From Mariniflexile fucanivorans (GTDB lineage Bacteria > Bacteroidota > Bacteroidia > Flavobacteriales > Flavobacteriaceae), in assembly GCF_004341235.1 (NCBI RefSeq), contig NZ_SLUP01000003.1, positions 248,001 through 312,000 on the forward strand: a stretch of 64,000 nucleotides of DNA. The letters run 5' to 3'. The translations under genes and the position numbers were made by a program. The notes under the pieces were generated by a model that made no database searches, had not been told where the DNA came from, and saw only the letters and a program-made list of their open reading frames with translations. Of the stretch, positions 1 through 64,000 are shown one piece after another; position 1 is the first letter of the stretch, and each line of letters starts with the position of its first letter.

Positions 1-371
1 ACAATTTAAGAAGATTTACAATAACATTCGGTATAATGTACAATCTGTTGACCTCTAAGTGATTCTAATTGATATTTTATTATTTCAAACACCATATAAA
101 AATAAAAAAACACTGATAATTGTGAGATTAACAGTGTTTTTTATTAAATCTAAAAGTATTTATACGATATGACAGATCCCTTAATTGTTTCTTTATTTCA
201 TGATAAAAGTTAATTTATGCAACTTTAAATCTCGAAACTTTTTGTCCAGTTTAATATTGAAAGCAAAACATAAACAATAGTAAAATTACTAACTAGACAT
301 TTAAAACATATAGCTTCTTTTGGTAAAACCCATTAATAGATTTTCTTGATAATTTCAAATTAATTTTTTTG
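1..371. other. Intergenic region at left edge, no gene seen
   Basis: AT-rich stretch downstream of the last minus-strand sulfatase gene. Stops interrupt all frames and I see no coding sequence. The only clear structure is the terminator hairpin at 105-142; the rest shows nothing I can interpret. Confidence 0.7.
105..142. terminator. Bidirectional rho-independent terminator
   Basis: Perfect 11-bp inverted repeat: AAAAAACACTG (105-115) and CAGTGTTTTTT (132-142) around a 16-nt loop. A-runs and T-runs flank it, so it can work in both directions. It lies about 230 bases beyond the stop of the last gene of the long minus-strand operon and is the first hairpin met by that transcript. It may equally serve a gene left of the window. 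Confidence 0.75.
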
Positions 372-1880
372 TTAAAATGACAATACAGATGCCTTTGGAA
401 GTGGTACCTTATTGTTTTTTCGCCATGTAACAAGTTCATCTAATAATTTAGAAGTTATCTCTGAATTTTCATCTGCAACATTGTACGCTTCTTTTAAATC
501 TTTTTCTAGATTATACAGTTCTATTTTTCCATCATTTAAAAACTGAATTAGTTTCCATTCACCTTTTCTGATGATAGAACATGGCGGATTTTTATAGGTA
601 CTGGCAACATGCCAAAAAAGCGCCCGCTCTTTAAACGTTTTGTTTTCTAATAGAGGTACTAAACTTTCACCATCCAATTTCCCTTTATAATCATTTATTT
701 GGGCTAACTCCAAAAATGTTGGAAAATAATCCATGCCGCAAATAGGGGTTTCTGAATTTCCAGCTGTAATTTTCCCTTTCCAATTTACAAAAGCAGGCAC
801 ACGAATACCGCCTTCGTAAACGGTTCCTTTCTCTCCTCGAAGCGTATTGGTATTACTTGTTAACCCATTAAATCCGTTATCTGATGTGAATATGATAATC
901 GTATTTTCACGTAATCCTTCCTTATCCAGGTAATCGAAAATACGCTTCACATTTTCATCTATGGAGGCAATCATGGTAGCGTAACCTGCAATTTCTTCCA
1001 GATTATCCGCTCCTTGACCTGTTACGGAATCTGGAGTTTTCTTCATGAATTTTTGAAACCATTCCTCGTTCCTTGGAACGGTTGGGCGATGTGGTGCATA
1101 ATAATGAAGGTTTACAAAAAAGGGGTCGTTTTTATTTCGATTTATAAAATCTATCGCCTCATCGGTTAATCTGTCGGTAAGCCATTCATCCCCTTCTTTA
1201 TCTTCAATAAATGGATTTTTAAATGGCGCTTTGTATCCACCACTTTCCGAATTATAACCTTCTTTATATCCTCTCGCAGGATCGCCCCACCAAGTCCCTC
1301 CTACATTTTCATCAAATCCTTTGGCTATTGGGTAATATTTTTGGATCTCTGGAGTCAAATGATGCTCCAACCAATCCAAGTTTCCGTTAGCAGGTTGTTT
1401 CAAAGGCTTTTCAAACGGATAATTTACTTCTTGTTTTGGATGGGGTCCCACCAGATGCCATTTTCCAATATGTATTGATTTATAGCCTGCTTTTTTTAAA
1501 GGTTCAGCATACATAGTATGTTCCAAACCAACACTCCAGCGTGAAAAAATATTATGTTTACTATCTCCTTTTTCTAAAACTGGCACCGTATAAACGTCTG
1601 TTCTAAAGGATTGTTTTCCAGTCATTAAAGCAGCCCTAGACGGTGAACAAGTTGGATACATATAGGCATTGGTAAATACTAAACTTTCTTCCGCTAACTT
1701 ATCTAAGTTTTTCGTTTCAAACCAGTTGCTGCCCATAAACCCAACATCTTGCCAACCCAGATCATCAGCCATAATGAAAACGATATTAGGCCTGTTTTCC
1801 TTGATTTGTTGGGATTTACAGCCAAAAACTGAAAAAAGACTAAAACCAAATAAACCTATGGTTTTAATAAGACTTGGCAT
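372..1880 (-). CDS. S1-family sulfatase, lipoprotein
   Basis: Predicted to hydrolyse a sulfate ester on a polysaccharide fragment. The 502-residue protein has a lipoprotein signal with lipobox Cys21, so it is likely membrane-anchored. The paired metal ligands DD39-40 follow in IMADDLGWQD. The maturation motif is [11 protein letters not shown] with Cys78 as the residue oxidised to formylglycine. The sulfate-binding GKWHL and the late TSDNG metal-site motif are also present, then the usual C-terminal subdomain (LYNLEKD). It resembles the 21687-23279 sulfatase most closely within the window, sharing a FW-H, RK-WKLI, ELYNL/ELYDL pattern near the C-terminus. It is the last gene of the 16-gene operon, 15 bases after the DUF6786-like gene. 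Which sulfate position it attacks cannot be read from sequence alone. Confidence 0.93.
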   Translation of the reverse strand: MPSLIKTIGLFGFSLFSVFGCKSQQIKENRPNIVFIMADDLGWQDVGFMGSNWFETKNLDKLAEESLVFTNAYMYPTCSPSRAALMTGKQSFRTDVYTVPVLEKGDSKHNIFSRWSVGLEHTMYAEPLKKAGYKSIHIGKWHLVGPHPKQEVNYPFEKPLKQPANGNLDWLEHHLTPEIQKYYPIAKGFDENVGGTWWGDPARGYKEGYNSESGGYKAPFKNPFIEDKEGDEWLTDRLTDEAIDFINRNKNDPFFVNLHYYAPHRPTVPRNEEWFQKFMKKTPDSVTGQGADNLEEIAGYATMIASIDENVKRIFDYLDKEGLRENTIIIFTSDNGFNGLTSNTNTLRGEKGTVYEGGIRVPAFVNWKGKITAGNSETPICGMDYFPTFLELAQINDYKGKLDGESLVPLLENKTFKERALFWHVASTYKNPPCSIIRKGEWKLIQFLNDGKIELYNLEKDLKEAYNVADENSEITSKLLDELVTWRKNNKVPLPKASVLSF

Positions 1881-1895
1881 GGTATTATTCTCGTT

Positions 1896-3197
1896 TTAAT
1901 TAAATGCGTTTTTTATGTCTTCAGCCGTTACTCCAAATAATTCCATTATAATAGGGTTTAAACTAGTAGCATCTCCTTCAATATGACAGGTTAATTGAAT
2001 ATGTGTTCCACTTTGCCCAGGTTTTAAGGCCATGGCTGGCGATGATGTTTCTAGTTCGTAAAATGGCCCAAGTGGTTTTTCTCCTGGCTTCGGCGCACCA
2101 TCATTATAGGCATTTATCACATCGCCTTCAAAAGGGTTTTTCTGGATTTCCCACATAGAATTCACATAATCGGTTACATTTTCTGGTTTGTTGTATTTTA
2201 CAATGGTTAAAACGCCATTTTCAGAATCATAAGAACCAGCAATATTTTTAGCACGCATAGGTGACAATCCTATTTTACTTCGGTATTCACCATCACCCTT
2301 AAAATAGATTACCTTATCGGTCACTACCAAACGATCGGATGGCACTTTTCCAAAATATGCATCATTCACAACAGCACCTAACTCAGCTTCATCACCTTGA
2401 ATATAAGGGACTAAAATAGTGGTATGAGGCGAATGATTAAACATACCTAACATCCAAATGGACAACAATCCTGTTTCTTTTTTCCAGTCCGTTTTTCCAG
2501 CATTGGTAATGGTGTTTTTGGTTTGGTAAGCGACTGTTTTTATTTCATCGGAAAGTGAACTCAACCCTAACTCTTTTTTAATTTCCTCTTTTGAAAGTAT
2601 AGAAACTTCACGCTCAAGTCCCATATCAAACTGAAAACCAGAATAATTAGCTAATGATGCTTGTTTTGTGAATACTGCTTTATTTGAAGAAACACTTTTC
2701 ACCTCGAAAGGTTCTAAATCGATAAGATTAGGAGTATACCAATCATCTAAAGTAAATTCTGCTCCTTTTTTGAAGAAGATTGAGTATTGTCCGCCTTCTG
2801 GTCCTAGCCAAAATCGTTCTTCACCTCCAAACACATTTATATGCTCTTGAACTTCTTTTAATTTGAATAATTCTCTATTTATCCAACCGTAACTTCTTCC
2901 ATTTGCACCATAAGCACTACTGGTCATGACCCTACCCTGCAAAGCTGCAGAAACAGCTACTTTTGAATTGTTTGATGCATCAGTAAGTTGAATCAAATCG
3001 ATATAATTTTGCATAAAACTAACATCATCTGCATAGGTTTTGACGTTTCCCTTTTCATGGGTATTACTTAGTGAATCTATGGAGTTGTTTTCGTTTTTCA
3101 TTTGAGATTTCTTTTTAGAATTACATGATAAAGTTAATAAAATGGAGCAAATAAGAACTCCTAGTTTGTATATGGTAAATGATTGCTGATTTTTCAT
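1896..3197 (-). CDS. DUF6786-like lipoprotein, possible aldose-epimerase-like fold
   Basis: A 433-residue lipoprotein: hydrophobic leader ending LLTLSC, then a charged, Lys/Asn-rich linker. I recognise it, with moderate certainty, as the DUF6786 group that recurs in Bacteroidota polysaccharide loci. No enzymatic role is established that I know of. The C-terminal stretch around LGPFYELETSSPA and the following GTHIQLTCHIEG is reminiscent of the beta-sandwich aldose 1-epimerase (galactose mutarotase) superfamily, which is an inference from pattern only. It lies between two sulfatases in the long operon, 8 bases after the upstream gene. The locus has galK, galT and galE but no recognisable galM, so a sugar-mutarotase or sugar-binding role is conceivable. 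Confidence 0.75.
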   Translation of the reverse strand: MKNQQSFTIYKLGVLICSILLTLSCNSKKKSQMKNENNSIDSLSNTHEKGNVKTYADDVSFMQNYIDLIQLTDASNNSKVAVSAALQGRVMTSSAYGANGRSYGWINRELFKLKEVQEHINVFGGEERFWLGPEGGQYSIFFKKGAEFTLDDWYTPNLIDLEPFEVKSVSSNKAVFTKQASLANYSGFQFDMGLEREVSILSKEEIKKELGLSSLSDEIKTVAYQTKNTITNAGKTDWKKETGLLSIWMLGMFNHSPHTTILVPYIQGDEAELGAVVNDAYFGKVPSDRLVVTDKVIYFKGDGEYRSKIGLSPMRAKNIAGSYDSENGVLTIVKYNKPENVTDYVNSMWEIQKNPFEGDVINAYNDGAPKPGEKPLGPFYELETSSPAMALKPGQSGTHIQLTCHIEGDATSLNPIIMELFGVTAEDIKNAFN

Positions 3198-3205
3198 AAC
3201 TTAAA

Positions 3206-4843
3206 TTATTTTTTAGGTGTTTTTTCTGTTTTTGGTCTATAACTTTCTAAAATGGTTTCCATTTCTTTTACTACTTCTGGATATTTCGTATAAACGTTTG
3301 TTATTTGATATTTATCTTCTTCCAAATTGTAAAGTTGTGCTTTTGGGGCATCTTTCTTTATTTTACCGTTTTCAATATCGCTATTAACACCTCCAATAAA
3401 TGCTACAGCAGGCGCACCACCCCATGCATGTTGTTCAGGTTTTGAACCTGTAAATCCGCCGCTGCCTTGAGCTGGAATATACATCCATTTTCCTTTACGA
3501 AGTGATAAATGCGACTCTCTATAGGCTGCCAATACTACCTCATTCCGAATAGGTTTTTCGGGATTACCCGTCAATGCTGGCAATATATTAACACTATCAG
3601 TATGTTCCAAATTGTTTGTGTTTTGTCCTGTAAGCGCCATAAATGTAGCTAACATATCCACATTGCAAATCAATTGATTGGATACTGTTCCCGCTTCAAT
3701 TTTACCGGGCCATTTTGCTATAAAAGGCACGCGGTGACCGCCTTCCCAAACACCGAACTTAAAGCCTAATAAATCGCCATTAATTTTGTGTCCCGCTTTT
3801 ACGGCGTTACGACCACCAAGATTCAACATCGCGCCATTATCACTGGTAAAAATAATTAAAGTATTTTCTGCTACGCCTTGTTTTTCTAATGTGGAAGTAA
3901 CCTGTCCTACCATCCAGTCTAATTCTTGAATAAAATCGCCATACAATTCCGCATCACTTTTCCCTTGAAAATTGCTTCCTGGTGTAAAGGGATGATGTAT
4001 ATGTGTGGTTGCCAAATATAAAAAGAAAGGGTTTTGTTTTTCTTTCTTTGATTTTTTAGCCGTTTTTGCCGTAATCCAATCTACTGCCTTTCCTGCCAAT
4101 ACGGTTCCTACGGTATAATCGTTGTAAATTTTATGAGCAGCAACAGCTCCTTTAAACATATTAACTGTTCTTTGTGAAGCTTCTGGCGGAATTGGAGTTA
4201 TAGGAGTCACTACTTCGGGCTTTCCTTTTCCTACGTACACCAAAGGATCGTTTGGATCACCTCCAACTACATGTGTGTTTTCTACATATACGTAAGGCGG
4301 TGCACTATTAACGACAGGGACTCCGAAGTAGTAATCAAAACCTAAATCGTTGGGACCGGGACTCAATGGCTGTTTCCAATCATTTCTTCCTGTTTTAAAA
4401 CCAAGATGCCATTTGCCTAAAGCTGCTGTTGCATAACCGCTATTTTTTAACACATCGGCAATGGTGAGTTGGTCTGTTTTTAAAAGCAATTCCGATTCTA
4501 CGGGTGCAGGTCCCCAAATTCCTTTTCCGTTGTTTCCGCGAAATGGATATTGCCCGGTCATGGTAGCATAACGTGAGGGCGTACAAACCGCCGAAGCCGA
4601 ATGCGCATCGGTAAATATTTTTCCTTCAGTTGCTAATTTGTCAATATTGGGAGTTTTTACTTTTGTTGCTCCGTAGCAGCCAATGTCACCGTAGCCCAAA
4701 TCATCGACTAAAATGTAAACGACGTTGGGTTTATCTTGGGAAGAAAGTGTTAGGTTACTCCCACAACAAGACAATATAAAGACCAGTATTTTAACCGTTT
4801 TTGATAGTTTAGATTTTAGTTTCATCTTTCTTTTAGTTTTCAT
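3206..4843 (-). CDS. S1-family sulfatase, exported
   Basis: A 545-residue sulfatase with a long basic N-terminus and a hydrophobic signal segment (KILVFILSCCGSN). A start at the second Met (residue 7) is also possible. Metal ligands lie in VDDLGYGD. Cys87 in CTPSRYATMTG is the formylglycine site. GKWHLGF and TSDNGAM complete the active site. It has a close relative in the same operon at 15087-16640: both share TDAH-SAVCTP-RY around the active site and a PPYVYVEN/APYVYVEN segment, so they probably arose by duplication and may act on related sulfate positions. A Gly-rich insertion near residue 480 (QGSGGFTGS) is peculiar to this copy. The C-terminus is Lys-rich. Confidence 0.93.
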   Translation of the reverse strand: MKTKRKMKLKSKLSKTVKILVFILSCCGSNLTLSSQDKPNVVYILVDDLGYGDIGCYGATKVKTPNIDKLATEGKIFTDAHSASAVCTPSRYATMTGQYPFRGNNGKGIWGPAPVESELLLKTDQLTIADVLKNSGYATAALGKWHLGFKTGRNDWKQPLSPGPNDLGFDYYFGVPVVNSAPPYVYVENTHVVGGDPNDPLVYVGKGKPEVVTPITPIPPEASQRTVNMFKGAVAAHKIYNDYTVGTVLAGKAVDWITAKTAKKSKKEKQNPFFLYLATTHIHHPFTPGSNFQGKSDAELYGDFIQELDWMVGQVTSTLEKQGVAENTLIIFTSDNGAMLNLGGRNAVKAGHKINGDLLGFKFGVWEGGHRVPFIAKWPGKIEAGTVSNQLICNVDMLATFMALTGQNTNNLEHTDSVNILPALTGNPEKPIRNEVVLAAYRESHLSLRKGKWMYIPAQGSGGFTGSKPEQHAWGGAPAVAFIGGVNSDIENGKIKKDAPKAQLYNLEEDKYQITNVYTKYPEVVKEMETILESYRPKTEKTPKK

Positions 4844-4855
4844 TATTAAATGCTT

Positions 4856-6406
4856 TTACTTTGATTTTGGAAAAGGTGCTTCACCAAAAATAAGCTCTTT
4901 TCCATCATCGGTAATTAATTTATGATATTTTCTTGCCATTTGAGCTACTTTTACAGGGTCAATCCTATTTTTAAGCTCTGTTTCAAATTCCTTTAATTTA
5001 TATGAATAATCATCGTTAAGAGCAAGGTCATTCAGTTCTTTAGGGTCGTTTTCCATGTCGAACAAACTAGGTCTGTCCCGCTCATAATAGATGTATTTAT
5101 ATTTTTCATTTACCAGCATGTACCATGACGCAGGAAACCCAAGTCCATGCCATTCTGAAAATACGGTGCGATCGTTTGCTGCTTCTTTCCCCTCCAAAAT
5201 TGGTAATAAATTTTTTCCTGGCATCTCTGGATCTGTATAGTTAATCCCTGCCATATTCATAATTGTGGGATACATATCTACCAAAGAAACAGGCGTTTCA
5301 ATTTTTACTCCCTGTTTTACTCTGGGACCAGTGATTACTAATGGAACTGCTACAGAAGCTTCCATAGGCGTATGCTTATTTCCCATCAATCCATGTTCTC
5401 CCAAATTATCGCCGTGATCTGAGGTAAAAATGATATAAGTATTCTCATACATACCATTTTTCTTAAGTTCTGTAATCAGTTCTCCAAGCATATCATCCAC
5501 ACAGCTAATCATCCCATAATACCCACGTAATGCATTTTTCAACTTTTCTTCGCTTGGTTGTTCATCCAATCCGTCCCATTTTTGAAAATGTTGCAGAGCG
5601 GGATGTATATTTTTGTTAGGGAATTTTGCATCATGTGGCATAGGAATATCTACATTGGCATACATATCGTAATATTTTTGCGGAAGCGTAATAGGCCAAT
5701 GCGGCATAAGGAGACCAACATGGAGCATCCAAGGTTTCTTATCGCTATTTCTGTTTTCCAAAAACCGTAATGCATGATTTATTGATGGGCGATCTACAGC
5801 ATATTGTCCATATTTTTTAGGTCCTGCGGTATAAGCATCTATTGTATACTCATTAATATCAAAGGTCTTTACCTCCAAATGACCTTTTGCTAAGCGAGGA
5901 TGCTCAGGATCGAAACGCATATCAGGACCAGGAGATATTCTTTCGGGTCTTTCGGCAGAATTCCACTCCTCATTAAAACCCAGCTTTCCATATAACCCTG
6001 GCGAATCCATTTTACCATAATGCGCTGTATAATAGCCACTTTGAGTAACTCTTGTTGCCCAAGTCACTTCGTCTTTAGGCCATGCTTGACCGTTATACCA
6101 ATAATTTAGTTGATGAATGTGCTTTCCAAACATATAGGCAGCCCTACTGGGCGCACAAACTGGACTTGCTACATAGGCTCTTGTAAAGTACATACCGTCT
6201 GCTGCAAGGGCATCCAAATTTGGTGTTTTAACCACAGGATTTCCTCGAAAACCTGAAATTGCAGGATGTTGCTCATCCGTACAGATAAAAAGAATATTTG
6301 GTTTATTTTGAGCAAATATTTGGTAAGTACTAAGACTGTAAAATATAACCAAACAAACAGCTAATCTGAATCTTGTAAATCTGATATTTTTAAATTTAGA
6401 GTTCAT
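4856..6406 (-). CDS. S1-family sulfatase, divergent active site (GKMD)
   Basis: A 516-residue exported sulfatase. The frame is open to 6508, but the start at 6406 is preferred because it is followed at once by a normal signal peptide (LAVCLVIFYSLSTYQIFAQ) and does not overlap the upstream gene. The first metal motif is ICTDEQHP rather than the usual DD pair, as in the choline/iduronate-type branch. Cys84 in CAPSRAAYMFG is the formylglycine site; the motif ends MFG rather than LTG. Where most sulfatases here have GKWH, this one has G-K132-M-D134, so the usual sulfate-binding His is replaced by Asp. SDHGDNLGEHG provides the late metal ligands. It is clearly the most distant sulfatase of the cluster. 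The upstream gene stops 4 bases before this start. Confidence 0.92.
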   Translation of the reverse strand: MNSKFKNIRFTRFRLAVCLVIFYSLSTYQIFAQNKPNILFICTDEQHPAISGFRGNPVVKTPNLDALAADGMYFTRAYVASPVCAPSRAAYMFGKHIHQLNYWYNGQAWPKDEVTWATRVTQSGYYTAHYGKMDSPGLYGKLGFNEEWNSAERPERISPGPDMRFDPEHPRLAKGHLEVKTFDINEYTIDAYTAGPKKYGQYAVDRPSINHALRFLENRNSDKKPWMLHVGLLMPHWPITLPQKYYDMYANVDIPMPHDAKFPNKNIHPALQHFQKWDGLDEQPSEEKLKNALRGYYGMISCVDDMLGELITELKKNGMYENTYIIFTSDHGDNLGEHGLMGNKHTPMEASVAVPLVITGPRVKQGVKIETPVSLVDMYPTIMNMAGINYTDPEMPGKNLLPILEGKEAANDRTVFSEWHGLGFPASWYMLVNEKYKYIYYERDRPSLFDMENDPKELNDLALNDDYSYKLKEFETELKNRIDPVKVAQMARKYHKLITDDGKELIFGEAPFPKSK

Positions 6407-6410
6407 GTTT

Positions 6411-7838
6411 TTAGTTTTTTTCGTTTTCAGGGAAGAGTGAATTTGATGTAAAATATGGCTCTTCTCCAAGTGTACGCGCATTTTTGCCTCTGTGATTATA
6501 AGTACCAATATCTTCCCTTGCCCAATCTAAAAGTTTCGTCAATTCAGCAACTAATTTAGGATTTGCTTCTGAAACATCAACAGTTTCTCCAATATCATTT
6601 TCCAAATCGTACAATATTGGTTTTGTGAATAAAATGCGGTCTTTTGGTGCACTATGGATGGGCCATTTGTTATATACTATTGATGTGGAATCTGGCTGAT
6701 GTGGCAAATGTAATTTCCATTTTCCTTGACGCACCGCCCGTAATTCTTGGTGTTGATAATAAAAATAAGGGCGTTCTAATTTTGTTGATTTTCCATGAAT
6801 AATATCTGAAATATCCAAACCATCAATTACTCTATCATCAGGAAGCTGTGCTCCTACTATTTCAGCTAAAGTTGGAAGTAAATCGATGGTAGCGGTTACC
6901 AAATCGGAATTTGTTCCTGCTGGTACTTTACCAGGTGCCCTAATAATAAAAGGCACTCTTAGTCCACCTTCCCAAGCAGAAGTTTTTGCGCCTCTTAATG
7001 GTTCGGCATGACCTGCATGGTCTTTTCTTAGCCACCACGGACCGTTATCACTGGTGAAAATAACATAGGTATTTTCATCTAAACCAGTTTCTTTTAACTT
7101 AGCCATAATTCTTCCCACATTAAAATCAATTTCTTCAATCACATCGCCGTAAAAACCACCTTCAGATTTTCCTTTAAATGCATCAGAAACCGCCAATTTG
7201 GTATGTGGCATTGTATGCGCTAAATAGAGGAAGAATGGCTGTTCTTTAGATTTTTCAATAAAATTAATGGCCTCATCGGTATATCTACGCGTGAGGGTTG
7301 ACATATCGGCATGCAATTCAACGACTTCCTTATTCCGAAGTAAATGAACACGATTATCATTACTTGTTGGTGTGAAAAACGACTCGTCAAATCCCTGATA
7401 CATGGGCAATAAATCTGGATTGAATTGTTCAGGATTATGTCCCGCCAAATCCCATTTGCCAATCATCCCTGTTTTATATCCTAATGGTTTTAATACTTCT
7501 GCGATGGTAACTTCACTTAAAGAAAGTTTTGGGTGTGGAGATTCGCCATCATCATTTCGGGCATTTCTTAAAGGATAACAGCCAGTCATCAAAGCGGCTC
7601 TTGATGGTCCACAAACGGTTTGGGCATAAAAACTGGTAAATTTCATTCCCTCGGAAGCCATTTTATCCAAGTTTGGTGTTTTTATATTTGGAGATCCAAA
7701 ACATCCTAAATCCTGATAGCCTTGATCATCGGTAAAAATGATGATGAAATTGGGTTTGTTGGCATGCACTTTTTTTTGGAAAATGCATGAATTCATCCAT
7801 AATAGAAGGCATCCTAATATGATTATTTGTTTTACCAT
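6411..7838 (-). CDS. S1-family sulfatase paired with GH116
   Basis: A 475-residue sulfatase with an N-terminal lipoprotein-like leader (MVKQIIILGCLLLWMNSC). Metal ligands are in FTDDQGYQD, and the formylglycine Cys76 is in [14 protein letters not shown]. The sulfate-binding motif reads G-K128-W-D130-L, so Asp replaces the canonical His of GKWHL. TSDNGPWW supplies the late metal site. Transcription runs from the GH116 gene (7842-10421) into this gene across only 3 bases, so the two are probably translationally coupled. The same GH116-then-sulfatase order occurs twice more in the operon. Family membership is certain; the substrate position is unknown. Confidence 0.93.
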   Translation of the reverse strand: MVKQIIILGCLLLWMNSCIFQKKVHANKPNFIIIFTDDQGYQDLGCFGSPNIKTPNLDKMASEGMKFTSFYAQTVCGPSRAALMTGCYPLRNARNDDGESPHPKLSLSEVTIAEVLKPLGYKTGMIGKWDLAGHNPEQFNPDLLPMYQGFDESFFTPTSNDNRVHLLRNKEVVELHADMSTLTRRYTDEAINFIEKSKEQPFFLYLAHTMPHTKLAVSDAFKGKSEGGFYGDVIEEIDFNVGRIMAKLKETGLDENTYVIFTSDNGPWWLRKDHAGHAEPLRGAKTSAWEGGLRVPFIIRAPGKVPAGTNSDLVTATIDLLPTLAEIVGAQLPDDRVIDGLDISDIIHGKSTKLERPYFYYQHQELRAVRQGKWKLHLPHQPDSTSIVYNKWPIHSAPKDRILFTKPILYDLENDIGETVDVSEANPKLVAELTKLLDWAREDIGTYNHRGKNARTLGEEPYFTSNSLFPENEKN

Positions 7839-7841
7839 TTT

Positions 7842-10421
7842 TTATAGTTTTACATTGAAATTCTCCATAGTGTCAATGATTTTTGTTTGAAACTTTTTCG
7901 TTCCAATTCCTTCTAAAGAAAAACTATCCAATTCCAATTTTCCTGAAAGTACGGTAATTTCCGCTTTCTTATTTTTTACTTCACAAGTTCCGTAGCTATA
8001 ACCATTGCTCCAAAAATAAGTTCCAGGTTTTGAGGTAAACCTCATCGATTTTTCAACGGCTGAATAATGAAACTCTGTGGTAGCCAAAATGCCTGCCCAA
8101 GCCATCATGCTTCTGGCGTAATGATGACCTGCCTCGGCTTCGTCAAACGGACTTCTTTTCTTCCCGTCATAACGGTCTCTGATGTTGCGGATACATAATA
8201 AACCATCTTCCGTTAAACCTTCTTGTAACATCCCTATGGCCGCAGTATATTCAAAACCAGTCATCACTTCGGTATAATATGGGAATGGTTTTTCAGGTCT
8301 TTCATTTGGATAGGCAGCCATCAATAAAGCAGACTCGTCGCCTAAAGCATACGAACGATGAAAATTGGCATGAGAGGTCATGTTTTCAACATAATTGTAT
8401 TTCATGATTGATTCCAAGGTTTTCTTGATGTTTTCTTCTTTTGCTAAATAGCCTAAGCCTACAATATGGGAGAAAACTTGGCCTACCAACTGATCGACCA
8501 ATACGCCTTTTCCCAATTGAAAATCAGGTGATGTGAGGTCTATCGCATTGGCATCATCTGCTGCTCCCATAAGTGATTCTGCTACATTATCTTTCGACAT
8601 GGGTGGTTGAATGTGTTGCTCGTAGTATTCACCGTTGAATAGATTTTTGTCCATCCATTCAGAGCCTTGATCGAACAAACTTTGGCAGGTTTTAGCGAAT
8701 TTTTTGTCGCCTAAATAATTAGCCATTTCTTCCGATGCTTTAAGGGCTCCAACATACCAGAATCCCATTTGAGGATTAGGGCCGAAATATTCTACATCCA
8801 TGGTATTGTGTTGCGAACCTTCCATGACGCCATTTTTATCGGCATCCCATCCTCCGGGTATCCAGCAAAATTCCAATGATTTTTTCACTTTAGGCCAGTG
8901 TTTTTTCAGAAAGGCATCATCTCCAGATAATTGCCATTCGCGATAAAATTTCATGATACTTCCCATTTGTCCGTCGGCGGCTGCTTTCCCCCATTTTTGT
9001 CCTTCTTCCAAAGGCAAATACACTCTAAAGCTCATCAAACCTTGGTCATCGGTGGCATAACCATACTCGACATCTCGCATGGTTTTAGCTAATTCCCCGA
9101 ACAAAAAAGCCGTGGTTTGCTCATAATTCCAAACGTGAGTGCAAGAACCAAAACACGACCCATGTGTATCAAAAACGCCTTCCCAACCTAATAATTGACC
9201 TGTTTTAATACGAAATGCCAGTTGGGTTCTTAAGTGTGCCAAATTAAAAAGCGCCGATTCTTTAATTTCCTCAGGCATATCACTTTTAATAAGTGCATTT
9301 ACGAATGTTTTTGTGTTTTTTTCCAATTCTTCAAGACGTGGCAATGTTTTTGAAATCACATCCCATGAATCGGTGTATTTAGTGGTATAATAATTTCCAA
9401 CAGTGGCAGTAATTAACTTTTGAAATCCTGGTTTATCCCAAGTTTGTCTGTTTGGAAAATGCCAACTAATTAAAAATTTAAAATTCTTTTCTTCACCAGC
9501 TTTTAAAGTTGTTTTTACAGCTAAAGAACCCATTGGTGCATTTGCCTCCTCATTTACTCTTTTTTCTAACACACCATCTGCACTAAAATCGTCCCAGAAA
9601 TCGAGTCGTTTTTTATCCCATCGGCTGGTTTTAGGTTGCCAATCGGTACGATAGCTTGTATGGCCTTCATTCAACGATACGAAGCTCATGGTTCCCCATT
9701 GCTCACTTTCGGGGTCTACGCCATTGGTTGTATAATGGATGCCTTTTACGCCATTTTCTTCTCGAATCGTATTGACATTATTTATGGTTTTTCCTCGTGT
9801 GCCATCAAAACCAATAAAGTTTTGAATGGTTCCCGCCAATGAAATAGTAATATCCTTTTTACTGGTATTTTTCACTGTATAATTTAGGATTGCCGTGGGA
9901 ATGCTACTATCGTCAATGTTTCCTGGAATAAGCGGGTTGTATGCCCCAAGTACAACCTCCACCGGAAGGTTTTCATCACTTAAATACACTTGACCAAAGG
10001 GATAAGCGGTTTTAAAAGACGCAGAGCCAAAACGAGGCAAACCATGATTGTTTGAAGTGGCTCCCCAATCGCCTTCGTAATACGATTCATCGGGTGGTCC
10101 CTCGAGTAAACGAGTTTGTTTTTTACCATTTTCATCTTCCATATAAATGGCGAAAAAAGGTCCTTTTACTTTTACTGGACCCCAATTTTCCAAAGTGGGA
10201 TTAAAGCCTTTGGCAGGACGGTTCATAATTTCCCAATCCTCTAAAGAACCCCTTCCCGTCAAGGAAATGGTCCCAGTACCAATACCACCAACGGGCATCT
10301 TTATTTTTTGGATGTGATTTTGGTCGTAAGTTTTTAGTACGGGCCAATCATTGCTTATTGTTTGAGCAAAAGCTATAACACTTATAAACTGAATGATTAC
10401 CGCTAACTTTATGTTTTTCAT
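7842..10421 (-). CDS. GH116-family glycosyl hydrolase (copy 1 of 3)
   Basis: An 859-residue exported enzyme (signal peptide about residues 1-20, ending IAFAQ), as expected for the GBA2-like GH116 family: an N-terminal beta-sandwich domain (about 40-380) with MPVGGIGTGTISL near residue 42, then an alpha/alpha catalytic domain (about 390-820). By comparison with GBA2, Asp542 in QHNTMDVEYFGPNPQM is the likely acid/base; I did not assign the nucleophile. Known GH116 members are beta-glucosidases, beta-xylosidases and related enzymes, so activity here is open. It is closest to the 18060-20612 copy (shared DQNHI, IGTGTISL, DWEIM-RPAKG, WNYEQT). It sits directly upstream of the 6411 sulfatase. There is no T9SS tail, so a periplasmic location is inferred. 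Confidence 0.88.
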   Translation of the reverse strand: MKNIKLAVIIQFISVIAFAQTISNDWPVLKTYDQNHIQKIKMPVGGIGTGTISLTGRGSLEDWEIMNRPAKGFNPTLENWGPVKVKGPFFAIYMEDENGKKQTRLLEGPPDESYYEGDWGATSNNHGLPRFGSASFKTAYPFGQVYLSDENLPVEVVLGAYNPLIPGNIDDSSIPTAILNYTVKNTSKKDITISLAGTIQNFIGFDGTRGKTINNVNTIREENGVKGIHYTTNGVDPESEQWGTMSFVSLNEGHTSYRTDWQPKTSRWDKKRLDFWDDFSADGVLEKRVNEEANAPMGSLAVKTTLKAGEEKNFKFLISWHFPNRQTWDKPGFQKLITATVGNYYTTKYTDSWDVISKTLPRLEELEKNTKTFVNALIKSDMPEEIKESALFNLAHLRTQLAFRIKTGQLLGWEGVFDTHGSCFGSCTHVWNYEQTTAFLFGELAKTMRDVEYGYATDDQGLMSFRVYLPLEEGQKWGKAAADGQMGSIMKFYREWQLSGDDAFLKKHWPKVKKSLEFCWIPGGWDADKNGVMEGSQHNTMDVEYFGPNPQMGFWYVGALKASEEMANYLGDKKFAKTCQSLFDQGSEWMDKNLFNGEYYEQHIQPPMSKDNVAESLMGAADDANAIDLTSPDFQLGKGVLVDQLVGQVFSHIVGLGYLAKEENIKKTLESIMKYNYVENMTSHANFHRSYALGDESALLMAAYPNERPEKPFPYYTEVMTGFEYTAAIGMLQEGLTEDGLLCIRNIRDRYDGKKRSPFDEAEAGHHYARSMMAWAGILATTEFHYSAVEKSMRFTSKPGTYFWSNGYSYGTCEVKNKKAEITVLSGKLELDSFSLEGIGTKKFQTKIIDTMENFNVKL

Positions 10422-10442
10422 TTTTATAATTTTCTTATTAAA

Positions 10443-12908
10443 TTAGTTCGTCCAAATTTTAGTTTCTCCTTTTTCCAATGCCATGACTTCACTTAATAAT
10501 CCATTAGAATAAATTCTAAATTTTCCATTTGTGGTGGCATGTATCTTTGCCCCTATCAATTTACCATTTTTCCACTCAATGTCCACTTCAAAACCACCTC
10601 GAGCACGTAATCCTTTTATGCTTCCATCAGGCCATGCTGAAGGTAATGCTGGCAATAAGTGTAAAATATAAGGAGCTTCTGCAAATGATTCACTGGGAGA
10701 AACAAGAACAAAATGATTGTTTTCTTCTGAACTTTTTTGGTAAGCCACAAAGGTGGCTTTCTCTATCTTATTAGCTTTGTTGTCAATACTTCTCAAATGA
10801 CTTTGTAACAACATTTCGCACACGCCTGCCGTTCCTCCAAAATTTCCATCTATTTGAAATGGCGGATGAAAATCGAACAAATTTGAATACGCCCGTTTAG
10901 AAGTTAAAAACTGATAAAATTGATATGCTTTATCGCCATTGTGCAATCGGGCCCAAAAGTTGGTTTTCCATGCGGTGCTCCAGCCGGTTGAAATATCGCC
11001 GCGGTGTTTCATGGTAACTAAAGCCGCATCAGCTAATTTTGGTGTGGTTAATGGTGAAAAATCACGTCCGGGATGTAAGGCTATTAAATGTGAAATATGA
11101 CGGTGTTGGTCTGTGGGACTGTCCCAATCTTCTGGCCATTCCTGAACTTGACCGTATTGTCCAATTTTTTGCGGACATAATTTAGGAATGATTTCTTGTA
11201 ATTTTTTCCGAAAATCTTTATCAAGCCCTAAAACTGTTGAAGCTTCTATACAATCTGTAAATAAATTTAAAACCAGTTGCTGGTCCCAAGACGCACCGTA
11301 TGCTTGTTTGTTTAAATTGCTAAATTGTTCGGTTAAATAGACATTTTCGGGCGACCATGTTGGATATACCACAAGCGAACCGTCTTTCCATGGTGCTAAA
11401 AATTCAACATAAAATTCGGCTGCTCCTTTTAGAATCGGGTAGATTTCTTTTAGATAATTTACATCTTTATTAAAAGCATAATGTTCAAACAAATTCTGGC
11501 ACAACCAAGCGCCTGATTGTTGCATACGCCGACCATGTTCATTTGGTGCCGTAAATCCAAATACGTTTCCGTTGAGGCCAGCGCTCCACCCTTTTTCTAT
11601 ACCAAACCCTTCTTTTGCGGTGTGTTTACCCGATTCTGCTATTATTTTCAACCACTCTACATAAGGCGTAAAAGAATCTGGAAGATTTGCTGTTTCCACC
11701 ATCCAATAATTCATGGCTACATTGATATCGTTGTGGTAATCTGCATTCCAAGCAGGTTTTAAATGTCCGTTCCAAAGTCCTTGTAAATTAGAAGGAACGG
11801 GAGCAGTTCTTGAAGAACTTAACTGTAAATAACGAGCATAATTAAAATATAAATTTTCTAATTCTATACTTGCTCCTTGTTTGATCAGCTTATCTGTTGC
11901 CAATCCTGATGGTTTATAATCTAATGCCAATTGACAAAGATCCATCAATGCTGAAACATCTTTTATATGTGTTTGCTTCAGCTGTTCATAACCGATTTTA
12001 ACAGCAGCATCCATCATTTTTTGAGTGTCGGTTTTGTAATCTCGTCCTTTAAAAGATGGATAAATTGGTAAATAATCGGAATATGCAGTTACATATATCT
12101 TAACATCTGAAGTATTTTCTATGAGAAAGGAGCCATCAGTTTGGGGTATCGACTTTCCATCTTTCGCATCAATATAAACCAATTGTAGAAACTCAATATT
12201 GTCTTGTACCATTGAAACTTCTCCAATAAGCACTATCCTATTATCTACAGCATTAATCTTTTTAATGTTATGCAATGTATTCACATGAATCTTAATATTC
12301 ATTTTAGCTTTATCAGCAGTATATCTTACGGCAACAACATCATTGGGATGGCTACAAAAATATTCCCTAGTAAATTGAGCCTTTCCTATTTGATAACTTA
12401 CTTGACCAATTCCGGAATGAGCATCTAAAGTACGTTTGTAATTACTAACTGCTGCACTATCATGACCTGTAGAAATGTATAAATCTGTAAAAGGTGCATA
12501 ATTACCTAAAGGTTGGTTGCTGCTTAAGTATTTGGTAGACATGGATTCCATACTGTTTTCGGAAGTGCCATATTGCTCTTGTTCGTATGCTTCCCTTACT
12601 TTATCAAAATTTTTATAAGCACCTATTCTTACCCCGGATTGCGCAATGGTATCAAGTCCTCGCTTGCTATTCATCCACAAGGTAATATCGTTCAGCATGA
12701 TGTGTTCCTCATCAATCCTTCCAGAAAACATGACTCCTAAACGTCCATTACCCAATGGCAACGCTTCTTGCATGTAGCCTAATTTGTTGTAATTATTTCT
12801 TTGTTCTAAAGTAAATTTACTGGCCGGTTTACCATAATGCAACAAAAATTGGGCATGCGTTTGCATGTAAATAAGAAAAATGAATGTGGTGTATAAAATG
12901 TTTTTCAC
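10443..12908 (-). CDS. GH95 alpha-L-fucosidase / alpha-L-galactosidase
   Basis: An 821-residue exported protein with all GH95 landmarks: ALPLGNGRLGVMF-G near residue 50, MLNDITLW, then WNADYHNDINVAMNYW, WSPEN (Glu521), HRHISHL-ALHPGRDFSP, GWSTAWKTNFWARLHNGD and FQIDGNFGGTAG (Asp687). By comparison with the bifidobacterial 1,2-alpha-L-fucosidase, Glu521 and Asp687 match the catalytic acid and base region. The two water-positioning Asn correspond to Asp394 and Asn396, so the first Asn is Asp. His392 is retained at the position linked to fucose preference over L-galactose. It probably removes terminal alpha-L-fucose or alpha-L-galactose from imported oligosaccharides. It lies between GH36 and GH116 in the long operon. 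Confidence 0.92.
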   Translation of the reverse strand: MKNILYTTFIFLIYMQTHAQFLLHYGKPASKFTLEQRNNYNKLGYMQEALPLGNGRLGVMFSGRIDEEHIMLNDITLWMNSKRGLDTIAQSGVRIGAYKNFDKVREAYEQEQYGTSENSMESMSTKYLSSNQPLGNYAPFTDLYISTGHDSAAVSNYKRTLDAHSGIGQVSYQIGKAQFTREYFCSHPNDVVAVRYTADKAKMNIKIHVNTLHNIKKINAVDNRIVLIGEVSMVQDNIEFLQLVYIDAKDGKSIPQTDGSFLIENTSDVKIYVTAYSDYLPIYPSFKGRDYKTDTQKMMDAAVKIGYEQLKQTHIKDVSALMDLCQLALDYKPSGLATDKLIKQGASIELENLYFNYARYLQLSSSRTAPVPSNLQGLWNGHLKPAWNADYHNDINVAMNYWMVETANLPDSFTPYVEWLKIIAESGKHTAKEGFGIEKGWSAGLNGNVFGFTAPNEHGRRMQQSGAWLCQNLFEHYAFNKDVNYLKEIYPILKGAAEFYVEFLAPWKDGSLVVYPTWSPENVYLTEQFSNLNKQAYGASWDQQLVLNLFTDCIEASTVLGLDKDFRKKLQEIIPKLCPQKIGQYGQVQEWPEDWDSPTDQHRHISHLIALHPGRDFSPLTTPKLADAALVTMKHRGDISTGWSTAWKTNFWARLHNGDKAYQFYQFLTSKRAYSNLFDFHPPFQIDGNFGGTAGVCEMLLQSHLRSIDNKANKIEKATFVAYQKSSEENNHFVLVSPSESFAEAPYILHLLPALPSAWPDGSIKGLRARGGFEVDIEWKNGKLIGAKIHATTNGKFRIYSNGLLSEVMALEKGETKIWTN

Positions 12909-12947
12909 AAATTTTGTGTTTAGTTGTTTTGAAATTTTGTTTAATTT

Positions 12948-15080
12948 TTAATCACGCTTTCCAGTAATTATATATTCTTTATTCGTGTTTGATTTTATCA
13001 ATTTGCCGTGCCAAAGACCATTTTCTAGTTTTTTAAATTTAATATTTTCCGAAGTCGGGATTTTACCGTCAGACCACAACAGTATTGGACCATCTTCCAC
13101 CATCTTAATTTTTACCATTTTTGAATTGAACTCTAACAATTTATATGCTGAAGCTGACATGTATTTATCGGGTCTTCCTATAACAGACCAACCTTCTTTT
13201 ATTGGACTTAACAGAAAAAGACGCTCCTTTCTGGAAGCAAGTGTAAATTGATAATCCTCTTTTAAAACTTGTGCAGAACCTGCATAATGATCGTATAATA
13301 AAACGCCTTGTTTAGGAAGCTCCCAAAGTCCTTTATAAGGTTGAATCATACCTCCAGCAAAAGGATAATCTTTTAAAGAAATATGAGTAGTTACAACCTC
13401 ATCATTCTGCTTTAAATTAACAGCCATAATCGCCGCTGTATTATTTTCTAAAGGCGCAATAACTCTAAACGCTTTACCCTCAAAATAAGGATCTTGCATT
13501 AAACTTTCTGGTAAAGGAACTGCTGGTGCTAAAGTCCCTAAAATTCGTCCGTCAGCATAAATCAATGGTTTTAGAACGGTATTATCAATATTTTTAGGTT
13601 CATCTGATAAATAAATTGGTCCTCCAGACATGGCTCTAGCTACAGCCATTAATTGTGCTGTTTCTTTATAATTTGAGTAAAACATATCTTGATCTAACCA
13701 ATGTGTATGTCCTAACCAAAATGCATTGGCGAAATTTTGTACCAATGTAATATCTAAACGGTCTTTGGTGGTTTTGTAATCTACACTTCCACGAATTAAA
13801 GCACTGTATTTATGGTTAAATACATTAAAGTTTTGTTGGGCAATACAATTCAATAATTGTAAATCTTTATCCTTGCAATTTTCTTCTAAAGCAGTATTAT
13901 TATAATGCACTCCTAAAATGGCATTGCTAGCACCCGTATTATAACGAAAATTATCTGATTGGAAATCGACTTTAATCATATTAAAACCGTTCTCTTTAGT
14001 ATTGGTGGTCATTTCATTGTAAAAGGCATTGGCTGCTTCTTCTGAAATTTGAGGCATCAATCGTTTTTTTCCATCATATTTAGTTTGTATCTCTAAATAT
14101 TCTTCTAAATTCGACATGGTATGTTCGGGAGAAACACCTTGCATATATCCATTAAAATTTCTCCAAATTCCCATCCACTTAATTTTATCATCTTTTTGAC
14201 TCGTGATAGGGTTCCAACCATTTGGGAACTTCTTTTTATCAACTCCAAAAGATAATAATTGTCCGTTTTTATGATCTAAATACCCATCATCCACCAAAAC
14301 CCATCTAAAAGGAATCGGGCTTTCTTTAATTTCTTGAATGGCATCAACTATAATTTTTTCATTAATATTTTGTTTGTAATGTTCCCAAGAACACCATCCT
14401 AAATATTTGTAGGCTTCTGGATATTCCTTTTGTTCTCTCCAATTAATGTTCTCTTTTATTTCATCCATTTCCATAGCAAGTTCCCAAACCTGTCTTGCTG
14501 CTTCATATGGATCTTTAGATTGCGCATAACTTAAGAATGGAACAGAAACATTTTCTGTTTGAGTACCATAAGTCGCCATAGTTAAATACATATTGTTTTC
14601 GCTAATACTGAACGTGTTTCCAATGCGATTTGAAACCAAGGGAAGTAATGCCAAATAATCTCCATTTACTTTTTGAAGCATCATAAATGCGCCTAGATTC
14701 ATAAAATCATCCATTCTAGGTGGTTGTAATTTATATGAATCTAAATCTGAAATAGTATTGAACCAAAGAGGCTCAACGCGATTTCCTGCCGCTAATTTTG
14801 AAGAAAACGGACGATAATAAATTCCTTTTTTAAATTTAAGTAGCTCAAGTTTGATTTCGGCGATAATCCCATCTTGATTAGGAATGAGTTGCTGTTTGTT
14901 TAAACTTAAAATTCCTTTGGTAGTTAAACCCTCTAAAACAATAGATTTAGGAATGTTATCAAATACTTGAACTTCCTTTTTAGACGTGTTTTGACCACAA
15001 ACAATTAGTGAAAATAACACAAGAAAAAACGAAATATTATGTTGTAAATTATTCATTCTATTTTGATGAAAAAATTTCAT
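12948..15080 (-). CDS. GH36 Sip1/raffinose-synthase-like alpha-galactosidase
   Basis: A 710-residue protein of the Sip1-related branch of GH36 (clan GH-D). YLGWCSWEHY (residues 226-235) and the LVDDGYLD strand (262-269) are typical. MIKVDFQSDN places the likely nucleophile at Asp372. The N-terminal beta-sandwich precedes the barrel and a beta domain closes the protein. The start at 15080 gives a leader MKFFHQNR before the hydrophobic segment; the internal Met9 is an alternative giving a cleaner signal peptide. Bacterial members hydrolyse alpha-galactosides, so removal of terminal alpha-D-galactose is the best guess. It lies 6 bases after the 15087 sulfatase and 39 bases before GH95. The plant relatives are galactosyltransferases, so transfer activity cannot be excluded. 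Confidence 0.88.
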   Translation of the reverse strand: MKFFHQNRMNNLQHNISFFLVLFSLIVCGQNTSKKEVQVFDNIPKSIVLEGLTTKGILSLNKQQLIPNQDGIIAEIKLELLKFKKGIYYRPFSSKLAAGNRVEPLWFNTISDLDSYKLQPPRMDDFMNLGAFMMLQKVNGDYLALLPLVSNRIGNTFSISENNMYLTMATYGTQTENVSVPFLSYAQSKDPYEAARQVWELAMEMDEIKENINWREQKEYPEAYKYLGWCSWEHYKQNINEKIIVDAIQEIKESPIPFRWVLVDDGYLDHKNGQLLSFGVDKKKFPNGWNPITSQKDDKIKWMGIWRNFNGYMQGVSPEHTMSNLEEYLEIQTKYDGKKRLMPQISEEAANAFYNEMTTNTKENGFNMIKVDFQSDNFRYNTGASNAILGVHYNNTALEENCKDKDLQLLNCIAQQNFNVFNHKYSALIRGSVDYKTTKDRLDITLVQNFANAFWLGHTHWLDQDMFYSNYKETAQLMAVARAMSGGPIYLSDEPKNIDNTVLKPLIYADGRILGTLAPAVPLPESLMQDPYFEGKAFRVIAPLENNTAAIMAVNLKQNDEVVTTHISLKDYPFAGGMIQPYKGLWELPKQGVLLYDHYAGSAQVLKEDYQFTLASRKERLFLLSPIKEGWSVIGRPDKYMSASAYKLLEFNSKMVKIKMVEDGPILLWSDGKIPTSENIKFKKLENGLWHGKLIKSNTNKEYIITGKRD

Positions 15081-15086
15081 TAGGTG

Positions 15087-16640
15087 TTATTTTACAATCG
15101 ATTCAATTTGTTTCCAACCTTCCATACCTTCATTTTCTTGAATCTTTCCAGGTGTGCTTCTTCCGTCTAAAATGATTTTTTTAAGAGCTGCTTTTAAGTC
15201 TGCAGCTTTCTCCGGAAAGACCGCTACTAAATTATTGGTTTCGCCAATATCTGCTTTCAAATTGTATAATTGCATAGTGGGCAACTTTAGCTTTTCTTTT
15301 TTAATATCCTCTGGTTTTGGGTAACTCCACCCACCAGAATCTGGACAAAGAATTAATTTCCAATCCCCTTTTCTTATAGCAAAAGATCCATTTATGGAAT
15401 GATGAATGGTATATTCACGGATTTCGAAATCACTCTTTCCTGTTATTAATGGTAACATGCTGTAACTATCTACTCCTTCTGCATCATCCATACTATGCCC
15501 TGCTAAATCGGCACATGTAGCAAAAAAATCTGTTGTACAAATAATTTTATCTGAACTGGTATTTTTCAATCCCATTTTTGGCCATTCTACAATAAAAGGA
15601 ACGCGATGTCCTCCTTCAAAAATATCGGCTTTTGTTCCTCTAAAAGTATAACTCGGATTATGCTCTACTTTGGCGAGTTCTTCAAAATCAGCTTTTGGTG
15701 AGCACCCATTATCACTAGTAAAAACCAATAATGTGTTTTCTGAAATACCTTGTTTTCTAAGCGCTTCCCTAATTTGGCGCACTACATCGTCAACCTGCAT
15801 TACAAAATCGCCATACATGTTGGTATTACTTTTACCTAAAAACTCGGTTGTTGGCAAAATAGGTGTATGAGGAGCTGGCAAAGGAAAATATAAAAAGAAA
15901 GGCGATCTTCCATGCGCTTTTTTACCTATATAATCAACAGCCTTATCTGTTAAATCCTGTAATACGTTTGCATGACTAAAATCATCCGAAGTAAGTCCTG
16001 GTCTCCAAATGCCTTTCTCATCAACTGAAACGGTTGTTTTGGTTGGCACCATAGTAGATTTATCATTCTCTACATACACATAGGGCGCCATATCAAGCGA
16101 ACCACAAAAACCGAAAGAATAATCGAAACCATGAGTTGAGGGTCCGTTTTTTATAGGTAAAGTAAAATCTACTGTGGGTTTTGCATTCAGATTATCACGT
16201 TCTAGTTTTGTATCTTCTTTCTGAATTTCCCAATCCCATCCCAAATGCCATTTACCAATATATGCCGTACTATATCCTTGGCTTTTCAATATTTCAGCGA
16301 CAGTAGTACACTCTTGAGTTATGAGTGATTTTGAATAACCACTTAGCACGCCACTTTTTAAAGGTGTTCTCCAATTATACCTTCCTGTTAATATACCATA
16401 ACGCGTTGGAGTACATACGGCTGAGGATGTATGGGCATCGGTAAATTTGATGCCATTTTCGGCCATATTATCCATATTGGGTGTTGGTATTTTCCCATTT
16501 GGATTAAAACATTTTACATCACCATAACCCAAATCGTCTGCCAGAATATAGATAATATTTGGGTTTTGACTTTGATTTGTTTTTTGAGATTGTGCCGTCA
16601 TTATTGAAAATGACAAAAAAATAAATAATAACTGTTTCAT
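15087..16640 (-). CDS. S1-family sulfatase with CTPTR motif
   Basis: A 517-residue exported sulfatase (signal peptide ending TAQSQ). Metal ligands are in LADDLGYGD. Formylglycine Cys76 lies in CTPTRYGILTG, with Thr where most relatives have Ser; CxPTR is tolerated by the maturation enzymes. GKWHLGW and TSDNGCS follow. An acidic/basic insert (IQKEDTKLERDN) after the GKWHL region helps distinguish it from its relative at 3206-4843. A similar architecture occurs in galactose- or GalNAc-6-sulfatase-like proteins, but that assignment is only a suggestion. It is 7 bases downstream of the 16648 sulfatase gene and 6 bases upstream of GH36. Confidence 0.93.
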   Translation of the reverse strand: MKQLLFIFLSFSIMTAQSQKTNQSQNPNIIYILADDLGYGDVKCFNPNGKIPTPNMDNMAENGIKFTDAHTSSAVCTPTRYGILTGRYNWRTPLKSGVLSGYSKSLITQECTTVAEILKSQGYSTAYIGKWHLGWDWEIQKEDTKLERDNLNAKPTVDFTLPIKNGPSTHGFDYSFGFCGSLDMAPYVYVENDKSTMVPTKTTVSVDEKGIWRPGLTSDDFSHANVLQDLTDKAVDYIGKKAHGRSPFFLYFPLPAPHTPILPTTEFLGKSNTNMYGDFVMQVDDVVRQIREALRKQGISENTLLVFTSDNGCSPKADFEELAKVEHNPSYTFRGTKADIFEGGHRVPFIVEWPKMGLKNTSSDKIICTTDFFATCADLAGHSMDDAEGVDSYSMLPLITGKSDFEIREYTIHHSINGSFAIRKGDWKLILCPDSGGWSYPKPEDIKKEKLKLPTMQLYNLKADIGETNNLVAVFPEKAADLKAALKKIILDGRSTPGKIQENEGMEGWKQIESIVK

Positions 16641-16647
16641 TTTAATC

Positions 16648-18063
16648 TTATTTTAGAGTAAGTGCAATAGGGTTTTCAACATGTCCTACTGGACGCGCGT
16701 TTTTTGTGACTTCTGAATCAAACTTTTGCATCGCATTTTTCAGTTGGACAACAATATCAGGATATTGGTTTTTGAGATTTTTTTTCTCTGCAATGTCTAT
16801 CTTTAAATTATAAAGCGATTCATTTCCGTCTATGATTCTCAATTTCCAATATTTCCATCTAACCGCTTCTAAAGTTCCCCAATGGGAATAAAAAAAGTAT
16901 TCGTGCGGACTTTTAGCTCCTTCCAAAAGTACAGGTAATATATTCTTTCCATCGATGATGCGATCTTTTGGTATTTTTGCTCCAATTAAATTGGCTATGG
17001 TAGGTAGCAAATCCATAGTCGTAAGCAATTGGTCAATTTCAATGCCTGCCTTAATTTTCCTTGTCCAGCGAATTACTGTTGGCATGCGCATGCCTCCTTC
17101 TAAAGTCTGTCCTTTATGTCCTGATAATGGTTTTGCAGAACCATTTCTTCCAGCAGGTCCATTATCGCTTGTAAATAAAACAATCGTATTTTCATCAATA
17201 TCTTGTTCCTTTAAAGCTGAAAGAATTTCTCCTACCGACCAATCAATCTCATAAATAGCGGTTGAATATAGTTCTGGCGACCCTTTTTTTCCTTTTGCTA
17301 ATTCTTGGGCATATTTCTCTTTAATCTCTGAAGATGCAGCCAATGGTCCATGAGGAATTGGATGTGGCACGTATAGAAAAAAGTTTTCATCCTTGTGATC
17401 TTTGATAAACTTTACAGCTTTTTCGGTAATCCTTCTTGTTAAATAATTAGGATCTGGATTCATTTCTATCACCTTTTCTCCTTCTAAAAGCGGAAGTGGC
17501 GGAAATTTAAAAAGATCTTGTCTAGGATGGCTAGGAGCGATATCGTGACTGTAAGGCAAACCAAAAAACGCTTCAAAACCTTGTTTGGTAGGTAAAAATT
17601 CTGGCTGATCTCCCAAATGCCACTTTCCAAATATCCCTGTTCTGTAACCCATAGATTGAGCAATTTCGGCAATGGTTATTTCATCAGGGTTCAAACCATT
17701 ACCATCAGCTGCTAAGCAAACAGGAAATCTTCTTCCATTGGTTATATTTGGTAATTCAACTGCTAAACTCGAAGGAGGCTCCATACTTACACGTCTTGGA
17801 TAACAGCCTGTCATCAATGCTGCTCGTGATGGTGTACATAACGGTGCAGCCACATAAAAACTTGTAAGTTTGGCACCTTCTTTTGCCATTTTATCAATAT
17901 TTGGCGTATAGACGTGCTCACCACCAAAACAACTCAAATCTCCGTAACCTTGATCGTCCGTAAAAATGATAACGAAATTGGGTTTACTATTGGTCTTTTT
18001 TTGGCTAAAAGATTGAGAACCTATTAAACATAGTGATATTAAAAAATACAATTTTGTTTTCAT
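16648..18063 (-). CDS. S1-family sulfatase coupled to GH116
   Basis: A 471-residue exported sulfatase (signal peptide ending SQSFSQ). Metal ligands are in FTDDQGYGD; Cys76 in [17 protein letters not shown] is the formylglycine site; FGKWHLGDQ and TSDNGPAG are intact. The start codon overlaps the stop of the upstream GH116 gene by 4 bases, so translation is probably coupled. It is a close paralog of the 25287-26747 sulfatase, sharing [30 protein letters not shown] and the ARP/SRP plus VENP/IENP C-terminus. That second copy is also coupled to a GH116 gene by a 4-base overlap, so the pair was probably duplicated as a unit. Confidence 0.94.
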   Translation of the reverse strand: MKTKLYFLISLCLIGSQSFSQKKTNSKPNFVIIFTDDQGYGDLSCFGGEHVYTPNIDKMAKEGAKLTSFYVAAPLCTPSRAALMTGCYPRRVSMEPPSSLAVELPNITNGRRFPVCLAADGNGLNPDEITIAEIAQSMGYRTGIFGKWHLGDQPEFLPTKQGFEAFFGLPYSHDIAPSHPRQDLFKFPPLPLLEGEKVIEMNPDPNYLTRRITEKAVKFIKDHKDENFFLYVPHPIPHGPLAASSEIKEKYAQELAKGKKGSPELYSTAIYEIDWSVGEILSALKEQDIDENTIVLFTSDNGPAGRNGSAKPLSGHKGQTLEGGMRMPTVIRWTRKIKAGIEIDQLLTTMDLLPTIANLIGAKIPKDRIIDGKNILPVLLEGAKSPHEYFFYSHWGTLEAVRWKYWKLRIIDGNESLYNLKIDIAEKKNLKNQYPDIVVQLKNAMQKFDSEVTKNARPVGHVENPIALTLK

Positions 18064-20612
18064 AATTTAATATTCAATGTTTTAGAACTATCTATTAATT
18101 TTCCTTTTAATTTTTTTGTTCCTACACCTTCTAAAGAAAAACTATCCAATTTCAATTCACCAAAAAGCACCGTTAAAACTGCTTCTTTATTCTTCACTTC
18201 GCAAGTTCCCCAACTATAACCATTGCTCCAAAAATATGTTCCTGGATTAGAGGTAAATGCCATCGATTTTTCTACACCTGAATAATGAAAACCTGAGCTT
18301 GCTAAAACCCCTGCCCATGCCATCATACTTCGGGCGTAATGATGCCCAAATTCTGCTTCATCGAAAGGATTTCTTTTTTTACCATCGTAGCGATCACGGA
18401 TATCTTGAATGGTTTTTAAGCCTTCTTTTTCCTGACCTTCATACAACATGCTCACGGCTGCTGTATGCTCAAAACCCGTCATCACCTCTGTAAAATATGG
18501 GAATGGCTGTTTAGGTCTTGTACCAGGATAAGCTGCCATCAATAAGGCAGATTCGTCCTTATAAGCGTACGAACGCATAAAGTTAGGATGTTTTACTAAA
18601 TTTTCACGGTAATTATATTTTAGAATGGCCTCGTTTGTTTTCTTGATATTTTCTTTATTGGCAAGATAACCCAAATCTAGAATATGCGCCATCACCTGCC
18701 CTACCAACTGATCGACAAGAACTCCTTCACCTAACTGATATTGAGGATCGTCTGCAACCAATCGTCTTTTTACGCGGATAAGACCTGTTGCAATATTATC
18801 TATGGACATAGGAGGTACTATTTTCTGTATATAATATTCGCCATTAAAAAGATTTTCATCTATCCATTTTGAACCGTTTTCGTATAACGAAGAACAAGTG
18901 TTCGCAAACTTTTTATCGCCTAAATAATTAGCCATTTCTTCTGTTGCTCGTAATGCTCCAAGATACCAAAAGCTCATTTGCGGATTAGGCCCATAATATT
19001 CTACATCCATGGTATTATGCTGACTTCCTTCCATAACCCCATCTTTATTGGCATCCCATCCGTTTGGAATCCAGCAGAATTCCATCGCTTTTTTTACGTG
19101 TGACCAATTTTTCTTCAGAAAGGCTTCATCGCCCGAAAGTTGCCATTCTCTATAGTATTTCATTATACTACCCATTTGTCCGTCTGCTGCAGCCAAACCA
19201 AAATTAGTTGCTTTTGTTTCTAATGGTAAATGAATACGATACGACATTAAACCTTCATTATTCGTGGCAAAACCAAACTCCACTTCACGCATATTTTGTG
19301 CAACATCGCCAAATAAGAAAGGAATTGTTTGTTCGTAATTCCATACATGGGTGCAGCTTCCATCACCACTTCCCTCATTATCTTTAATGCCTTCCCAACC
19401 TAAATAATAACCTGATTTGGTTTTAAAAGCCAATTGTGTTCTAAAATGAGCTAAATTAAATAATGCCGCTTCCTTTACTACATCAGGAAAATCACTATTA
19501 ATAAAAGCATCGACAAAGGTTTTGGTTTGTTTTTCCAATTCAGGAATTCTAGCTACATTTTTCTGCGCTACTTCCCATGAATCTTTATACTGCGTAGCAT
19601 AGTAATTACCAACATTATATTCATTATTACCCCATGCTGGACGATTTGGGAAACTCCAAGTAATAAAAAAGCGAATCTCTTTTTCTTCATTTGGAGCCAA
19701 AGTTGTTTTAACTGCTAAAGATCCCATATTGTTTTTTTGTTTAGAGGTTCTTTCTTCTAACAGTCCATCATCGGTATAATCATCCCAAAACTCTAGTGTA
19801 CTATTTCCCCATTCTCCAGGCTCCCATGCGGTTCTATATGATACTTCAGCATCACTATTGGTCAATAAACTAAACGTACCCCATTGTGCACTTTCTGTCT
19901 CAATTTCCTTGTTAGGAGTGAAATGAATTCCCTTTAAGCCGTTTTCTTCCTTATAAATATTTGTGCTTTCATAGGCTTTTCCTTCTTTACCATCAAACCC
20001 AATAAAATTAGGAATATTACCCGCTAAAGAAATGTTAATAGGCTTGTTGGTTGTATTTTTTACTTTATAACTCACTACCGCCAGTGGAAGACTACTATCT
20101 TCTGTATTCCCTGGTATCAAAGGATTAAATGCCCCCATGGTTACTTCAACTGGTAAATTTTTATCGCTTAATAAAACCTGTCCAAAAGGATAAGCCGTTT
20201 GAAAAGTGGCCTCTTCAAAACGTGGAAGACCATGGTTTGGAGCTTTCGATCCATAATAACCTTCGTCAAATCGAGTCGGTACCGGTCCTTCCAAAATTAG
20301 TGCTTGTGCCTCTTTGCCTTCTTCTTTTAAATAAATGGAAAAAAATGGCGCACGATTTATGACTTCTACTCCTGTATATATTGGATTGTATCCTTTGGCT
20401 GGGCGACTCATAATTTCCCAATCTATTAATGCACCATACCCACTTAATGATATAGTTCCCGTTCCTATACCTCCAACAGGCATAGCAATTCGGTCTATGT
20501 GATTTTGGTCGTATGTTTTAAGTATTGGCCATGTGTTTTTTTGCTGCGCACCTGTGTGAACAAATGCGCATATTAATATTACTAATGCGTAAAACTTTGT
20601 TAAACTCTTCAT
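18060..20612 (-). CDS. GH116-family glycosyl hydrolase (copy 2 of 3)
   Basis: An 850-residue exported GH116 enzyme (signal peptide ending VHTGAQ). N-terminal domain motif MPVGGIGTGTISLSG lies near residue 43. The likely acid/base Asp lies in HNTMDVEYYGPNPQM, around residue 536. CTHVWNYEQTIPFLFGD and the C-terminal GHHYARSMMAWAG block match copy 1 closely, while a segment of about 25 residues after PPMS differs in sequence (LIRVKRRL here). The stop codon overlaps the start of the 16648 sulfatase by 4 bases, and the GH117-like gene ends 1 base upstream, so the GH117-like, GH116 and sulfatase genes look like a tightly coupled trio. Linkage specificity is unknown. Confidence 0.88.
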   Translation of the reverse strand: MKSLTKFYALVILICAFVHTGAQQKNTWPILKTYDQNHIDRIAMPVGGIGTGTISLSGYGALIDWEIMSRPAKGYNPIYTGVEVINRAPFFSIYLKEEGKEAQALILEGPVPTRFDEGYYGSKAPNHGLPRFEEATFQTAYPFGQVLLSDKNLPVEVTMGAFNPLIPGNTEDSSLPLAVVSYKVKNTTNKPINISLAGNIPNFIGFDGKEGKAYESTNIYKEENGLKGIHFTPNKEIETESAQWGTFSLLTNSDAEVSYRTAWEPGEWGNSTLEFWDDYTDDGLLEERTSKQKNNMGSLAVKTTLAPNEEKEIRFFITWSFPNRPAWGNNEYNVGNYYATQYKDSWEVAQKNVARIPELEKQTKTFVDAFINSDFPDVVKEAALFNLAHFRTQLAFKTKSGYYLGWEGIKDNEGSGDGSCTHVWNYEQTIPFLFGDVAQNMREVEFGFATNNEGLMSYRIHLPLETKATNFGLAAADGQMGSIMKYYREWQLSGDEAFLKKNWSHVKKAMEFCWIPNGWDANKDGVMEGSQHNTMDVEYYGPNPQMSFWYLGALRATEEMANYLGDKKFANTCSSLYENGSKWIDENLFNGEYYIQKIVPPMSIDNIATGLIRVKRRLVADDPQYQLGEGVLVDQLVGQVMAHILDLGYLANKENIKKTNEAILKYNYRENLVKHPNFMRSYAYKDESALLMAAYPGTRPKQPFPYFTEVMTGFEHTAAVSMLYEGQEKEGLKTIQDIRDRYDGKKRNPFDEAEFGHHYARSMMAWAGVLASSGFHYSGVEKSMAFTSNPGTYFWSNGYSWGTCEVKNKEAVLTVLFGELKLDSFSLEGVGTKKLKGKLIDSSKTLNIKL

Positions 20613-20613
20613 G

Positions 20614-21666
20614 TTAAAATGCGATGTTATTTATTTCATACCGAAGCAAATGCGCCTCTCCATCACTTTGCATCATAGAAATACCCCAACCAGGAATTTT
20701 ACTGGCTTTATTTCCATTTTCTAAATGTGGTCTGTACAAACCTGGAGCCATAGGAATGGTGGTTAAGTTTTCTTCAAGAGGTGTAAAATCCAAGCCATCT
20801 TTAGCCCAATGAATGGATTTACTTAAAGATGCAAGCGATGCAACGCCTCCGTTTTGATTCCAAATCAGCACTTCGTGTCCTTTTTCTATTAAAGGTTTTG
20901 AATATTTTTGAAAAGGGCCTTCTGGTTGACTCGCCATAGCGACTCCCATTTGTGTACGTTTTGGACCTTCTTTTCCATGTTCTATGCATCTTCCTTTGTA
21001 GTATAACCATATTTTGCCATCACGAACGAGTAAACTAGCATCATCTACTCGGTAACTATCAAAATCTGAAGGAACTTCGCTATGAGGAATAACAAGATTG
21101 TTTGGTAATCTTTTAAACAGACCATCAGGACTATCTGCCACCGCAACACCAATGCCTGTAAAATCGGTTGTGCTGTTGCCTTCAAATTTCTTATCAGGAT
21201 TCCCAGGCGTAGGTTGAACCCCTGTGTAATACATATAATATTTACCCTTGTAAACTAAGATGTTTGGCGTAAAAACAGAGTGGTTATCAAATGCGCCCTC
21301 AGCACCTAAACCCAGAGCCATACCTTGTTCTTTCCATGTGTGTCCCTCATCTTCAGATGTAGCATACCAAATAGTTCCCCAATACCCCGATCTTATAGGT
21401 TTATCCATACGCGTATACCAGATATAATACTTGTTTCCAACCTTAATAATATCACTTGGATCTCTTCTATTGTACTTAGGATCCATTCCTATTCCAGTCA
21501 CCTCTGAATATGAAAAATTTACGGGTTCTGTTTTTTTTGTTTCATTTACAATTTCTTCCTTATTTTCTGTTTTTTTAGAGATTTTGTTTCCACAAGCATA
21601 CAATAACAATATTGCCATTATGGTAACTGGTAAATAGGTATAGGTTGCTTTATATTTAATCTTCAT
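20614..21666 (-). CDS. GH117-like five-bladed beta-propeller glycosidase, lipoprotein
   Basis: A 350-residue lipoprotein (lipobox ending LLYAC, Cys25) with an acidic/Lys linker. Residues 50-350 form a GH43/GH117-type propeller. Signature segments are NRRDPSDII--GNKYYIWYT (Asp69), SVFTPNIL, VDDASLLVRDGKIWLYYKG (Asp207) and EKGHEVLIW (His262, Glu263). The RRDPS start and the GHE motif match alpha-1,3-(3,6-anhydro)-L-galactosidases of GH117 (three acids spaced about 155 and 58 residues in characterised members, 138 and 56 here). That would suit an agar/porphyran-type substrate, but related propellers act on other sugars. No zinc or T9SS features. It sits between the 21687 sulfatase and a GH116 gene. 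Confidence 0.78.
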   Translation of the reverse strand: MKIKYKATYTYLPVTIMAILLLYACGNKISKKTENKEEIVNETKKTEPVNFSYSEVTGIGMDPKYNRRDPSDIIKVGNKYYIWYTRMDKPIRSGYWGTIWYATSEDEGHTWKEQGMALGLGAEGAFDNHSVFTPNILVYKGKYYMYYTGVQPTPGNPDKKFEGNSTTDFTGIGVAVADSPDGLFKRLPNNLVIPHSEVPSDFDSYRVDDASLLVRDGKIWLYYKGRCIEHGKEGPKRTQMGVAMASQPEGPFQKYSKPLIEKGHEVLIWNQNGGVASLASLSKSIHWAKDGLDFTPLEENLTTIPMAPGLYRPHLENGNKASKIPGWGISMMQSDGEAHLLRYEINNIAF

Positions 21667-21686
21667 TCGATTTTTATTTAGTTTGT

Positions 21687-23279
21687 TTAATTAACTTCAC
21701 TTCCCCACCAATCCTCATTAGGTTTCCAATCTGGACTAAGCATTTGTTTTCTTTGGTTTTCTAACCTTGGCATGAGTTTGTTTTTATTATTTTCCAAACG
21801 TTTATTCCAAGCTTCCTCATCCCAATCTGGATCAACTTCAGCATATTGAGTCTGCATGGATTCTAACCAATCCATTAATTGTTCTTTCAATTCTTGAGCT
21901 TTCTCTTTATTTTGTTCTGATAGATCGTTGACCTCACCTAAATCTGTACTCAAATCATACAATTCTATATGACTATCTTCCCAATAATGAATCAATTTCC
22001 AATCATCCTTTCTCATAATAGACACAGGTTCTCCTCCTTGATTTCCATAATGCGGATAGTGCCAAAATAGAGGTCTGTCTGCAATTTTATCGCCGTTTAA
22101 AAGCGGTTTTAAACTGACTCCGTCTGCGTGATTTTGAGGTCTTAAAGGAATATTGGCTAAATCCAAAAGCGTAGGAAATAAATCGGCACCAGATACCATT
22201 TCATTTATTTTAGCACCTTCTTGATGCATCCATGGTACATAAATAAAATATGGCACACGCAGTCCGCCCTCCCATTGATAGCCTTTTCCACCTCTAAGTG
22301 AAAGCTGATTGGTAGAGAAATCATCGCCAGAGGTTACGCCTCCATTATCTGAAGTAAAAATGATAATCGTATTTTTATCCAACCCGTTTTTTTTCAGCGT
22401 TTGCATTACGCTTCCTATGGCTTCATCCACTTGCTCAATTAAACCAGCATAAACAGGGTTATCTTGGTGTTTTCTAACTGGTAATTCGTGTTCCATTTCA
22501 AAACCTTTTTCAGCAATGCCCATTTTTTTTGCTTTGTCTCTATACTTTTTCCATTTTTCTTTAGTAGTTTGAATGGGTGCATGCACTGCGTAAAAAGATA
22601 AATACGCCAAAAATGTGGTGTCTTTATTTTTTTCAATGAATTTTGAAGTTTCTTTGGCTAATTTCATTGAAAGTGACATGCCTCTTTCTTCTGGATAATC
22701 TTTCATATTTGGATTATTGAAAGGTGAAAAATAACCGCCGCTATAAGGGCCTCCTTTTTCGTAACCGCCTTGGTTGATATCAAAACCATGATCGGTTGGT
22801 AAAGAGTTTTCTGCCGCACTTCCTAAATGCCATTTTCCAGCAAAAAAAGTAGCGTAACCATTCTCCTTTAGCACTTCTGGCAAAGTCACATCGTTTTGGT
22901 CTAAATGATGTTTATAATCTGGCGGTAGTAATTTGGTATATCGGTTCTTTTTTTTCCACTCCAGACCTGTGGGTGCCCCTTCAAATTGGGTAATACCATG
23001 TCTGGCGGTAAATTGACCATTCAGCAAACTGGCTCTCGAAGGACTGCAAACTGCACACGTAGCATAACCATTGGTAAAAATATTACTTGATTTCGCCAAA
23101 GCATCAATGTTGGGTGTTTCATAATATTTGCTTCCCATGACGCTTAAATCTTCATAGCCTAAATCATCAACCACAATAAAAAGAATGTTAGGCTTGGTTA
23201 CTTCAGAAATTTGATTTTTGGTTTTGCATGATACCAATAAGAGGGCTATAAATGCAAAAATAAATGCTGTTTTTTTCAT
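21687..23279 (-). CDS. S1-family sulfatase, lipoprotein
   Basis: A 530-residue sulfatase. The frame extends to 23330, but the Met at 23279 is preferred because it begins a standard lipoprotein signal (FIALLLVSC, Cys18) and leaves a normal 16-base gap after GH97. Metal ligands are in VVDDLGYED. Formylglycine Cys78 lies in CSPSRASLLNG, with Asn in place of Thr in the last triplet. GKWHLGS and TSDNGGV are intact. Close to the 372-1880 enzyme in the N-terminal and C-terminal signatures, but longer at the C-terminus, with a charged tail rich in Trp, Asn and Lys (WNKRLENNKNK, then PNEDWWGSE). Confidence 0.93.
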   Translation of the reverse strand: MKKTAFIFAFIALLLVSCKTKNQISEVTKPNILFIVVDDLGYEDLSVMGSKYYETPNIDALAKSSNIFTNGYATCAVCSPSRASLLNGQFTARHGITQFEGAPTGLEWKKKNRYTKLLPPDYKHHLDQNDVTLPEVLKENGYATFFAGKWHLGSAAENSLPTDHGFDINQGGYEKGGPYSGGYFSPFNNPNMKDYPEERGMSLSMKLAKETSKFIEKNKDTTFLAYLSFYAVHAPIQTTKEKWKKYRDKAKKMGIAEKGFEMEHELPVRKHQDNPVYAGLIEQVDEAIGSVMQTLKKNGLDKNTIIIFTSDNGGVTSGDDFSTNQLSLRGGKGYQWEGGLRVPYFIYVPWMHQEGAKINEMVSGADLFPTLLDLANIPLRPQNHADGVSLKPLLNGDKIADRPLFWHYPHYGNQGGEPVSIMRKDDWKLIHYWEDSHIELYDLSTDLGEVNDLSEQNKEKAQELKEQLMDWLESMQTQYAEVDPDWDEEAWNKRLENNKNKLMPRLENQRKQMLSPDWKPNEDWWGSEVN

Positions 23280-23295
23280 ATGACTATTTTCAATT

Positions 23296-25209
23296 TTATT
23301 CAGGTCTAATCCACATACAATGGCCTCCACCTGCTACCATTTTAGCTTTTACTATATCACCCTTTTTCACGGTGGCTATTCGTACTTGGTAAGCTTCAGG
23401 ATTTGTTTTACTGTCTGTTTCTTCCGTGTCTTCATAATACGTGATGATGTAGTTTTGATTCTCTTTTAGAAAGTCTAAAGAAATATCTAAAGTTCCACCT
23501 TCAACATGAACAGAGCCAATAAACCACGCGTCCCCATGCCTTCTTGCTGTGGAAAGGTATGTATCCATTTTAGAATGCAACACGTTGCTTTCATCCCATT
23601 TACCAACGGGCATTTCTTGAATAAACTCAAATAAATCTTGTTTGGCCGCATAGGCTTCTGGCGCATCTGGAATACAAACCAAACCACTAAATATTATTAA
23701 AGTTCTTGCTGCCTCTGCAACGGATGTCGTTTGTAAAGAATTTAATTTTCTGGGGCCTTTTTCTCGTTTACCAGCATTGACTCCTGTGATATCAAAAATA
23801 CCGTTGTTCATATCCAAAGGTCCTTGAATAGCGTTTATAAGTGCCATTCTTATAAAGGTTTTTGGGGTAAATGCACGTCTTGAATCTTGTTGTGCATGGC
23901 AAAATTCTTTTGCAATAGCATTGGGATATGTTCTAGACACCCCTGTAAATGGTACAGGACCATCATGGAAATCTATCAACAAATTACTTTCTGCACTCAT
24001 TCGGATGGCATCTCTTGTAAAGGGTACATCGGAGCCCATAAAACCATATTTAATGCCTTTCATTCCTAGAGATTTGTAATATGGAAATAAGGCTTCGTCT
24101 CCATAATTACCTTGTCTTCTGTCGTAATATAAAAGTAGCGACACACCTTTTTCTTTAGCATATTTGGTAACTTTATCTAAATCTAATTTATCGGACATTT
24201 CTATATATCCCGGTTTTACAGCGGTGTACCAAGCGTCATCAATTAAGAAATACTCAATATCATTTTCAGCAGCAAAATCTATAAAACGGTAATAGCTTTC
24301 GTTATCAATTCCATAGGTAAATCCATCTTCTGCTTGATACCCATGCACTCTCCAATCCCATAAAGTTTTACCCGGTTTAATCCATGATGAATCTTCAATC
24401 TGGTTAGGAGCTGCTACATTTAATGGAACTGTATTCGTCAATAAATCGCCTATATTATTTTCTATAAGAATGATGCGCCATGGGGTTATCAAACTTTTTT
24501 CATCTGAAACAAAATCATTTTTAGAGACTAATTTATTGCTATTCGTATCAAATTTAAAATTGATAACATCAAATCCTGAAGCACTGATTAAATCGGATTC
24601 TAAAAGTGATAAGAATTGGTTTTCTCCGTTTTCAACAACTAAAGGCATTTTTAATTTTTTCTTTTGGGTATCCAAATCGCCTAGATCTGCAACGGCTACA
24701 GGACCAAAAGGCTCTCCTTCTCCTGCTGGTGAATATAAATTACTTGTATTAGGCAATCCGTACTCCATAAAAAAAGAAGGCTTCATATCTGCCGGGGTTT
24801 CATCTACTTTAAAGCGAAAAGCAACACCTTCATTATAAGTTCTTACATAAAGTTTTGCAGGTATGCCTTCGTAATTTAAGGATACTTCCAGTTCATTATA
24901 ATTATCTTTAATTTCACTAAACTGTCCCCAAACTGGATGCCATGTTTCATTTACTTTATTTACTTTAGTTTCTAAAACCTCAACTTCTAGACCTTGCAGA
25001 ATCGAAATTTCTGAATTTGAAATAATATCTGCATTGTTTCCAAAAAGGTTGTATTTCAAATTCTTTTCTTTGCTTTCCAATGTAATTCTAACTTCACCAT
25101 TCGGAGACTTAAGCTCTAATTGATTTAATTGCGAACAACTACAGAGTGAAATGGCAAAAAATACAGCAAGTAGATTTTTTGTTATTTTTAAGAATTTTTG
25201 ATTTTTCAT
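23296..25209 (-). CDS. GH97-family protein with non-canonical active site, lipoprotein
   Basis: A 637-residue lipoprotein (SLCSC, Cys25) with the GH97 plan: N-terminal beta domain beginning LELKSPNGEVRITLE, a barrel with WDWRVHG, FLIDDAWY (residues 321-328), GMKGIKYGFMGSD (382-394), LIDFHDGPVPFTG (411-423), RTYPN and GPLDMNNGIFDI, then a C-terminal beta domain. Known retaining GH97 alpha-galactosidases carry a nucleophile Asp in KVDF; here that position is Gly389 (KYGF). Inverting SusB-type enzymes use Glu in HE and in GTE; here these positions read HD (Asp416) and AQQ (near Gln441). The catalytic set is therefore unusual for either mechanism, and Asp413, Asp416 and Glu435 are candidates. A role on alpha-glycosides is likely; details are open. 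Confidence 0.87.
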   Translation of the reverse strand: MKNQKFLKITKNLLAVFFAISLCSCSQLNQLELKSPNGEVRITLESKEKNLKYNLFGNNADIISNSEISILQGLEVEVLETKVNKVNETWHPVWGQFSEIKDNYNELEVSLNYEGIPAKLYVRTYNEGVAFRFKVDETPADMKPSFFMEYGLPNTSNLYSPAGEGEPFGPVAVADLGDLDTQKKKLKMPLVVENGENQFLSLLESDLISASGFDVINFKFDTNSNKLVSKNDFVSDEKSLITPWRIILIENNIGDLLTNTVPLNVAAPNQIEDSSWIKPGKTLWDWRVHGYQAEDGFTYGIDNESYYRFIDFAAENDIEYFLIDDAWYTAVKPGYIEMSDKLDLDKVTKYAKEKGVSLLLYYDRRQGNYGDEALFPYYKSLGMKGIKYGFMGSDVPFTRDAIRMSAESNLLIDFHDGPVPFTGVSRTYPNAIAKEFCHAQQDSRRAFTPKTFIRMALINAIQGPLDMNNGIFDITGVNAGKREKGPRKLNSLQTTSVAEAARTLIIFSGLVCIPDAPEAYAAKQDLFEFIQEMPVGKWDESNVLHSKMDTYLSTARRHGDAWFIGSVHVEGGTLDISLDFLKENQNYIITYYEDTEETDSKTNPEAYQVRIATVKKGDIVKAKMVAGGGHCMWIRPE

Positions 25210-25286
25210 GATGGTTTAAAAATAATTATAATATTAAAACAGTAAATATAAAGCAAAAAAATAAACTAGTAGGGTCTGGTATGTTT

Positions 25287-26747
25287 TTACTTAACTAAGG
25301 GTTTTGGGTTTTCAATAAATGCTGCCGGACGGCTATTTTTTTCTAATTCTTTTTCAAATTTTGAAGCATACATTCTAAGCTTAGAGACCATATCAGGATA
25401 TTGCTCTAAAACGTTGTTACTTTCACTCATATCATTTTCTAAATTATAAAGTTCTGGTGAAGATTTACCTGCAATCCGCAGTTTCCATTTTCCGGATCTA
25501 ACAGCCTCTAAAGTTTCTCCACTATAATAAAAAAACTTGTCGTGAGGACTTATGCTTTTACCTTGTAAAACCGAAAAAATATCTTTTCCATCTATAATTC
25601 GATCTATTGGAACTTCCGCCTTAGCCAATTTTGCAAAAGTTGGTAATAAATCCATGGTTGTTAAAAGTTCATTGTTTACTGAGCCCGCAAGAATTTTATT
25701 TGGCCATCGCACTACAGTTGGCATACGCATACCTCCTTCAAACGTACTCCCCTTTTTCCCTTTTAATGGGGCTGCACTTCCTATTGTTGGTCCATTATCT
25801 GAAGTGAAAATGACACATGTATTTTCATCTAATCCATTTGCTTTTAACGCATCTAATATTTGGCCAACCGACCAGTCTATTTCACTAATAGTTTGCGGGT
25901 AAATTTTATCTCTGGTTTTGTAATCAACACCTACTTCATTTTTCAATGACTCTTTTACTTCTTTTGGAGCATTTTTCATAAACTCTGGAGAAGCCAATAA
26001 CGGTCTGTGCGGACTTGTATGAGGCAGGTAAACAAAGAACGGTTCATCTTTATTTTTTTCAATAAAACTAACAGCACGTTCGGTGATGCGTTTGTTTAAA
26101 AAATCTGCATTGGGATCCATTTCTACAACCATTTCGCCATCAAGTAATGGTAACGATGGAAAATTGTATTTTTTTTGTTGTTGATGAAATGGATGAATAT
26201 CATGACTGTATGGAATTCCGAAAAACTCATCAAATCCTTGTCGGGTAGGTAGAAATTCAAGTTGGTCACCCAAATGCCATTTCCCGAACATGCCGGTTTT
26301 ATATCCTACACTTTTTAAAACTTCTGCTATCGTGATTTCCTCAGGATTAAGTCCTTTAGGATCTGCAGCCAGCAAAACTGGAAAATTAGTTCCTGTAGCT
26401 AAACCTACTCTTTTTGGATAACTTCCGGTCATTAACGCCGCACGAGAAGGCGTGCAAAGTGGTGCTGCCACATAAAAACTGGTTAACTTAGCTCCTTCGG
26501 CAGCCATTTGATCAATTCTTGGTGTTTTTACATGCGTACCTCCAAAACAACTTAAATCGGCATAGCCTTGATCGTCTGTAAAAATGATGATGAAATTAGG
26601 TGGTCTATCTGTTTGTTTTGGTTTTTGTGAATATCCTGAAAAGAAGCAAAAACATATAATCAAAAAAGTTAAATAGCTTGAATTATTCACAAGTGTTTCA
26701 GTTTTTTTAATTATTGAATCTAAATCCATTCTTTTTCCGATTTTCAA
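25287..26747 (-). CDS. S1-family sulfatase coupled to GH116
   Basis: A 486-residue sulfatase whose start overlaps the stop of the upstream GH116 gene by 4 bases. This places about 25 residues before the hydrophobic signal segment ([16 protein letters not shown]); Met7 is an alternative start. Metal ligands are in FTDDQGYAD. Cys98 in [17 protein letters not shown] is the formylglycine site. FGKWHLGDQ and TSDNGPT are intact. It is a near paralog of the 16648-18063 enzyme. The 77-base gap to the following GH97 gene is the largest within the operon and could hold an internal processing or promoter site, though I see no clear motif. Confidence 0.93.
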
Positions 26748-29383
26748 CTCTTAACAATAATAAATTTCACTTTTTCTCCTTTGTTGAATGTTTTAACTTT
26801 TTTAAAATTAATTATGCCATAGTCATTTAGGGTGAAAGATTTCAAATTTAACGCACCATTTTTACTTGTTAAGATGATCGTTTTTTCATCATTTGAACCA
26901 CTTATCTCTACTGTTCCATATTGATATCCATTAGACCAAAAATACTTACCATCTTTTGCATTGAATTTCATGGTTTTATCAACGGCGGAATAGTGAAACC
27001 CGGTGTAAGCAGGTATGCCCGCCCATGCAGCCATGGCTCTGGCATATCTATGACCAAATTCTCCTTCGTTAAAGGGGTTTCTTTTAAATCCATCATATCT
27101 ATCACGGACGTTTTTGAAAACTTCTAGTCCATTTTCAACCTGTCCTTCATAAATCATATGCGCTCCTGTGCTATATTCAAATCCTGTCATAACTTCTGTG
27201 TAATACGGAAATGGTTCATCCAGTAATTCCCCTTTTGGGTAAGAAGACATTATAAGTCCTTTTTCATTACCTAGCGCAAAACTTCTAAACGTATTGAGAT
27301 GCTCATTGAAATCAGTTACCAAATTATATTTCATAACACTTTTTAACGTGGTCTGTACATTATTCTTATCTAAAACATATCCTAAATCTGCGGTATGTGC
27401 TAAATACTGACCCACCAATTGATCTACCAAACACCCCTTGCCCAATTGTGCTGTTTTATTAGCGCCTTCGGGAATTTGTTGTTCGTAATACTCGCCGTTA
27501 AAAATATTGGCGTCAATCCAAGCGCTTCCCTTAGTATAAAGGGTATTACATTCTTTTTCGAATTTTTTGTCATTGAGATGTCCAGCCATTTTTGAAGATG
27601 CTTTCAATGCTGCTAAATACCACGCTGCCATTTGAGGATTAGGACCCACATAACTTATATCCATGGTATTATGTTGCGGACCTTCCATCACACCATCCTT
27701 ATTAGTATCCCAAATACCTGTCCAAGCAAATTCCATGGCTTTTTTAATGTTAGGCCATAGTTCTTTAAGCTTTGCATCGTCTCCTGATAACTGCCAATCT
27801 CGATACGCTTTAATGATGGTTCCCATTTGCCCATCAGCGGCCCAGTGTTTAAAAGATGTTCCTTTTTCTTTGAGAGGCAGACCGATACGATGACTTTGAG
27901 CACCATCCTCGTTAACCGCATATAAAAATTCTGTTTCTCTAAATTTTGTGGAAAGATTACCAAACAAAAAAGGCGTGGTAGATTCATAATTCCAAACATG
28001 GGAACAGGTGCCCATACCCCAACCGGAAGCTTTCAATGTACCTATTTTTGTTCCATGGATGCTTCCTGTACCTTCCCAACCAAATGGCAAACCATCTTCC
28101 GTTCTAAATACAGTTTGACTTCTTAGATTGTTCAAATTAGATAACCCTGCTTCTTTTAAAACGGTTGGTATATCACTATTAACCAGACTACTAACGAACT
28201 GAACCGTTTCATTCTCCAAAACATCAAAGTCACGGGCTGTAACTGTAGCCACCTCCCAAGCATCATCGTATAATGTTGTGTAGTAGTTGCCTACATTTTC
28301 TTGTTCTACACCAGCTTTCGGTTTACCTATGTCCCAAGCTTTTCGATTAGGAAAATGCCAAGTCAGCATAAACGTAACCTCTTTTGATTCGCCAGGAGCG
28401 AGTACTTGTTTTACAGCCAATGTTGCTGGAGGTGTCTTTATTTTATCTTTTCTCACCTCAAACACTTCCCCGACATGTTCGCCTCTTTTTATTTCATTAT
28501 CATTCTTTTCTAACTCTGGATGATCTGTTAACATTCCATCCGCTAAAAAATCATCATAAAACTCTCTAAACGTCCAATTCCAAGCTAATTTAGCCCAAGA
28601 GGTGCGATAACTTACTTCTTCAGTCGAAGTGGTTGTTAACGCCATGGTTCCCCAATTCACATCATCTTTATCAACGCCATTGGTGTACATGTAGACACCT
28701 TTGATGTTGTCGTTTTCCCTATACTCATTAAAATTGTCTTTAGGTTCACCTGTCCAACCATCTACTCCAATATAATTTGGCACCATACCTACTACAGACG
28801 TTTCTATAGGTTTATCGGTATTATTTGTTATCACATATCGAAGAATTGCAACAGGGATGCCACTTTTATCTTCATCACCAACAATTAACGGATTGAAAGA
28901 TTCTAAACGAACATCCACAGGCACGTCTGTATGTTTAAAGTTGATTTGAGCCAGTGGATATGCTGCGGCAAATGTAGTTTCTTCAAAACGTGGAAAACCG
29001 GAATTAATAGCTTCGGAACCCCAATCGCCATAATAATCCTTAACGGCCACTGGGCCTTCAAGCACTTTTATTTGCGCATCTTTGTTTTGTTCTTTATAGT
29101 AAAGCGCAAAAAAAGGGCCGTTGGCAATAGTGGGTTTAACCAATCGAAACGCGGGTAGGTACCCGATAGCACCACGATTCATTATTTCCCAATCCCGTAA
29201 ATCTCCTTTACCTCCTATAGAGACCGTTCCCGTGCCAATACCTCCTAAAGGCATAGCTACCTCATCCAGATACTTTCCTTCAAAAGTTTTTAAAATGGGC
29301 CAGTTTTTGTTCCATTCTTGAGCTATTATATTTATTGTGCAAATTAAGGAAACTAGTATTGACATTAAGTATTTACACATCAT
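26744..29383 (-). CDS. GH116-family glycosyl hydrolase (copy 3 of 3), first gene of long operon
   Basis: An 879-residue exported GH116 protein (signal peptide ending INIIAQ). [15 protein letters not shown] lies near residue 44, and the likely acid/base Asp in [15 protein letters not shown] near residue 575. It is the most divergent of the three copies: it has an extra charged insert near residues 285-310 ([18 protein letters not shown]), a longer loop before [10 protein letters not shown], and a different C-terminal beta domain. It probably leads the 29-kb transcription unit, because 252 non-coding bases with palindromic sequence lie upstream. Its stop overlaps the start of the 25287 sulfatase. 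Confidence 0.88.
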
Positions 29384-29635
29384 ATTGTATGTAATTAGGT
29401 TAGGTTTTAATTGGTTTATTATTATCTATTTTAAGCGTTTCATTTTCCTGAAAAATGGCCGAAATTAACTCAGATTTCATTTATTTTTTATTGCTTAAAT
29501 TTAAAAATGATAATTTAGTTTACCTAAACTAATTTCAATAAACTGATTTAAACTTTTTCCAATTGGCTGCAAAATGATATTTTTCGCTTCAATCAAAATA
29601 GTTTAAACCAGTTCTATATATTGAGTAATTTCTAA
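29384..29635 (-). promoter_or_regulatory. Probable promoter/operator region of the long operon
   Basis: A 252-base AT-rich gap between the 29636 sulfatase stop and the first gene of the long operon. It contains a short palindrome TAGTTT-ACCT-AAACTA (29516-29531). It also has an inverted pair AACTGATTTAAACT (29541-29554) and AGTTTAAACCAGTT (29600-29613), matching at 13 of 14 positions. These could be operator half-sites or RNA secondary structure. I found no canonical TAnnTTTG box. Confidence 0.45.
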
Positions 29636-31042
29636 CTAAAAAGTTTCTCTTTCTTTTGAAAACGTGTTAGCTGGTGGCGCTTCGGGTAATGACTTTTGAA
29701 ACACCTCAAGTTTCTCCATTAAAGCCTTTACTTTTTCAGGGTTTTCTGAGGATACATCTTTTTGTTCCGCCCAATCCGTACTAATATCATACAATTCTGT
29801 ACGATTCATTTTTTTATTGGTTAGCAGTTTCCAGTTATTTTCCTGTATTCCAGCACTTGGCCAGAAATAAGGGCGATCGCTGGAAAAACGCCAATCCCAA
29901 TAAATAGGTTTTTCTCTTTTATAGGCTTTTCCTTTTAAAGCCGCTACAATACTTTCGCCATCGGACTCGTAACCTTCAGGGTATGTGGCACCTGCTAATT
30001 CTAAAAATGTTGGTAATAAATCTACAGCCGCCATTTCGGTTGTTTTATCTACTAACCCTTTAGGCACATTACCTGGCCAACGCACAATGAAAGGAATGCG
30101 TACCCCACCTGCGAACAAGGAGCGTTTACGCCCATTAAGTACACTCGCTTCACCTACAGAGTAATATTCGCCCAAGCCTGGACCCGTGGAATTATCGTCA
30201 ATTTCTTTCTTGTTTCCTGTAATTTCAGGTCCATTATCAGAAGAAAATACCACCAACGTATTGTCGTCTATACCGAGTTCTTTTAAAGTAGCGAATAATT
30301 CACCAATGCGTGCATCGTATTCATCTACCACAGCGGCATACACTTGTTGTTGCTCATCTAAATGGTCATATTTTTTCATGTATTCATCCTTCGGATAAAA
30401 CGGGGTATGTGTAGCATGGATCCAAGCATTAATGAAAAATGGCTTATCCTTATGTCTTTTTACAAAATCTATCGTTTTATAAAGCGTAGAATCTGCTTGC
30501 ATTTGATGCAGTCTACCTGCGATATTAAATGCGCCATATTCATCATAGCCATATTCCAGAGGAGAAGGTGCATCTTCCACATGCGTGTTTGTAAGATGCC
30601 ATTTTCCAAAATGGGCTGTTGCATAACCAGCATTTTTTAACATACGAGGCAACATAGGTGCCTTTGGATCTAACCAATCTGGCATGTTTCTTTTTGAATG
30701 AGATTCTACAGACGCAAAATGTCCGTGTACACTTTGTCTCGCCGGAAATTGCCCAGTTTCTACCCCAACCCTACTTGGAGAACAAACGGGATTAACCACA
30801 GAAAAATTTTGAAAATCGATACCTTCAGCAGCCATGGTATCTAAATTGGGGGTTTTACAGAAAGTACTGCCGTGGATTCCCAAATCGCCATAGCCCCAAT
30901 CATCGGCAAAAATAAAAATGATGTTGGGTTGTTTTTTTGAAACGGTATTAGTGCTTTCTTTCGCTATTTTGGATTCGTTTTTGCAACTTTGAAAAGATGC
31001 CATTACAATTAAACAGATTGTAATTAATTTAATAATTTTCAT
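29636..31042 (-). CDS. S1-family sulfatase, lipoprotein
   Basis: A 468-residue lipoprotein sulfatase (ASFQSC, Cys20, then a Lys/Ser/Thr linker). Metal ligands are in FADDWGYGD. Formylglycine Cys87 lies in CSPSRVGVETG, with an unusual V-G-V-E spacer. FGKWHLTN and SSDNGPE complete the site. An insert around residues 270-300 contains a run of Asp and Gly (KEIDDNSTGPGLGEY). It does not group closely with the other sulfatases of the locus. It is flanked by 252 and 141 non-coding bases, so it may be a separate unit or the end of the GH29 transcript. Confidence 0.93.
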   Translation of the reverse strand: MKIIKLITICLIVMASFQSCKNESKIAKESTNTVSKKQPNIIFIFADDWGYGDLGIHGSTFCKTPNLDTMAAEGIDFQNFSVVNPVCSPSRVGVETGQFPARQSVHGHFASVESHSKRNMPDWLDPKAPMLPRMLKNAGYATAHFGKWHLTNTHVEDAPSPLEYGYDEYGAFNIAGRLHQMQADSTLYKTIDFVKRHKDKPFFINAWIHATHTPFYPKDEYMKKYDHLDEQQQVYAAVVDEYDARIGELFATLKELGIDDNTLVVFSSDNGPEITGNKKEIDDNSTGPGLGEYYSVGEASVLNGRKRSLFAGGVRIPFIVRWPGNVPKGLVDKTTEMAAVDLLPTFLELAGATYPEGYESDGESIVAALKGKAYKREKPIYWDWRFSSDRPYFWPSAGIQENNWKLLTNKKMNRTELYDISTDWAEQKDVSSENPEKVKALMEKLEVFQKSLPEAPPANTFSKERETF

Positions 31043-31183
31043 GATGTATATGTGTTATAAAAATCTGGACTAAAGTATCCAAATCATTTTCTTTTATTTT
31101 GCTCTAATAGCCCAACTTTTGTTATAATTTAACTTTTTTTGAGGTTATTTTAAGTCATCTTAATTTAATTTGCCTTTAAAAAA

Positions 31184-32986
31184 TTAATTAATAGGTTTAA
31201 TTAAAACAGCTTTTAAACTAGAAGTTTTAGTATCGCCTTCTACTAAAGAAACTGTGATTGTGTGTTTACCTGGAGTTTTAAATTCCAAAATACCCATATT
31301 ATAATATTGATATTTTTCGGTAGCTGCTTGCTGGTTTTGCACGATGATGCCTTCATCTGTTACCGTTTTCCAGACCAAACGACCTTCACCTTTATAATTT
31401 AAATCTAAATAGTAATATCCTGCTTCTTGTACATTTACGGTCCAAGTGACTTTACTGTTATCATTCCATTCGCTCACTTGGTTAACGTGCTTCCACTCAC
31501 CAAATTTTTCCATCCATTTCACTTCACTTTCAACCGCATCACTAACTTCTGAAAATTCAACTCGTAAAAGACTTTCTATGTTAGGATAAACGCCTAAAGT
31601 GGTATCTACTTTTACATTTTCAACTTTAGTTTCTAATTTCACTTCTATAACCGATACAGGTGATTCTGAAGGTCTGAAGGGTAATTCAAAAATGGTCCAA
31701 TCATTCTTCTTTGAAAAAGCAATTTCTTTGGAACCGTTTTCACTTAACAATGAAGCTGATAGTATTTTTATTTCTAAACCAGGTAAATATAATTTCCCAT
31801 CTAATGGCCAATCGAAAACAGAAAAAAACAATGAATTTTCTTTTGTAGTTACATCGCCCCAAGGCAAAGCATGTTGCCAAGGTGAACTTCCCGCATCATA
31901 AATTACTTGTGGATATTTTTTAATCCAATCTCCTACTTCTTTTAAAAATTTTACGCCAATTTCAGGTATAGCGCCATCAGAATTAGGCCCAACATTAAAT
32001 AAATAAGTGCCGCCCCTGCCAACTGTTGAGATAAGCCGATTTAATATTTCTTTCGGACTTTTAAAATTGTTATCGTACCATGCATACGACCAAGAATCGT
32101 TATTCGTATCGCAAGTTTCCCAAAGACCTTCAATATTTTTAGTAGGCACTTCCATATCGCCATTACTAGAATAATCGCCCATGCCATGACCTACTCTACT
32201 ACTCATCATGGCATTTGGTTGTAGCTTTCTAACCATATTGGCTAGTTCTACAACGTATTCTTTTTTCATGTCTCCAGGCGTATCAAACCATACGAAATCT
32301 AAATCACCATAATTAGTGCATATTTCTTTAACTTGTGGTTTACATTTTTTGTAGAAATAATCTTTAAAACTTGCTTCTTTTCCTTTATCATCCGTCAATG
32401 GTCCACCTGTTGCTCCTGGATAGGTCCAATCTTGATTGTGAGAATAATAAAAACCAAAACCTAAACCTAATTCATGACATGCGGCAGATAATTCTTTCAT
32501 AGGATCTCTACCAAAAGGTGTCGCATCTACAATATTGAAATCACTTACTTTAGAATCAAACATGGCAAAACCTTCGTGATGTTTACTGGTTATGATGATG
32601 TATTTCATTCCCGCATCTTTAGCTAATTGCGCTATTTTTTTTGCATCGAAATTTTGTGGGTTAAAATCGTTGGCAATTTTCATGTATTCTTTTGGTGGAA
32701 TATCGGCAACTCTAGGATTCATAATCCATTCTCCAATGCCATAATATGTTTTACCATTCCATACACCAGCCAATTTTGAGTATAAGCCCCAATGAATGAA
32801 CATTCCAAAATTACCCTCATCGAACAATTTAGCTTTTCCTTCTTTAAGAGTTTGTAGAGAAACATCTTTAGCTCCCCACATGTCATCCATATTTTGCTCT
32901 TTTTTTGTTCCAGTGTCTTTTTCTTGGGAATACACAAATGATGAGCTTAAAAGCATCATTAAACAACTGATTGTGAAATATTTCAT
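31184..32986 (-). CDS. GH29 alpha-L-fucosidase (or alpha-L-galactosidase)
   Basis: A 600-residue exported GH29 enzyme (signal peptide ending SSFVYSQ). Catalytic barrel about residues 50-375: FGMFIHWGLYS, YIIITSKHHEGFAMFDS (130-145), and DLDFVWFDTPG with the likely nucleophile Asp235. NVGPNSDG is a typical late barrel motif. Glu286 or Glu290 in the EGLWETCDT stretch is the candidate acid/base. The last 200 residues form beta-rich domains of carbohydrate-binding type, with KTPGKHTITVSLVEGD near the end. Expected to remove terminal alpha-L-fucose; some GH29 members use alpha-L-galactose, which fits a red-algal galactan. No fucose catabolic genes are in the window. Confidence 0.92.
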   Translation of the reverse strand: MKYFTISCLMMLLSSSFVYSQEKDTGTKKEQNMDDMWGAKDVSLQTLKEGKAKLFDEGNFGMFIHWGLYSKLAGVWNGKTYYGIGEWIMNPRVADIPPKEYMKIANDFNPQNFDAKKIAQLAKDAGMKYIIITSKHHEGFAMFDSKVSDFNIVDATPFGRDPMKELSAACHELGLGFGFYYSHNQDWTYPGATGGPLTDDKGKEASFKDYFYKKCKPQVKEICTNYGDLDFVWFDTPGDMKKEYVVELANMVRKLQPNAMMSSRVGHGMGDYSSNGDMEVPTKNIEGLWETCDTNNDSWSYAWYDNNFKSPKEILNRLISTVGRGGTYLFNVGPNSDGAIPEIGVKFLKEVGDWIKKYPQVIYDAGSSPWQHALPWGDVTTKENSLFFSVFDWPLDGKLYLPGLEIKILSASLLSENGSKEIAFSKKNDWTIFELPFRPSESPVSVIEVKLETKVENVKVDTTLGVYPNIESLLRVEFSEVSDAVESEVKWMEKFGEWKHVNQVSEWNDNSKVTWTVNVQEAGYYYLDLNYKGEGRLVWKTVTDEGIIVQNQQAATEKYQYYNMGILEFKTPGKHTITVSLVEGDTKTSSLKAVLIKPIN

Positions 32987-33176
32987 CTGTCGATATTAAT
33001 TTTTTATTGATAATGCCGTTGATAAACAATAAAAGATGCTGTCTAAAAAGTAAATTCCTGAGTCATATTGAGCCTGTCGAAATATGTCAACTTAATGATA
33101 ATCAACCATAGGTTTCGACAAGCTCAACCTGACAAAAGAATACTTTAGACTTTTTAGACAATCTCTTATTTATAAA
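32987..33176. repeat. Palindromic repeat element and probable terminator after the TonB receptor gene
   Basis: Between the GH29 start and the TonB receptor stop lies a long imperfect palindrome, 33040-33160. The outer arms are perfect 12-mers, TGTCTAAAAAGT (33040-33051) and ACTTTTTAGACA (33149-33160). The inner arms pair ATTGAGCCTGTCGAAA with TTTCGACAAGCTCAAC. The TTTCGACAAGCTCAA core is a widespread repetitive extragenic sequence in Flavobacteriia genomes, as I recall. It probably folds into a hairpin that ends receptor transcription. Confidence 0.7.
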
Positions 33177-36100
33177 TTAAAATTTATATCTAGCTCCAAC
33201 GGTGTAAACCGCACCTTGTCTTGTTAATTGTGTAAACAATGTTGGATCGTTATTTATATAATCACGTCTATCGCTAGCTGTAAGATTCTGAGCACTTACT
33301 GATAATTGCAAATCTTTAGTAACTTCCAGGTTTGCACGTACATCAAGTCTATCAAAACCATCAGTATAAGTAATATTTGATCTGATATCGCTTCCGCCAC
33401 CTATGTTTCTAAGGAAGCTACTACGGGTATTGTATGCTACACGAACCCCGAAAAGTTTACCATCGTAATATAAAACAGAATTAAAATTATGTTTTGAAGA
33501 ACCAGGGAAACTATTGTCAACCGAGTTGATTTCTTCATCAAATTTACTATCAACATAGGTGTAATTTGCCTGTACACCAAAGCTTTTGAAAGTATCGCTA
33601 ATAAAACCTAAAGGCTGTCTAAAACCAACTTCAAATCCGTATAAATTAACACCTGTAAAATTCACAGGACTAGTAACATTTAATATTTGTCCATCAAGAA
33701 CTTCATCGGTTACTCCTGTAGTGTCAAAATTAATATCACCATAATCCGATAATTTAGAATCGAATGTCGTTTCACTAATAATAAAGTCATCAATAAGTTT
33801 ATAAAAACCACTTAAAACAAAAGCACCACCTGCTTTGTTATACCACTCTCCAGTAGCATCAAATTGCCAGCTACTAAATGGTTGCAAGTTAGGGTTTGAT
33901 AAGGTTGCTGTACCATTTATACCAGCATTTTCAGAATTTGGATCGATAAAACGAACGGTATTGGTTGGTCGTAAATCTAAATAATCAGGTCTAGAAACCG
34001 TATTAACAGCAGACAAACGTAGGTTGAAATTATCTTTCAATGCAAGCGTTAAATTTAACGAAGGCATCACATCCCATCTACTTGAAGCTGCTGTAGTTGG
34101 CACACCTGCGTATGATGTTGCGCCTGTGTCGTCATCTACGTTGGCAGCTATAGTAATAGTAGAGAATGCTCGACCCTCAACTTCCCATTTTACACCTCTT
34201 ACTCCTATATTACCTGAAACAGGCACGCCCATAAATTCCGATTTGAAATCTAACTGGCCATAAAGCGCTGTGGTGTTTTCCTCTAAAGTCCAAGAATTAG
34301 CTGTAAGTAACGGAAGTTCTCCATCGGTAACGTTAAATAAATCACCTTCAAACGAAGAACCAGCAGTTCTATTAAATACGGCTGGATTGTTAGCACGTAT
34401 TAAGGCTTGATCAACCGTTAACCAACGATTGCCACCAATATTTCTACCTTCAGCAAAAGCTGGATCAAGAGTACCTGTAACATACGTATTAAAATATGAT
34501 TCTTCATCTAAATAATCAGCACTCCAAGGTTGCCCAGCACCAGCTAATTGAGCTTGTCTACTATCTAATTCAGTAGAGCTGTAACGACCTCCTAATTTTA
34601 CTTTTGCGTTCGCGCTTAATTCTTTTTCAATATCAAGACGAATGGCATGATTCTCCCCTTTAAACATGATGTCTCTTAGGAAAGCATAATCTTGTACAAC
34701 AGCATTATCAAAATTTGTCACTTCAGCTTGGTCGAATCCAAAAACACCATAATCACCTGTTAAATCAAAACTCATCCAAGGGACGTTTATAAAAGTTTGT
34801 GAGAACGTTAATCTTTGGTCAAAATCGATATTTGAAAGCGAGTAATCAGTGGCTATTTTCCATCCATTATTCTCCCATTTTAAATTAAACCCTGCCATGT
34901 AACTAGACTGAAGATTATCATATTGAGTTGGCACAATGGCTGTTCTAGATATTGGATTATTAGAGCTCGTAGTATTAAAACCTCTTAATACATTATCTTC
35001 ATCAATATTTAAATCGGCACTTGGGAATAAGGTATTATTGGTTTCTAATTGTGGAAACAATCTGAATTGATTACGAGTAGAATAGTTGTTAAACTCAGTA
35101 AATAAAAAATCTGCATTAGCTTCCCAGTGCTCTCCCATTTTAAATTGCATAGCTGTTGAAATACCAACTCTATCCACTGAATTACGAACGGGATTAAATC
35201 TGGTTAAATTTGGTGATAAAACCCCTGTATGTGTAACTATACCATCAGCCGTATTTTCTCTTATATTTCTTGAAATATACCCCATATTATAAGAGTCGAA
35301 AGCACGATTTGCACTACTGGTTATGGCCGAAAGTACAATACCAAATTTATTATCGTCTGATCTTAAACCAAGTAATCCGCTTAGACGTGGTTTTAACGCT
35401 TGATTATCGCCAAAATCGTTATAATCTCCACGAATATTCACAACAGCAAAAGAATTACTACCATCTTTATAGCGCAATGAAAGTGGTTTTATAGTTTGAA
35501 AATCTACTGCTCCACCTAAACCAGGTTCGATAAGGTGTGCCTCAGATGATTTGTAAACAACCGCACCTTGTACAACTTCGGTTGGCAGTACATCTAAATT
35601 AAATTGTCTTAATTGGTCTATACCTTCAGAACCTGCCGAAAGTGGTGTTCTTCCATTAACTGATATATTAACGAACTGCGGACCAACACCCCTAACAGAA
35701 ACGCGATCTCCACCACCATTACCAGAATCGTCGCGCTCAACCTGAAGCCCAGGAACCCGTTGCAACGCATCGGCTATATTTTCATCGGAATAGTTACCAA
35801 TATCTTCCGGGGTTATAGCTTCTACAACACTCATTGCCTCTCTTTTAAAAGCAATGGCCCTTTGCTCAGCACCTCTAAAACCGGTAATTAGAATTTCATC
35901 AAGTTGTGCTGCGCTTTCTTTTAAAGTAATATTAATGGTTGTTTGGTTTCCAATGGCTACTTCAATAGTTTCATATCCAATGTAAGAAAATTTTAGAATA
36001 TTGGAATTACTTGGAACTTTAAGCTGGTATTTTCCATCAAAATCGGTGGTTGTCCCAACGGAAGTTCCTTTTACAAGAACCGTAGCTCCGGGAATAGGCA

Positions 36101-36212
36101 TACTTGCTTCATCTATTATTTTTCCTGTAATTTGTTTTTCTTGAGAAAAAGCAAAAACTCCTTGTAAAATAATTAGCAAAAACAAAAACTTGTTTAGTTT
36201 AAAATTTTTCAT
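33177..36212 (-). CDS. TonB-dependent receptor with carboxypeptidase-D-like N-terminal domain
   Basis: A 1011-residue outer-membrane transporter. Signal peptide about 1-24 (FAFSQ), then a carboxypeptidase-D regulatory-like domain (about 26-110, KQITGKIIDEASMPIPGATV). A plug domain follows (about 125-245), containing NIADALQRVPGLQVERDDSGNG and VSVRGVGPQFVNISVNGR. The remainder is the beta-barrel, ending in a terminal Phe (GARYKF) as usual for barrel insertion. The plug signature resembles the Xanthomonas/Caulobacter-type receptors rather than classical SusC, and no SusD partner is adjacent. It probably imports oligosaccharides made by the secreted GH16 and sulfatase. The HTCS regulator lies 259 bases upstream on the same strand. 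Confidence 0.93.
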   Translation of the reverse strand: MKNFKLNKFLFLLIILQGVFAFSQEKQITGKIIDEASMPIPGATVLVKGTSVGTTTDFDGKYQLKVPSNSNILKFSYIGYETIEVAIGNQTTINITLKESAAQLDEILITGFRGAEQRAIAFKREAMSVVEAITPEDIGNYSDENIADALQRVPGLQVERDDSGNGGGDRVSVRGVGPQFVNISVNGRTPLSAGSEGIDQLRQFNLDVLPTEVVQGAVVYKSSEAHLIEPGLGGAVDFQTIKPLSLRYKDGSNSFAVVNIRGDYNDFGDNQALKPRLSGLLGLRSDDNKFGIVLSAITSSANRAFDSYNMGYISRNIRENTADGIVTHTGVLSPNLTRFNPVRNSVDRVGISTAMQFKMGEHWEANADFLFTEFNNYSTRNQFRLFPQLETNNTLFPSADLNIDEDNVLRGFNTTSSNNPISRTAIVPTQYDNLQSSYMAGFNLKWENNGWKIATDYSLSNIDFDQRLTFSQTFINVPWMSFDLTGDYGVFGFDQAEVTNFDNAVVQDYAFLRDIMFKGENHAIRLDIEKELSANAKVKLGGRYSSTELDSRQAQLAGAGQPWSADYLDEESYFNTYVTGTLDPAFAEGRNIGGNRWLTVDQALIRANNPAVFNRTAGSSFEGDLFNVTDGELPLLTANSWTLEENTTALYGQLDFKSEFMGVPVSGNIGVRGVKWEVEGRAFSTITIAANVDDDTGATSYAGVPTTAASSRWDVMPSLNLTLALKDNFNLRLSAVNTVSRPDYLDLRPTNTVRFIDPNSENAGINGTATLSNPNLQPFSSWQFDATGEWYNKAGGAFVLSGFYKLIDDFIISETTFDSKLSDYGDINFDTTGVTDEVLDGQILNVTSPVNFTGVNLYGFEVGFRQPLGFISDTFKSFGVQANYTYVDSKFDEEINSVDNSFPGSSKHNFNSVLYYDGKLFGVRVAYNTRSSFLRNIGGGSDIRSNITYTDGFDRLDVRANLEVTKDLQLSVSAQNLTASDRRDYINNDPTLFTQLTRQGAVYTVGARYKF

Positions 36213-36471
36213 AATAGTTTAATTGGTTTTTAGTTTAATTGTGTTAACAAAAGAACCAAAAAACTAATAAAAACACTTACTGTAATCGGTATAATTCTTT
36301 CTTATTTCAGTAATGAATCTAATAAAAAATTTTATAAAATATTGATTATCATTTAATTAACCAATAACAGAAAGAAAACTTTCATTTGAAAAATGATTAT
36401 TTATTTGAATAGAAATTAGTGTTTTTAAAACTAAAAATGAATTAATAAAAGTTAGTTTATTAAGGTTTTTT
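36213..36471 (-). promoter_or_regulatory. Upstream region of the TonB receptor gene
   Basis: A 259-base AT-rich gap between the HTCS stop and the receptor start. Close to the start codon the sequence TAGTTTAATTG occurs twice as a direct repeat, at 36215-36225 and 36231-36241 (16-base period). The remaining sequence lacks open frames. A TAnnTTTG box is not obvious. A promoter here is inferred from position. Confidence 0.4.
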
Positions 36472-39400
36472 TTAATTTTTCAGAAATTCGGAAGGTAATA
36501 CACCATGTAATTTTTTAAATGAAGTTGAAAAATAAGCAGGAGATTCAATACCTATTTGGTACATAACCTCGGTAACATTAAACCCTTGGTTGCTTTTCAA
36601 TAAATGGGCAGCACGTTGTAGCCTAAAATTCCTTAAATATACATTTGGTATCTGGCCAGTAAGCTGTTTTAATCGCTTGTAGAAATAAGAAGTACTTAAG
36701 CCAAGTTCTGTCGATAATTCTTCAACTCCAAAACTTGAATTGGCTATGTTTTTTTCAATAACATCAATAATATCCTTTAAAAATTCTTTGTCTCTTGTAG
36801 ACATTTCAATATCTTCTTTTGGAATAGAACTGTTTTTAGTAAAATGATCTTTTAACTTAATGTTATTTTGTATGAGCCTCTCTGCCCGAATAGCTAAATG
36901 TTTTAACGAGAAAGGTTTGCTTATATATTCGTCTGCCCCAAATTCTAAGCCTTTTATTAAATTTTCTTCGTCGCCCAACGCTGTTAAAAGTAATATGGGG
37001 ATATGGCAGGTTTGTGGATCTGATTTGATTTTTTCACATAAATGAAAGCCATCCATTATGGGCATCATAATATCACTGATTATAAGATCTGGCTCTTGCA
37101 ACTTCATTTTTTGTAAAGCTTCAAGTCCGTTTTTTGCCATCAATATATTATAATGGTTCGATAGAAAATTTCTTAAGAATATTTGTAGATCTTCTTCATC
37201 TTCAACAATAAGAACGGTACGTTTTAGGTCTTCACTTTCTTGTTCTTGGTCTATATTTTCAGTTCTGTATTCACTTGGCAAAGGCACCCAATCTTTAATA
37301 TATGACTTGTTTGTGGAATCAATTTCAGAGGTATCATACTCTTCATTAGGGGTTGATGGTATCAAAATGGAAAATCTTGTCTCCACATTTGGTTCGCTTT
37401 TTACGGTAATTTCTCCTTTAAACAGTTCGACAAGCGATTTACAAAACGCTAAACCAATACCGCCACCGCTTAAGTTTTCTTTTTTATTTCCTAATTGATA
37501 AAAGCGTTCAAAAATGTTATTCAAGTCTTTTTCTGGTATACCTTTACCTGTATCAATAACATCTATTTTTATAAGATTTTCATTTTCAGTATGTATGATG
37601 TCGGCTTCTATACTAATATTGCCATGTGCAGGCGTATTTTTAAAAGAATTTGATAAAAGATTAAAGAGTATACGTTCTACTTTTTCCACATCGATAACAA
37701 TCTCTTCGTTAGGTGAATTCACTTTATAAAAGAAGTTGATGTCTTTTTCGATGGCATAATTTTCAAAGGCTTCGGTTGCTGGATATATAAACTCGCCTAG
37801 GGTTATTTTATTAAGGTTTAAACTAATAAAACCTTGTTCTGCTTGACGAAACGTAATTAATTGATCTACCAAACTTAAAAGCCTTTTTGTGTTTTTCTGA
37901 ATGATAGCTAGGTATTTAGACTGTGTTTCGTCTTTATTTATATTAATAACTTGTTCTAAAGGACCCGCTATAAGTGTTAATGGAGTTCTGAATTCGTGTG
38001 AAATATTAGTAAAATAACGAAATTTTCCTTGGTTGATGGTATCTATTCGTTCTTTATCTAATTGTTCGTAGTTTAATTTTTGTTTTAACTTTTCATGAAG
38101 GATAAAATAAATCATAACACCAGCACAAATTATGATGGTAAGAATTATAAAAACTAAATAGCTCCACCAAGTTTGATACCAAGGTGGTAATATTTTAACC
38201 TTTAAATTTTTAATTTCTGAACTCCAAACGCCATCTCCGTTTGCTGCTTTTACCTTAAATATGTAATCTCCGGCAGATAAGTTAGTGTAGGTTATGGTGT
38301 TTTTTCCTCTTTCAGATTCTATCCAATCGTCATTAAACCCTTCTAATTTATAAGCTAATTTGTTTTTTGATGGTGTGGATGTATGCTCAACAATTAATTG
38401 GAATGCAATAGATTGTTCGTTTTGGCTTACCGATATGCTTTCGGTTTCTGAAATTGATTTTTCGAGTATTGCTTTATTGTTTAGTTTTTCACCTATTTTA
38501 ACCTCTTTGTTATTAATTAATAATGAAGTGATTTGTATTTTTGGCGGTGTAAAATTCTTCTTTATATTTTCTGGTTTAAATATGGTTAAACCATTAAGTC
38601 CTCCAAAAAAATAATATCCCGATTTTCCTTTAAAGTAAGCGCCTTGCCTAAAGTTGTTTTGTGCTAAACCGTCTCTAACATCAAACACATCAATTTTATT
38701 GGTTTTCATGTTTAATTTAACCAATCCCATGTCTGTACTCATCCAAAGATACGTGTCGTTTTCTTGTAAAATACCGTAAATAGCATCATCTGGAAGTACA
38801 TCATTTTTTCTATGATACTCTATTTTTACGGGATTTCCATCTGTATTCAACGTGATTTTATTTAAACCACCACCAAATGTTCCTGCCCAAATATGTCCGT
38901 CACTATCTTCATGCAAGGAAAAAACATTGGAATAACTTAACATTAAATCACCATTTTTATCATCAGATAACTTCCCTTTTATAGTTATTTTGCCATCATT
39001 AAAATTACCGTACAACAACCCTTTATTGGTACCAAACCAAAGTGTGTTTTTAATACTTTTTAATACCGTATGGCAAATATCTCTTTCGTGTAGGTTAATA
39101 AACGATTTTACATTTATTATTGGTTTTTGCTGTTTATCTATATCAGACCATGGATTTTGAATTACGGTAATTTCGCTTCCAACCAAAACAATGGTAGTTT
39201 TATCTACTTGAAGTATATCTCGGTACACTTGATCTGGAAGTATTTTTCCATCTTTCAATAAACTTACTTGTTTATAACTTTCAAGTAATGGGCTGTAAAC
39301 AAATATATTGGATTCTGTCCCAAACCAAATGAAGCCTTTTTCATCTTCATAAATACATCTGATGGTATTGTTTATTGGAAATGGAATTTTGTCTTTTAAA

Positions 39401-40635
39401 TTTTCAAACTTGAGATTATAAACCGACTTTTCGCTAATTTTAGAAGTGCTTCGAAGCAAACCATTATTATTGTAAACCGATATCCAAAGCGTGCCTTTGT
39501 TATCTTCTAATATGGAGGTTATTAAATTATCGGTTATTGCGAAGTTATCATATGGGTTTTTGGAGTAGTTTATAAATTGTTTTTGTGAAATATCTAGTTT
39601 ATTGATACCTCCTTGGGCAGTTCCAATCCATAAAACCCCATAATTATCTTGAAAAATAGCGTTTATATAATTGCTACTTAATCCAAGATCATTTTTAGGA
39701 TTGTACTTATAGTTCAAAAAACGGTCTTCTTTTTCTAAATATTTTAATAGGCCATTGTTTACCGTGCCAATCCATACATCGCCATTTTTATCTTCAAATA
39801 TGGTATTAACCGATAAAGAAATTATAGGAGATTTTGGCGAGTCAATTTGGTCAATATTTTTAATGATGTGTATTCTATTTTCTTCAAGGGTGGTTTTAAA
39901 AAGTCCATTTTCAGTTCCAACCCAAAATATATTCTTTATACTTTTTATGACAGTGATGTTTGTGTTTTCAAAATTCTCAAAATTTAAAAGTGTTTTAATT
40001 TTTAAGTTTTGGTTTTCAAAATCCTTTTCTAATTCTATTTTTTTAAGACCAGAATTGGTTGCTAATACTAACTGATTATCATCAATAAAACTAAAATCGT
40101 TTATGGAAGATATGTTGGGATAGTTTTCCAAAAGATTATTAGAAACATGCATCTCACCTTTTTCAGCATTCAATAATTTACAATAGTATAATTTATTTTC
40201 ACCCGAAAACCAAATAGCACCGTTTGGACCTGAAGTAACATGACTTATTTCTAATTTGGATATAAGTGGAACGCTGTAAAACCTTTCAAGCCAAGGCACA
40301 TATATATTTATGCCAACATTGGTTCCAATCCATAAAACACCATCGGAATCGTTGTATAAACTAGTTAAATTATTGCTTGAAAGCGTACCATTGGTTTTAG
40401 ATTGTGTTGTATAAATTTCAAAGTCGTAACTATCGTATTTAATAAGGCCGTTGGGAGTCCCAAACCATAAAAAGCCGTACTTATCTTGAGTAATACCTGT
40501 TATAGTATTTTGATTAAAACCTTCTTTATTGGAAAATCTTTCGAAGTTTTGAGAAGAAATTATTAATGAATTACTTAAAGAAAACAAAGTTATTTCTATA
40601 AGTAGAATAATAATTACTAATCTATTTTTTATCAT
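36472..40635 (-). CDS. Hybrid two-component system regulator (HTCS)
   Basis: A 1387-residue one-protein sensor and regulator. The frame opens at 40671, but Met at 40635 directly precedes the signal-anchor (NRLVIIILLIEITLFSL) and is preferred. The periplasmic part has repeated two-component propeller blades (about 25-720, with many GFLWFGT / GVLWIGT repeats) and a Y_Y_Y domain (about 745-810, GDYIFKVKAANGDG). A membrane segment follows near 825-850. The cytoplasmic part has a histidine kinase (NISHEFRTPLTLIAGP, His near 878), an ATPase with GKGIPE, a receiver (about 1137-1255, IISDIMMPIMDG) and an AraC-type HTH at the C-terminus. It probably senses an oligosaccharide and activates the neighbouring operons. 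Confidence 0.95.
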   Translation of the reverse strand: MIKNRLVIIILLIEITLFSLSNSLIISSQNFERFSNKEGFNQNTITGITQDKYGFLWFGTPNGLIKYDSYDFEIYTTQSKTNGTLSSNNLTSLYNDSDGVLWIGTNVGINIYVPWLERFYSVPLISKLEISHVTSGPNGAIWFSGENKLYYCKLLNAEKGEMHVSNNLLENYPNISSINDFSFIDDNQLVLATNSGLKKIELEKDFENQNLKIKTLLNFENFENTNITVIKSIKNIFWVGTENGLFKTTLEENRIHIIKNIDQIDSPKSPIISLSVNTIFEDKNGDVWIGTVNNGLLKYLEKEDRFLNYKYNPKNDLGLSSNYINAIFQDNYGVLWIGTAQGGINKLDISQKQFINYSKNPYDNFAITDNLITSILEDNKGTLWISVYNNNGLLRSTSKISEKSVYNLKFENLKDKIPFPINNTIRCIYEDEKGFIWFGTESNIFVYSPLLESYKQVSLLKDGKILPDQVYRDILQVDKTTIVLVGSEITVIQNPWSDIDKQQKPIINVKSFINLHERDICHTVLKSIKNTLWFGTNKGLLYGNFNDGKITIKGKLSDDKNGDLMLSYSNVFSLHEDSDGHIWAGTFGGGLNKITLNTDGNPVKIEYHRKNDVLPDDAIYGILQENDTYLWMSTDMGLVKLNMKTNKIDVFDVRDGLAQNNFRQGAYFKGKSGYYFFGGLNGLTIFKPENIKKNFTPPKIQITSLLINNKEVKIGEKLNNKAILEKSISETESISVSQNEQSIAFQLIVEHTSTPSKNKLAYKLEGFNDDWIESERGKNTITYTNLSAGDYIFKVKAANGDGVWSSEIKNLKVKILPPWYQTWWSYLVFIILTIIICAGVMIYFILHEKLKQKLNYEQLDKERIDTINQGKFRYFTNISHEFRTPLTLIAGPLEQVININKDETQSKYLAIIQKNTKRLLSLVDQLITFRQAEQGFISLNLNKITLGEFIYPATEAFENYAIEKDINFFYKVNSPNEEIVIDVEKVERILFNLLSNSFKNTPAHGNISIEADIIHTENENLIKIDVIDTGKGIPEKDLNNIFERFYQLGNKKENLSGGGIGLAFCKSLVELFKGEITVKSEPNVETRFSILIPSTPNEEYDTSEIDSTNKSYIKDWVPLPSEYRTENIDQEQESEDLKRTVLIVEDEEDLQIFLRNFLSNHYNILMAKNGLEALQKMKLQEPDLIISDIMMPIMDGFHLCEKIKSDPQTCHIPILLLTALGDEENLIKGLEFGADEYISKPFSLKHLAIRAERLIQNNIKLKDHFTKNSSIPKEDIEMSTRDKEFLKDIIDVIEKNIANSSFGVEELSTELGLSTSYFYKRLKQLTGQIPNVYLRNFRLQRAAHLLKSNQGFNVTEVMYQIGIESPAYFSTSFKKLHGVLPSEFLKN

Positions 40636-41490
40636 GAATCTAAATTTTAGATAATAGCAAACAAAGGTCAAATTGTTTTTAGGATACTAAAATAGTGATT
40701 TGCAAGCATAATAAACAAATCAAATGAGGCTAATAATCACCTCTTAAACAGGGAACATTACGTCTTATCTTAAGACCGTCTTTTTTAGCCAAAAATGGAC
40801 ATTGAAGGTTTTTAGGAATGTCATTACTTTCGTTTTTGATGAATAAATCAGTTCTACGAAAGCCAAATAGCTATAAAGAAGAAATAAAATACTTATGGTA
40901 CAAATTAAGGCAAATATTTCCTTAAAAAAAGGACACCTAATAGGACACCTTTAAATTTGTACTCAAATGGGTACAAATGAATTCAATCAAAAAATTAAAA
41001 GACTGAATTTCATTTTTTTACCATTATTTTGATATCATTTGACATCCTAATTGTCGGGATGACAGGTAGACCACCCAACCCCATAAAGAACTATATATCA
41101 ATCATTTATAAACTTCAAAAACAAACTGTTAGCCGATTTGTTGACGGTAATATAAATGAACTTAAAATAAATTGCTTTATTTACTGGTTCTATAAAAATA
41201 GAGAATATTCAGTACCAAAGCAAGCTAAATGTAAATGAATTTTATGAAAACTATCTAATTTATAGAATTTAGAAATCCTGGTTCTTATTTGTGATATGGT
41301 TGGTTTGGCTTTATATTGCTTTTTATAAGAAACACTTAAAACAAGCTGGTCAGAAATTTAACTCTCGTTTTTCCTCTTTCAACAATTTCTTTTTAAACGC
41401 TTAAAGCATGGCCTTGGACAATCTTTTTTTCCATATCGCCACCTACTTCTTTCTAATCATGCTCATTCAAGGGCATCTCAAAATTATCAT

Positions 41491-41573
41491 TTACTTTGTT
41501 ACATAAAAAATCAAAATCAACCTTTACTTTGTTACATAAATCTTATATATTTGCACTTACTTTATAACATAAA
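41491..41573 (+). repeat. Three 17-bp direct repeats at exact 33-bp spacing
   Basis: TTACTTTGTTACATAAA occurs at 41491-41507 and 41524-41540. A variant TTACTTTATAACATAAA (15 of 17 identical) is at 41557-41573. The starts are exactly 33 bases apart, about three helical turns, so a protein could bind them on one face of the DNA. The third copy ends 9 bases before the TTG start of the DUF4143 ATPase gene, and a -7-like box sits between copies two and three, so this looks like an operator array. Confidence 0.8.
41546..41553 (+). promoter_or_regulatory. Candidate -7 box of the DUF4143 ATPase gene
   Basis: TATATTTG matches the Bacteroidota TAnnTTTG -7 element, 29 bases before the TTG start codon and between repeat copies two and three. 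A properly spaced -33 TTTG is not evident. Confidence 0.5.
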
Positions 41574-41582
41574 AAAACTATT

Positions 41583-42944
41583 TTGGCCTTAAAAAGACAT
41601 CTTATTGACCAATTGCACAAATGGAAAAGCAAACCCAATAGAAAACCTTTGATACTTAGAGGTGCCAGACAGGTAGGCAAAACCACTTTGGTCAATGAAT
41701 TTGCAAAAACCTACAAACATCGGTTATATCTTAACCTAGAAAAGAAAGCGGATAGCCAGTATTTTGACCAAACCGATGATGTAAATACCATCATTGAATC
41801 CTTATTGATTTCAAACAATATTGTTTCAAATGATATCAGTGAAACGTTACTGTTCATAGATGAGATTCAGGAACAGCCAAAAGCCATACAGCTTCTACGC
41901 TATTTCTTTGAAGACATTCCAGAGCTGCACGTTATAGCAGCTGGTTCACTGCTTGAGTTTGCCCTTAAGGATGTCAAAAGCTTTCCTGTTGGGAGGGTTG
42001 AATTTTTATACCTCTATCCTTTCAACTTTATTGAATATCTGGAAGCCATCGAGCATCAAACAGGTTTGAATGAACTTAAGAATATTCCAGTAAAACCTGT
42101 TGCCCATAGCACATTGCTTTCGTTGTTCAATAACTACACCATCATAGGTGGTATGCCGGAAGTAGTAAACCAGTTCATTAAAAACCAAAGTGTGGCAGAC
42201 CTATCGTCCATATATGGGAGTATTTGGAGCTCCTATATCAGTGATTCGGAAAAATATGCTTCTAATAATACGGAAAAAAATGTAATCAAGCATATTATGT
42301 CAACAGCTGCTTACACGATAGATGAGCGGATAAAGTTCCAAAATTTTGGCAACTCCAATTACAGGTCGAGGGAAGTGGGGGAAGCCATGCGAAATTTGCA
42401 CCAGGCAAAAGTTATCCAACTTATTTATCCCACTACAGCTACAGAAGTGCCTATAGTCCCTGATTTGAAAAAATCGCCCAGACTACAATTTTTGGATACA
42501 GGCATCCTTAACCACATTTTGAGCATAAGTGCTGAAATGTTGGTTATGGAAGATTTAAGTCATAGCTATAAAGGGGCCATTATACCCCATATCGTCACAC
42601 AAGAACTGATTTCAATTCAGGTCAATACATTTGAACTTCCCAATTTTTGGGTTAGGGAGAAGAAACAGGCATCATCCGAAGTCGATCTAGTATATGCCAT
42701 GGAAGGAAAAGTGATCCCGATTGAAATCAAGTCGGGAAGTACAGGTTCATTAAAGTCCCTGCACCAATTCATTGAACGCACCAATCATCCATATGCCGTC
42801 AGGATATATGCAGGTGAATTCTCAATACAAGAAACAAGGACCCCAAGCGGGGTACCTTATCTTTTAATGAACCTACCTTACTATTTGGGATCCCTAATTC
42901 CCCAGTATATTTCCTATTTTATAAAAAACCATCAACTCTCTTAG
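41583..42944 (+). CDS. AAA ATPase with DUF4143 domain
   Basis: A 453-residue cytoplasmic P-loop protein. The N-terminal AAA_14-type ATPase has Walker A LRGARQVGKTT (residues 25-35) and Walker B LLFIDEIQEQ (89-98). The C-terminal DUF4143 part includes EVDLVYAMEGKVIPIEIKSG (from about residue 366), a PD-(D/E)XK nuclease-like pattern with the acidic residues and Lys in place. The start is TTG: no in-frame ATG lies nearby and the conserved AAA region begins soon after. This very widespread prokaryotic family has no settled function; roles in DNA transactions or defence have been suggested. Here it stands alone on the plus strand, behind the 33-bp-spaced repeats, which suggests self-regulation. 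Confidence 0.9.
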   Translation: MALKRHLIDQLHKWKSKPNRKPLILRGARQVGKTTLVNEFAKTYKHRLYLNLEKKADSQYFDQTDDVNTIIESLLISNNIVSNDISETLLFIDEIQEQPKAIQLLRYFFEDIPELHVIAAGSLLEFALKDVKSFPVGRVEFLYLYPFNFIEYLEAIEHQTGLNELKNIPVKPVAHSTLLSLFNNYTIIGGMPEVVNQFIKNQSVADLSSIYGSIWSSYISDSEKYASNNTEKNVIKHIMSTAAYTIDERIKFQNFGNSNYRSREVGEAMRNLHQAKVIQLIYPTTATEVPIVPDLKKSPRLQFLDTGILNHILSISAEMLVMEDLSHSYKGAIIPHIVTQELISIQVNTFELPNFWVREKKQASSEVDLVYAMEGKVIPIEIKSGSTGSLKSLHQFIERTNHPYAVRIYAGEFSIQETRTPSGVPYLLMNLPYYLGSLIPQYISYFIKNHQLS

Positions 42945-43033
42945 TTCTAAAAACGGTCAAATGTTTAGTGTAATTAAAAACAATTTTCTGTAATAAATCA
43001 CGACAATAAAACTGTTTCTTTTATCCATAAACC

Positions 43034-43366
43034 TTATCTCTCTGATTCAAGTTGTCTCAACATAACATATACATTATCTAGAAACTCACCTTCATCAAAT
43101 GGTAAAAGTCGGTTTGCTAATTCTAGGGTTTTCCTGATGTCCCTACCATGATCCTTTATATGGGGAGGGCAATAGGTATCTCCTTGAGTTGCCAAAATAC
43201 TGACATTCATTAAAGCTTCAATAGTAGTAAACAAATCCAAGTATCCTTCAAATTGCAAATATTTGGCCTTAAATTTGCCCTTTTGAATATCCGATGGTTG
43301 TAAGGTATCTAATTTGTACTTAGCTGATTTTATCAACCTTTCAAGTTCTTTCCGTTTTGTTTTCAT
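43034..43366 (-). CDS. Small protein, single copy of shared C-terminal domain
   Basis: A 110-residue cytoplasmic protein of unknown function. After a basic helical N-terminus (1-30), residues 32-106 align by eye with the last 75 residues of the HEPN protein at 43732-44883 and with the 116-residue neighbour: a TTIEALMNVSILA helix, a variable Cys/Pro/His-containing loop (TYCPPHIKDHG), then TLELANRLLPFDEGEFLD. It is the third gene of a three-gene operon, 15 bases after its neighbour. No catalytic motif is obvious. Confidence 0.75.
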   Translation of the reverse strand: MKTKRKELERLIKSAKYKLDTLQPSDIQKGKFKAKYLQFEGYLDLFTTIEALMNVSILATQGDTYCPPHIKDHGRDIRKTLELANRLLPFDEGEFLDNVYVMLRQLESER

Positions 43367-43381
43367 ATTCGATATTTTAGG

Positions 43382-43732
43382 TTATTTCTTTTTGATTCCT
43401 TGTTCAGAAAGTATCTCGCTAATCTTATCCAAACAAAACATCTGGTCATGTGGCAAAAGATCTATTACCATTTCCAGTACCTTGGTCACACTGCTTATCG
43501 GTGTCTTGTTACTATGTTTGGGATAAACAAAAGTGCCATTGCCATCAAGGGCGTAATAGCACACTTCCAAGAGTGCCGAAATACTGCTTGTGATATCCTC
43601 ATGGTCAAACACCTCAAAACCGATGGTCTTTCTTATCCTGTTTCCATATGATTCCGTGCCTACCCCAGGAAAGTTTTCAATGTGCTTCTTTATTGCCTTT
43701 AGTTTGTTTTTATGTTTCTTTTTTGCTTTCAT
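43382..43732 (-). CDS. Small protein, second copy of shared C-terminal domain
   Basis: A 116-residue protein of unknown function with a strongly basic N-terminus (MKAKKKHKNKLKAIKKH). Residues 35-110 carry the shared domain: SISALLEVCYYALDG, a loop with YPKHSN, then VLEMVIDLLPHDQMFCLD. It starts within a TGATG overlap with the HEPN gene stop (one base shared), so its translation is probably coupled to that of the HEPN protein. The basic tail could contact nucleic acid. Confidence 0.8.
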   Translation of the reverse strand: MKAKKKHKNKLKAIKKHIENFPGVGTESYGNRIRKTIGFEVFDHEDITSSISALLEVCYYALDGNGTFVYPKHSNKTPISSVTKVLEMVIDLLPHDQMFCLDKISEILSEQGIKKK

Positions 43733-44883
43733 CAGCTGTTTATTTTTGTTTCTAATGCTAAATACCTGAGGGTGTCCAATAGTTCCATTTCATTATGGGG
43801 TATCATATCCAAAACATATCCCAAAACTTCTTTAACGTTATGTTCTGGTTCGGGAATGGAACGTGTGGAGCAGCTTTCTGCCTCCATCGCTATGATGCAT
43901 ACCTTTAACAGATTTGAAATCATAAACGATGTCTCCAAATACCCTTCCGTTACAATACCAATGGTGTATAACCCTTTTTTATAGGGATATGGTTTTAAAG
44001 CTGAAAAGTCTTTTGCGGAGAGTGATTTAATAAAATTGGATAGTTCTGTGTCATTTGGTTGAAGGCATTGGTTTTTAGGGACATTAACTTCTTTTTGATT
44101 TGACTTATGTTTTGTACAAGCATCCAATTTGATTTTAAACAATGACGTCGCCAGTGATTCCATTTTATTGGCTTTCTCCAATATTCTATGTATTTGTTCC
44201 AAGTTGATATGGTAATTGTTTTCATAGCGTGTCGCTATATAAGCATCATCCAATAATTTTAAAAGGTGTTGCTCCTCCTCTATTTCTGTTTTGAAAAGGT
44301 TGCCTAGTTCTGGAACAAATGTTTTTATATAGGTTTGAAGTTCTTTTATACTATGGCTTTTGCGTTCCTTACCCATTGTAAAAAGGGCAACATAACGAAA
44401 CCAAAGTTCTATATATTGGTGCAGCATAAAAGCCGTTTGAGAAGGATTGTTTTTTTGGATAAAGAAATTTGCTCCGTCTAAAAAAGTTGCTATTTTATTA
44501 CGCTCTTTTTCGAAAGTTGATCGTACTTTGCTTAATATGCTTGTAGATATATAGTATTCATGAAAGCTATCCCATACTGCTTCGGAAGCTTTAAAGATTA
44601 ATTTATCCCAAGTGCATCCATGGACAAAAAATAGGTTTTCTTCCTTAAGCTGTTGCTGGGCATAATCAAAAGAAAATATTCGGTATAAAAAGTCCGTCTG
44701 CTCCTGAAATATTTTGGCAACCATAGATGATAATTCTTGGGTTAGCGAAGAACAGTTTCCTTTGAGGATTACGATCCTCATCGTTTTTAGAAAATCGTTT
44801 TCCGTGACCGTAGATAAATAGATGTACTGTACTTCCAATAAGCTCGTTATTTTATTGATGATTTGTTGCTCTGATAATTCCAT
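43732..44883 (-). CDS. HEPN-domain protein with novel C-terminal domain
   Basis: A 383-residue cytoplasmic protein. Residues 125-240 look like a HEPN helical domain (AFMLHQYIELWFRYVALF, then KSHSIKEL, PELGNLF and LLKLLDDAYIATRY). HEPN proteins often bind nucleotides or cleave RNA. The typical R-x4-6-H nuclease motif is not evident here, so this may be the nucleotidyltransferase-partner type. The N-terminal 120 residues are helical and unassigned. Residues 305-378 form a domain that recurs alone in the next two genes (core LLKVCIIAMEA, VLGYVLDMIPHNEMELLD). First gene of the trio and divergent from the XRE regulator, which may control it. Confidence 0.8.
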   Translation of the reverse strand: MELSEQQIINKITSLLEVQYIYLSTVTENDFLKTMRIVILKGNCSSLTQELSSMVAKIFQEQTDFLYRIFSFDYAQQQLKEENLFFVHGCTWDKLIFKASEAVWDSFHEYYISTSILSKVRSTFEKERNKIATFLDGANFFIQKNNPSQTAFMLHQYIELWFRYVALFTMGKERKSHSIKELQTYIKTFVPELGNLFKTEIEEEQHLLKLLDDAYIATRYENNYHINLEQIHRILEKANKMESLATSLFKIKLDACTKHKSNQKEVNVPKNQCLQPNDTELSNFIKSLSAKDFSALKPYPYKKGLYTIGIVTEGYLETSFMISNLLKVCIIAMEAESCSTRSIPEPEHNVKEVLGYVLDMIPHNEMELLDTLRYLALETKINS

Positions 44884-45026
44884 CTGTATAAATTTTTATT
44901 CTTTTGATTTATTATAAAGTAACCATCATATTTTTACGTACAGAACCAAAACAGGTTGTATAATACCATCTTGAATTTGTTTTTTACAAGCATGGTAATT
45001 TTTAGAAAAAATCTTATATTTGGATT
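44884..45026. promoter_or_regulatory. Divergent promoter region between HEPN operon and XRE regulator
   Basis: Only 143 bases separate the divergent starts. On the plus strand TATATTTG at 45015-45022 fits TAnnTTTG and ends 4 bases before the XRE start codon, so that mRNA would have little or no leader. I see no matching box for the minus-strand genes. The arrangement suggests the XRE protein regulates both directions. Confidence 0.5.
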
Positions 45027-45437
45027 ATGGAAACAGCAACAAAACCAAATCATATCGGCAGAAAGATTAGCCGTATTAGAGAGCTTAGAGGCATGAAACA
45101 GGAAACCCTTGCGGAAGAATTGGGCATTAGCCAACAAGCTGTTTCCAAAATTGAGCAATCTGAAAAGATTGAAGATGAAAAACTAGAACAGATTGCAAAC
45201 GTTCTTGGCGTAACCAAAGAATCAATTGAAAAATTTTCTGACGAAGCAGTATTGAATATTATATCAAATACTTTTAATGATAGTTCTATTTTAAATGGCA
45301 TAAATTTTCAACCTAATTTTAATCCCTTAGATAAAGTTCTAGAACTTTATGATGAAAAAGAAAAACTTTACGAACGCTTATTGCAAGCTGAACGAGACAA
45401 AATCACCTATTTAGAAAAGCTATTGAAAGAAAAATAA
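45027..45437 (+). CDS. XRE-family HTH transcriptional regulator
   Basis: A 136-residue DNA-binding protein. Residues 10-66 form a Cro/C1-type helix-turn-helix (IGRKISRIRELRGMKQETL, then LGISQQAVSKIEQ). The last 30 residues (LDKVLELYDEKEKLYERLL to the end) form a likely coiled coil for dimerisation. Such regulators are common on integrative elements. It is convergent with the coupling-protein gene and shares a terminator with it at 45460-45493. The -7-like box just before ATG suggests leaderless translation. Confidence 0.9.
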   Translation: METATKPNHIGRKISRIRELRGMKQETLAEELGISQQAVSKIEQSEKIEDEKLEQIANVLGVTKESIEKFSDEAVLNIISNTFNDSSILNGINFQPNFNPLDKVLELYDEKEKLYERLLQAERDKITYLEKLLKEK

Positions 45438-45459
45438 AATTACTTAATAATATACTTTT

Positions 45460-45493
45460 AAAAAGGGAATCGTTTTGAAATGGTTCTCTTTTT
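45460..45493. terminator. Bidirectional terminator between convergent genes
   Basis: AAAAAGGGAATC (45460-45471) and GGTTCTCTTTTT (45482-45493) pair at 10 of 12 positions around a 10-base loop, with A and T runs outside. It lies between the stops of the XRE gene (plus) and the coupling-protein gene (minus) and can serve both. Confidence 0.7.
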
Positions 45494-45521
45494 TATGCTT
45501 TTAACTTTGGTAGATCATGAT

Positions 45522-47114
45522 TTAAGACTTCAACTGGAACAGTTGTCTGACCTCAAGATGGATCCTTTCAAAGTTCGCCTGTATTTCTGCATCATTATAG
45601 CGATGGATTGGTGATGGTAATGTCCTGTTAATATTCGGCATTTTAAACTGAACCTTTCGATCCTTGCCATCCGCAAAAGATATAAATTCTCCTTCCTTCA
45701 ACCTAAAGAACACATCGGAACGTATTTTACTCACTTCTTTCTCCCCTGTACTGATCCTGGAATCAAAGTCTAGGCTATTTTGGCTCTTGCTGATGGTGGT
45801 TGTCGGTTTCTTGACGATCTCAAAGAAACGTTCATAATATTTGGCGGTGTCGGGGTCGTTCGCCTTGCCAAAGAACTGGTAGGACAGATTGCTCAAGATG
45901 GCACGGCTTGCCTTATCGCCATACATCATGTCATTTTGGGTCTTGTCCTGCATCACATACACCGTTGAAATATCATAGCTCCGTAAGGTTGCAGGAATGC
46001 GGTGCATATTGAGAAGCCTAATGGTAGGCGCTTCCTCGATAAGGATAAAGGCCGATTCTCGATGTCTTACGCTCATCTGTTTGGTCATGGTATGGATAAT
46101 AGTGGCAATCACTGGGGAGTAGGCCGTTTCAAATTTGGGATTGTTGACTATGGACACCACTGCTGGATTTTTGGGGTTATTGATATCCAAGGGTACTTCA
46201 TCTGCTGAGAGCGCCATAAAGATGCGTTGGGTGCTGATTTTCTTGAGGGCATTCGCCAATGTGCTCATCACCCCTGCCGTTTGGCGTTCAGAATCCCTTC
46301 CTGAGATAAAGGCATTAGCCATGGCTTTAGAGGTGTAATCGGAACTCAAAAAATCAATGAGGCTATCGGTATCCAAATATTGATAGGTAGCAATCAAATG
46401 GGGAAGCGTACAATAATTAGGATGGGTGGTTTTGAGTTTCCAGATAAGCCCACCCAAAAGACCTTCCACGGCATCATTAAAGAATTTGGAAGAACCAGCT
46501 GCGTTGGACTCCCGTTGTTCCAACAGGTTTTCCAAAAGTACCCGAGATACTTCATTGACGCTTTCCTCGTCTTCCATATACCTTGGGGCAATGGGGTTCA
46601 CCTTGGCATAGATGTCATCAAAGGAAATGATATGGAAAGGACGGTTGGATTCCTTATACAGTGGGTACGCCATTTCCGTGATCTCAAAATGTTTGTAATC
46701 ATGGATAAGACCGCAAAATTGGTACCGCTGGAAATGCCTTAACATATTGTAGACCACCGATTCGGTCTTGCCACTGCCAGCGGATCCTATAATGGAGATG
46801 CCCCTACGGATGTTCTGGAGTTTTATGCTGCCCTGTTTTACCTGGAGCTTTATTGCATACTTACGTTCCTTTTTCGGTTGTTCCCAAACGGGGACTATCA
46901 AAACATATAGGGCGTTCTGGATGAATACGAGAGGCAATAGCCATTGTCCCAATAGGGCCATGAGCTTATCGGGATGCATGAGATAGAGCAAAGCCCCCAT
47001 CATCAGCAACAATACGGCACTTAGTCCATAGGCGAAGCGCAAATATCGAAAACCCATTGCTATCAAAGTGGTCAGGGCAACATAGATACATATTATCAAA
47101 ACGGGTGTTGTCAT
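45522..47114 (-). CDS. TraG/VirD4-like mobilisation coupling protein (MobC type)
   Basis: A 530-residue inner-membrane ATPase that would bring the relaxase-bound DNA to a conjugation channel. Two or three N-terminal membrane segments lie within residues 1-76. Walker A is GSAGSGKT at 110-117, and the ATPase core includes GLIHDYKHFEI, NAAGSSKFFNDAVEGLLG and FILIEEAPTIRLLN (Walker B region). The family usually runs about 500-670 residues, so this is full-length. It lies 11 bases downstream of the relaxase gene and forms a btgA-btgB-coupling protein operon. Sequence in this operon looks visibly GC-richer than the sugar genes on either side, suggesting foreign origin. Confidence 0.9.
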   Translation of the reverse strand: MTTPVLIICIYVALTTLIAMGFRYLRFAYGLSAVLLLMMGALLYLMHPDKLMALLGQWLLPLVFIQNALYVLIVPVWEQPKKERKYAIKLQVKQGSIKLQNIRRGISIIGSAGSGKTESVVYNMLRHFQRYQFCGLIHDYKHFEITEMAYPLYKESNRPFHIISFDDIYAKVNPIAPRYMEDEESVNEVSRVLLENLLEQRESNAAGSSKFFNDAVEGLLGGLIWKLKTTHPNYCTLPHLIATYQYLDTDSLIDFLSSDYTSKAMANAFISGRDSERQTAGVMSTLANALKKISTQRIFMALSADEVPLDINNPKNPAVVSIVNNPKFETAYSPVIATIIHTMTKQMSVRHRESAFILIEEAPTIRLLNMHRIPATLRSYDISTVYVMQDKTQNDMMYGDKASRAILSNLSYQFFGKANDPDTAKYYERFFEIVKKPTTTISKSQNSLDFDSRISTGEKEVSKIRSDVFFRLKEGEFISFADGKDRKVQFKMPNINRTLPSPIHRYNDAEIQANFERIHLEVRQLFQLKS

Positions 47115-47125
47115 AGGATTGTTTT

Positions 47126-48151
47126 TTAAATGCCGATGGAGCTTGCGTTCTTTGCCACATCGATGGTTCTTTTTAATTGTTTGAAGGCTTTCAGTGCCAA
47201 TTGCACCTGGTTGGTGGGGATGTTCAGGTTGGGGACGTGCATGCCCGATTTGCCCATCATCTTAAAGGCGGCACTCTTTTCATTGGTTGGGAGTGCCATC
47301 AGGTGTGCAAAGAACTTGTATGGTTCTTTGTTGTACATTTTATGTGCCGTATAACTTTCCACAAAGTTCCGCTCATATTTGAAGAGCTTGTCAAAGGTCT
47401 TTTCTGCCTTTTCAAAAAACTGGTCGCGTTCAAAGCCTCGCTTTACTAAGCTGCCATTCAAAATGACCTCGGAGGCTTTGTGGGAACTCCCTGGGGAAAG
47501 ACTGAGCGTGTTGGTCACATCCTTGCGGCTCACAATGATATGGACGTGGGTCTGGAGTCCCTGCTTTTTCATTCCCTGCACGACCATCTGGCCGTCCACA
47601 TGGTGTGGGGCTTCTGCCTTGAGCTGTTCGATGGTTTTTTGTATGGCTTGGCTGTTGCCCTCCAACTCCCCGCTTCTGATTTTCGCCAGGTCATGTTCCA
47701 ATTTTACAATTTGTGACCTAAAGGGTTGGTTCTCCTTTATTTCCCTATCAAAGCCTTTATAGGTACGTTCGTACTCTATCTTGGCATAGTATTTTATGCT
47801 GTCCACCGATACGGGCTTGTCCCTATAAAAGGAACTGGCATAGTCCTTCATAGTTTCCCTGACATACTGCCGAAGTTTTGCTGGGTCATTACCGATGTGC
47901 TTGAGTTCCCTTTGGCTTGGACTGATGGTCAAGGAATAGAACTTAGGCTCGTTTTTTCTGAGCTTGGCGGTATTACCGTCGATGTCCTTGACGATGTGCT
48001 TGGCGGATACTTGGTCATTGTGCTGGTCAAAAAAGTGCTCTTGCTGCTCTGGAACCTTGTCCCTGTTTTCCTTTTCCAGATAATCCACAAAATCGCCGGA
48101 GCTCTGTGAAAAGGTGGTGTCCATGTGTTGTTTGGTGATTGAGATGTACAT
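47126..48151 (-). CDS. btgB: Relaxase, BtgB / DUF5712-like
   Basis: A 341-residue mobilisation protein of the Bacteroidota BtgB group. It is predicted to nick the element at oriT and stay bound to the 5' end. FYSLTISPSQRELKHIG lies in the N-terminal half, and QTHVHIIVSRKD near residue 200 contains the His-x-His metal-binding pattern of relaxases. A Tyr in the N-terminal region (Tyr2 in MYISITKQ or a later one) would be the nucleophile; I cannot fix which. The C-terminal helical part contains MYNKEPYKFFAHLM. It is 2 bases downstream of btgA, so the two are surely co-transcribed. Confidence 0.85.
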   Translation of the reverse strand: MYISITKQHMDTTFSQSSGDFVDYLEKENRDKVPEQQEHFFDQHNDQVSAKHIVKDIDGNTAKLRKNEPKFYSLTISPSQRELKHIGNDPAKLRQYVRETMKDYASSFYRDKPVSVDSIKYYAKIEYERTYKGFDREIKENQPFRSQIVKLEHDLAKIRSGELEGNSQAIQKTIEQLKAEAPHHVDGQMVVQGMKKQGLQTHVHIIVSRKDVTNTLSLSPGSSHKASEVILNGSLVKRGFERDQFFEKAEKTFDKLFKYERNFVESYTAHKMYNKEPYKFFAHLMALPTNEKSAAFKMMGKSGMHVPNLNIPTNQVQLALKAFKQLKRTIDVAKNASSIGI

Positions 48152-48153
48152 AA

Positions 48154-48711
48154 TTAACTGTTTTTGATTTTCTCTTTAAGAGCCTCATAGTCTTCCAAGG
48201 TCATGTCCAATTGAAGTTTGGGCTTGCCAAAACTGCTTTTTACAATATGTACCTTAGAAAACAGGAGATCCTCAAATTGTTGTTTGGTTTCTTTTAAATC
48301 CCTTTGGAGGGTGTTCTTTTCCTTTCTCAGTTCGATGGCCTCCAATGACGTGGCAAAAAAAGGATCTTTGGTGGTCTTGCCCCTTTGTTTGACCTCCACT
48401 AAACGGGGCTGCTTTTGTTTTGGTGGCGTTTGTTCAAACAGTAATTGGAGCATCGCCGTGGTCGGTTGTGTCTGGTGCTTTTCGATATCCTTCACAATGG
48501 CAACCAAGGCATTGATGCGCTTTTTAATATTGGCTTCCATGCCCCGCATGTTCGGTCCCAGATCGGTCATGGGCGACAGTTGGTAGGTATCAAAAAAGTC
48601 CATCATATGGTTCAGGGTCTCGGTATAGGAGCCACCGACTTTGGCACAAAAACCCTTGAACCGTTCTACGGTGTCCTTATGGAAATTGATACTTAAAAAT
48701 CGGCGTTTCAT
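48154..48711 (-). CDS. btgA: Mobilisation accessory protein, BtgA-like
   Basis: A 185-residue DNA-binding accessory protein, first gene of the mobilisation operon. The N-terminus (RRFLSINFHKDTVERFKGF, then ETLNHMMDFFDTY) suggests a ribbon-helix-helix-like or related small DNA-binding fold. The middle and end are coiled-coil (ELRKEKNTLQRDLKETKQQ, about 130-155). BtgA and BtgB proteins are known from Bacteroides mobilizable elements, where BtgA helps the relaxase at oriT. The oriT-like inverted repeat begins 27 bases upstream of this gene. Confidence 0.82.
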   Translation of the reverse strand: MKRRFLSINFHKDTVERFKGFCAKVGGSYTETLNHMMDFFDTYQLSPMTDLGPNMRGMEANIKKRINALVAIVKDIEKHQTQPTTAMLQLLFEQTPPKQKQPRLVEVKQRGKTTKDPFFATSLEAIELRKEKNTLQRDLKETKQQFEDLLFSKVHIVKSSFGKPKLQLDMTLEDYEALKEKIKNS

Positions 48712-48737
48712 TTCTTTATATTATAGTCTTTTCCTTG

Positions 48738-48791
48738 ATTATGTTAATGCGACCCAGTGTTTACGGGGGTTTCCAAGGGCATTAACATAAT
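48738..48791. other. Candidate origin of transfer (oriT) inverted repeat
   Basis: Perfect 13-bp arms, ATTATGTTAATGC (48738-48750) and GCATTAACATAAT (48779-48791), enclose 28 bases that include CCCAGTGTTTACGGGGG. The position, 27 bases upstream of btgA with btgB next, matches the layout of Bacteroidota mobilizable elements, where oriT sits beside the relaxase genes. The nick position is not identified. A terminator is unlikely because T-runs are missing. Confidence 0.65.
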
Positions 48792-48917
48792 TTTGGTGTT
48801 TGTCCTTTGGTACAAACATGATTTAATATGCTTTAAATAGCTGTAAATCAGTTATTTATAAAAACATAAAATAACGCAATGCCGCTTTAGCGCATTGCCC
48901 TCTTGCTATACCTTTTC

Positions 48918-48933
48918 GTCCCGCTAGCGGGAC
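48918..48933. repeat. Perfect 16-bp palindrome
   Basis: GTCCCGCTAGCGGGAC is fully self-complementary and flanked by TTTTC and AAAATTTTT. It may be a protein-binding site in the transfer origin region or the stem of a small hairpin. Function is not established. Confidence 0.6.
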
Positions 48934-49134
48934 AAAATTTTTATACAACCTGACTAAAAAATGTCAGTTGCTTTTTCCTTTGTGGCTGTTCTTTTAAAGT
49001 TATTAGATTAGGATGTAATATTCAAACTCAGATTGGTTGCAAATGGTTCGTTTTGATACCAAAAAATATGATTTCCAATGAATGTTTGGATTTGGGCGTC
49101 AGATTTTCGAAAAGGGCTGAAAATAATCTGCAAA

Positions 49135-49164
49135 AAAAAAGACCCCATATTACATGAAGTCTTT
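49135..49164 (-). terminator. Short terminator after the 65-residue gene
   Basis: Read on the minus strand, AAAGAC and GTCTTT form a 6-bp stem with a 15-base loop, followed by a run of nine T. It lies 26 bases beyond the stop of the gene at 49191-49388 and would end the transcript coming from ssb. Confidence 0.55.
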
Positions 49165-49190
49165 ATTAATAATTTTAAACTATTGGTAGA

Positions 49191-49388
49191 TTAAATATTA
49201 AAAACGTATTGGTAGGAATAAAGGTTTTTAATGGCTTCCTCTTCCAGTATGGTGTTATAATCCAAATGCTGTTTTTCAGCATAGGATTTAAGGTCATTCC
49301 CAAATTTTTGTTCCACATCGATTTTGGAATTTTGGAGCAAACGGTCTTGGGTCTCTTCGTCCAGATTGTTGTAATTCAAATAAATCAT
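49191..49388 (-). CDS. Small conserved-type hypothetical protein of the mobilizable region
   Basis: A 65-residue, mainly helical acidic protein (NNLDEETQDRLLQNSKIDVE, ending LYSYQYVFNI). I do not recognise a named domain. It is tightly placed 19 bases after the DUF6876-like gene, in the same direction, and followed by a terminator, which supports it as a real gene. Its role on the element is unknown. Confidence 0.6.
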   Translation of the reverse strand: MIYLNYNNLDEETQDRLLQNSKIDVEQKFGNDLKSYAEKQHLDYNTILEEEAIKNLYSYQYVFNI

Positions 49389-49407
49389 GATACATGGTTT
49401 TTTAAAT

Positions 49408-49788
49408 TCAATATTCGCTCGGTAGCATCAGCGTATTGTTCACAAAGAACAACCGCAGTTCATCCAATGGAAAATCGGTCACGTTATAGCGGTGTGTTTG
49501 TAATATGGTGTCGTTGCCGTCGCCATAGGTTATGATGGCTTCACAGCCTTTCTCTTTGCTCTCGGGTTCTGAAAGGCGTTTAAAATCGATGGTTATGAAG
49601 TGGCTCTTGTCCTTAAGGCTCTTGGCTATCACGGAAGCATCGGTTACCAGCCAAAAGCAGCCTGCTTTTTCCGCTAAATAGTGGATGCCGTCCGTAAATC
49701 GGGTCTGTATCAAAGGCAATTGAAAAAATTGCTCGGTGCCATGAAATTGTTGCAGGCTTTCCTGTAATGTTATAATTTTGCTGTTCAT
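49408..49788 (-). CDS. DUF6876-like protein
   Basis: A 126-residue cytoplasmic protein. The pattern FHGTEQFFQLPLIQTRFTDGIHYLAEKAGCFWLVTDA and the closing FPLDELRLFFVNNTLMLPSEY match what I know as the DUF6876 group from Bacteroidota conjugative or mobilizable elements (moderate certainty). No function is known; the fold looks alpha/beta. It lies between ssb (95 bases upstream) and the 65-residue gene. Confidence 0.75.
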   Translation of the reverse strand: MNSKIITLQESLQQFHGTEQFFQLPLIQTRFTDGIHYLAEKAGCFWLVTDASVIAKSLKDKSHFITIDFKRLSEPESKEKGCEAIITYGDGNDTILQTHRYNVTDFPLDELRLFFVNNTLMLPSEY

Positions 49789-49883
49789 TGTTTTCTTGTT
49801 TTATGGGTTAAAGATGTATGGAGTTAAAAGAGGGCAATGGTTTCGTCACTGCAATTGCCCTCTTAATTTTCCATGGTTGATGT

Positions 49884-50222
49884 CTATTGATTTCCTCCCA
49901 ACAATAGGATTTCACCCACTACCACCTCGGTCACATAGCGTTTTGTGCCGTCCCTGTCCTCGTAACTTCTTGAGGTCAATTTGCCCTCAATGGCAATTTC
50001 CTTGCCCTTGGTTACGTACTTGTCAATAATGTCTGCGGTCTTGCCCCATGCCACGATACTATGCCAATCGGTATTGGTCTGTTTTTCGCCCTTGGCATTT
50101 TTGTAGCTCTCATTGGTTGCCAATGAAAAACGAACAAGGTTCTTACCGCTCTCCAAATTGGTCATTACGGGGTCTGCCCCTACATGTCCAATCAACTGTA
50201 CTTTGTTTCTTAATGTACTCAT
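49884..50222 (-). CDS. ssb: Single-stranded DNA-binding protein
   Basis: A 112-residue OB-fold SSB (NKVQLIGHVGADP, VRFSLATNE, TDWHSIVAWGKTADII, GKEIAIEGKLTSRSY). The frame is open to 50267, but Met at 50222 is the family start (MSTLRNK). It lacks the usual long acidic C-terminal tail and ends VGEILLLGGNQ, as do many element-encoded SSBs in this phylum. It would protect transferred single strands. A strongly structured non-coding region begins 54 bases upstream. Confidence 0.93.
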   Translation of the reverse strand: MSTLRNKVQLIGHVGADPVMTNLESGKNLVRFSLATNESYKNAKGEKQTNTDWHSIVAWGKTADIIDKYVTKGKEIAIEGKLTSRSYEDRDGTKRYVTEVVVGEILLLGGNQ

Positions 50223-50275
50223 GATATTAATTATTAAATGGTTTATATTTCCCCTATTGGGTGGCAAACGGATGC

Positions 50276-50618
50276 CATTTTAAGGGGCGTTTTGTTCAAT
50301 TTCCCTCGTGAAACGAACCAATGGATGGCGTGGGTTTTGTCAAGGCTTTTAAGGAACAAATCAGGAGGGTCTGCGACGTAGCAAAATCCTTGGATTTTCA
50401 AGGATGTGGAAACCTTATTTTTTTTTAAAACTTTGCATGGGCTTGACAAGTTCCACGAGGGCATTAGCAATACTTTAAAACCTGTTTGCATTGGGGCGTA
50501 CAGGCAGTTAAGCGCCATAAGCAAATAAGGTTTTATTAGTAGTGCTTTTGCGCTGCCTGTTTTTCGATGCCCCGAAAAACAAACAAAGGCGCCATCCATT
50601 ATAAAACCCCTTAAAATG
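50276..50618. ncRNA. Candidate large structured RNA (strand uncertain)
   Basis: Several nested or branched pairings can be read directly: CATTTTAAGGGG (50276-50287) with CCCCTTAAAATG (50607-50618); AATGGATGGCG (50320-50330) with CGCCATCCATT (50590-50600); TGTTTG with CAAACA (50580-50585); GGGGC with GCCCC; CAGGCAG (50501-50507) with CTGCCTG (50553-50559). Local hairpins CGTTT/AAACG (50288-50315) and ATCCTTG/CAAGGAT (50386-50405) lie on the left side. This layered arrangement is what a folded RNA of about 340 nt would show. It could be a leader of ssb or a plus-strand transcript. I do not recognise a known class. Confidence 0.5.
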
Positions 50619-50626
50619 TTCTAGGA

Positions 50627-50708
50627 CCGACCCCGTGTTTTTAGGCAGTATCCAGCAAAGTCCCGGGAAGGCTTTGCCGATACTGCCGTTAAGAAAATAT
50701 GGGGTCGG
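50627..50708. repeat. Three-tier nested hairpin
   Basis: CCGACCCC (50627-50634) pairs with GGGGTCGG (50701-50708); inside it GGCAGTATC (50644-50652) pairs with GATACTGCC (50679-50687); inside that GCAAAG (50655-50660) pairs with CTTTGC (50672-50677). All three are perfect. It directly adjoins the candidate RNA and may be part of it. Confidence 0.65.
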
Positions 50709-50774
50709 GATTTCCGATGTCTAGTTATAAGAACCGATAAGTTTGATGGTTGTTCTGTCCTGGCGGACTCCATT

Positions 50775-50850
50775 CACCTGTTTTGCCTGTAAAGAAGTGT
50801 CCTTTCCAGCGAAGCGGAAAGGTTCAACGCAGTGGAAAGTAAAACAGGTG
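50775..50850. repeat. Two-tier nested hairpin
   Basis: CACCTGTTTT (50775-50784) pairs with AAAACAGGTG (50841-50850), and inside it CCTTTCC (50801-50807) pairs with GGAAAGG (50816-50822). It immediately precedes repeat copy 1. The second copy of that repeat is also preceded by a hairpin (52779-52812). Confidence 0.6.
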
Positions 50851-50854
50851 GATG

Positions 50855-50925
50855 GTGTCCAAGACTTTTCAATGAAGCGCTTTTCCCGAAATGGAGCTTT
50901 TCGCGGCATGCAGGGGAATGTGCTG
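50855..50925. repeat. Repeated element copy 1 (71 bp), right next to the parB terminator
   Basis: This 71-base block, from GTGTCCAAGAC to GGGGAATGTGCTG, recurs at 52845-52914 in the same orientation with only a few differences. It encodes PRKAPFREKRFI-like peptides on the minus strand in both copies, but no gene start or context supports translation. Confidence 0.75.
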
Positions 50926-50949
50926 CAATGGCTTTAGTAGAACAATAAA

Positions 50950-50982
50950 AAAACCACTAATCATCTAAGTGATAATTAGTGG
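50950..50982 (-). terminator. Rho-independent terminator of parB
   Basis: On the minus strand CCACTAATTATC and GATGATTAGTGG pair with one mismatch over 12 positions, followed by TTTTTTT. It lies within 10 bases of the parB stop. Confidence 0.8.
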
Positions 50983-50989
50983 CTTTGAT

Positions 50990-52558
50990 TTATGATTTAA
51001 CCGAATTCTTGAGTTTCGTAACCCGTTCTTTCCGTCGGCTTATTCTTTTATCGGCAATGGCTTTTTGTTCCTTTTCGAAATCCTCGATTGGAATACTACC
51101 GAAACTTTCAGCTAGACTTCTTAATGCCATGGCTTCGCTGTATGTTGGTAAGGATGATTTAAAGGAATCATATCCTACATTATTGATGATGATGGCCATG
51201 TCATCTTTTGTCAGTTCCATAAGACGTTTCAGGAATCCCGCAGTACCCTCTTTTTTATATTTGTCCATATCCAAAAGCTTACCATAATGTTCCTTTTTTG
51301 GCCAACTCAGTGCATTCCATACTATCAATCTGTTTACTTTTTCTGTGGCATCACAATATTTGTGTTTTCCTAACACAGTTAATTCTTCAGTTTCACACAT
51401 GGCTTCAATGATACGTTTATGCACCTTTTCACCATCCAGTTCCAACATACGTTTTGCTCTCGTATTGATCTTTTCAATTTGCGCATCCACACTTTCCTTG
51501 CTTTTCGGATCCAAAGCTTTTACTTCTTGCTTTTTGGTCAATCGAATAGAAACGTATTTTCCATGGTCATAACCATTAACCCAGAATCCCCTGATTTTGT
51601 TTTTCCGTTCATCTTTTCCATGAATCGTTTCAAAATCATCATATTCTACCAGAACATTTATATCTAACTTTTTCAGTTTTTCAGACAGATCCTCATCGAT
51701 AGCTTGATGCTTGGATTTGATTAAATGGACATTTTCGGCATTGTTGATGATGCTCTCAATTTCGTTTTCAATGTGTTTTTCCGTTTTCTCACCGAAACAC
51801 ACCTTATCAAAACATCGGTCTTCTTCCTTTACATCAGGAAACAGGGAACAATTTGCTCCTGAGCGCTTCGGACAATTGATACAGGCTCCTGCCTTTTTAA
51901 CTAGGTTTTCATCCAGTGGGTTAAAAATCGCTTTTGATATGAGCGCGGTGATGTTGGAGTCAATGTAGCTTTGTAACTGTTGGGCAGATTTAATGCCGCC
52001 ACTCCAATCACTTGCATTTTGAGCCACTTCTTTTTGGTATTTCTTATCAAGGCGCGCTATTATCAATGCTTTTGAAAGATTGATGTCATTTCTGAAAAAC
52101 AGTTTTTTCCATTCGGCATTTAGATTATTCAAGCTCAGTCTTTGCAGGATGAATTTTTCGGACTTGGCGATTTTGGCAGCTATATCTTCAATTGTGTATT
52201 CACCCTTATCAATCATCAGTCTAAACGTTTCAGCTTCTCGCAAGGGATGCACGTCTTCCCTTTCCAGGTTTTCGATGATCTGTGCTTCCAAGGCTTCTTG
52301 GTCATTCAAGTCCTTAATTTGAACTGGCACCAATTTCAAATCTATGAGCTTACAGGCTCTTAATCGTCTTTCTCCGCAGACGAGTTCATACCCTTTGTCT
52401 TTTGGTCTGACCAGTAACGGTTGAAGCAGTCCATGTTCTTTGATACTTTCAGCAAGTTCCTGAATGGATTGCTCATCGAAATCACTTCTCGGATTGGTAT
52501 TACTGGTTGTAATGTCAACCAATGCCACCTCTTTTAAATGTTCGAAAATTGTTTCCAT
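50990..52558 (-). CDS. parB: ParB/RepB/Spo0J-family protein
   Basis: A 522-residue DNA-binding protein. The N-terminal ParB domain (about 12-105) has the CTP-binding/catalytic-type GERR motif at 62-65 and the IIENLERED region; a KorB-like HTH domain follows (about 110-210, YTIEDIAAKIAKSEKFILQRL). The middle carries a Cys cluster (ACINCPKRSGANCSLF, then CFDKVCF) that might bind metal. The C-terminal half is charged and ends KERVTKLKNSVKS. No ParA lies next to it. On mobile elements such ParB proteins act in stabilisation or regulation. It is flanked on both sides by copies of the 70-bp repeat, which might include its binding sites (speculative). Confidence 0.9.
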   Translation of the reverse strand: METIFEHLKEVALVDITTSNTNPRSDFDEQSIQELAESIKEHGLLQPLLVRPKDKGYELVCGERRLRACKLIDLKLVPVQIKDLNDQEALEAQIIENLEREDVHPLREAETFRLMIDKGEYTIEDIAAKIAKSEKFILQRLSLNNLNAEWKKLFFRNDINLSKALIIARLDKKYQKEVAQNASDWSGGIKSAQQLQSYIDSNITALISKAIFNPLDENLVKKAGACINCPKRSGANCSLFPDVKEEDRCFDKVCFGEKTEKHIENEIESIINNAENVHLIKSKHQAIDEDLSEKLKKLDINVLVEYDDFETIHGKDERKNKIRGFWVNGYDHGKYVSIRLTKKQEVKALDPKSKESVDAQIEKINTRAKRMLELDGEKVHKRIIEAMCETEELTVLGKHKYCDATEKVNRLIVWNALSWPKKEHYGKLLDMDKYKKEGTAGFLKRLMELTKDDMAIIINNVGYDSFKSSLPTYSEAMALRSLAESFGSIPIEDFEKEQKAIADKRISRRKERVTKLKNSVKS

Positions 52559-52844
52559 AATTTTATAGTTTTAGATTAAACAATATGTTTACGGAACCCA
52601 AACGGAAGACAAAATTTTGGAGCGGAAAGGAAACGTATAAAAAGTGAGGTACGAACGGCTTTATGCCGTCCCTTTTCCGAGAAATATTTTGCGAGTTTAC
52701 CTTTGTACCTATATTGTTATAGATATACTCTCCTTTTAAGCGGACGCTATTTCAAAGTTTAATATTGGGAATGGAGTGTTCCTGCTCCCGAAGTTTCGGG
52801 ACTAAACAGGAAAAAGTGAAGTATAAACCTAAAACTTTGGGATT

Positions 52845-52914
52845 GTGTCCAAGATTTTTAATGAAGCGCTTTTCCCGAAATGGAGCTTTTCGCGGAATGC
52901 AGGGGAATGTGCTG
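52845..52914. repeat. Repeated element copy 2 (70 bp), upstream of parB
   Basis: Near-identical to 50855-50925 (one base shorter, with a few changes in the stretch after GTGTCCAAGA). Like copy 1 it has a hairpin before it and a terminator after it, so the larger unit hairpin-repeat-terminator seems duplicated. Confidence 0.75.
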
Positions 52915-52937
52915 AATGACTTTTGAAAGAAAAATAT

Positions 52938-52980
52938 AAAAAAGCCACTGATCACCTTTTAAAAAATGAATTAATGGCTT
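52938..52980 (-). terminator. Terminator of the gal operon
   Basis: On the minus strand AAGCCATTAAT (from 52980) pairs with ATCAGTGGCTT (to 52942) at 9 of 11 positions, followed by a T-run. It lies 34 bases past the galE stop. Confidence 0.6.
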
Positions 52981-53013
52981 CTAAATAATGATTCCTTTTT
53001 TAAGTAGAAAAAA

Positions 53014-54033
53014 CTAATTAAGTCCTTTCTCCCATTTCCAAGCAGATATTAATGCATCCTTTAGACTTAATTTTGCTTTCCAACCTAATACCTTATTAGC
53101 TTTTGTAGTATCAGCATACGCGGCAATCACATCACCCGCCCTTCTATCTACAATTTTATAATTAAGTTTTTGGTTCGAAACCTCCTCAAAGGTTTTAATA
53201 ACCTCCAGCACAGATGAGCCTTTCCCTGTTCCTATATTAAATACTTCGTAATTATCAGTGTTATCACCATCAATAAGTCGTTTTAATGCGGCGACATGTG
53301 CCTTTGCTAAATCGACTACATGAATATAATCTCTTATACAAGTACCATCTTTAGTAGGATAATCATCTCCAAAAACAGACAACTGTTCTCTTTTACCTAT
53401 GCCTGTTTGTGTAATAAATGGCACTAGGTTTTGAGGTGTTCCTATAGATAATTCTCCTATTTTTGCTGATTCATGTGATCCAATTGGATTAAAATATCTA
53501 AGTGCTATTGCTTTTAAATTCTCTGAAACTTTACAAGTATCCCTAATAATTTCTTCACCAATTTGCTTCGTATTTCCATAAGGAGATTCCGCGGCTTTTA
53601 TTGGTGCAGACTCTGTTATTGGCAATGAATCTGCCTGACCATAAACCGTACAGGACGAACTGAAAATAAAATTAGAAGTTTCTTTGTTCTGTAATTCCTG
53701 TAAAATATAGATTAATGTGTTCAAATTATTTTCATAATATAACAAAGGAAGGTTTACACTTTCACCCACCGCTTTTGATGCTGCAAAATGAATCACACCA
53801 ATTATATCTTGATCTTTTTTAAAGAAATCTATTACTGCAGTTTTATCTCTTAAATCTAGCTTTTCAAAAATAGGTTGCTTTTTGGTTATAGCTGTAATGC
53901 CCTTTAATACATCTATTGATGAATTTGAAAGGTTATCGATAATAACTACTTCAAAACCTTCATTTTGGAGTTCTACAACTACGTGCGATCCTATAAACCC
54001 TAAACCTCCTGTTACTAATATTTTATTTGACAT
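53014..54033 (-). CDS. galE: UDP-glucose 4-epimerase
   Basis: A 339-residue cytoplasmic short-chain dehydrogenase/reductase that interconverts UDP-galactose and UDP-glucose in the Leloir pathway. The NAD-binding VTGGLGFIGSHV lies at the N-terminus; the catalytic SSSCTVYG and the Tyr-x3-Lys pair in SPYGNTKQIGE are present, as is GDDYPTKDGTCIRDYIHVVDL. Length is normal for bacterial GalE. It follows galT by 14 bases and is the last gene of the GH16-sulfatase-galK-galT-galE unit. Confidence 0.95.
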   Translation of the reverse strand: MSNKILVTGGLGFIGSHVVVELQNEGFEVVIIDNLSNSSIDVLKGITAITKKQPIFEKLDLRDKTAVIDFFKKDQDIIGVIHFAASKAVGESVNLPLLYYENNLNTLIYILQELQNKETSNFIFSSSCTVYGQADSLPITESAPIKAAESPYGNTKQIGEEIIRDTCKVSENLKAIALRYFNPIGSHESAKIGELSIGTPQNLVPFITQTGIGKREQLSVFGDDYPTKDGTCIRDYIHVVDLAKAHVAALKRLIDGDNTDNYEVFNIGTGKGSSVLEVIKTFEEVSNQKLNYKIVDRRAGDVIAAYADTTKANKVLGWKAKLSLKDALISAWKWEKGLN

Positions 54034-54047
54034 TTTTGTACTTCATT

Positions 54048-55067
54048 TTAAATTAATTCCTTCAATCTTTGTGTTGCAATTTCAGCCGTAATATCTCGTT
54101 GTGGCGAACCAAACATTTCGTAACCAACCATGAATTTTTTAACCGTTGCGCTTCGTAAAAGCGGTGGATAAAAACTCATATGCCAATGCCAATGAGAATT
54201 ATCTTCATTATTAGTTGGTGCTTGATGAATACCACTTGAATATGGAAATGAGGTATTAAATAAAGCATCATATGCTTTGGTTAATACGGAAATAGCTTCG
54301 GCAAATAGACTTGCTTCTTCCCCATTCATACAAAGAATATCTTTTTGATGCTTTTTTGGGACAATCATCGCTTCAAATGGCCAAACAGCCCAAAAAGGAA
54401 TTAAAACTACAAAACTGTCATTTTCGAAAATAATACGTTCTTGTTTTTCTAATTCCTGTTGAAGGTAATCTCCTAATAAACTCGTTTTGTTTTTGTTAAA
54501 ATAAACTTGCTGGTGCTTATCTTTTTTATCTACTTCGTTTGGTAGTGTAGACTGACTCCAAATTTGACCATGTGGATGCGGGTTGCTACAACCCATCACA
54601 GCTCCTTTGTTTTCAAATATTTGAACGTAATTGATGCCTTCGTTTTTACCTATGTTTTCATATTCGTATTGCCAAGTTTCAACCACTTTTTGAATGCTTT
54701 CAATAGCCATATCTGCCAAACTTTTGGAGTGGTCTGGACTGAAACATATCACTTTACAGATACCTGTTTCGCTTTGCGCTTGTAATAAACCATCGTTTAT
54801 TTTAAAAGTTTTGGAATCTTTCTGAAGTGCTGCAAAATCGTTAGTAAATACGAACGCATTTTTATAATCGGGGTTTATTTCACCGTTAATTCTCGTGTTT
54901 CCTGCACATAAATAACAAGTTGGGTCGTGTGCAGGTCTAATTTCATTTGAAGTGGCTTCATTTTGTCCCTGCCAAGGTCGTTTGGCGCGATGCGGCGATA
55001 CTAAAACCCATTCTCCTGTTAATATATTGAATCGTTTATGTGAAAAATCTTGTAAATCCGTATTCAT
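54048..55067 (-). CDS. galT: Galactose-1-phosphate uridylyltransferase
   Basis: A 339-residue HIT-superfamily enzyme transferring UMP from UDP-glucose to galactose-1-phosphate. The active-site NPHPHGQIWSQ is intact; its second His is the one that carries UMP. The zinc-site region (CYLCAGNTRINGEINP) has both Cys, and HWHWHMSFYPPLLRS closes the C-terminal domain. It lies 13 bases after galK and 14 bases before galE. Confidence 0.95.
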   Translation of the reverse strand: MNTDLQDFSHKRFNILTGEWVLVSPHRAKRPWQGQNEATSNEIRPAHDPTCYLCAGNTRINGEINPDYKNAFVFTNDFAALQKDSKTFKINDGLLQAQSETGICKVICFSPDHSKSLADMAIESIQKVVETWQYEYENIGKNEGINYVQIFENKGAVMGCSNPHPHGQIWSQSTLPNEVDKKDKHQQVYFNKNKTSLLGDYLQQELEKQERIIFENDSFVVLIPFWAVWPFEAMIVPKKHQKDILCMNGEEASLFAEAISVLTKAYDALFNTSFPYSSGIHQAPTNNEDNSHWHWHMSFYPPLLRSATVKKFMVGYEMFGSPQRDITAEIATQRLKELI

Positions 55068-55080
55068 TTTTTTCGTTAGT

Positions 55081-56229
55081 TTATTTTATTAAATGGGTAC
55101 CTTCGGAAAGTTTTACGGAATAAATAGAACATTCTTTACCGAATTTTTCATTATACACCTTTGAAATATGGGTTTTGAAGTTTTCAGATTCGTTTTTTGC
55201 AATTAAATTTATGGTGCAACCACCAAAACCACCACCCATCATTCTTGCGCCTAAAACGTATCCATTTAATTTGGCCTGGGCGACTAAAAAATCCAATTCA
55301 TCACAACTTACTTTATATTGATTTTGCAAACCTTCGTGTGATGCATAAATTAATTTTCCAAGTGTTTCTAAATCGCCTACTTCCATAGCTTTCGATGCTT
55401 TTACTGCGCGTTCATTTTCCTGAATAACATACAAGGCTTTTTGATAGTTTTCAGGTGATACTTGGTCTTTAATAGTTTCTAAATCAAATTCCGTAGCATC
55501 ACGGAGGGCCTTCACTTTTAGTAATTCTGAAATGGATTCGCAAACCGAACGTCTGTCGTTATAAGCACTATCGGATAAACTATGTTTTATATTGGTGTTT
55601 ATTAAAATGAGTTCTTGATCTTTAAAATCAATTTTATAGGGTTTCGATTTTACAGTTCTGCAATCCAATAATAGCGCATGGTTTTCAATGCCAAACATGC
55701 TAGCATATTGGTCCATAATTCCGCATTTTACACCCACATAATTATGCTCTGCTTTTTGTGAAATTAGAATCATTTCTTCTTTTGAAAGTCCTAAATTAAA
55801 AAGTTCGTTAAGTCCGAACACCACACTATTTTCCAAAGCTGCCGAAGATGACATACCTGCGCCTCCTGGTATATCGCCACCAAAAGCGATGTTGAAATTG
55901 CCGATGGTTTTACTTCTATTTTGGAGTTCTGAAACAACTCCTAATACATAATTAGCCCAACTACCCTCTGTCGATGGTTTTAATGTATATAATGAAAAAG
56001 AAATCTCTTCATTTTTATCTACCGCATAAACTTTCGATTCCGAAGCTTCACTTTTTTGTATTCCGGCAACAATGCCTTTATTAACGGCCGCTGGAAACAC
56101 AAATCCGTCATTATAATCGGTATGCTCACCTATAATGTTAATTCTCCCTGGGGAAAAAATAAGTAATGGGTCGCTTTTAAAGCGTTCTTTAAAACTTGTT
56201 CTTATTTTGTTTGCTAGTGTTGTATTCAT
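55081..56229 (-). CDS. galK: Galactokinase
   Basis: A 382-residue GHMP-family kinase that phosphorylates D-galactose at C1. PGRINIIGEHTDYNDGFVFP is the galactokinase signature; GGAGMSSSAALE is the phosphate-binding loop; GARMMGGGFGGCTINL is the third GHMP motif. It starts 95 bases after the T9SS-tailed sulfatase stop; I see no strong terminator in that gap, so continuous transcription from the GH16 promoter is likely. It provides the first step for galactose released by this locus. Confidence 0.96.
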   Translation of the reverse strand: MNTTLANKIRTSFKERFKSDPLLIFSPGRINIIGEHTDYNDGFVFPAAVNKGIVAGIQKSEASESKVYAVDKNEEISFSLYTLKPSTEGSWANYVLGVVSELQNRSKTIGNFNIAFGGDIPGGAGMSSSAALENSVVFGLNELFNLGLSKEEMILISQKAEHNYVGVKCGIMDQYASMFGIENHALLLDCRTVKSKPYKIDFKDQELILINTNIKHSLSDSAYNDRRSVCESISELLKVKALRDATEFDLETIKDQVSPENYQKALYVIQENERAVKASKAMEVGDLETLGKLIYASHEGLQNQYKVSCDELDFLVAQAKLNGYVLGARMMGGGFGGCTINLIAKNESENFKTHISKVYNEKFGKECSIYSVKLSEGTHLIK

Positions 56230-56324
56230 GTCATGCGAGGTATTTAAATGTTTTAATGAAGTTTATAAAATTTCATTAAAACAAGATTCTCAATTTGCAA
56301 ATAATAAACTTCTTTAGTTATTTT

Positions 56325-59309
56325 TTAAATTTTTAAAACTTTTTCTATACATACATGATTATCTGCTTTCACCTTTATAAGATACATACCTTGAGCTAAA
56401 TCGGATACTTGTATTCTTGGTTTTTCTGTATTTGTTCCTTTTACTTTTTTGATGGTTTTACCAGACATTGACAGGATTTCTATCTCCAATTTATTTACGG
56501 GTTTATCAAAATTTATATTAAAATAATCTGAAGTTGGGTTTGGAAAAATACTTAATTCTGCTTTTAATATATCTGCAATAGCTAAAGTTCCTACAGAACC
56601 TATATCACCTGAAATACCACTTGATGTTTCATTAAAACTCCATAAATTATAATTATCATCTTCTGAAGTTGTCCAATTAGCACCATTATTAATGCTTCCT
56701 CTTAATTGAGAGGGAGAGCCCGATAAAGCAGCATTATAAATACCATTATCCATGTCTGCATTCACACCATTTGTGGCATCAATAGTAAAACCTATTAATG
56801 CCGTTGGAATAGCAGAAAAGGAATTCCCGCCTCCATCGCCCCAAAGCGTAGAATTAGTATTTAACCCCGTTATCCAACCTAAATCTGTTCCCGAAGTAAG
56901 TTCTGCAAAAGGTTCAGGAGTTTGATATATTAATACAGTATCTCCAGCAGGTGAAAGATCGAAATCGGAATCATCATCTGTACCACCATCGTCTTTGCCC
57001 AAAATATTATGAACTGTAGATCCAACAGTAATCTCTACATCATTTTTTATTTGTTTTACTAAACCATCTGAATCTAATTTTAAGATAGTTCCACTTAAAA
57101 ATGGCTCTCCCGCTGTCCAAGTCCAAACATCATCTATACTGTAACTTCCCGTCCAACCATCTTGAGAACCCTTCCAAGATCTGTTCGAAAAAGACATTTT
57201 TGTAGTGGCACTTATGTCTTTTAACAACATAAAAGCAACAGCACCTTTATTTCCTGATTCTGCTTTAAAACCAACAATAGCAATATCTCCCGCTGTTAAA
57301 GGTGTTGGAACAATTACATCAAAAACATTGATATTTGCAGGAGTTACGTTCACCGATCCAAAGTTTGTTGATTGTAAAGTAATGGTTACTGCTTCACTAA
57401 TTTCATTTATACCATCTGTTGTGGCTTGTATGTTTATTTCAGAATAATTTGTACCATTTAAAATAGTAATTGAACCAGACAAAGCGGTATAGTCTGTGCC
57501 ATTTGTAGCATCACCACTTACTGAATAATTAATTGTAATATCTTGAGATGCTAAAACGCCATCTGGTAAACTTACTTTGAATTTACCATCTGTTATTCCT
57601 TCAACAGCATCTGTAATTCCTGTGATGCTTATTTTGTTTAATTCACTTTCTAATAACAATTCTGAACTTTCGAAAAGTAGATCATAAGCTGGTAATGTTC
57701 CATCATCCCACAGTGCTGAATGTGGATGCCCATTTCCACCATCATCATTATCATACCAAGCTGGTTTTACATCCTTAAAATCTTTTGCCCAAGCAACTGC
57801 ATAATCTAAAAGGTTTTGAATAATTGTTTCGGCATTAGGTTCTGAAGCTCTAACATCTGAGGTTTCCCCAGGATCGTTAATTATATTATATAGTTTCCAA
57901 TTACCGCTACCACCAGTTTTAACAATTTTCCATGGATAGGACATAATCGCACCATTTTGAAACCCATTTTGTGGTCTCACAATATAAATAGGTTCTCCAT
58001 TAGGTCTTAATTCTTCACCAGCAATAAGCTTATCCATAAAGTCTTTTCCATCAATAATTTTATTAGGAGGAACAGTGGCTCCAGCTAAATTAACCAATGT
58101 TGGGTATAAATCTAATGCGCTAATTTGGTAATCGTAATTGGTTTTGGTTGAAATTTTATCTGGCCAATGCACAAACATTGGTACTTTGTGACCGCCTTCT
58201 AAAACGCTTCCTTTTAAAGCATCAAGCGGATAATTTACCGCACCTTTACTGTATGTATAACCGCCATTATCACTTAAAAATATAATAACCGTGTTATTAT
58301 ACACATTGATATCCTTTTTCATTTCTGTAACCAGTCTGCCAATGTTTTTATCTAAATTAGACACCATTGTTGCATACGTAATACGATCTTGAACAAACTC
58401 TTCAATTTTTTGTGGTTGCTCTTCCAAAGGCCATTTAGTTACTTGATTCGATTCTGTAATGTAGGTACTATTACGAACTAAGTCCTCAAAATTTGGATTA
58501 TCAATTTTAAACTGAGCAATTTCAGATGCTATGGCTTCCAATGGTGTATGCGGTGCATTATAAGCCAAATACATAAAAAATGGATCTGTTTGATTTTTAT
58601 TATTGTTGAAATAATTGATCGCATCATCTGTGAGAATATCTGTTAAATAATCTTCATTCTCTGCATCGCTAAATTCAGATTCAGCTACATAATTTCTATT
58701 TCTTTGTAATGGATCTTGATATTCGTTGGTTACAGGGTTGGCACTACCAAGTCTTCTGTAAAACGCATCTTCATAACCGTTTTCAAAATAGCCCTTTCCT
58801 CCTCCTAAAAATCCAAAGAAATAATCGAAACCTCTATCTAAGGGTTGATAAGAACCTTCAGCAAATCCTAAATGCCATTTACCGAATGCTGCCGTATTAT
58901 AACCACTATCTTGAAGTAAATTTGAAAAAAAAGTTTCATTGGTTGGAATTCCTAAGGTAGAGGTAATATCGTTAGGTAAATTATATTGTGCTCCTATTCT
59001 ATGAGGATACATGCCTGTTAACAAAGCGGCTCTACTAGGGCCACAAAAGGGATGTGCAACATGGGCATTTCCAAGAATAATACTGTTGTTAGCTAATTGA
59101 TCAATATTTGGCGTAGGTATTACTCCCAAATCTGTTGGAAAACTGGCACTTCTATTAAAACCTACATCGCCATAACCTAAATCGTCGGCTAAAATAACAA
59201 TAATATTAGGTCTTGTTCCTTGGGTTTGACCAATAACTTGGGTTACTGGAACCATGCAAAGCGCCACTAATAAATACGCTTGTAGTTTTTTAGATATCAT
59301 ATATTTCAT
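56325..59309 (-). CDS. Secreted S1-family sulfatase with Calx-beta domain and T9SS sorting tail
   Basis: A 994-residue multidomain secreted enzyme. The signal peptide ends near TQVIGQ. The sulfatase spans about 33-540: LADDLGYGD, formylglycine Cys89 in CGPSRAALLTG, FGKWHLGFA and LSDNGGY. Then a Calx-beta-like domain (about 560-665), a beta-rich domain opening GDIAIVGFKAESGN (about 670-905) seen in other Bacteroidota surface proteins, and a T9SS type A sorting domain (about 918-994, SIFPNPTSDYF to KVLKI). Its sulfatase part resembles the 60786-62264 enzyme (HPFCGPSRA, G-Q-N-P after it). Of the eleven sulfatases it is the only one built for the cell surface or medium. It lies 26 bases after GH16. 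Confidence 0.94.
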   Translation of the reverse strand: MKYMISKKLQAYLLVALCMVPVTQVIGQTQGTRPNIIVILADDLGYGDVGFNRSASFPTDLGVIPTPNIDQLANNSIILGNAHVAHPFCGPSRAALLTGMYPHRIGAQYNLPNDITSTLGIPTNETFFSNLLQDSGYNTAAFGKWHLGFAEGSYQPLDRGFDYFFGFLGGGKGYFENGYEDAFYRRLGSANPVTNEYQDPLQRNRNYVAESEFSDAENEDYLTDILTDDAINYFNNNKNQTDPFFMYLAYNAPHTPLEAIASEIAQFKIDNPNFEDLVRNSTYITESNQVTKWPLEEQPQKIEEFVQDRITYATMVSNLDKNIGRLVTEMKKDINVYNNTVIIFLSDNGGYTYSKGAVNYPLDALKGSVLEGGHKVPMFVHWPDKISTKTNYDYQISALDLYPTLVNLAGATVPPNKIIDGKDFMDKLIAGEELRPNGEPIYIVRPQNGFQNGAIMSYPWKIVKTGGSGNWKLYNIINDPGETSDVRASEPNAETIIQNLLDYAVAWAKDFKDVKPAWYDNDDGGNGHPHSALWDDGTLPAYDLLFESSELLLESELNKISITGITDAVEGITDGKFKVSLPDGVLASQDITINYSVSGDATNGTDYTALSGSITILNGTNYSEINIQATTDGINEISEAVTITLQSTNFGSVNVTPANINVFDVIVPTPLTAGDIAIVGFKAESGNKGAVAFMLLKDISATTKMSFSNRSWKGSQDGWTGSYSIDDVWTWTAGEPFLSGTILKLDSDGLVKQIKNDVEITVGSTVHNILGKDDGGTDDDSDFDLSPAGDTVLIYQTPEPFAELTSGTDLGWITGLNTNSTLWGDGGGNSFSAIPTALIGFTIDATNGVNADMDNGIYNAALSGSPSQLRGSINNGANWTTSEDDNYNLWSFNETSSGISGDIGSVGTLAIADILKAELSIFPNPTSDYFNINFDKPVNKLEIEILSMSGKTIKKVKGTNTEKPRIQVSDLAQGMYLIKVKADNHVCIEKVLKI

Positions 59310-59335
59310 TTAAAATTGTTTAGTAGTTATAAGTT

Positions 59336-60565
59336 TTAGTTGATAATAAGTTTTTTTGTTTCTATGGTGTCTCCAGATTTTATTACAACGACGTAAAATC
59401 CTGATAGTAAATTGGAAACAGATACTTTAAAAGGCTCCATTGTTTTAACAACATTAATTAATTCTACACCAGCAACATTATATATTAAAATTTGACAATC
59501 ACGTGGCGTGGATATATACAAATCTTCAAATTTGTTGCTGTCAAAAGGATTCGGAAAGATTTTAGTGTTATTTAAACTTGAATATTTATCATCTAAACTT
59601 AATGTTCCCTTTTGCCACACTCTTAAGTATTCAATTTCAAAATCCACAACCCCATCATCTTTTTTTTCTGCTGGACTGTTTAATTCTAAATCGGCTAAAC
59701 TTGTTGGCACACCATGCCATGGAAAAGTTTCTTGATCGAACCATAGTTTTATTGGCTTGGTCACTACATAATTTTCATTCGCACCATTACCACCATTATT
59801 ATTTGCAACATCGTTATAGGCATTAATAATGGTTCTGGGTACATCTCTAAATAAAATACCATCAATATAAATTTTAACACCATCAACACTCCAATCAAAA
59901 CCATAAGTATGAAACGCATCGGCTACGCGAAACCCTAAATCATGGCTTTCAGTGTATGTGGTTCTACCATTACCTGCAGAACTCCAATCGTGTATAGACC
60001 ACCAAAGTTCTTTATCCTTCCATAACTTATTCGTTTGTCTATGGTCGCCAAAAAATTCGAAAAAATCAAATTCTGTATTATTGCCTGTGGCCCAAAAGGA
60101 ACTGGTTACTTCGGCATCAGCAGCTTTACATTTAACTTCCAAATAACCATAAACGAATTCATTTTTAGCAATGACAGCGGCAGTTGTAATATTTTCGTAA
60201 GGATCGCCAACAGCGTCAACAGAAGGCGAAAATGCGTAACCAGGCTCCCATCGGGTTTCTAATTTTAATTTTCCATCTTCTAATCGAACATTGTTTGTTG
60301 AAAACTGAGAAGGTGCTCGTCCTTTAAAATTGGATTGAAAAACACCGTTTCTTCCTTGAATAAGCCATTTGTTTTCATTTAAAACCGAAGCATCAAACTC
60401 ATCACTTATATTAGAGTTTATTGTCCAATTCCCACTATTTGTTGGGTCGGACAACGGATATACTTGCGCGTTGGAAACTTGGATGAATAACGCTAAAAAC
60501 CCTACAGCGAAATAGAGATTTCTTGCAGAATTAAATTTTGTAAATTGTAGGGTAATTTTATGCAT
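59336..60565 (-). CDS. Secreted GH16 endo-glycanase with T9SS tail
   Basis: A 409-residue secreted enzyme. The signal peptide ends VSNAQ. GH16 jelly-roll about 45-320: SSFWATGNNTEFDFFEFFG carries the catalytic E-x-D-x-x-E as Glu165, Asp167 and Glu170. Arom-rich segments NKLWKDKELWWSIHDWSS and KLWFDQETFPWHG line the expected cleft. The last 75 residues are a T9SS type A sorting domain (KIFPNPFDSN to KKLIIN). The general look recalls agarase, porphyranase and carrageenase branches of GH16 rather than laminarinases, but the exact subfamily is not assigned. It heads the operon that ends in galE, which fits a beta-galactan substrate. Confidence 0.92.
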   Translation of the reverse strand: MHKITLQFTKFNSARNLYFAVGFLALFIQVSNAQVYPLSDPTNSGNWTINSNISDEFDASVLNENKWLIQGRNGVFQSNFKGRAPSQFSTNNVRLEDGKLKLETRWEPGYAFSPSVDAVGDPYENITTAAVIAKNEFVYGYLEVKCKAADAEVTSSFWATGNNTEFDFFEFFGDHRQTNKLWKDKELWWSIHDWSSAGNGRTTYTESHDLGFRVADAFHTYGFDWSVDGVKIYIDGILFRDVPRTIINAYNDVANNNGGNGANENYVVTKPIKLWFDQETFPWHGVPTSLADLELNSPAEKKDDGVVDFEIEYLRVWQKGTLSLDDKYSSLNNTKIFPNPFDSNKFEDLYISTPRDCQILIYNVAGVELINVVKTMEPFKVSVSNLLSGFYVVVIKSGDTIETKKLIIN

Positions 60566-60785
60566 ACACTTTTTTTTGTAAAGATAAAATGCATACTTCT
60601 AAAATTACCTTGTAGATTTACCCATGAATTATTGATTTTTACCCTTTTAAAACGAAATGTCCCTTAAACCTCCCCAAATAATTATAAATAAATTTAGTAC
60701 AAAACAAAAAACACCAGTAGCAAACAAAGCTGTTCGCTACTGGTGTTTATATTATTACAATTAATCCGTTTTTACTTTAAATGAA
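60566..60785. promoter_or_regulatory. Promoter region of the GH16-gal operon and terminator of the upstream sulfatase
   Basis: 220 bases between the GH16 start and the 60786 sulfatase stop. They contain the terminator at 60709-60748, so transcription of GH16 must start anew between about 60566 and 60708. No canonical TAnnTTTG box was found on the minus strand. Confidence 0.5.
60709..60748. terminator. Strong rho-independent terminator
   Basis: Perfect 13-bp arms AAACACCAGTAGC (60709-60721) and GCTACTGGTGTTT (60736-60748) with a 14-base loop and flanking A-runs on the left. On the minus strand the T-run follows the stem, so it ends the 60786-62264 sulfatase transcript. Confidence 0.85.
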
Positions 60786-62264
60786 CTAATTTGAAATTTT
60801 GAATGTATTTATAAACTCACCCATTTTCTTTTCTTTCCAAACTTCTTTCAAACTTTCTGGATCGAACCAACGAGGTTCCGTATGACCAATACTCCACTTT
60901 TGAGCTCCTAAAACCATCGATTTTAATTGTTCAGGATATTTATTACTAATATCTTGTTTTTCACTAATATCATTATTTATATTGTATAATTTCCATGGGC
61001 TGTTGTATGCCTTCGTTGCTTTCCATTCATCTTGTCGAACGCCAACATCCGAAAAACCTGAACGATGACGCATCGCAAATATCATTTCACCCGCACGTGG
61101 ATTTTTATTATTAATTACCGCATCCCAAATATTTTTACCATCAAGAATCTTATCTTTTGGTATTTCTGCTTTTGCTAAACCAGCAAATGTTGGATAAAAA
61201 TCGAGCGCAGAAACAGGATAGTCAAATCGTTTACCTGCTGCTATATGATTTGGCCAATGAAAAAACATTGGAACTCTAAAGCCACCTTCGTAAACATCGC
61301 CTTTCACACCTTTAAGTGGTGTATTATTAGCACCTTGATCTGTTCTACCTCCATTATCACTTAAAAAAATAATAATTGTATTATCAAACTGATTGGTTTC
61401 TTTAAGTGCTTTTACCAAATCGCCTACACCTCTATCTACAGCATAAACCATACCTGCGTAGGTACGTCGTTTTTCGTCCTTAATATTACTAAACAATTTC
61501 ATATCTTCTTCTTTAGCTTCTAATGGCGTATGTGGTGCATTATAAGCCAAATACAAGAAAAATGGTTGTTTCTTTTTTGCAGCATCTTTAACAAAGCGAA
61601 CGGCTTCTCGAGATAAAGCATCTGTTATATATTCAGTTTCTTCTACGGATTTTCCATTATGATCTAATGGAGTTAAGTAATCCCATATGTTTTGGTTACC
61701 TGCCGCTACTTGCTGTTTATATTTTGGTCCATACACACTTGGAAAATATTCATGTCCTCCACCTAAAAAACCATAAAAATCATCAAAACCCCTATTGTTA
61801 GGGTGAAATTCTGTTGCTTCACCTAAATGCCATTTCCCTAAGGCACCAGTATAATATCCTGATTTTTGCAATACATTACTAATAAAAATTTCATTTACAG
61901 GAATACCTTCACTGGCACTAGCTTCACTATTCGCAGGAATGTTAAATTGTGAACCAAATTCATGTGGGTACCTCCCTGTCATTATACCTGCTCTACTTGG
62001 TCCGCAAAACGGATGCGATACATAAGCTGAGGAGAAAACAGTCCCATTCTTAGCTAACTTATCCATTTCTGGTGTAATGATATCTGTTGAGCCATTAAAC
62101 CCAACATCAGCATAACCAAGGTCGTCACATAAAATAAAGAGAATATTTGGTCTAGAATTAGAGGTTTCGACTGTTTTAACAGATTGACTGTTTAAACCTG
62201 AACAAGATGCAAACAGCAATACTATTGACAAAATCAAACTATTATTTATACTTTTATTAATCAT
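60786..62264 (-). CDS. S1-family sulfatase, lipoprotein
   Basis: A 492-residue sulfatase. The frame runs to 62300, but Met at 62264 starts directly before the lipoprotein signal (LSIVLLFASC, Cys21) and is preferred. Metal ligands are in LCDDLGYAD. Formylglycine Cys87 lies in CGPSRAGIMTG. LGKWHLGEA and LSDNGGR are present. It is the single-domain relative of the 56325 sulfatase, so the pair gives one surface-anchored or periplasmic and one secreted version. It is separately terminated at 60709-60748 and lies 169 bases after the CstA gene. Confidence 0.94.
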   Translation of the reverse strand: MINKSINNSLILSIVLLFASCSGLNSQSVKTVETSNSRPNILFILCDDLGYADVGFNGSTDIITPEMDKLAKNGTVFSSAYVSHPFCGPSRAGIMTGRYPHEFGSQFNIPANSEASASEGIPVNEIFISNVLQKSGYYTGALGKWHLGEATEFHPNNRGFDDFYGFLGGGHEYFPSVYGPKYKQQVAAGNQNIWDYLTPLDHNGKSVEETEYITDALSREAVRFVKDAAKKKQPFFLYLAYNAPHTPLEAKEEDMKLFSNIKDEKRRTYAGMVYAVDRGVGDLVKALKETNQFDNTIIIFLSDNGGRTDQGANNTPLKGVKGDVYEGGFRVPMFFHWPNHIAAGKRFDYPVSALDFYPTFAGLAKAEIPKDKILDGKNIWDAVINNKNPRAGEMIFAMRHRSGFSDVGVRQDEWKATKAYNSPWKLYNINNDISEKQDISNKYPEQLKSMVLGAQKWSIGHTEPRWFDPESLKEVWKEKKMGEFINTFKISN

Positions 62265-62433
62265 GATTCTTAAATTATATTTGAATTGGAATATTTTCAA
62301 AAATTAACACGGAAACGAAATTACATATTAAACCCTTCCTTTTTGATTTCAATTTTATCATAAACCGAATCTGAATTACCTCTTTTATTTAGTAAAAAGC
62401 ATTCTTTTCTATATTCTAAAAACTAAATAAATT

Positions 62434-63849
62434 TTAATTTTCATATCGATTTGACAATAAAAACCAACATGAAAGACTTAACGAAACCAAAATTCCAACA
62501 ACATACGCTATTGTATAATCAATTTGAAAACCTTCGGGTGCTACTAGAATATAAGTTATTACCACAGCAGTCATAAAAGCCGCCGGAATTAATATAAACC
62601 ATGTGCTTTTATTCCCCTTTTTCATATAAATGGCAATCGCCCAAAGCACAATGGTAGCTAACATTTGATTAGACCATCCAAAATATCGCCATATAATATC
62701 AAAATCAATTTTAGTTAAAGCCAAAGCCGCTAAAAAAATTGGAATGGTAACAATGAGACGTTTAAGCAACTTGGTTTGATTATAATTAAAAGAATCAGCT
62801 ATAATTAATCGGGCACTTCTAAAAGCAGTATCTCCCGAAGTTATGGGCGCTGCAACCACACCAAAAATAGCCAAAATACCACCTATTTTACCGAGTGTGG
62901 TGTTACAAATAACATTAACCACCCATGCTGCGTTGTGTCCTTCTCGAGCCATTGTTTCACCTAATTCTTTTACACCTCCAAAAAATGCCATAGCCATGGC
63001 TGCCCAGATTAAGGCAACAATACCTTCTGTTATCATAGCCCCAAAAAACACTTTTTTACCTTGTGCTTCATTTGAAATACAACGAGCCATTAATGGTGAT
63101 TGTGTTGAATGAAAACCTGATATAGCACCACATGCAATGGTTATAAATAATAAAGGAAAAACGGGATAATTTTCAGGATTAGAATGCATATTTGTAAAAG
63201 TATGCATGGTTAGTTCTGGAATAGTATAATCTTGAAACATTAAAGCGAGAAACAAACCTACCGCCATTACTAAAAGAGAAAGACCAAAAACAGGATATAT
63301 CTTACCTATTAATTTATCGATAGGAATCAGAGTCGCTAATAAATAGTAAACAAAAATTACAGCAACTAAAAGCGATACATCTACTCCTGTTAATTCTTGC
63401 AATATGGTAGCAGGTCCCTTTACAAATACCACGCCTACTAGTATTAATAGCACTACAGAAAATACCCGCATAAATTGTTTTACACTATTACCAAGATATT
63501 TCCCAACAATCTCTGGAATACTGTCGCCACCATGTCTAATAGAAAGCATACCTGAAAAATAGTCATGCACAGCACCAGCAAATATAGACCCAAAAACGAT
63601 CCATAAAAACGCCACTGGCCCCCATAATGCTCCAGCAATAGCTCCAAAAATAGGCCCCAAACCAGCTATATTTAAAAATTGAATAAGAAATATTTTTCCT
63701 AACCCCAAAGGTACAAAATCAATACCGTCTTGTTTTGTTATAGCAGGCGTTTCACGATTGGGATCCATCCCAAACTTTTTTTCAATATAGTTACCATAAA
63801 CAAAATAACCTAAAACTAAAATTAAAATACTTACTAAAAAACTTATCAT
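62434..63849 (-). CDS. cstA: CstA-family carbon starvation transporter
   Basis: A 471-residue inner-membrane protein with about 12 or more hydrophobic helices. FGMDPNRETPA near the N-terminus, GPIFGAIAGALWGPVAFLWIV, ISGFHSTQSPLMARCISNE and APITSGDTAFRSARL are the CstA signatures. Family members import peptides or pyruvate, particularly when carbon is scarce. The protein is shorter than the E. coli one (about 700 residues) and fits the short CstA branch common in Bacteroidota. A link to the sulfated-polysaccharide genes is not evident; it is probably a neighbouring housekeeping gene. Confidence 0.9.
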   Translation of the reverse strand: MISFLVSILILVLGYFVYGNYIEKKFGMDPNRETPAITKQDGIDFVPLGLGKIFLIQFLNIAGLGPIFGAIAGALWGPVAFLWIVFGSIFAGAVHDYFSGMLSIRHGGDSIPEIVGKYLGNSVKQFMRVFSVVLLILVGVVFVKGPATILQELTGVDVSLLVAVIFVYYLLATLIPIDKLIGKIYPVFGLSLLVMAVGLFLALMFQDYTIPELTMHTFTNMHSNPENYPVFPLLFITIACGAISGFHSTQSPLMARCISNEAQGKKVFFGAMITEGIVALIWAAMAMAFFGGVKELGETMAREGHNAAWVVNVICNTTLGKIGGILAIFGVVAAPITSGDTAFRSARLIIADSFNYNQTKLLKRLIVTIPIFLAALALTKIDFDIIWRYFGWSNQMLATIVLWAIAIYMKKGNKSTWFILIPAAFMTAVVITYILVAPEGFQIDYTIAYVVGILVSLSLSCWFLLSNRYEN

Positions 63850-63866
63850 ATTATTAAACGCTAAGG

Positions 63867-64000
63867 TTACAGTTTGTCTTTATTTTTTATATAAAACACC
63901 TCTACTTTTTGCTGTTGCTGTGTATCTAAATTTTCATTAATTAGAAACCAATAAGTTCGACGTGCTATTAAAAAATTCGTCTCCAATAATGGAATTGTAC
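63867..64000 (-). CDS. 3' end of an unidentified gene (partial)
   Basis: The minus-strand frame is open from the window edge to a TAA at 63867-63869. It yields about 44 residues, ending in a Gln-rich then Lys-rich tail (TQQQQKVEVFYIKNKDKL). It precedes cstA by 17 bases in the same direction, which suggests a real coding end and an operon with cstA. I do not recognise the protein; its start lies outside the window. Confidence 0.5.
   Translation of the reverse strand, partial: TIPLLETNFLIARRTYWFLINENLDTQQQQKVEVFYIKNKDKL

Follow-up and report, generated by a model that had tools for sequence, protein, structure and literature searches.

A 343-nt structured element at positions 50276-50618 on the plus strand of the window (the whole 64,000-nucleotide stretch of DNA analysed here), which we call unit I, is probably a single-strand DNA initiation site on the transferred strand, in the leading region of a mobilizable element. 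Its ends are sharp. It is recognised by its fold, its copies, covariation and a G-T bias, and consists of a 12-bp terminal stem (P1) that closes a long branched interior (P2, P3-P5, P6 and P7). All the pairings listed by a first-pass annotation of the sequence, which had described at least seven pairings that nest and branch, several of them perfect over 7-12 bases, were recovered at their coordinates, including perfect stems of 12 bp and 11 bp. In the sequence and the alignments, P1 joins its 5' arm CATTTTAAGGGG (50276-50287) to its 3' arm CCCCTTAAAATG (50607-50618) by 12 perfect pairs. P2 joins AATGGATGGCG (50320-50330) to CGCCATCCATT (50590-50600) by 11 perfect pairs and, as helix 4 of the 72-row alignment, shows double changes in 7 of 10 pairs, while the hairpin P7 (GTTTTTCG...CGAAAAAC, 50559-50580, helix 16) is paired in 99.8% of cells over the 72 rows.

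Folded as RNA, the plus strand of unit I reached -124 kcal/mol (z -6.9), a value equalled by 0 of 100 shuffles, and under DNA parameters it gave z -7.7; the minus strand folds with z -6.1. As a control, we folded the 400-nt upstream regions of other genes in related loci (n=100), obtaining a mean z of -1.4 with 6 regions at or below -5, against z of -2.3 to -9.5 for copies of unit I placed in the same 400-nt frame (n=12), 6 of which were at or below -5. Unit I is therefore clearly shifted relative to other upstream regions, although some of those fold back strongly as well.

A profile search detected 128 copies of unit I in 127 of 128 loci, some places having been fetched twice among these loci, once unnamed and once named. 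The 118 full-length copies correspond to 96 distinct sequences of 334-365 nt. Nearly all carriers are Flavobacteriaceae, many of the genera being among the first 40 of the 213 taxa of the family list, and the copies lie in mobile DNA of mostly marine bacteria. Within the family, 54 of 249 genomes matched with an E-value of at most 0.01 and 39, the window's own included, with an E-value below 1e-20, many of the latter matches spanning query positions 16-358, that is, positions 50277-50619 of the window. Across the phylum, 7 of 395 genomes matched, all from the same family and again including the window's own. A degenerate pattern searched against named genomes yielded at least 117 stretches, of which 80 were used as loci; the genera among the pattern matches listed we take to be Flavobacteriaceae, with the exceptions of two MAGs, one titled Flavobacteriales and one Saprospirales.

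The blastn searches against plasmid and phage collections (query 50270-50720 for the plasmids, a collection that includes F) and the exact-pattern search of viral contigs returned no match to unit I. At the gathering score, neither the window nor the unit I copies of four further loci matched an Rfam family, and relaxed thresholds over unit I produced only miRNA and snoRNA noise. Unit I thus has no Rfam family, in agreement with its earlier description as possibly undescribed, for which an Rfam search had been suggested as a check; our literature searches retrieved no paper recognisably describing it, which is no proof of absence. In an Arenibacter genome, about 630 nt separate a copy of unit I from a Flavo-1 RNA (RF01705; L121:1622-1701) on its right.

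We built alignments of 29 and 72 unit I sequences, and both support one fold. Using RNAalifold on the 29 sequences, we obtained 95 pairs, with compensatory double changes in 42 of them. To avoid circularity, we also predicted the fold from the window sequence alone and projected it onto the 72-row alignment, where double changes occurred in 59 of 122 pairs (41.7 in shuffles) and in 484 cells (180.6 in shuffles), and where 82.7% of cells could pair, compared with 78.3% in shuffles and 38-54% for slid versions of the fold. The stems thus show compensatory changes among homologues, the analysis that the first-pass annotation had proposed as a check. Helices 3, 8-10, 13 and 14 of the window fold are paired in just 49-72% of cells. 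Unit I further shows invariant loop bases and conserved wobble pairs, and variable insertions, some of them palindromic, sit at its hairpin tips; in three loci (L057, L064 and L104) these are palindromic CCTGCC...GGCAGG insertions. The only open frame noted earlier, 118 aa on the minus strand, crosses unit I in the window, as a protein-coding gene that happens to fold would require; a Pfam search with this frame gave no match, 71 of the 72 rows break it, and the variation follows the pairs. We accordingly regard unit I as non-coding, consistent with the earlier remark that the frame lacks recognisable protein features, and consider the coding explanation almost certainly wrong.

To compare the strands, we counted G-T and A-C combinations at paired positions. 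Over the 93 Watson-Crick pairs of the window that are present in the folds of both strands, 71 homologues gave 481 G-T against 155 A-C, and over the 101 pairs shared by the two consensus folds, 28 representatives gave 114 against 23. Unpaired columns lean the opposite way (244:318), so that the G-T excess in paired columns is not a mutation bias. Using a symmetric filter, the window fold gave 288 G-T against 83 A-C, with 9 pairs fixed as G-T and 0 as A-C, and the plus consensus fold 285 against 42. The minus consensus fold (72 rows) dissents, with a G-T:A-C ratio of 42:65 over 33 pairs and a further two pairs fixed as A-C. For the 15 pairs found in both 72-row consensus folds, the ratio was only 21:14. 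The difference in energy between the plus and minus strands of unit I is within what composition gives (z -0.7) and hence no proof of strand use, and relatives of Frpo, taken as a yardstick for the G-T:A-C ratio (six sequences with few changes), gave an outcome that varied with the strand folded. As a whole, the pair counts point to the plus strand of unit I, in the direction that a U-G pair had already hinted at in the first-pass annotation and against the dissent of the minus consensus fold; these statistics cannot separate an RNA from a single strand of DNA.

The surroundings of unit I confirm that it lies on a mobilizable element. To its left, all on the minus strand, we identified a coupling protein of the TraG/VirD4 type (45522-47114; PF02534, with a MobC-like match to NF041326 at 178 bits, below the cut-off of 900), a MobB-family relaxase (DUF5712; 47126-48151; NF041495 with an E-value of 1.5e-114, and PF18976), a BfmA/BtgA-type mobilization protein (48154-48711; NF041200), a 65-aa ORF conserved in many related loci (orf65; 49191-49388), a DUF6876 protein (49408-49788; PF21781) and ssb (49884-50222; PF00436 with an E-value of 4.1e-34, and TIGR00621). 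To its right lies a gene for a ParB-domain protein on the minus strand (50990-52558; PF02195, PF17762). The ssb gene reads away from unit I, with its start codon 53 nt off, and the position just upstream of ssb that was reported for the window is general: an outward-reading ssb match on the minus strand lies at most 130 nt to the left of 87 of the 95 distinct copies that could be assessed. Wherever a match to the relaxase of the window was found (63 copies), it was on the left side and on the minus strand (63/63). Around 26 representatives, ORFs centred less than 1 kb to the left of unit I were on the minus strand in 49 of 49 cases, and those 1-2 kb to the right in 23 of 29. In two loci (L053 and L144), two successive ssb-like matches stand beside unit I, about 480 and 50-65 nt away.

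This arrangement could suggest that unit I is a cis-acting leader of the ssb mRNA, read from the minus strand and autoregulatory or riboswitch-like, given that it lies directly upstream of ssb in most copies and that the minus strand folds too (z -6.1). We consider such a leader very improbable, as the pair counts favour the plus strand (481:155) and 8 of the 95 copies have no adjoining ssb.

Four of these eight copies stand beside another minus-strand gene. In L076, a RadC gene takes the place of ssb; in L089 and L127, a 72-aa ORF is followed by a DUF6908-type gene (Pfam was run on those of L089); and L077 carries unit I twice (8664-9006 and 9988-10332), once upstream of ssb and once upstream of a 180-aa ORF for which Pfam gave no match. 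In the other four (L114, L135, L146 and L147), unit I is flanked by an oriT-like stretch on one side and a serine recombinase on the other. Within about 600 nt on the ssb side we found no recognised coding gene, the minus-strand frames being of 28-47 aa only. Three of them (L114, L135 and L147) have, in the same orientation, a relaxase of a second type (PF03432, run on that of L114). The serine recombinase and a small ORF lie to the right of unit I in these four loci, and AGCTAG-rich palindromes to the left. The left flanks of the eight exceptions have nothing in common with those of the 87 ssb copies beyond matches of 18-23 nt; the right flank is shared, as unit II (described below), in L076, L077, L089 and L127 and not in the other four. 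Unit I is therefore not tied to ssb alone, and the four copies with no recognised gene on the ssb side mean that promotion of ssb cannot be its sole role and favour priming as at least part of that role.

An oriT-like region, made up of a hairpin, a CTCTTGCTAT motif and a second hairpin, lies at 48876-48933 on the plus strand, between the mobilization gene and orf65 and 1.4 kb from unit I; its function as oriT is putative. In 39 aligned loci, the interval from the BfmA-type gene to orf65 conserves a hairpin, CTTGCT a few nucleotides later, and a second hairpin. By eye, the four loci with a serine recombinase (L114, L135, L146 and L147) show a similar hairpin-CTTGCT-hairpin layout, so that the likely oriT layout is alike in MobB-type and PF03432-type elements. 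As a general rule, the hairpin recognised by a relaxase lies on the strand that is cut, on the 5' side of the nick. By this rule, the plus strand would be the one transferred and unit I would lie in the leading region, with the caveat that hairpins flank the CTTGCT motif on both sides.

The gene content provides independent support for the leading region. Within 3.5 kb to the right of the 26 representatives, 64 of 91 ORFs are on the minus strand, and the 60 minus-strand ORFs of 100 aa or more had as their largest clusters the DUF932 family (7 members, with Pfam run on one) and ParB (5 members). On the F plasmid, ssb and ParB genes are found downstream of Frpo2, and where this sequence occurs a second time, a gene for a DUF932 protein comes after it. 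The T strand preceding the F ssb gene folds likewise, with z of -5.0 to -6.7. Genes for SSB and anti-defence proteins of leading regions have been described on the transferred strand together with Frpo promoters (PMC11541004), and deletion of Frpo1 or Frpo2 is reported to have abolished early expression of the downstream genes (PMC9849209).

From this context we propose the following course of events. The relaxase would nick oriT and the plus strand would enter the recipient, 5' end first. While single-stranded, unit I would fold into a closed branched structure, the fold and its covariation having been computed, and the molecule presumably being DNA. The RNA polymerase of the host or a priming enzyme would recognise the folded strand and start RNA synthesis, and by analogy with Frpo and sso the RNA would run toward oriT through ssb and its neighbours, such that SSB would be made before the second strand, and the same RNA could also prime that second strand. 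Once the DNA had become double-stranded, the fold of unit I and the start site would vanish.

Taking the oriT, the transfer direction and the transferred strand of the unit I element to be as proposed above, unit I resembles the Frpo/ssi sequences of F-like and IncI plasmids (Frpo1 and Frpo2) in being a template-strand foldback of several hundred nucleotides immediately upstream of ssb, with ParB and DUF932 genes near. It differs from them in having no sequence match by blastn against plasmids including F, in being branched, in belonging to another phylum and in being known here from sequence alone. Frpo is described by -10 and -35 boxes that are reconstituted by a stem. In unit I such boxes are not conserved: sigma-70-like boxes scoring at least 10 occurred inside 2 of 72 sequences on the plus strand and 1 of 72 on the minus strand, compared with 14 and 8 in shuffles, in a scan that took contiguous boxes, and the Bacteroidota-type promoter consensus was absent or unconserved in unit I. 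This lack of conserved promoter boxes is the main weakness of our proposal and bars us from filing unit I as an Frpo.

Further structured units extend to the right of unit I. The boundaries 50276-50618 given in the first-pass annotation hold for unit I itself and leave out these neighbours, at 50620-50718 and 50762-50925. Unit II (50620-50718, plus strand) is a long hairpin directly to the right of unit I, at -51.3 kcal/mol (z -6.7). It was detected in 98 of the 113 copies whose flank was long enough, a count that includes places fetched more than once, and adjoins unit I directly in most copies, though not in L114, L135, L146 and L147. Unit III/IV, found by a family scan of the loci, consists of two further hairpins over about 180 nt (50762-50925, plus strand) and is repeated in the window, on the plus strand, upstream of the ParB gene (52740-52916, right end approximate). 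In the scanned loci, all 58 units of the III/IV family are on the plus strand (58/58), 44 of them beside unit I. The remaining 14 have a minus-strand ORF to the left in 13 cases (within 185 nt in 8) and to the right in 12, and hence sit between minus-strand genes. In L043, L053, L058 and others, unit III/IV repeats occur between leading-type genes, at times in tandem. Units II and III/IV are probably accessory or parallel sites like unit I.

In sister elements, an unrelated foldback occupies the place of unit I. We fetched 15 stretches around MobB matches, in which unit I occurred in 0 and a recognisable ssb in 6. In all six of the latter (L250, L251, L253, L254, L255 and L264), the 400 nt upstream of ssb contain a foldback of about 260 nt, which we call type B, with z of -5.5 to -8.9 on the template strand and weaker values on the coding strand in each, a difference that is partly due to composition. 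L250, L251 and L264 come from the window's own genome, and one of the six from another family of the same class. Type B foldbacks are mutually related (70-92%), are undetected by the unit I profile and, in two loci, gave no match in Rfam. Type B shares with unit I a strong template-strand fold upstream of ssb in MobB elements; it is one long hairpin of about 260 nt, whereas unit I is branched. In L251, identity to the window is 95-98% for the relaxase, mobilization and coupling proteins and 75% for SSB; as ssb and the foldback both differ, the block of ssb and foldback has been exchanged whole, and not the foldback alone. The fixed place and orientation of unit I with respect to the relaxase, together with this unrelated foldback in sister elements, are easier to reconcile with a folded single strand of DNA than with an RNA. 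The structured RNA proposed in the first-pass annotation is partly supported: the structure is real, conserved, covarying and non-coding and favours the plus strand, and its identity as RNA is the less likely part.

The main rival to a single-strand initiation site, which we judge unlikely, is that unit I encodes a large structured non-coding RNA. This RNA would be made from the plus strand in the direction away from ssb and would act in trans, either in mobilization or on the host. The size of unit I, its branching, its invariant loop bases, its wobble pairs and the G-T preference of the plus strand all fit such an RNA, as do the four copies in which a promoter would have no recognised gene to drive on the ssb side. 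There is also a precedent in Salmonella Genomic Island 1, which is reported to need a self-encoded sgm-sRNA, encoded between a mob gene and oriT, so that it too has a non-coding factor beside oriT and mob genes (PMC9299015); in that account sgm-sRNA is a shown transcript with a mapped promoter region, in contrast to unit I, for which our scans found no conserved promoter. In the window, a sigma-70-like site lies on the plus strand at 50221-50249, just left of unit I (9 of 12), as an RNA gene would need, but sites found by the same rule lie to the left of just 10 of 95 copies, compared with 21.9 in shuffles, and are hence rarer than in shuffles. The Bacteroidota-type site was found for 1 of 26 copies with one mismatch allowed, an absence that is weak evidence because the consensus detects control genes weakly (36 of 200, versus 24.6 in shuffles). 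We found no terminator at the right end of unit I in the window, and left flanks compared across contexts share only the short matches given above. The orientation fixed relative to the relaxase in all 63 cases and the unrelated foldback in its place would be unexpected for a specific RNA.

A single-strand site could also act purely as an origin, in which a primase, a primosome or RNA polymerase primes the second strand with no role toward ssb. The known sso are orientation-specific hairpins near conjugation genes, and sso1 of ICEBs1 resembles unit I, as plasmid sso do, in being a strand-specific hairpin structure, here on an integrative conjugative element (PMC4595007). For the sso of pBAA1, a changed sequence with the structure kept is reported to have still worked (PMC4595007), and this precedence of structure over sequence fits an unrelated replacement such as type B. 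A pure origin would also explain the four copies with no recognised gene on the ssb side. It would leave unexplained why 87 of 95 copies have an outward-reading ssb no more than 130 nt away and why the second copy in L077 stands beside another minus-strand gene; in contrast to sso, unit I is for the most part associated with outward-reading leading genes. We therefore think this narrower role improbable, and retain a single-strand initiation site that serves the leading genes and may also prime the second strand.

If this proposal is true, unit I would be a single-strand initiation site with a sequence and a branched fold of its own. We consider it possible, though only tentatively so, that it represents either a new class of large, ornate RNA that mobilizable elements carry and require for transfer or a single-strand DNA machine whose branched architecture is itself read by polymerase or primase without canonical promoter boxes. 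Both are compatible with the structural and phylogenetic evidence, and either one, if true, would be new as a class. The unit I family offers defined sequences, a strand, neighbours and a ready alignment for a new family. Published work on early expression from the entering single strand, as represented by PMC9849209 and PMC11541004, concerns mainly enterobacterial plasmids. The unit I family and its unrelated replacement would suggest that this early-expression strategy has more than one origin and can do without the known promoter boxes.
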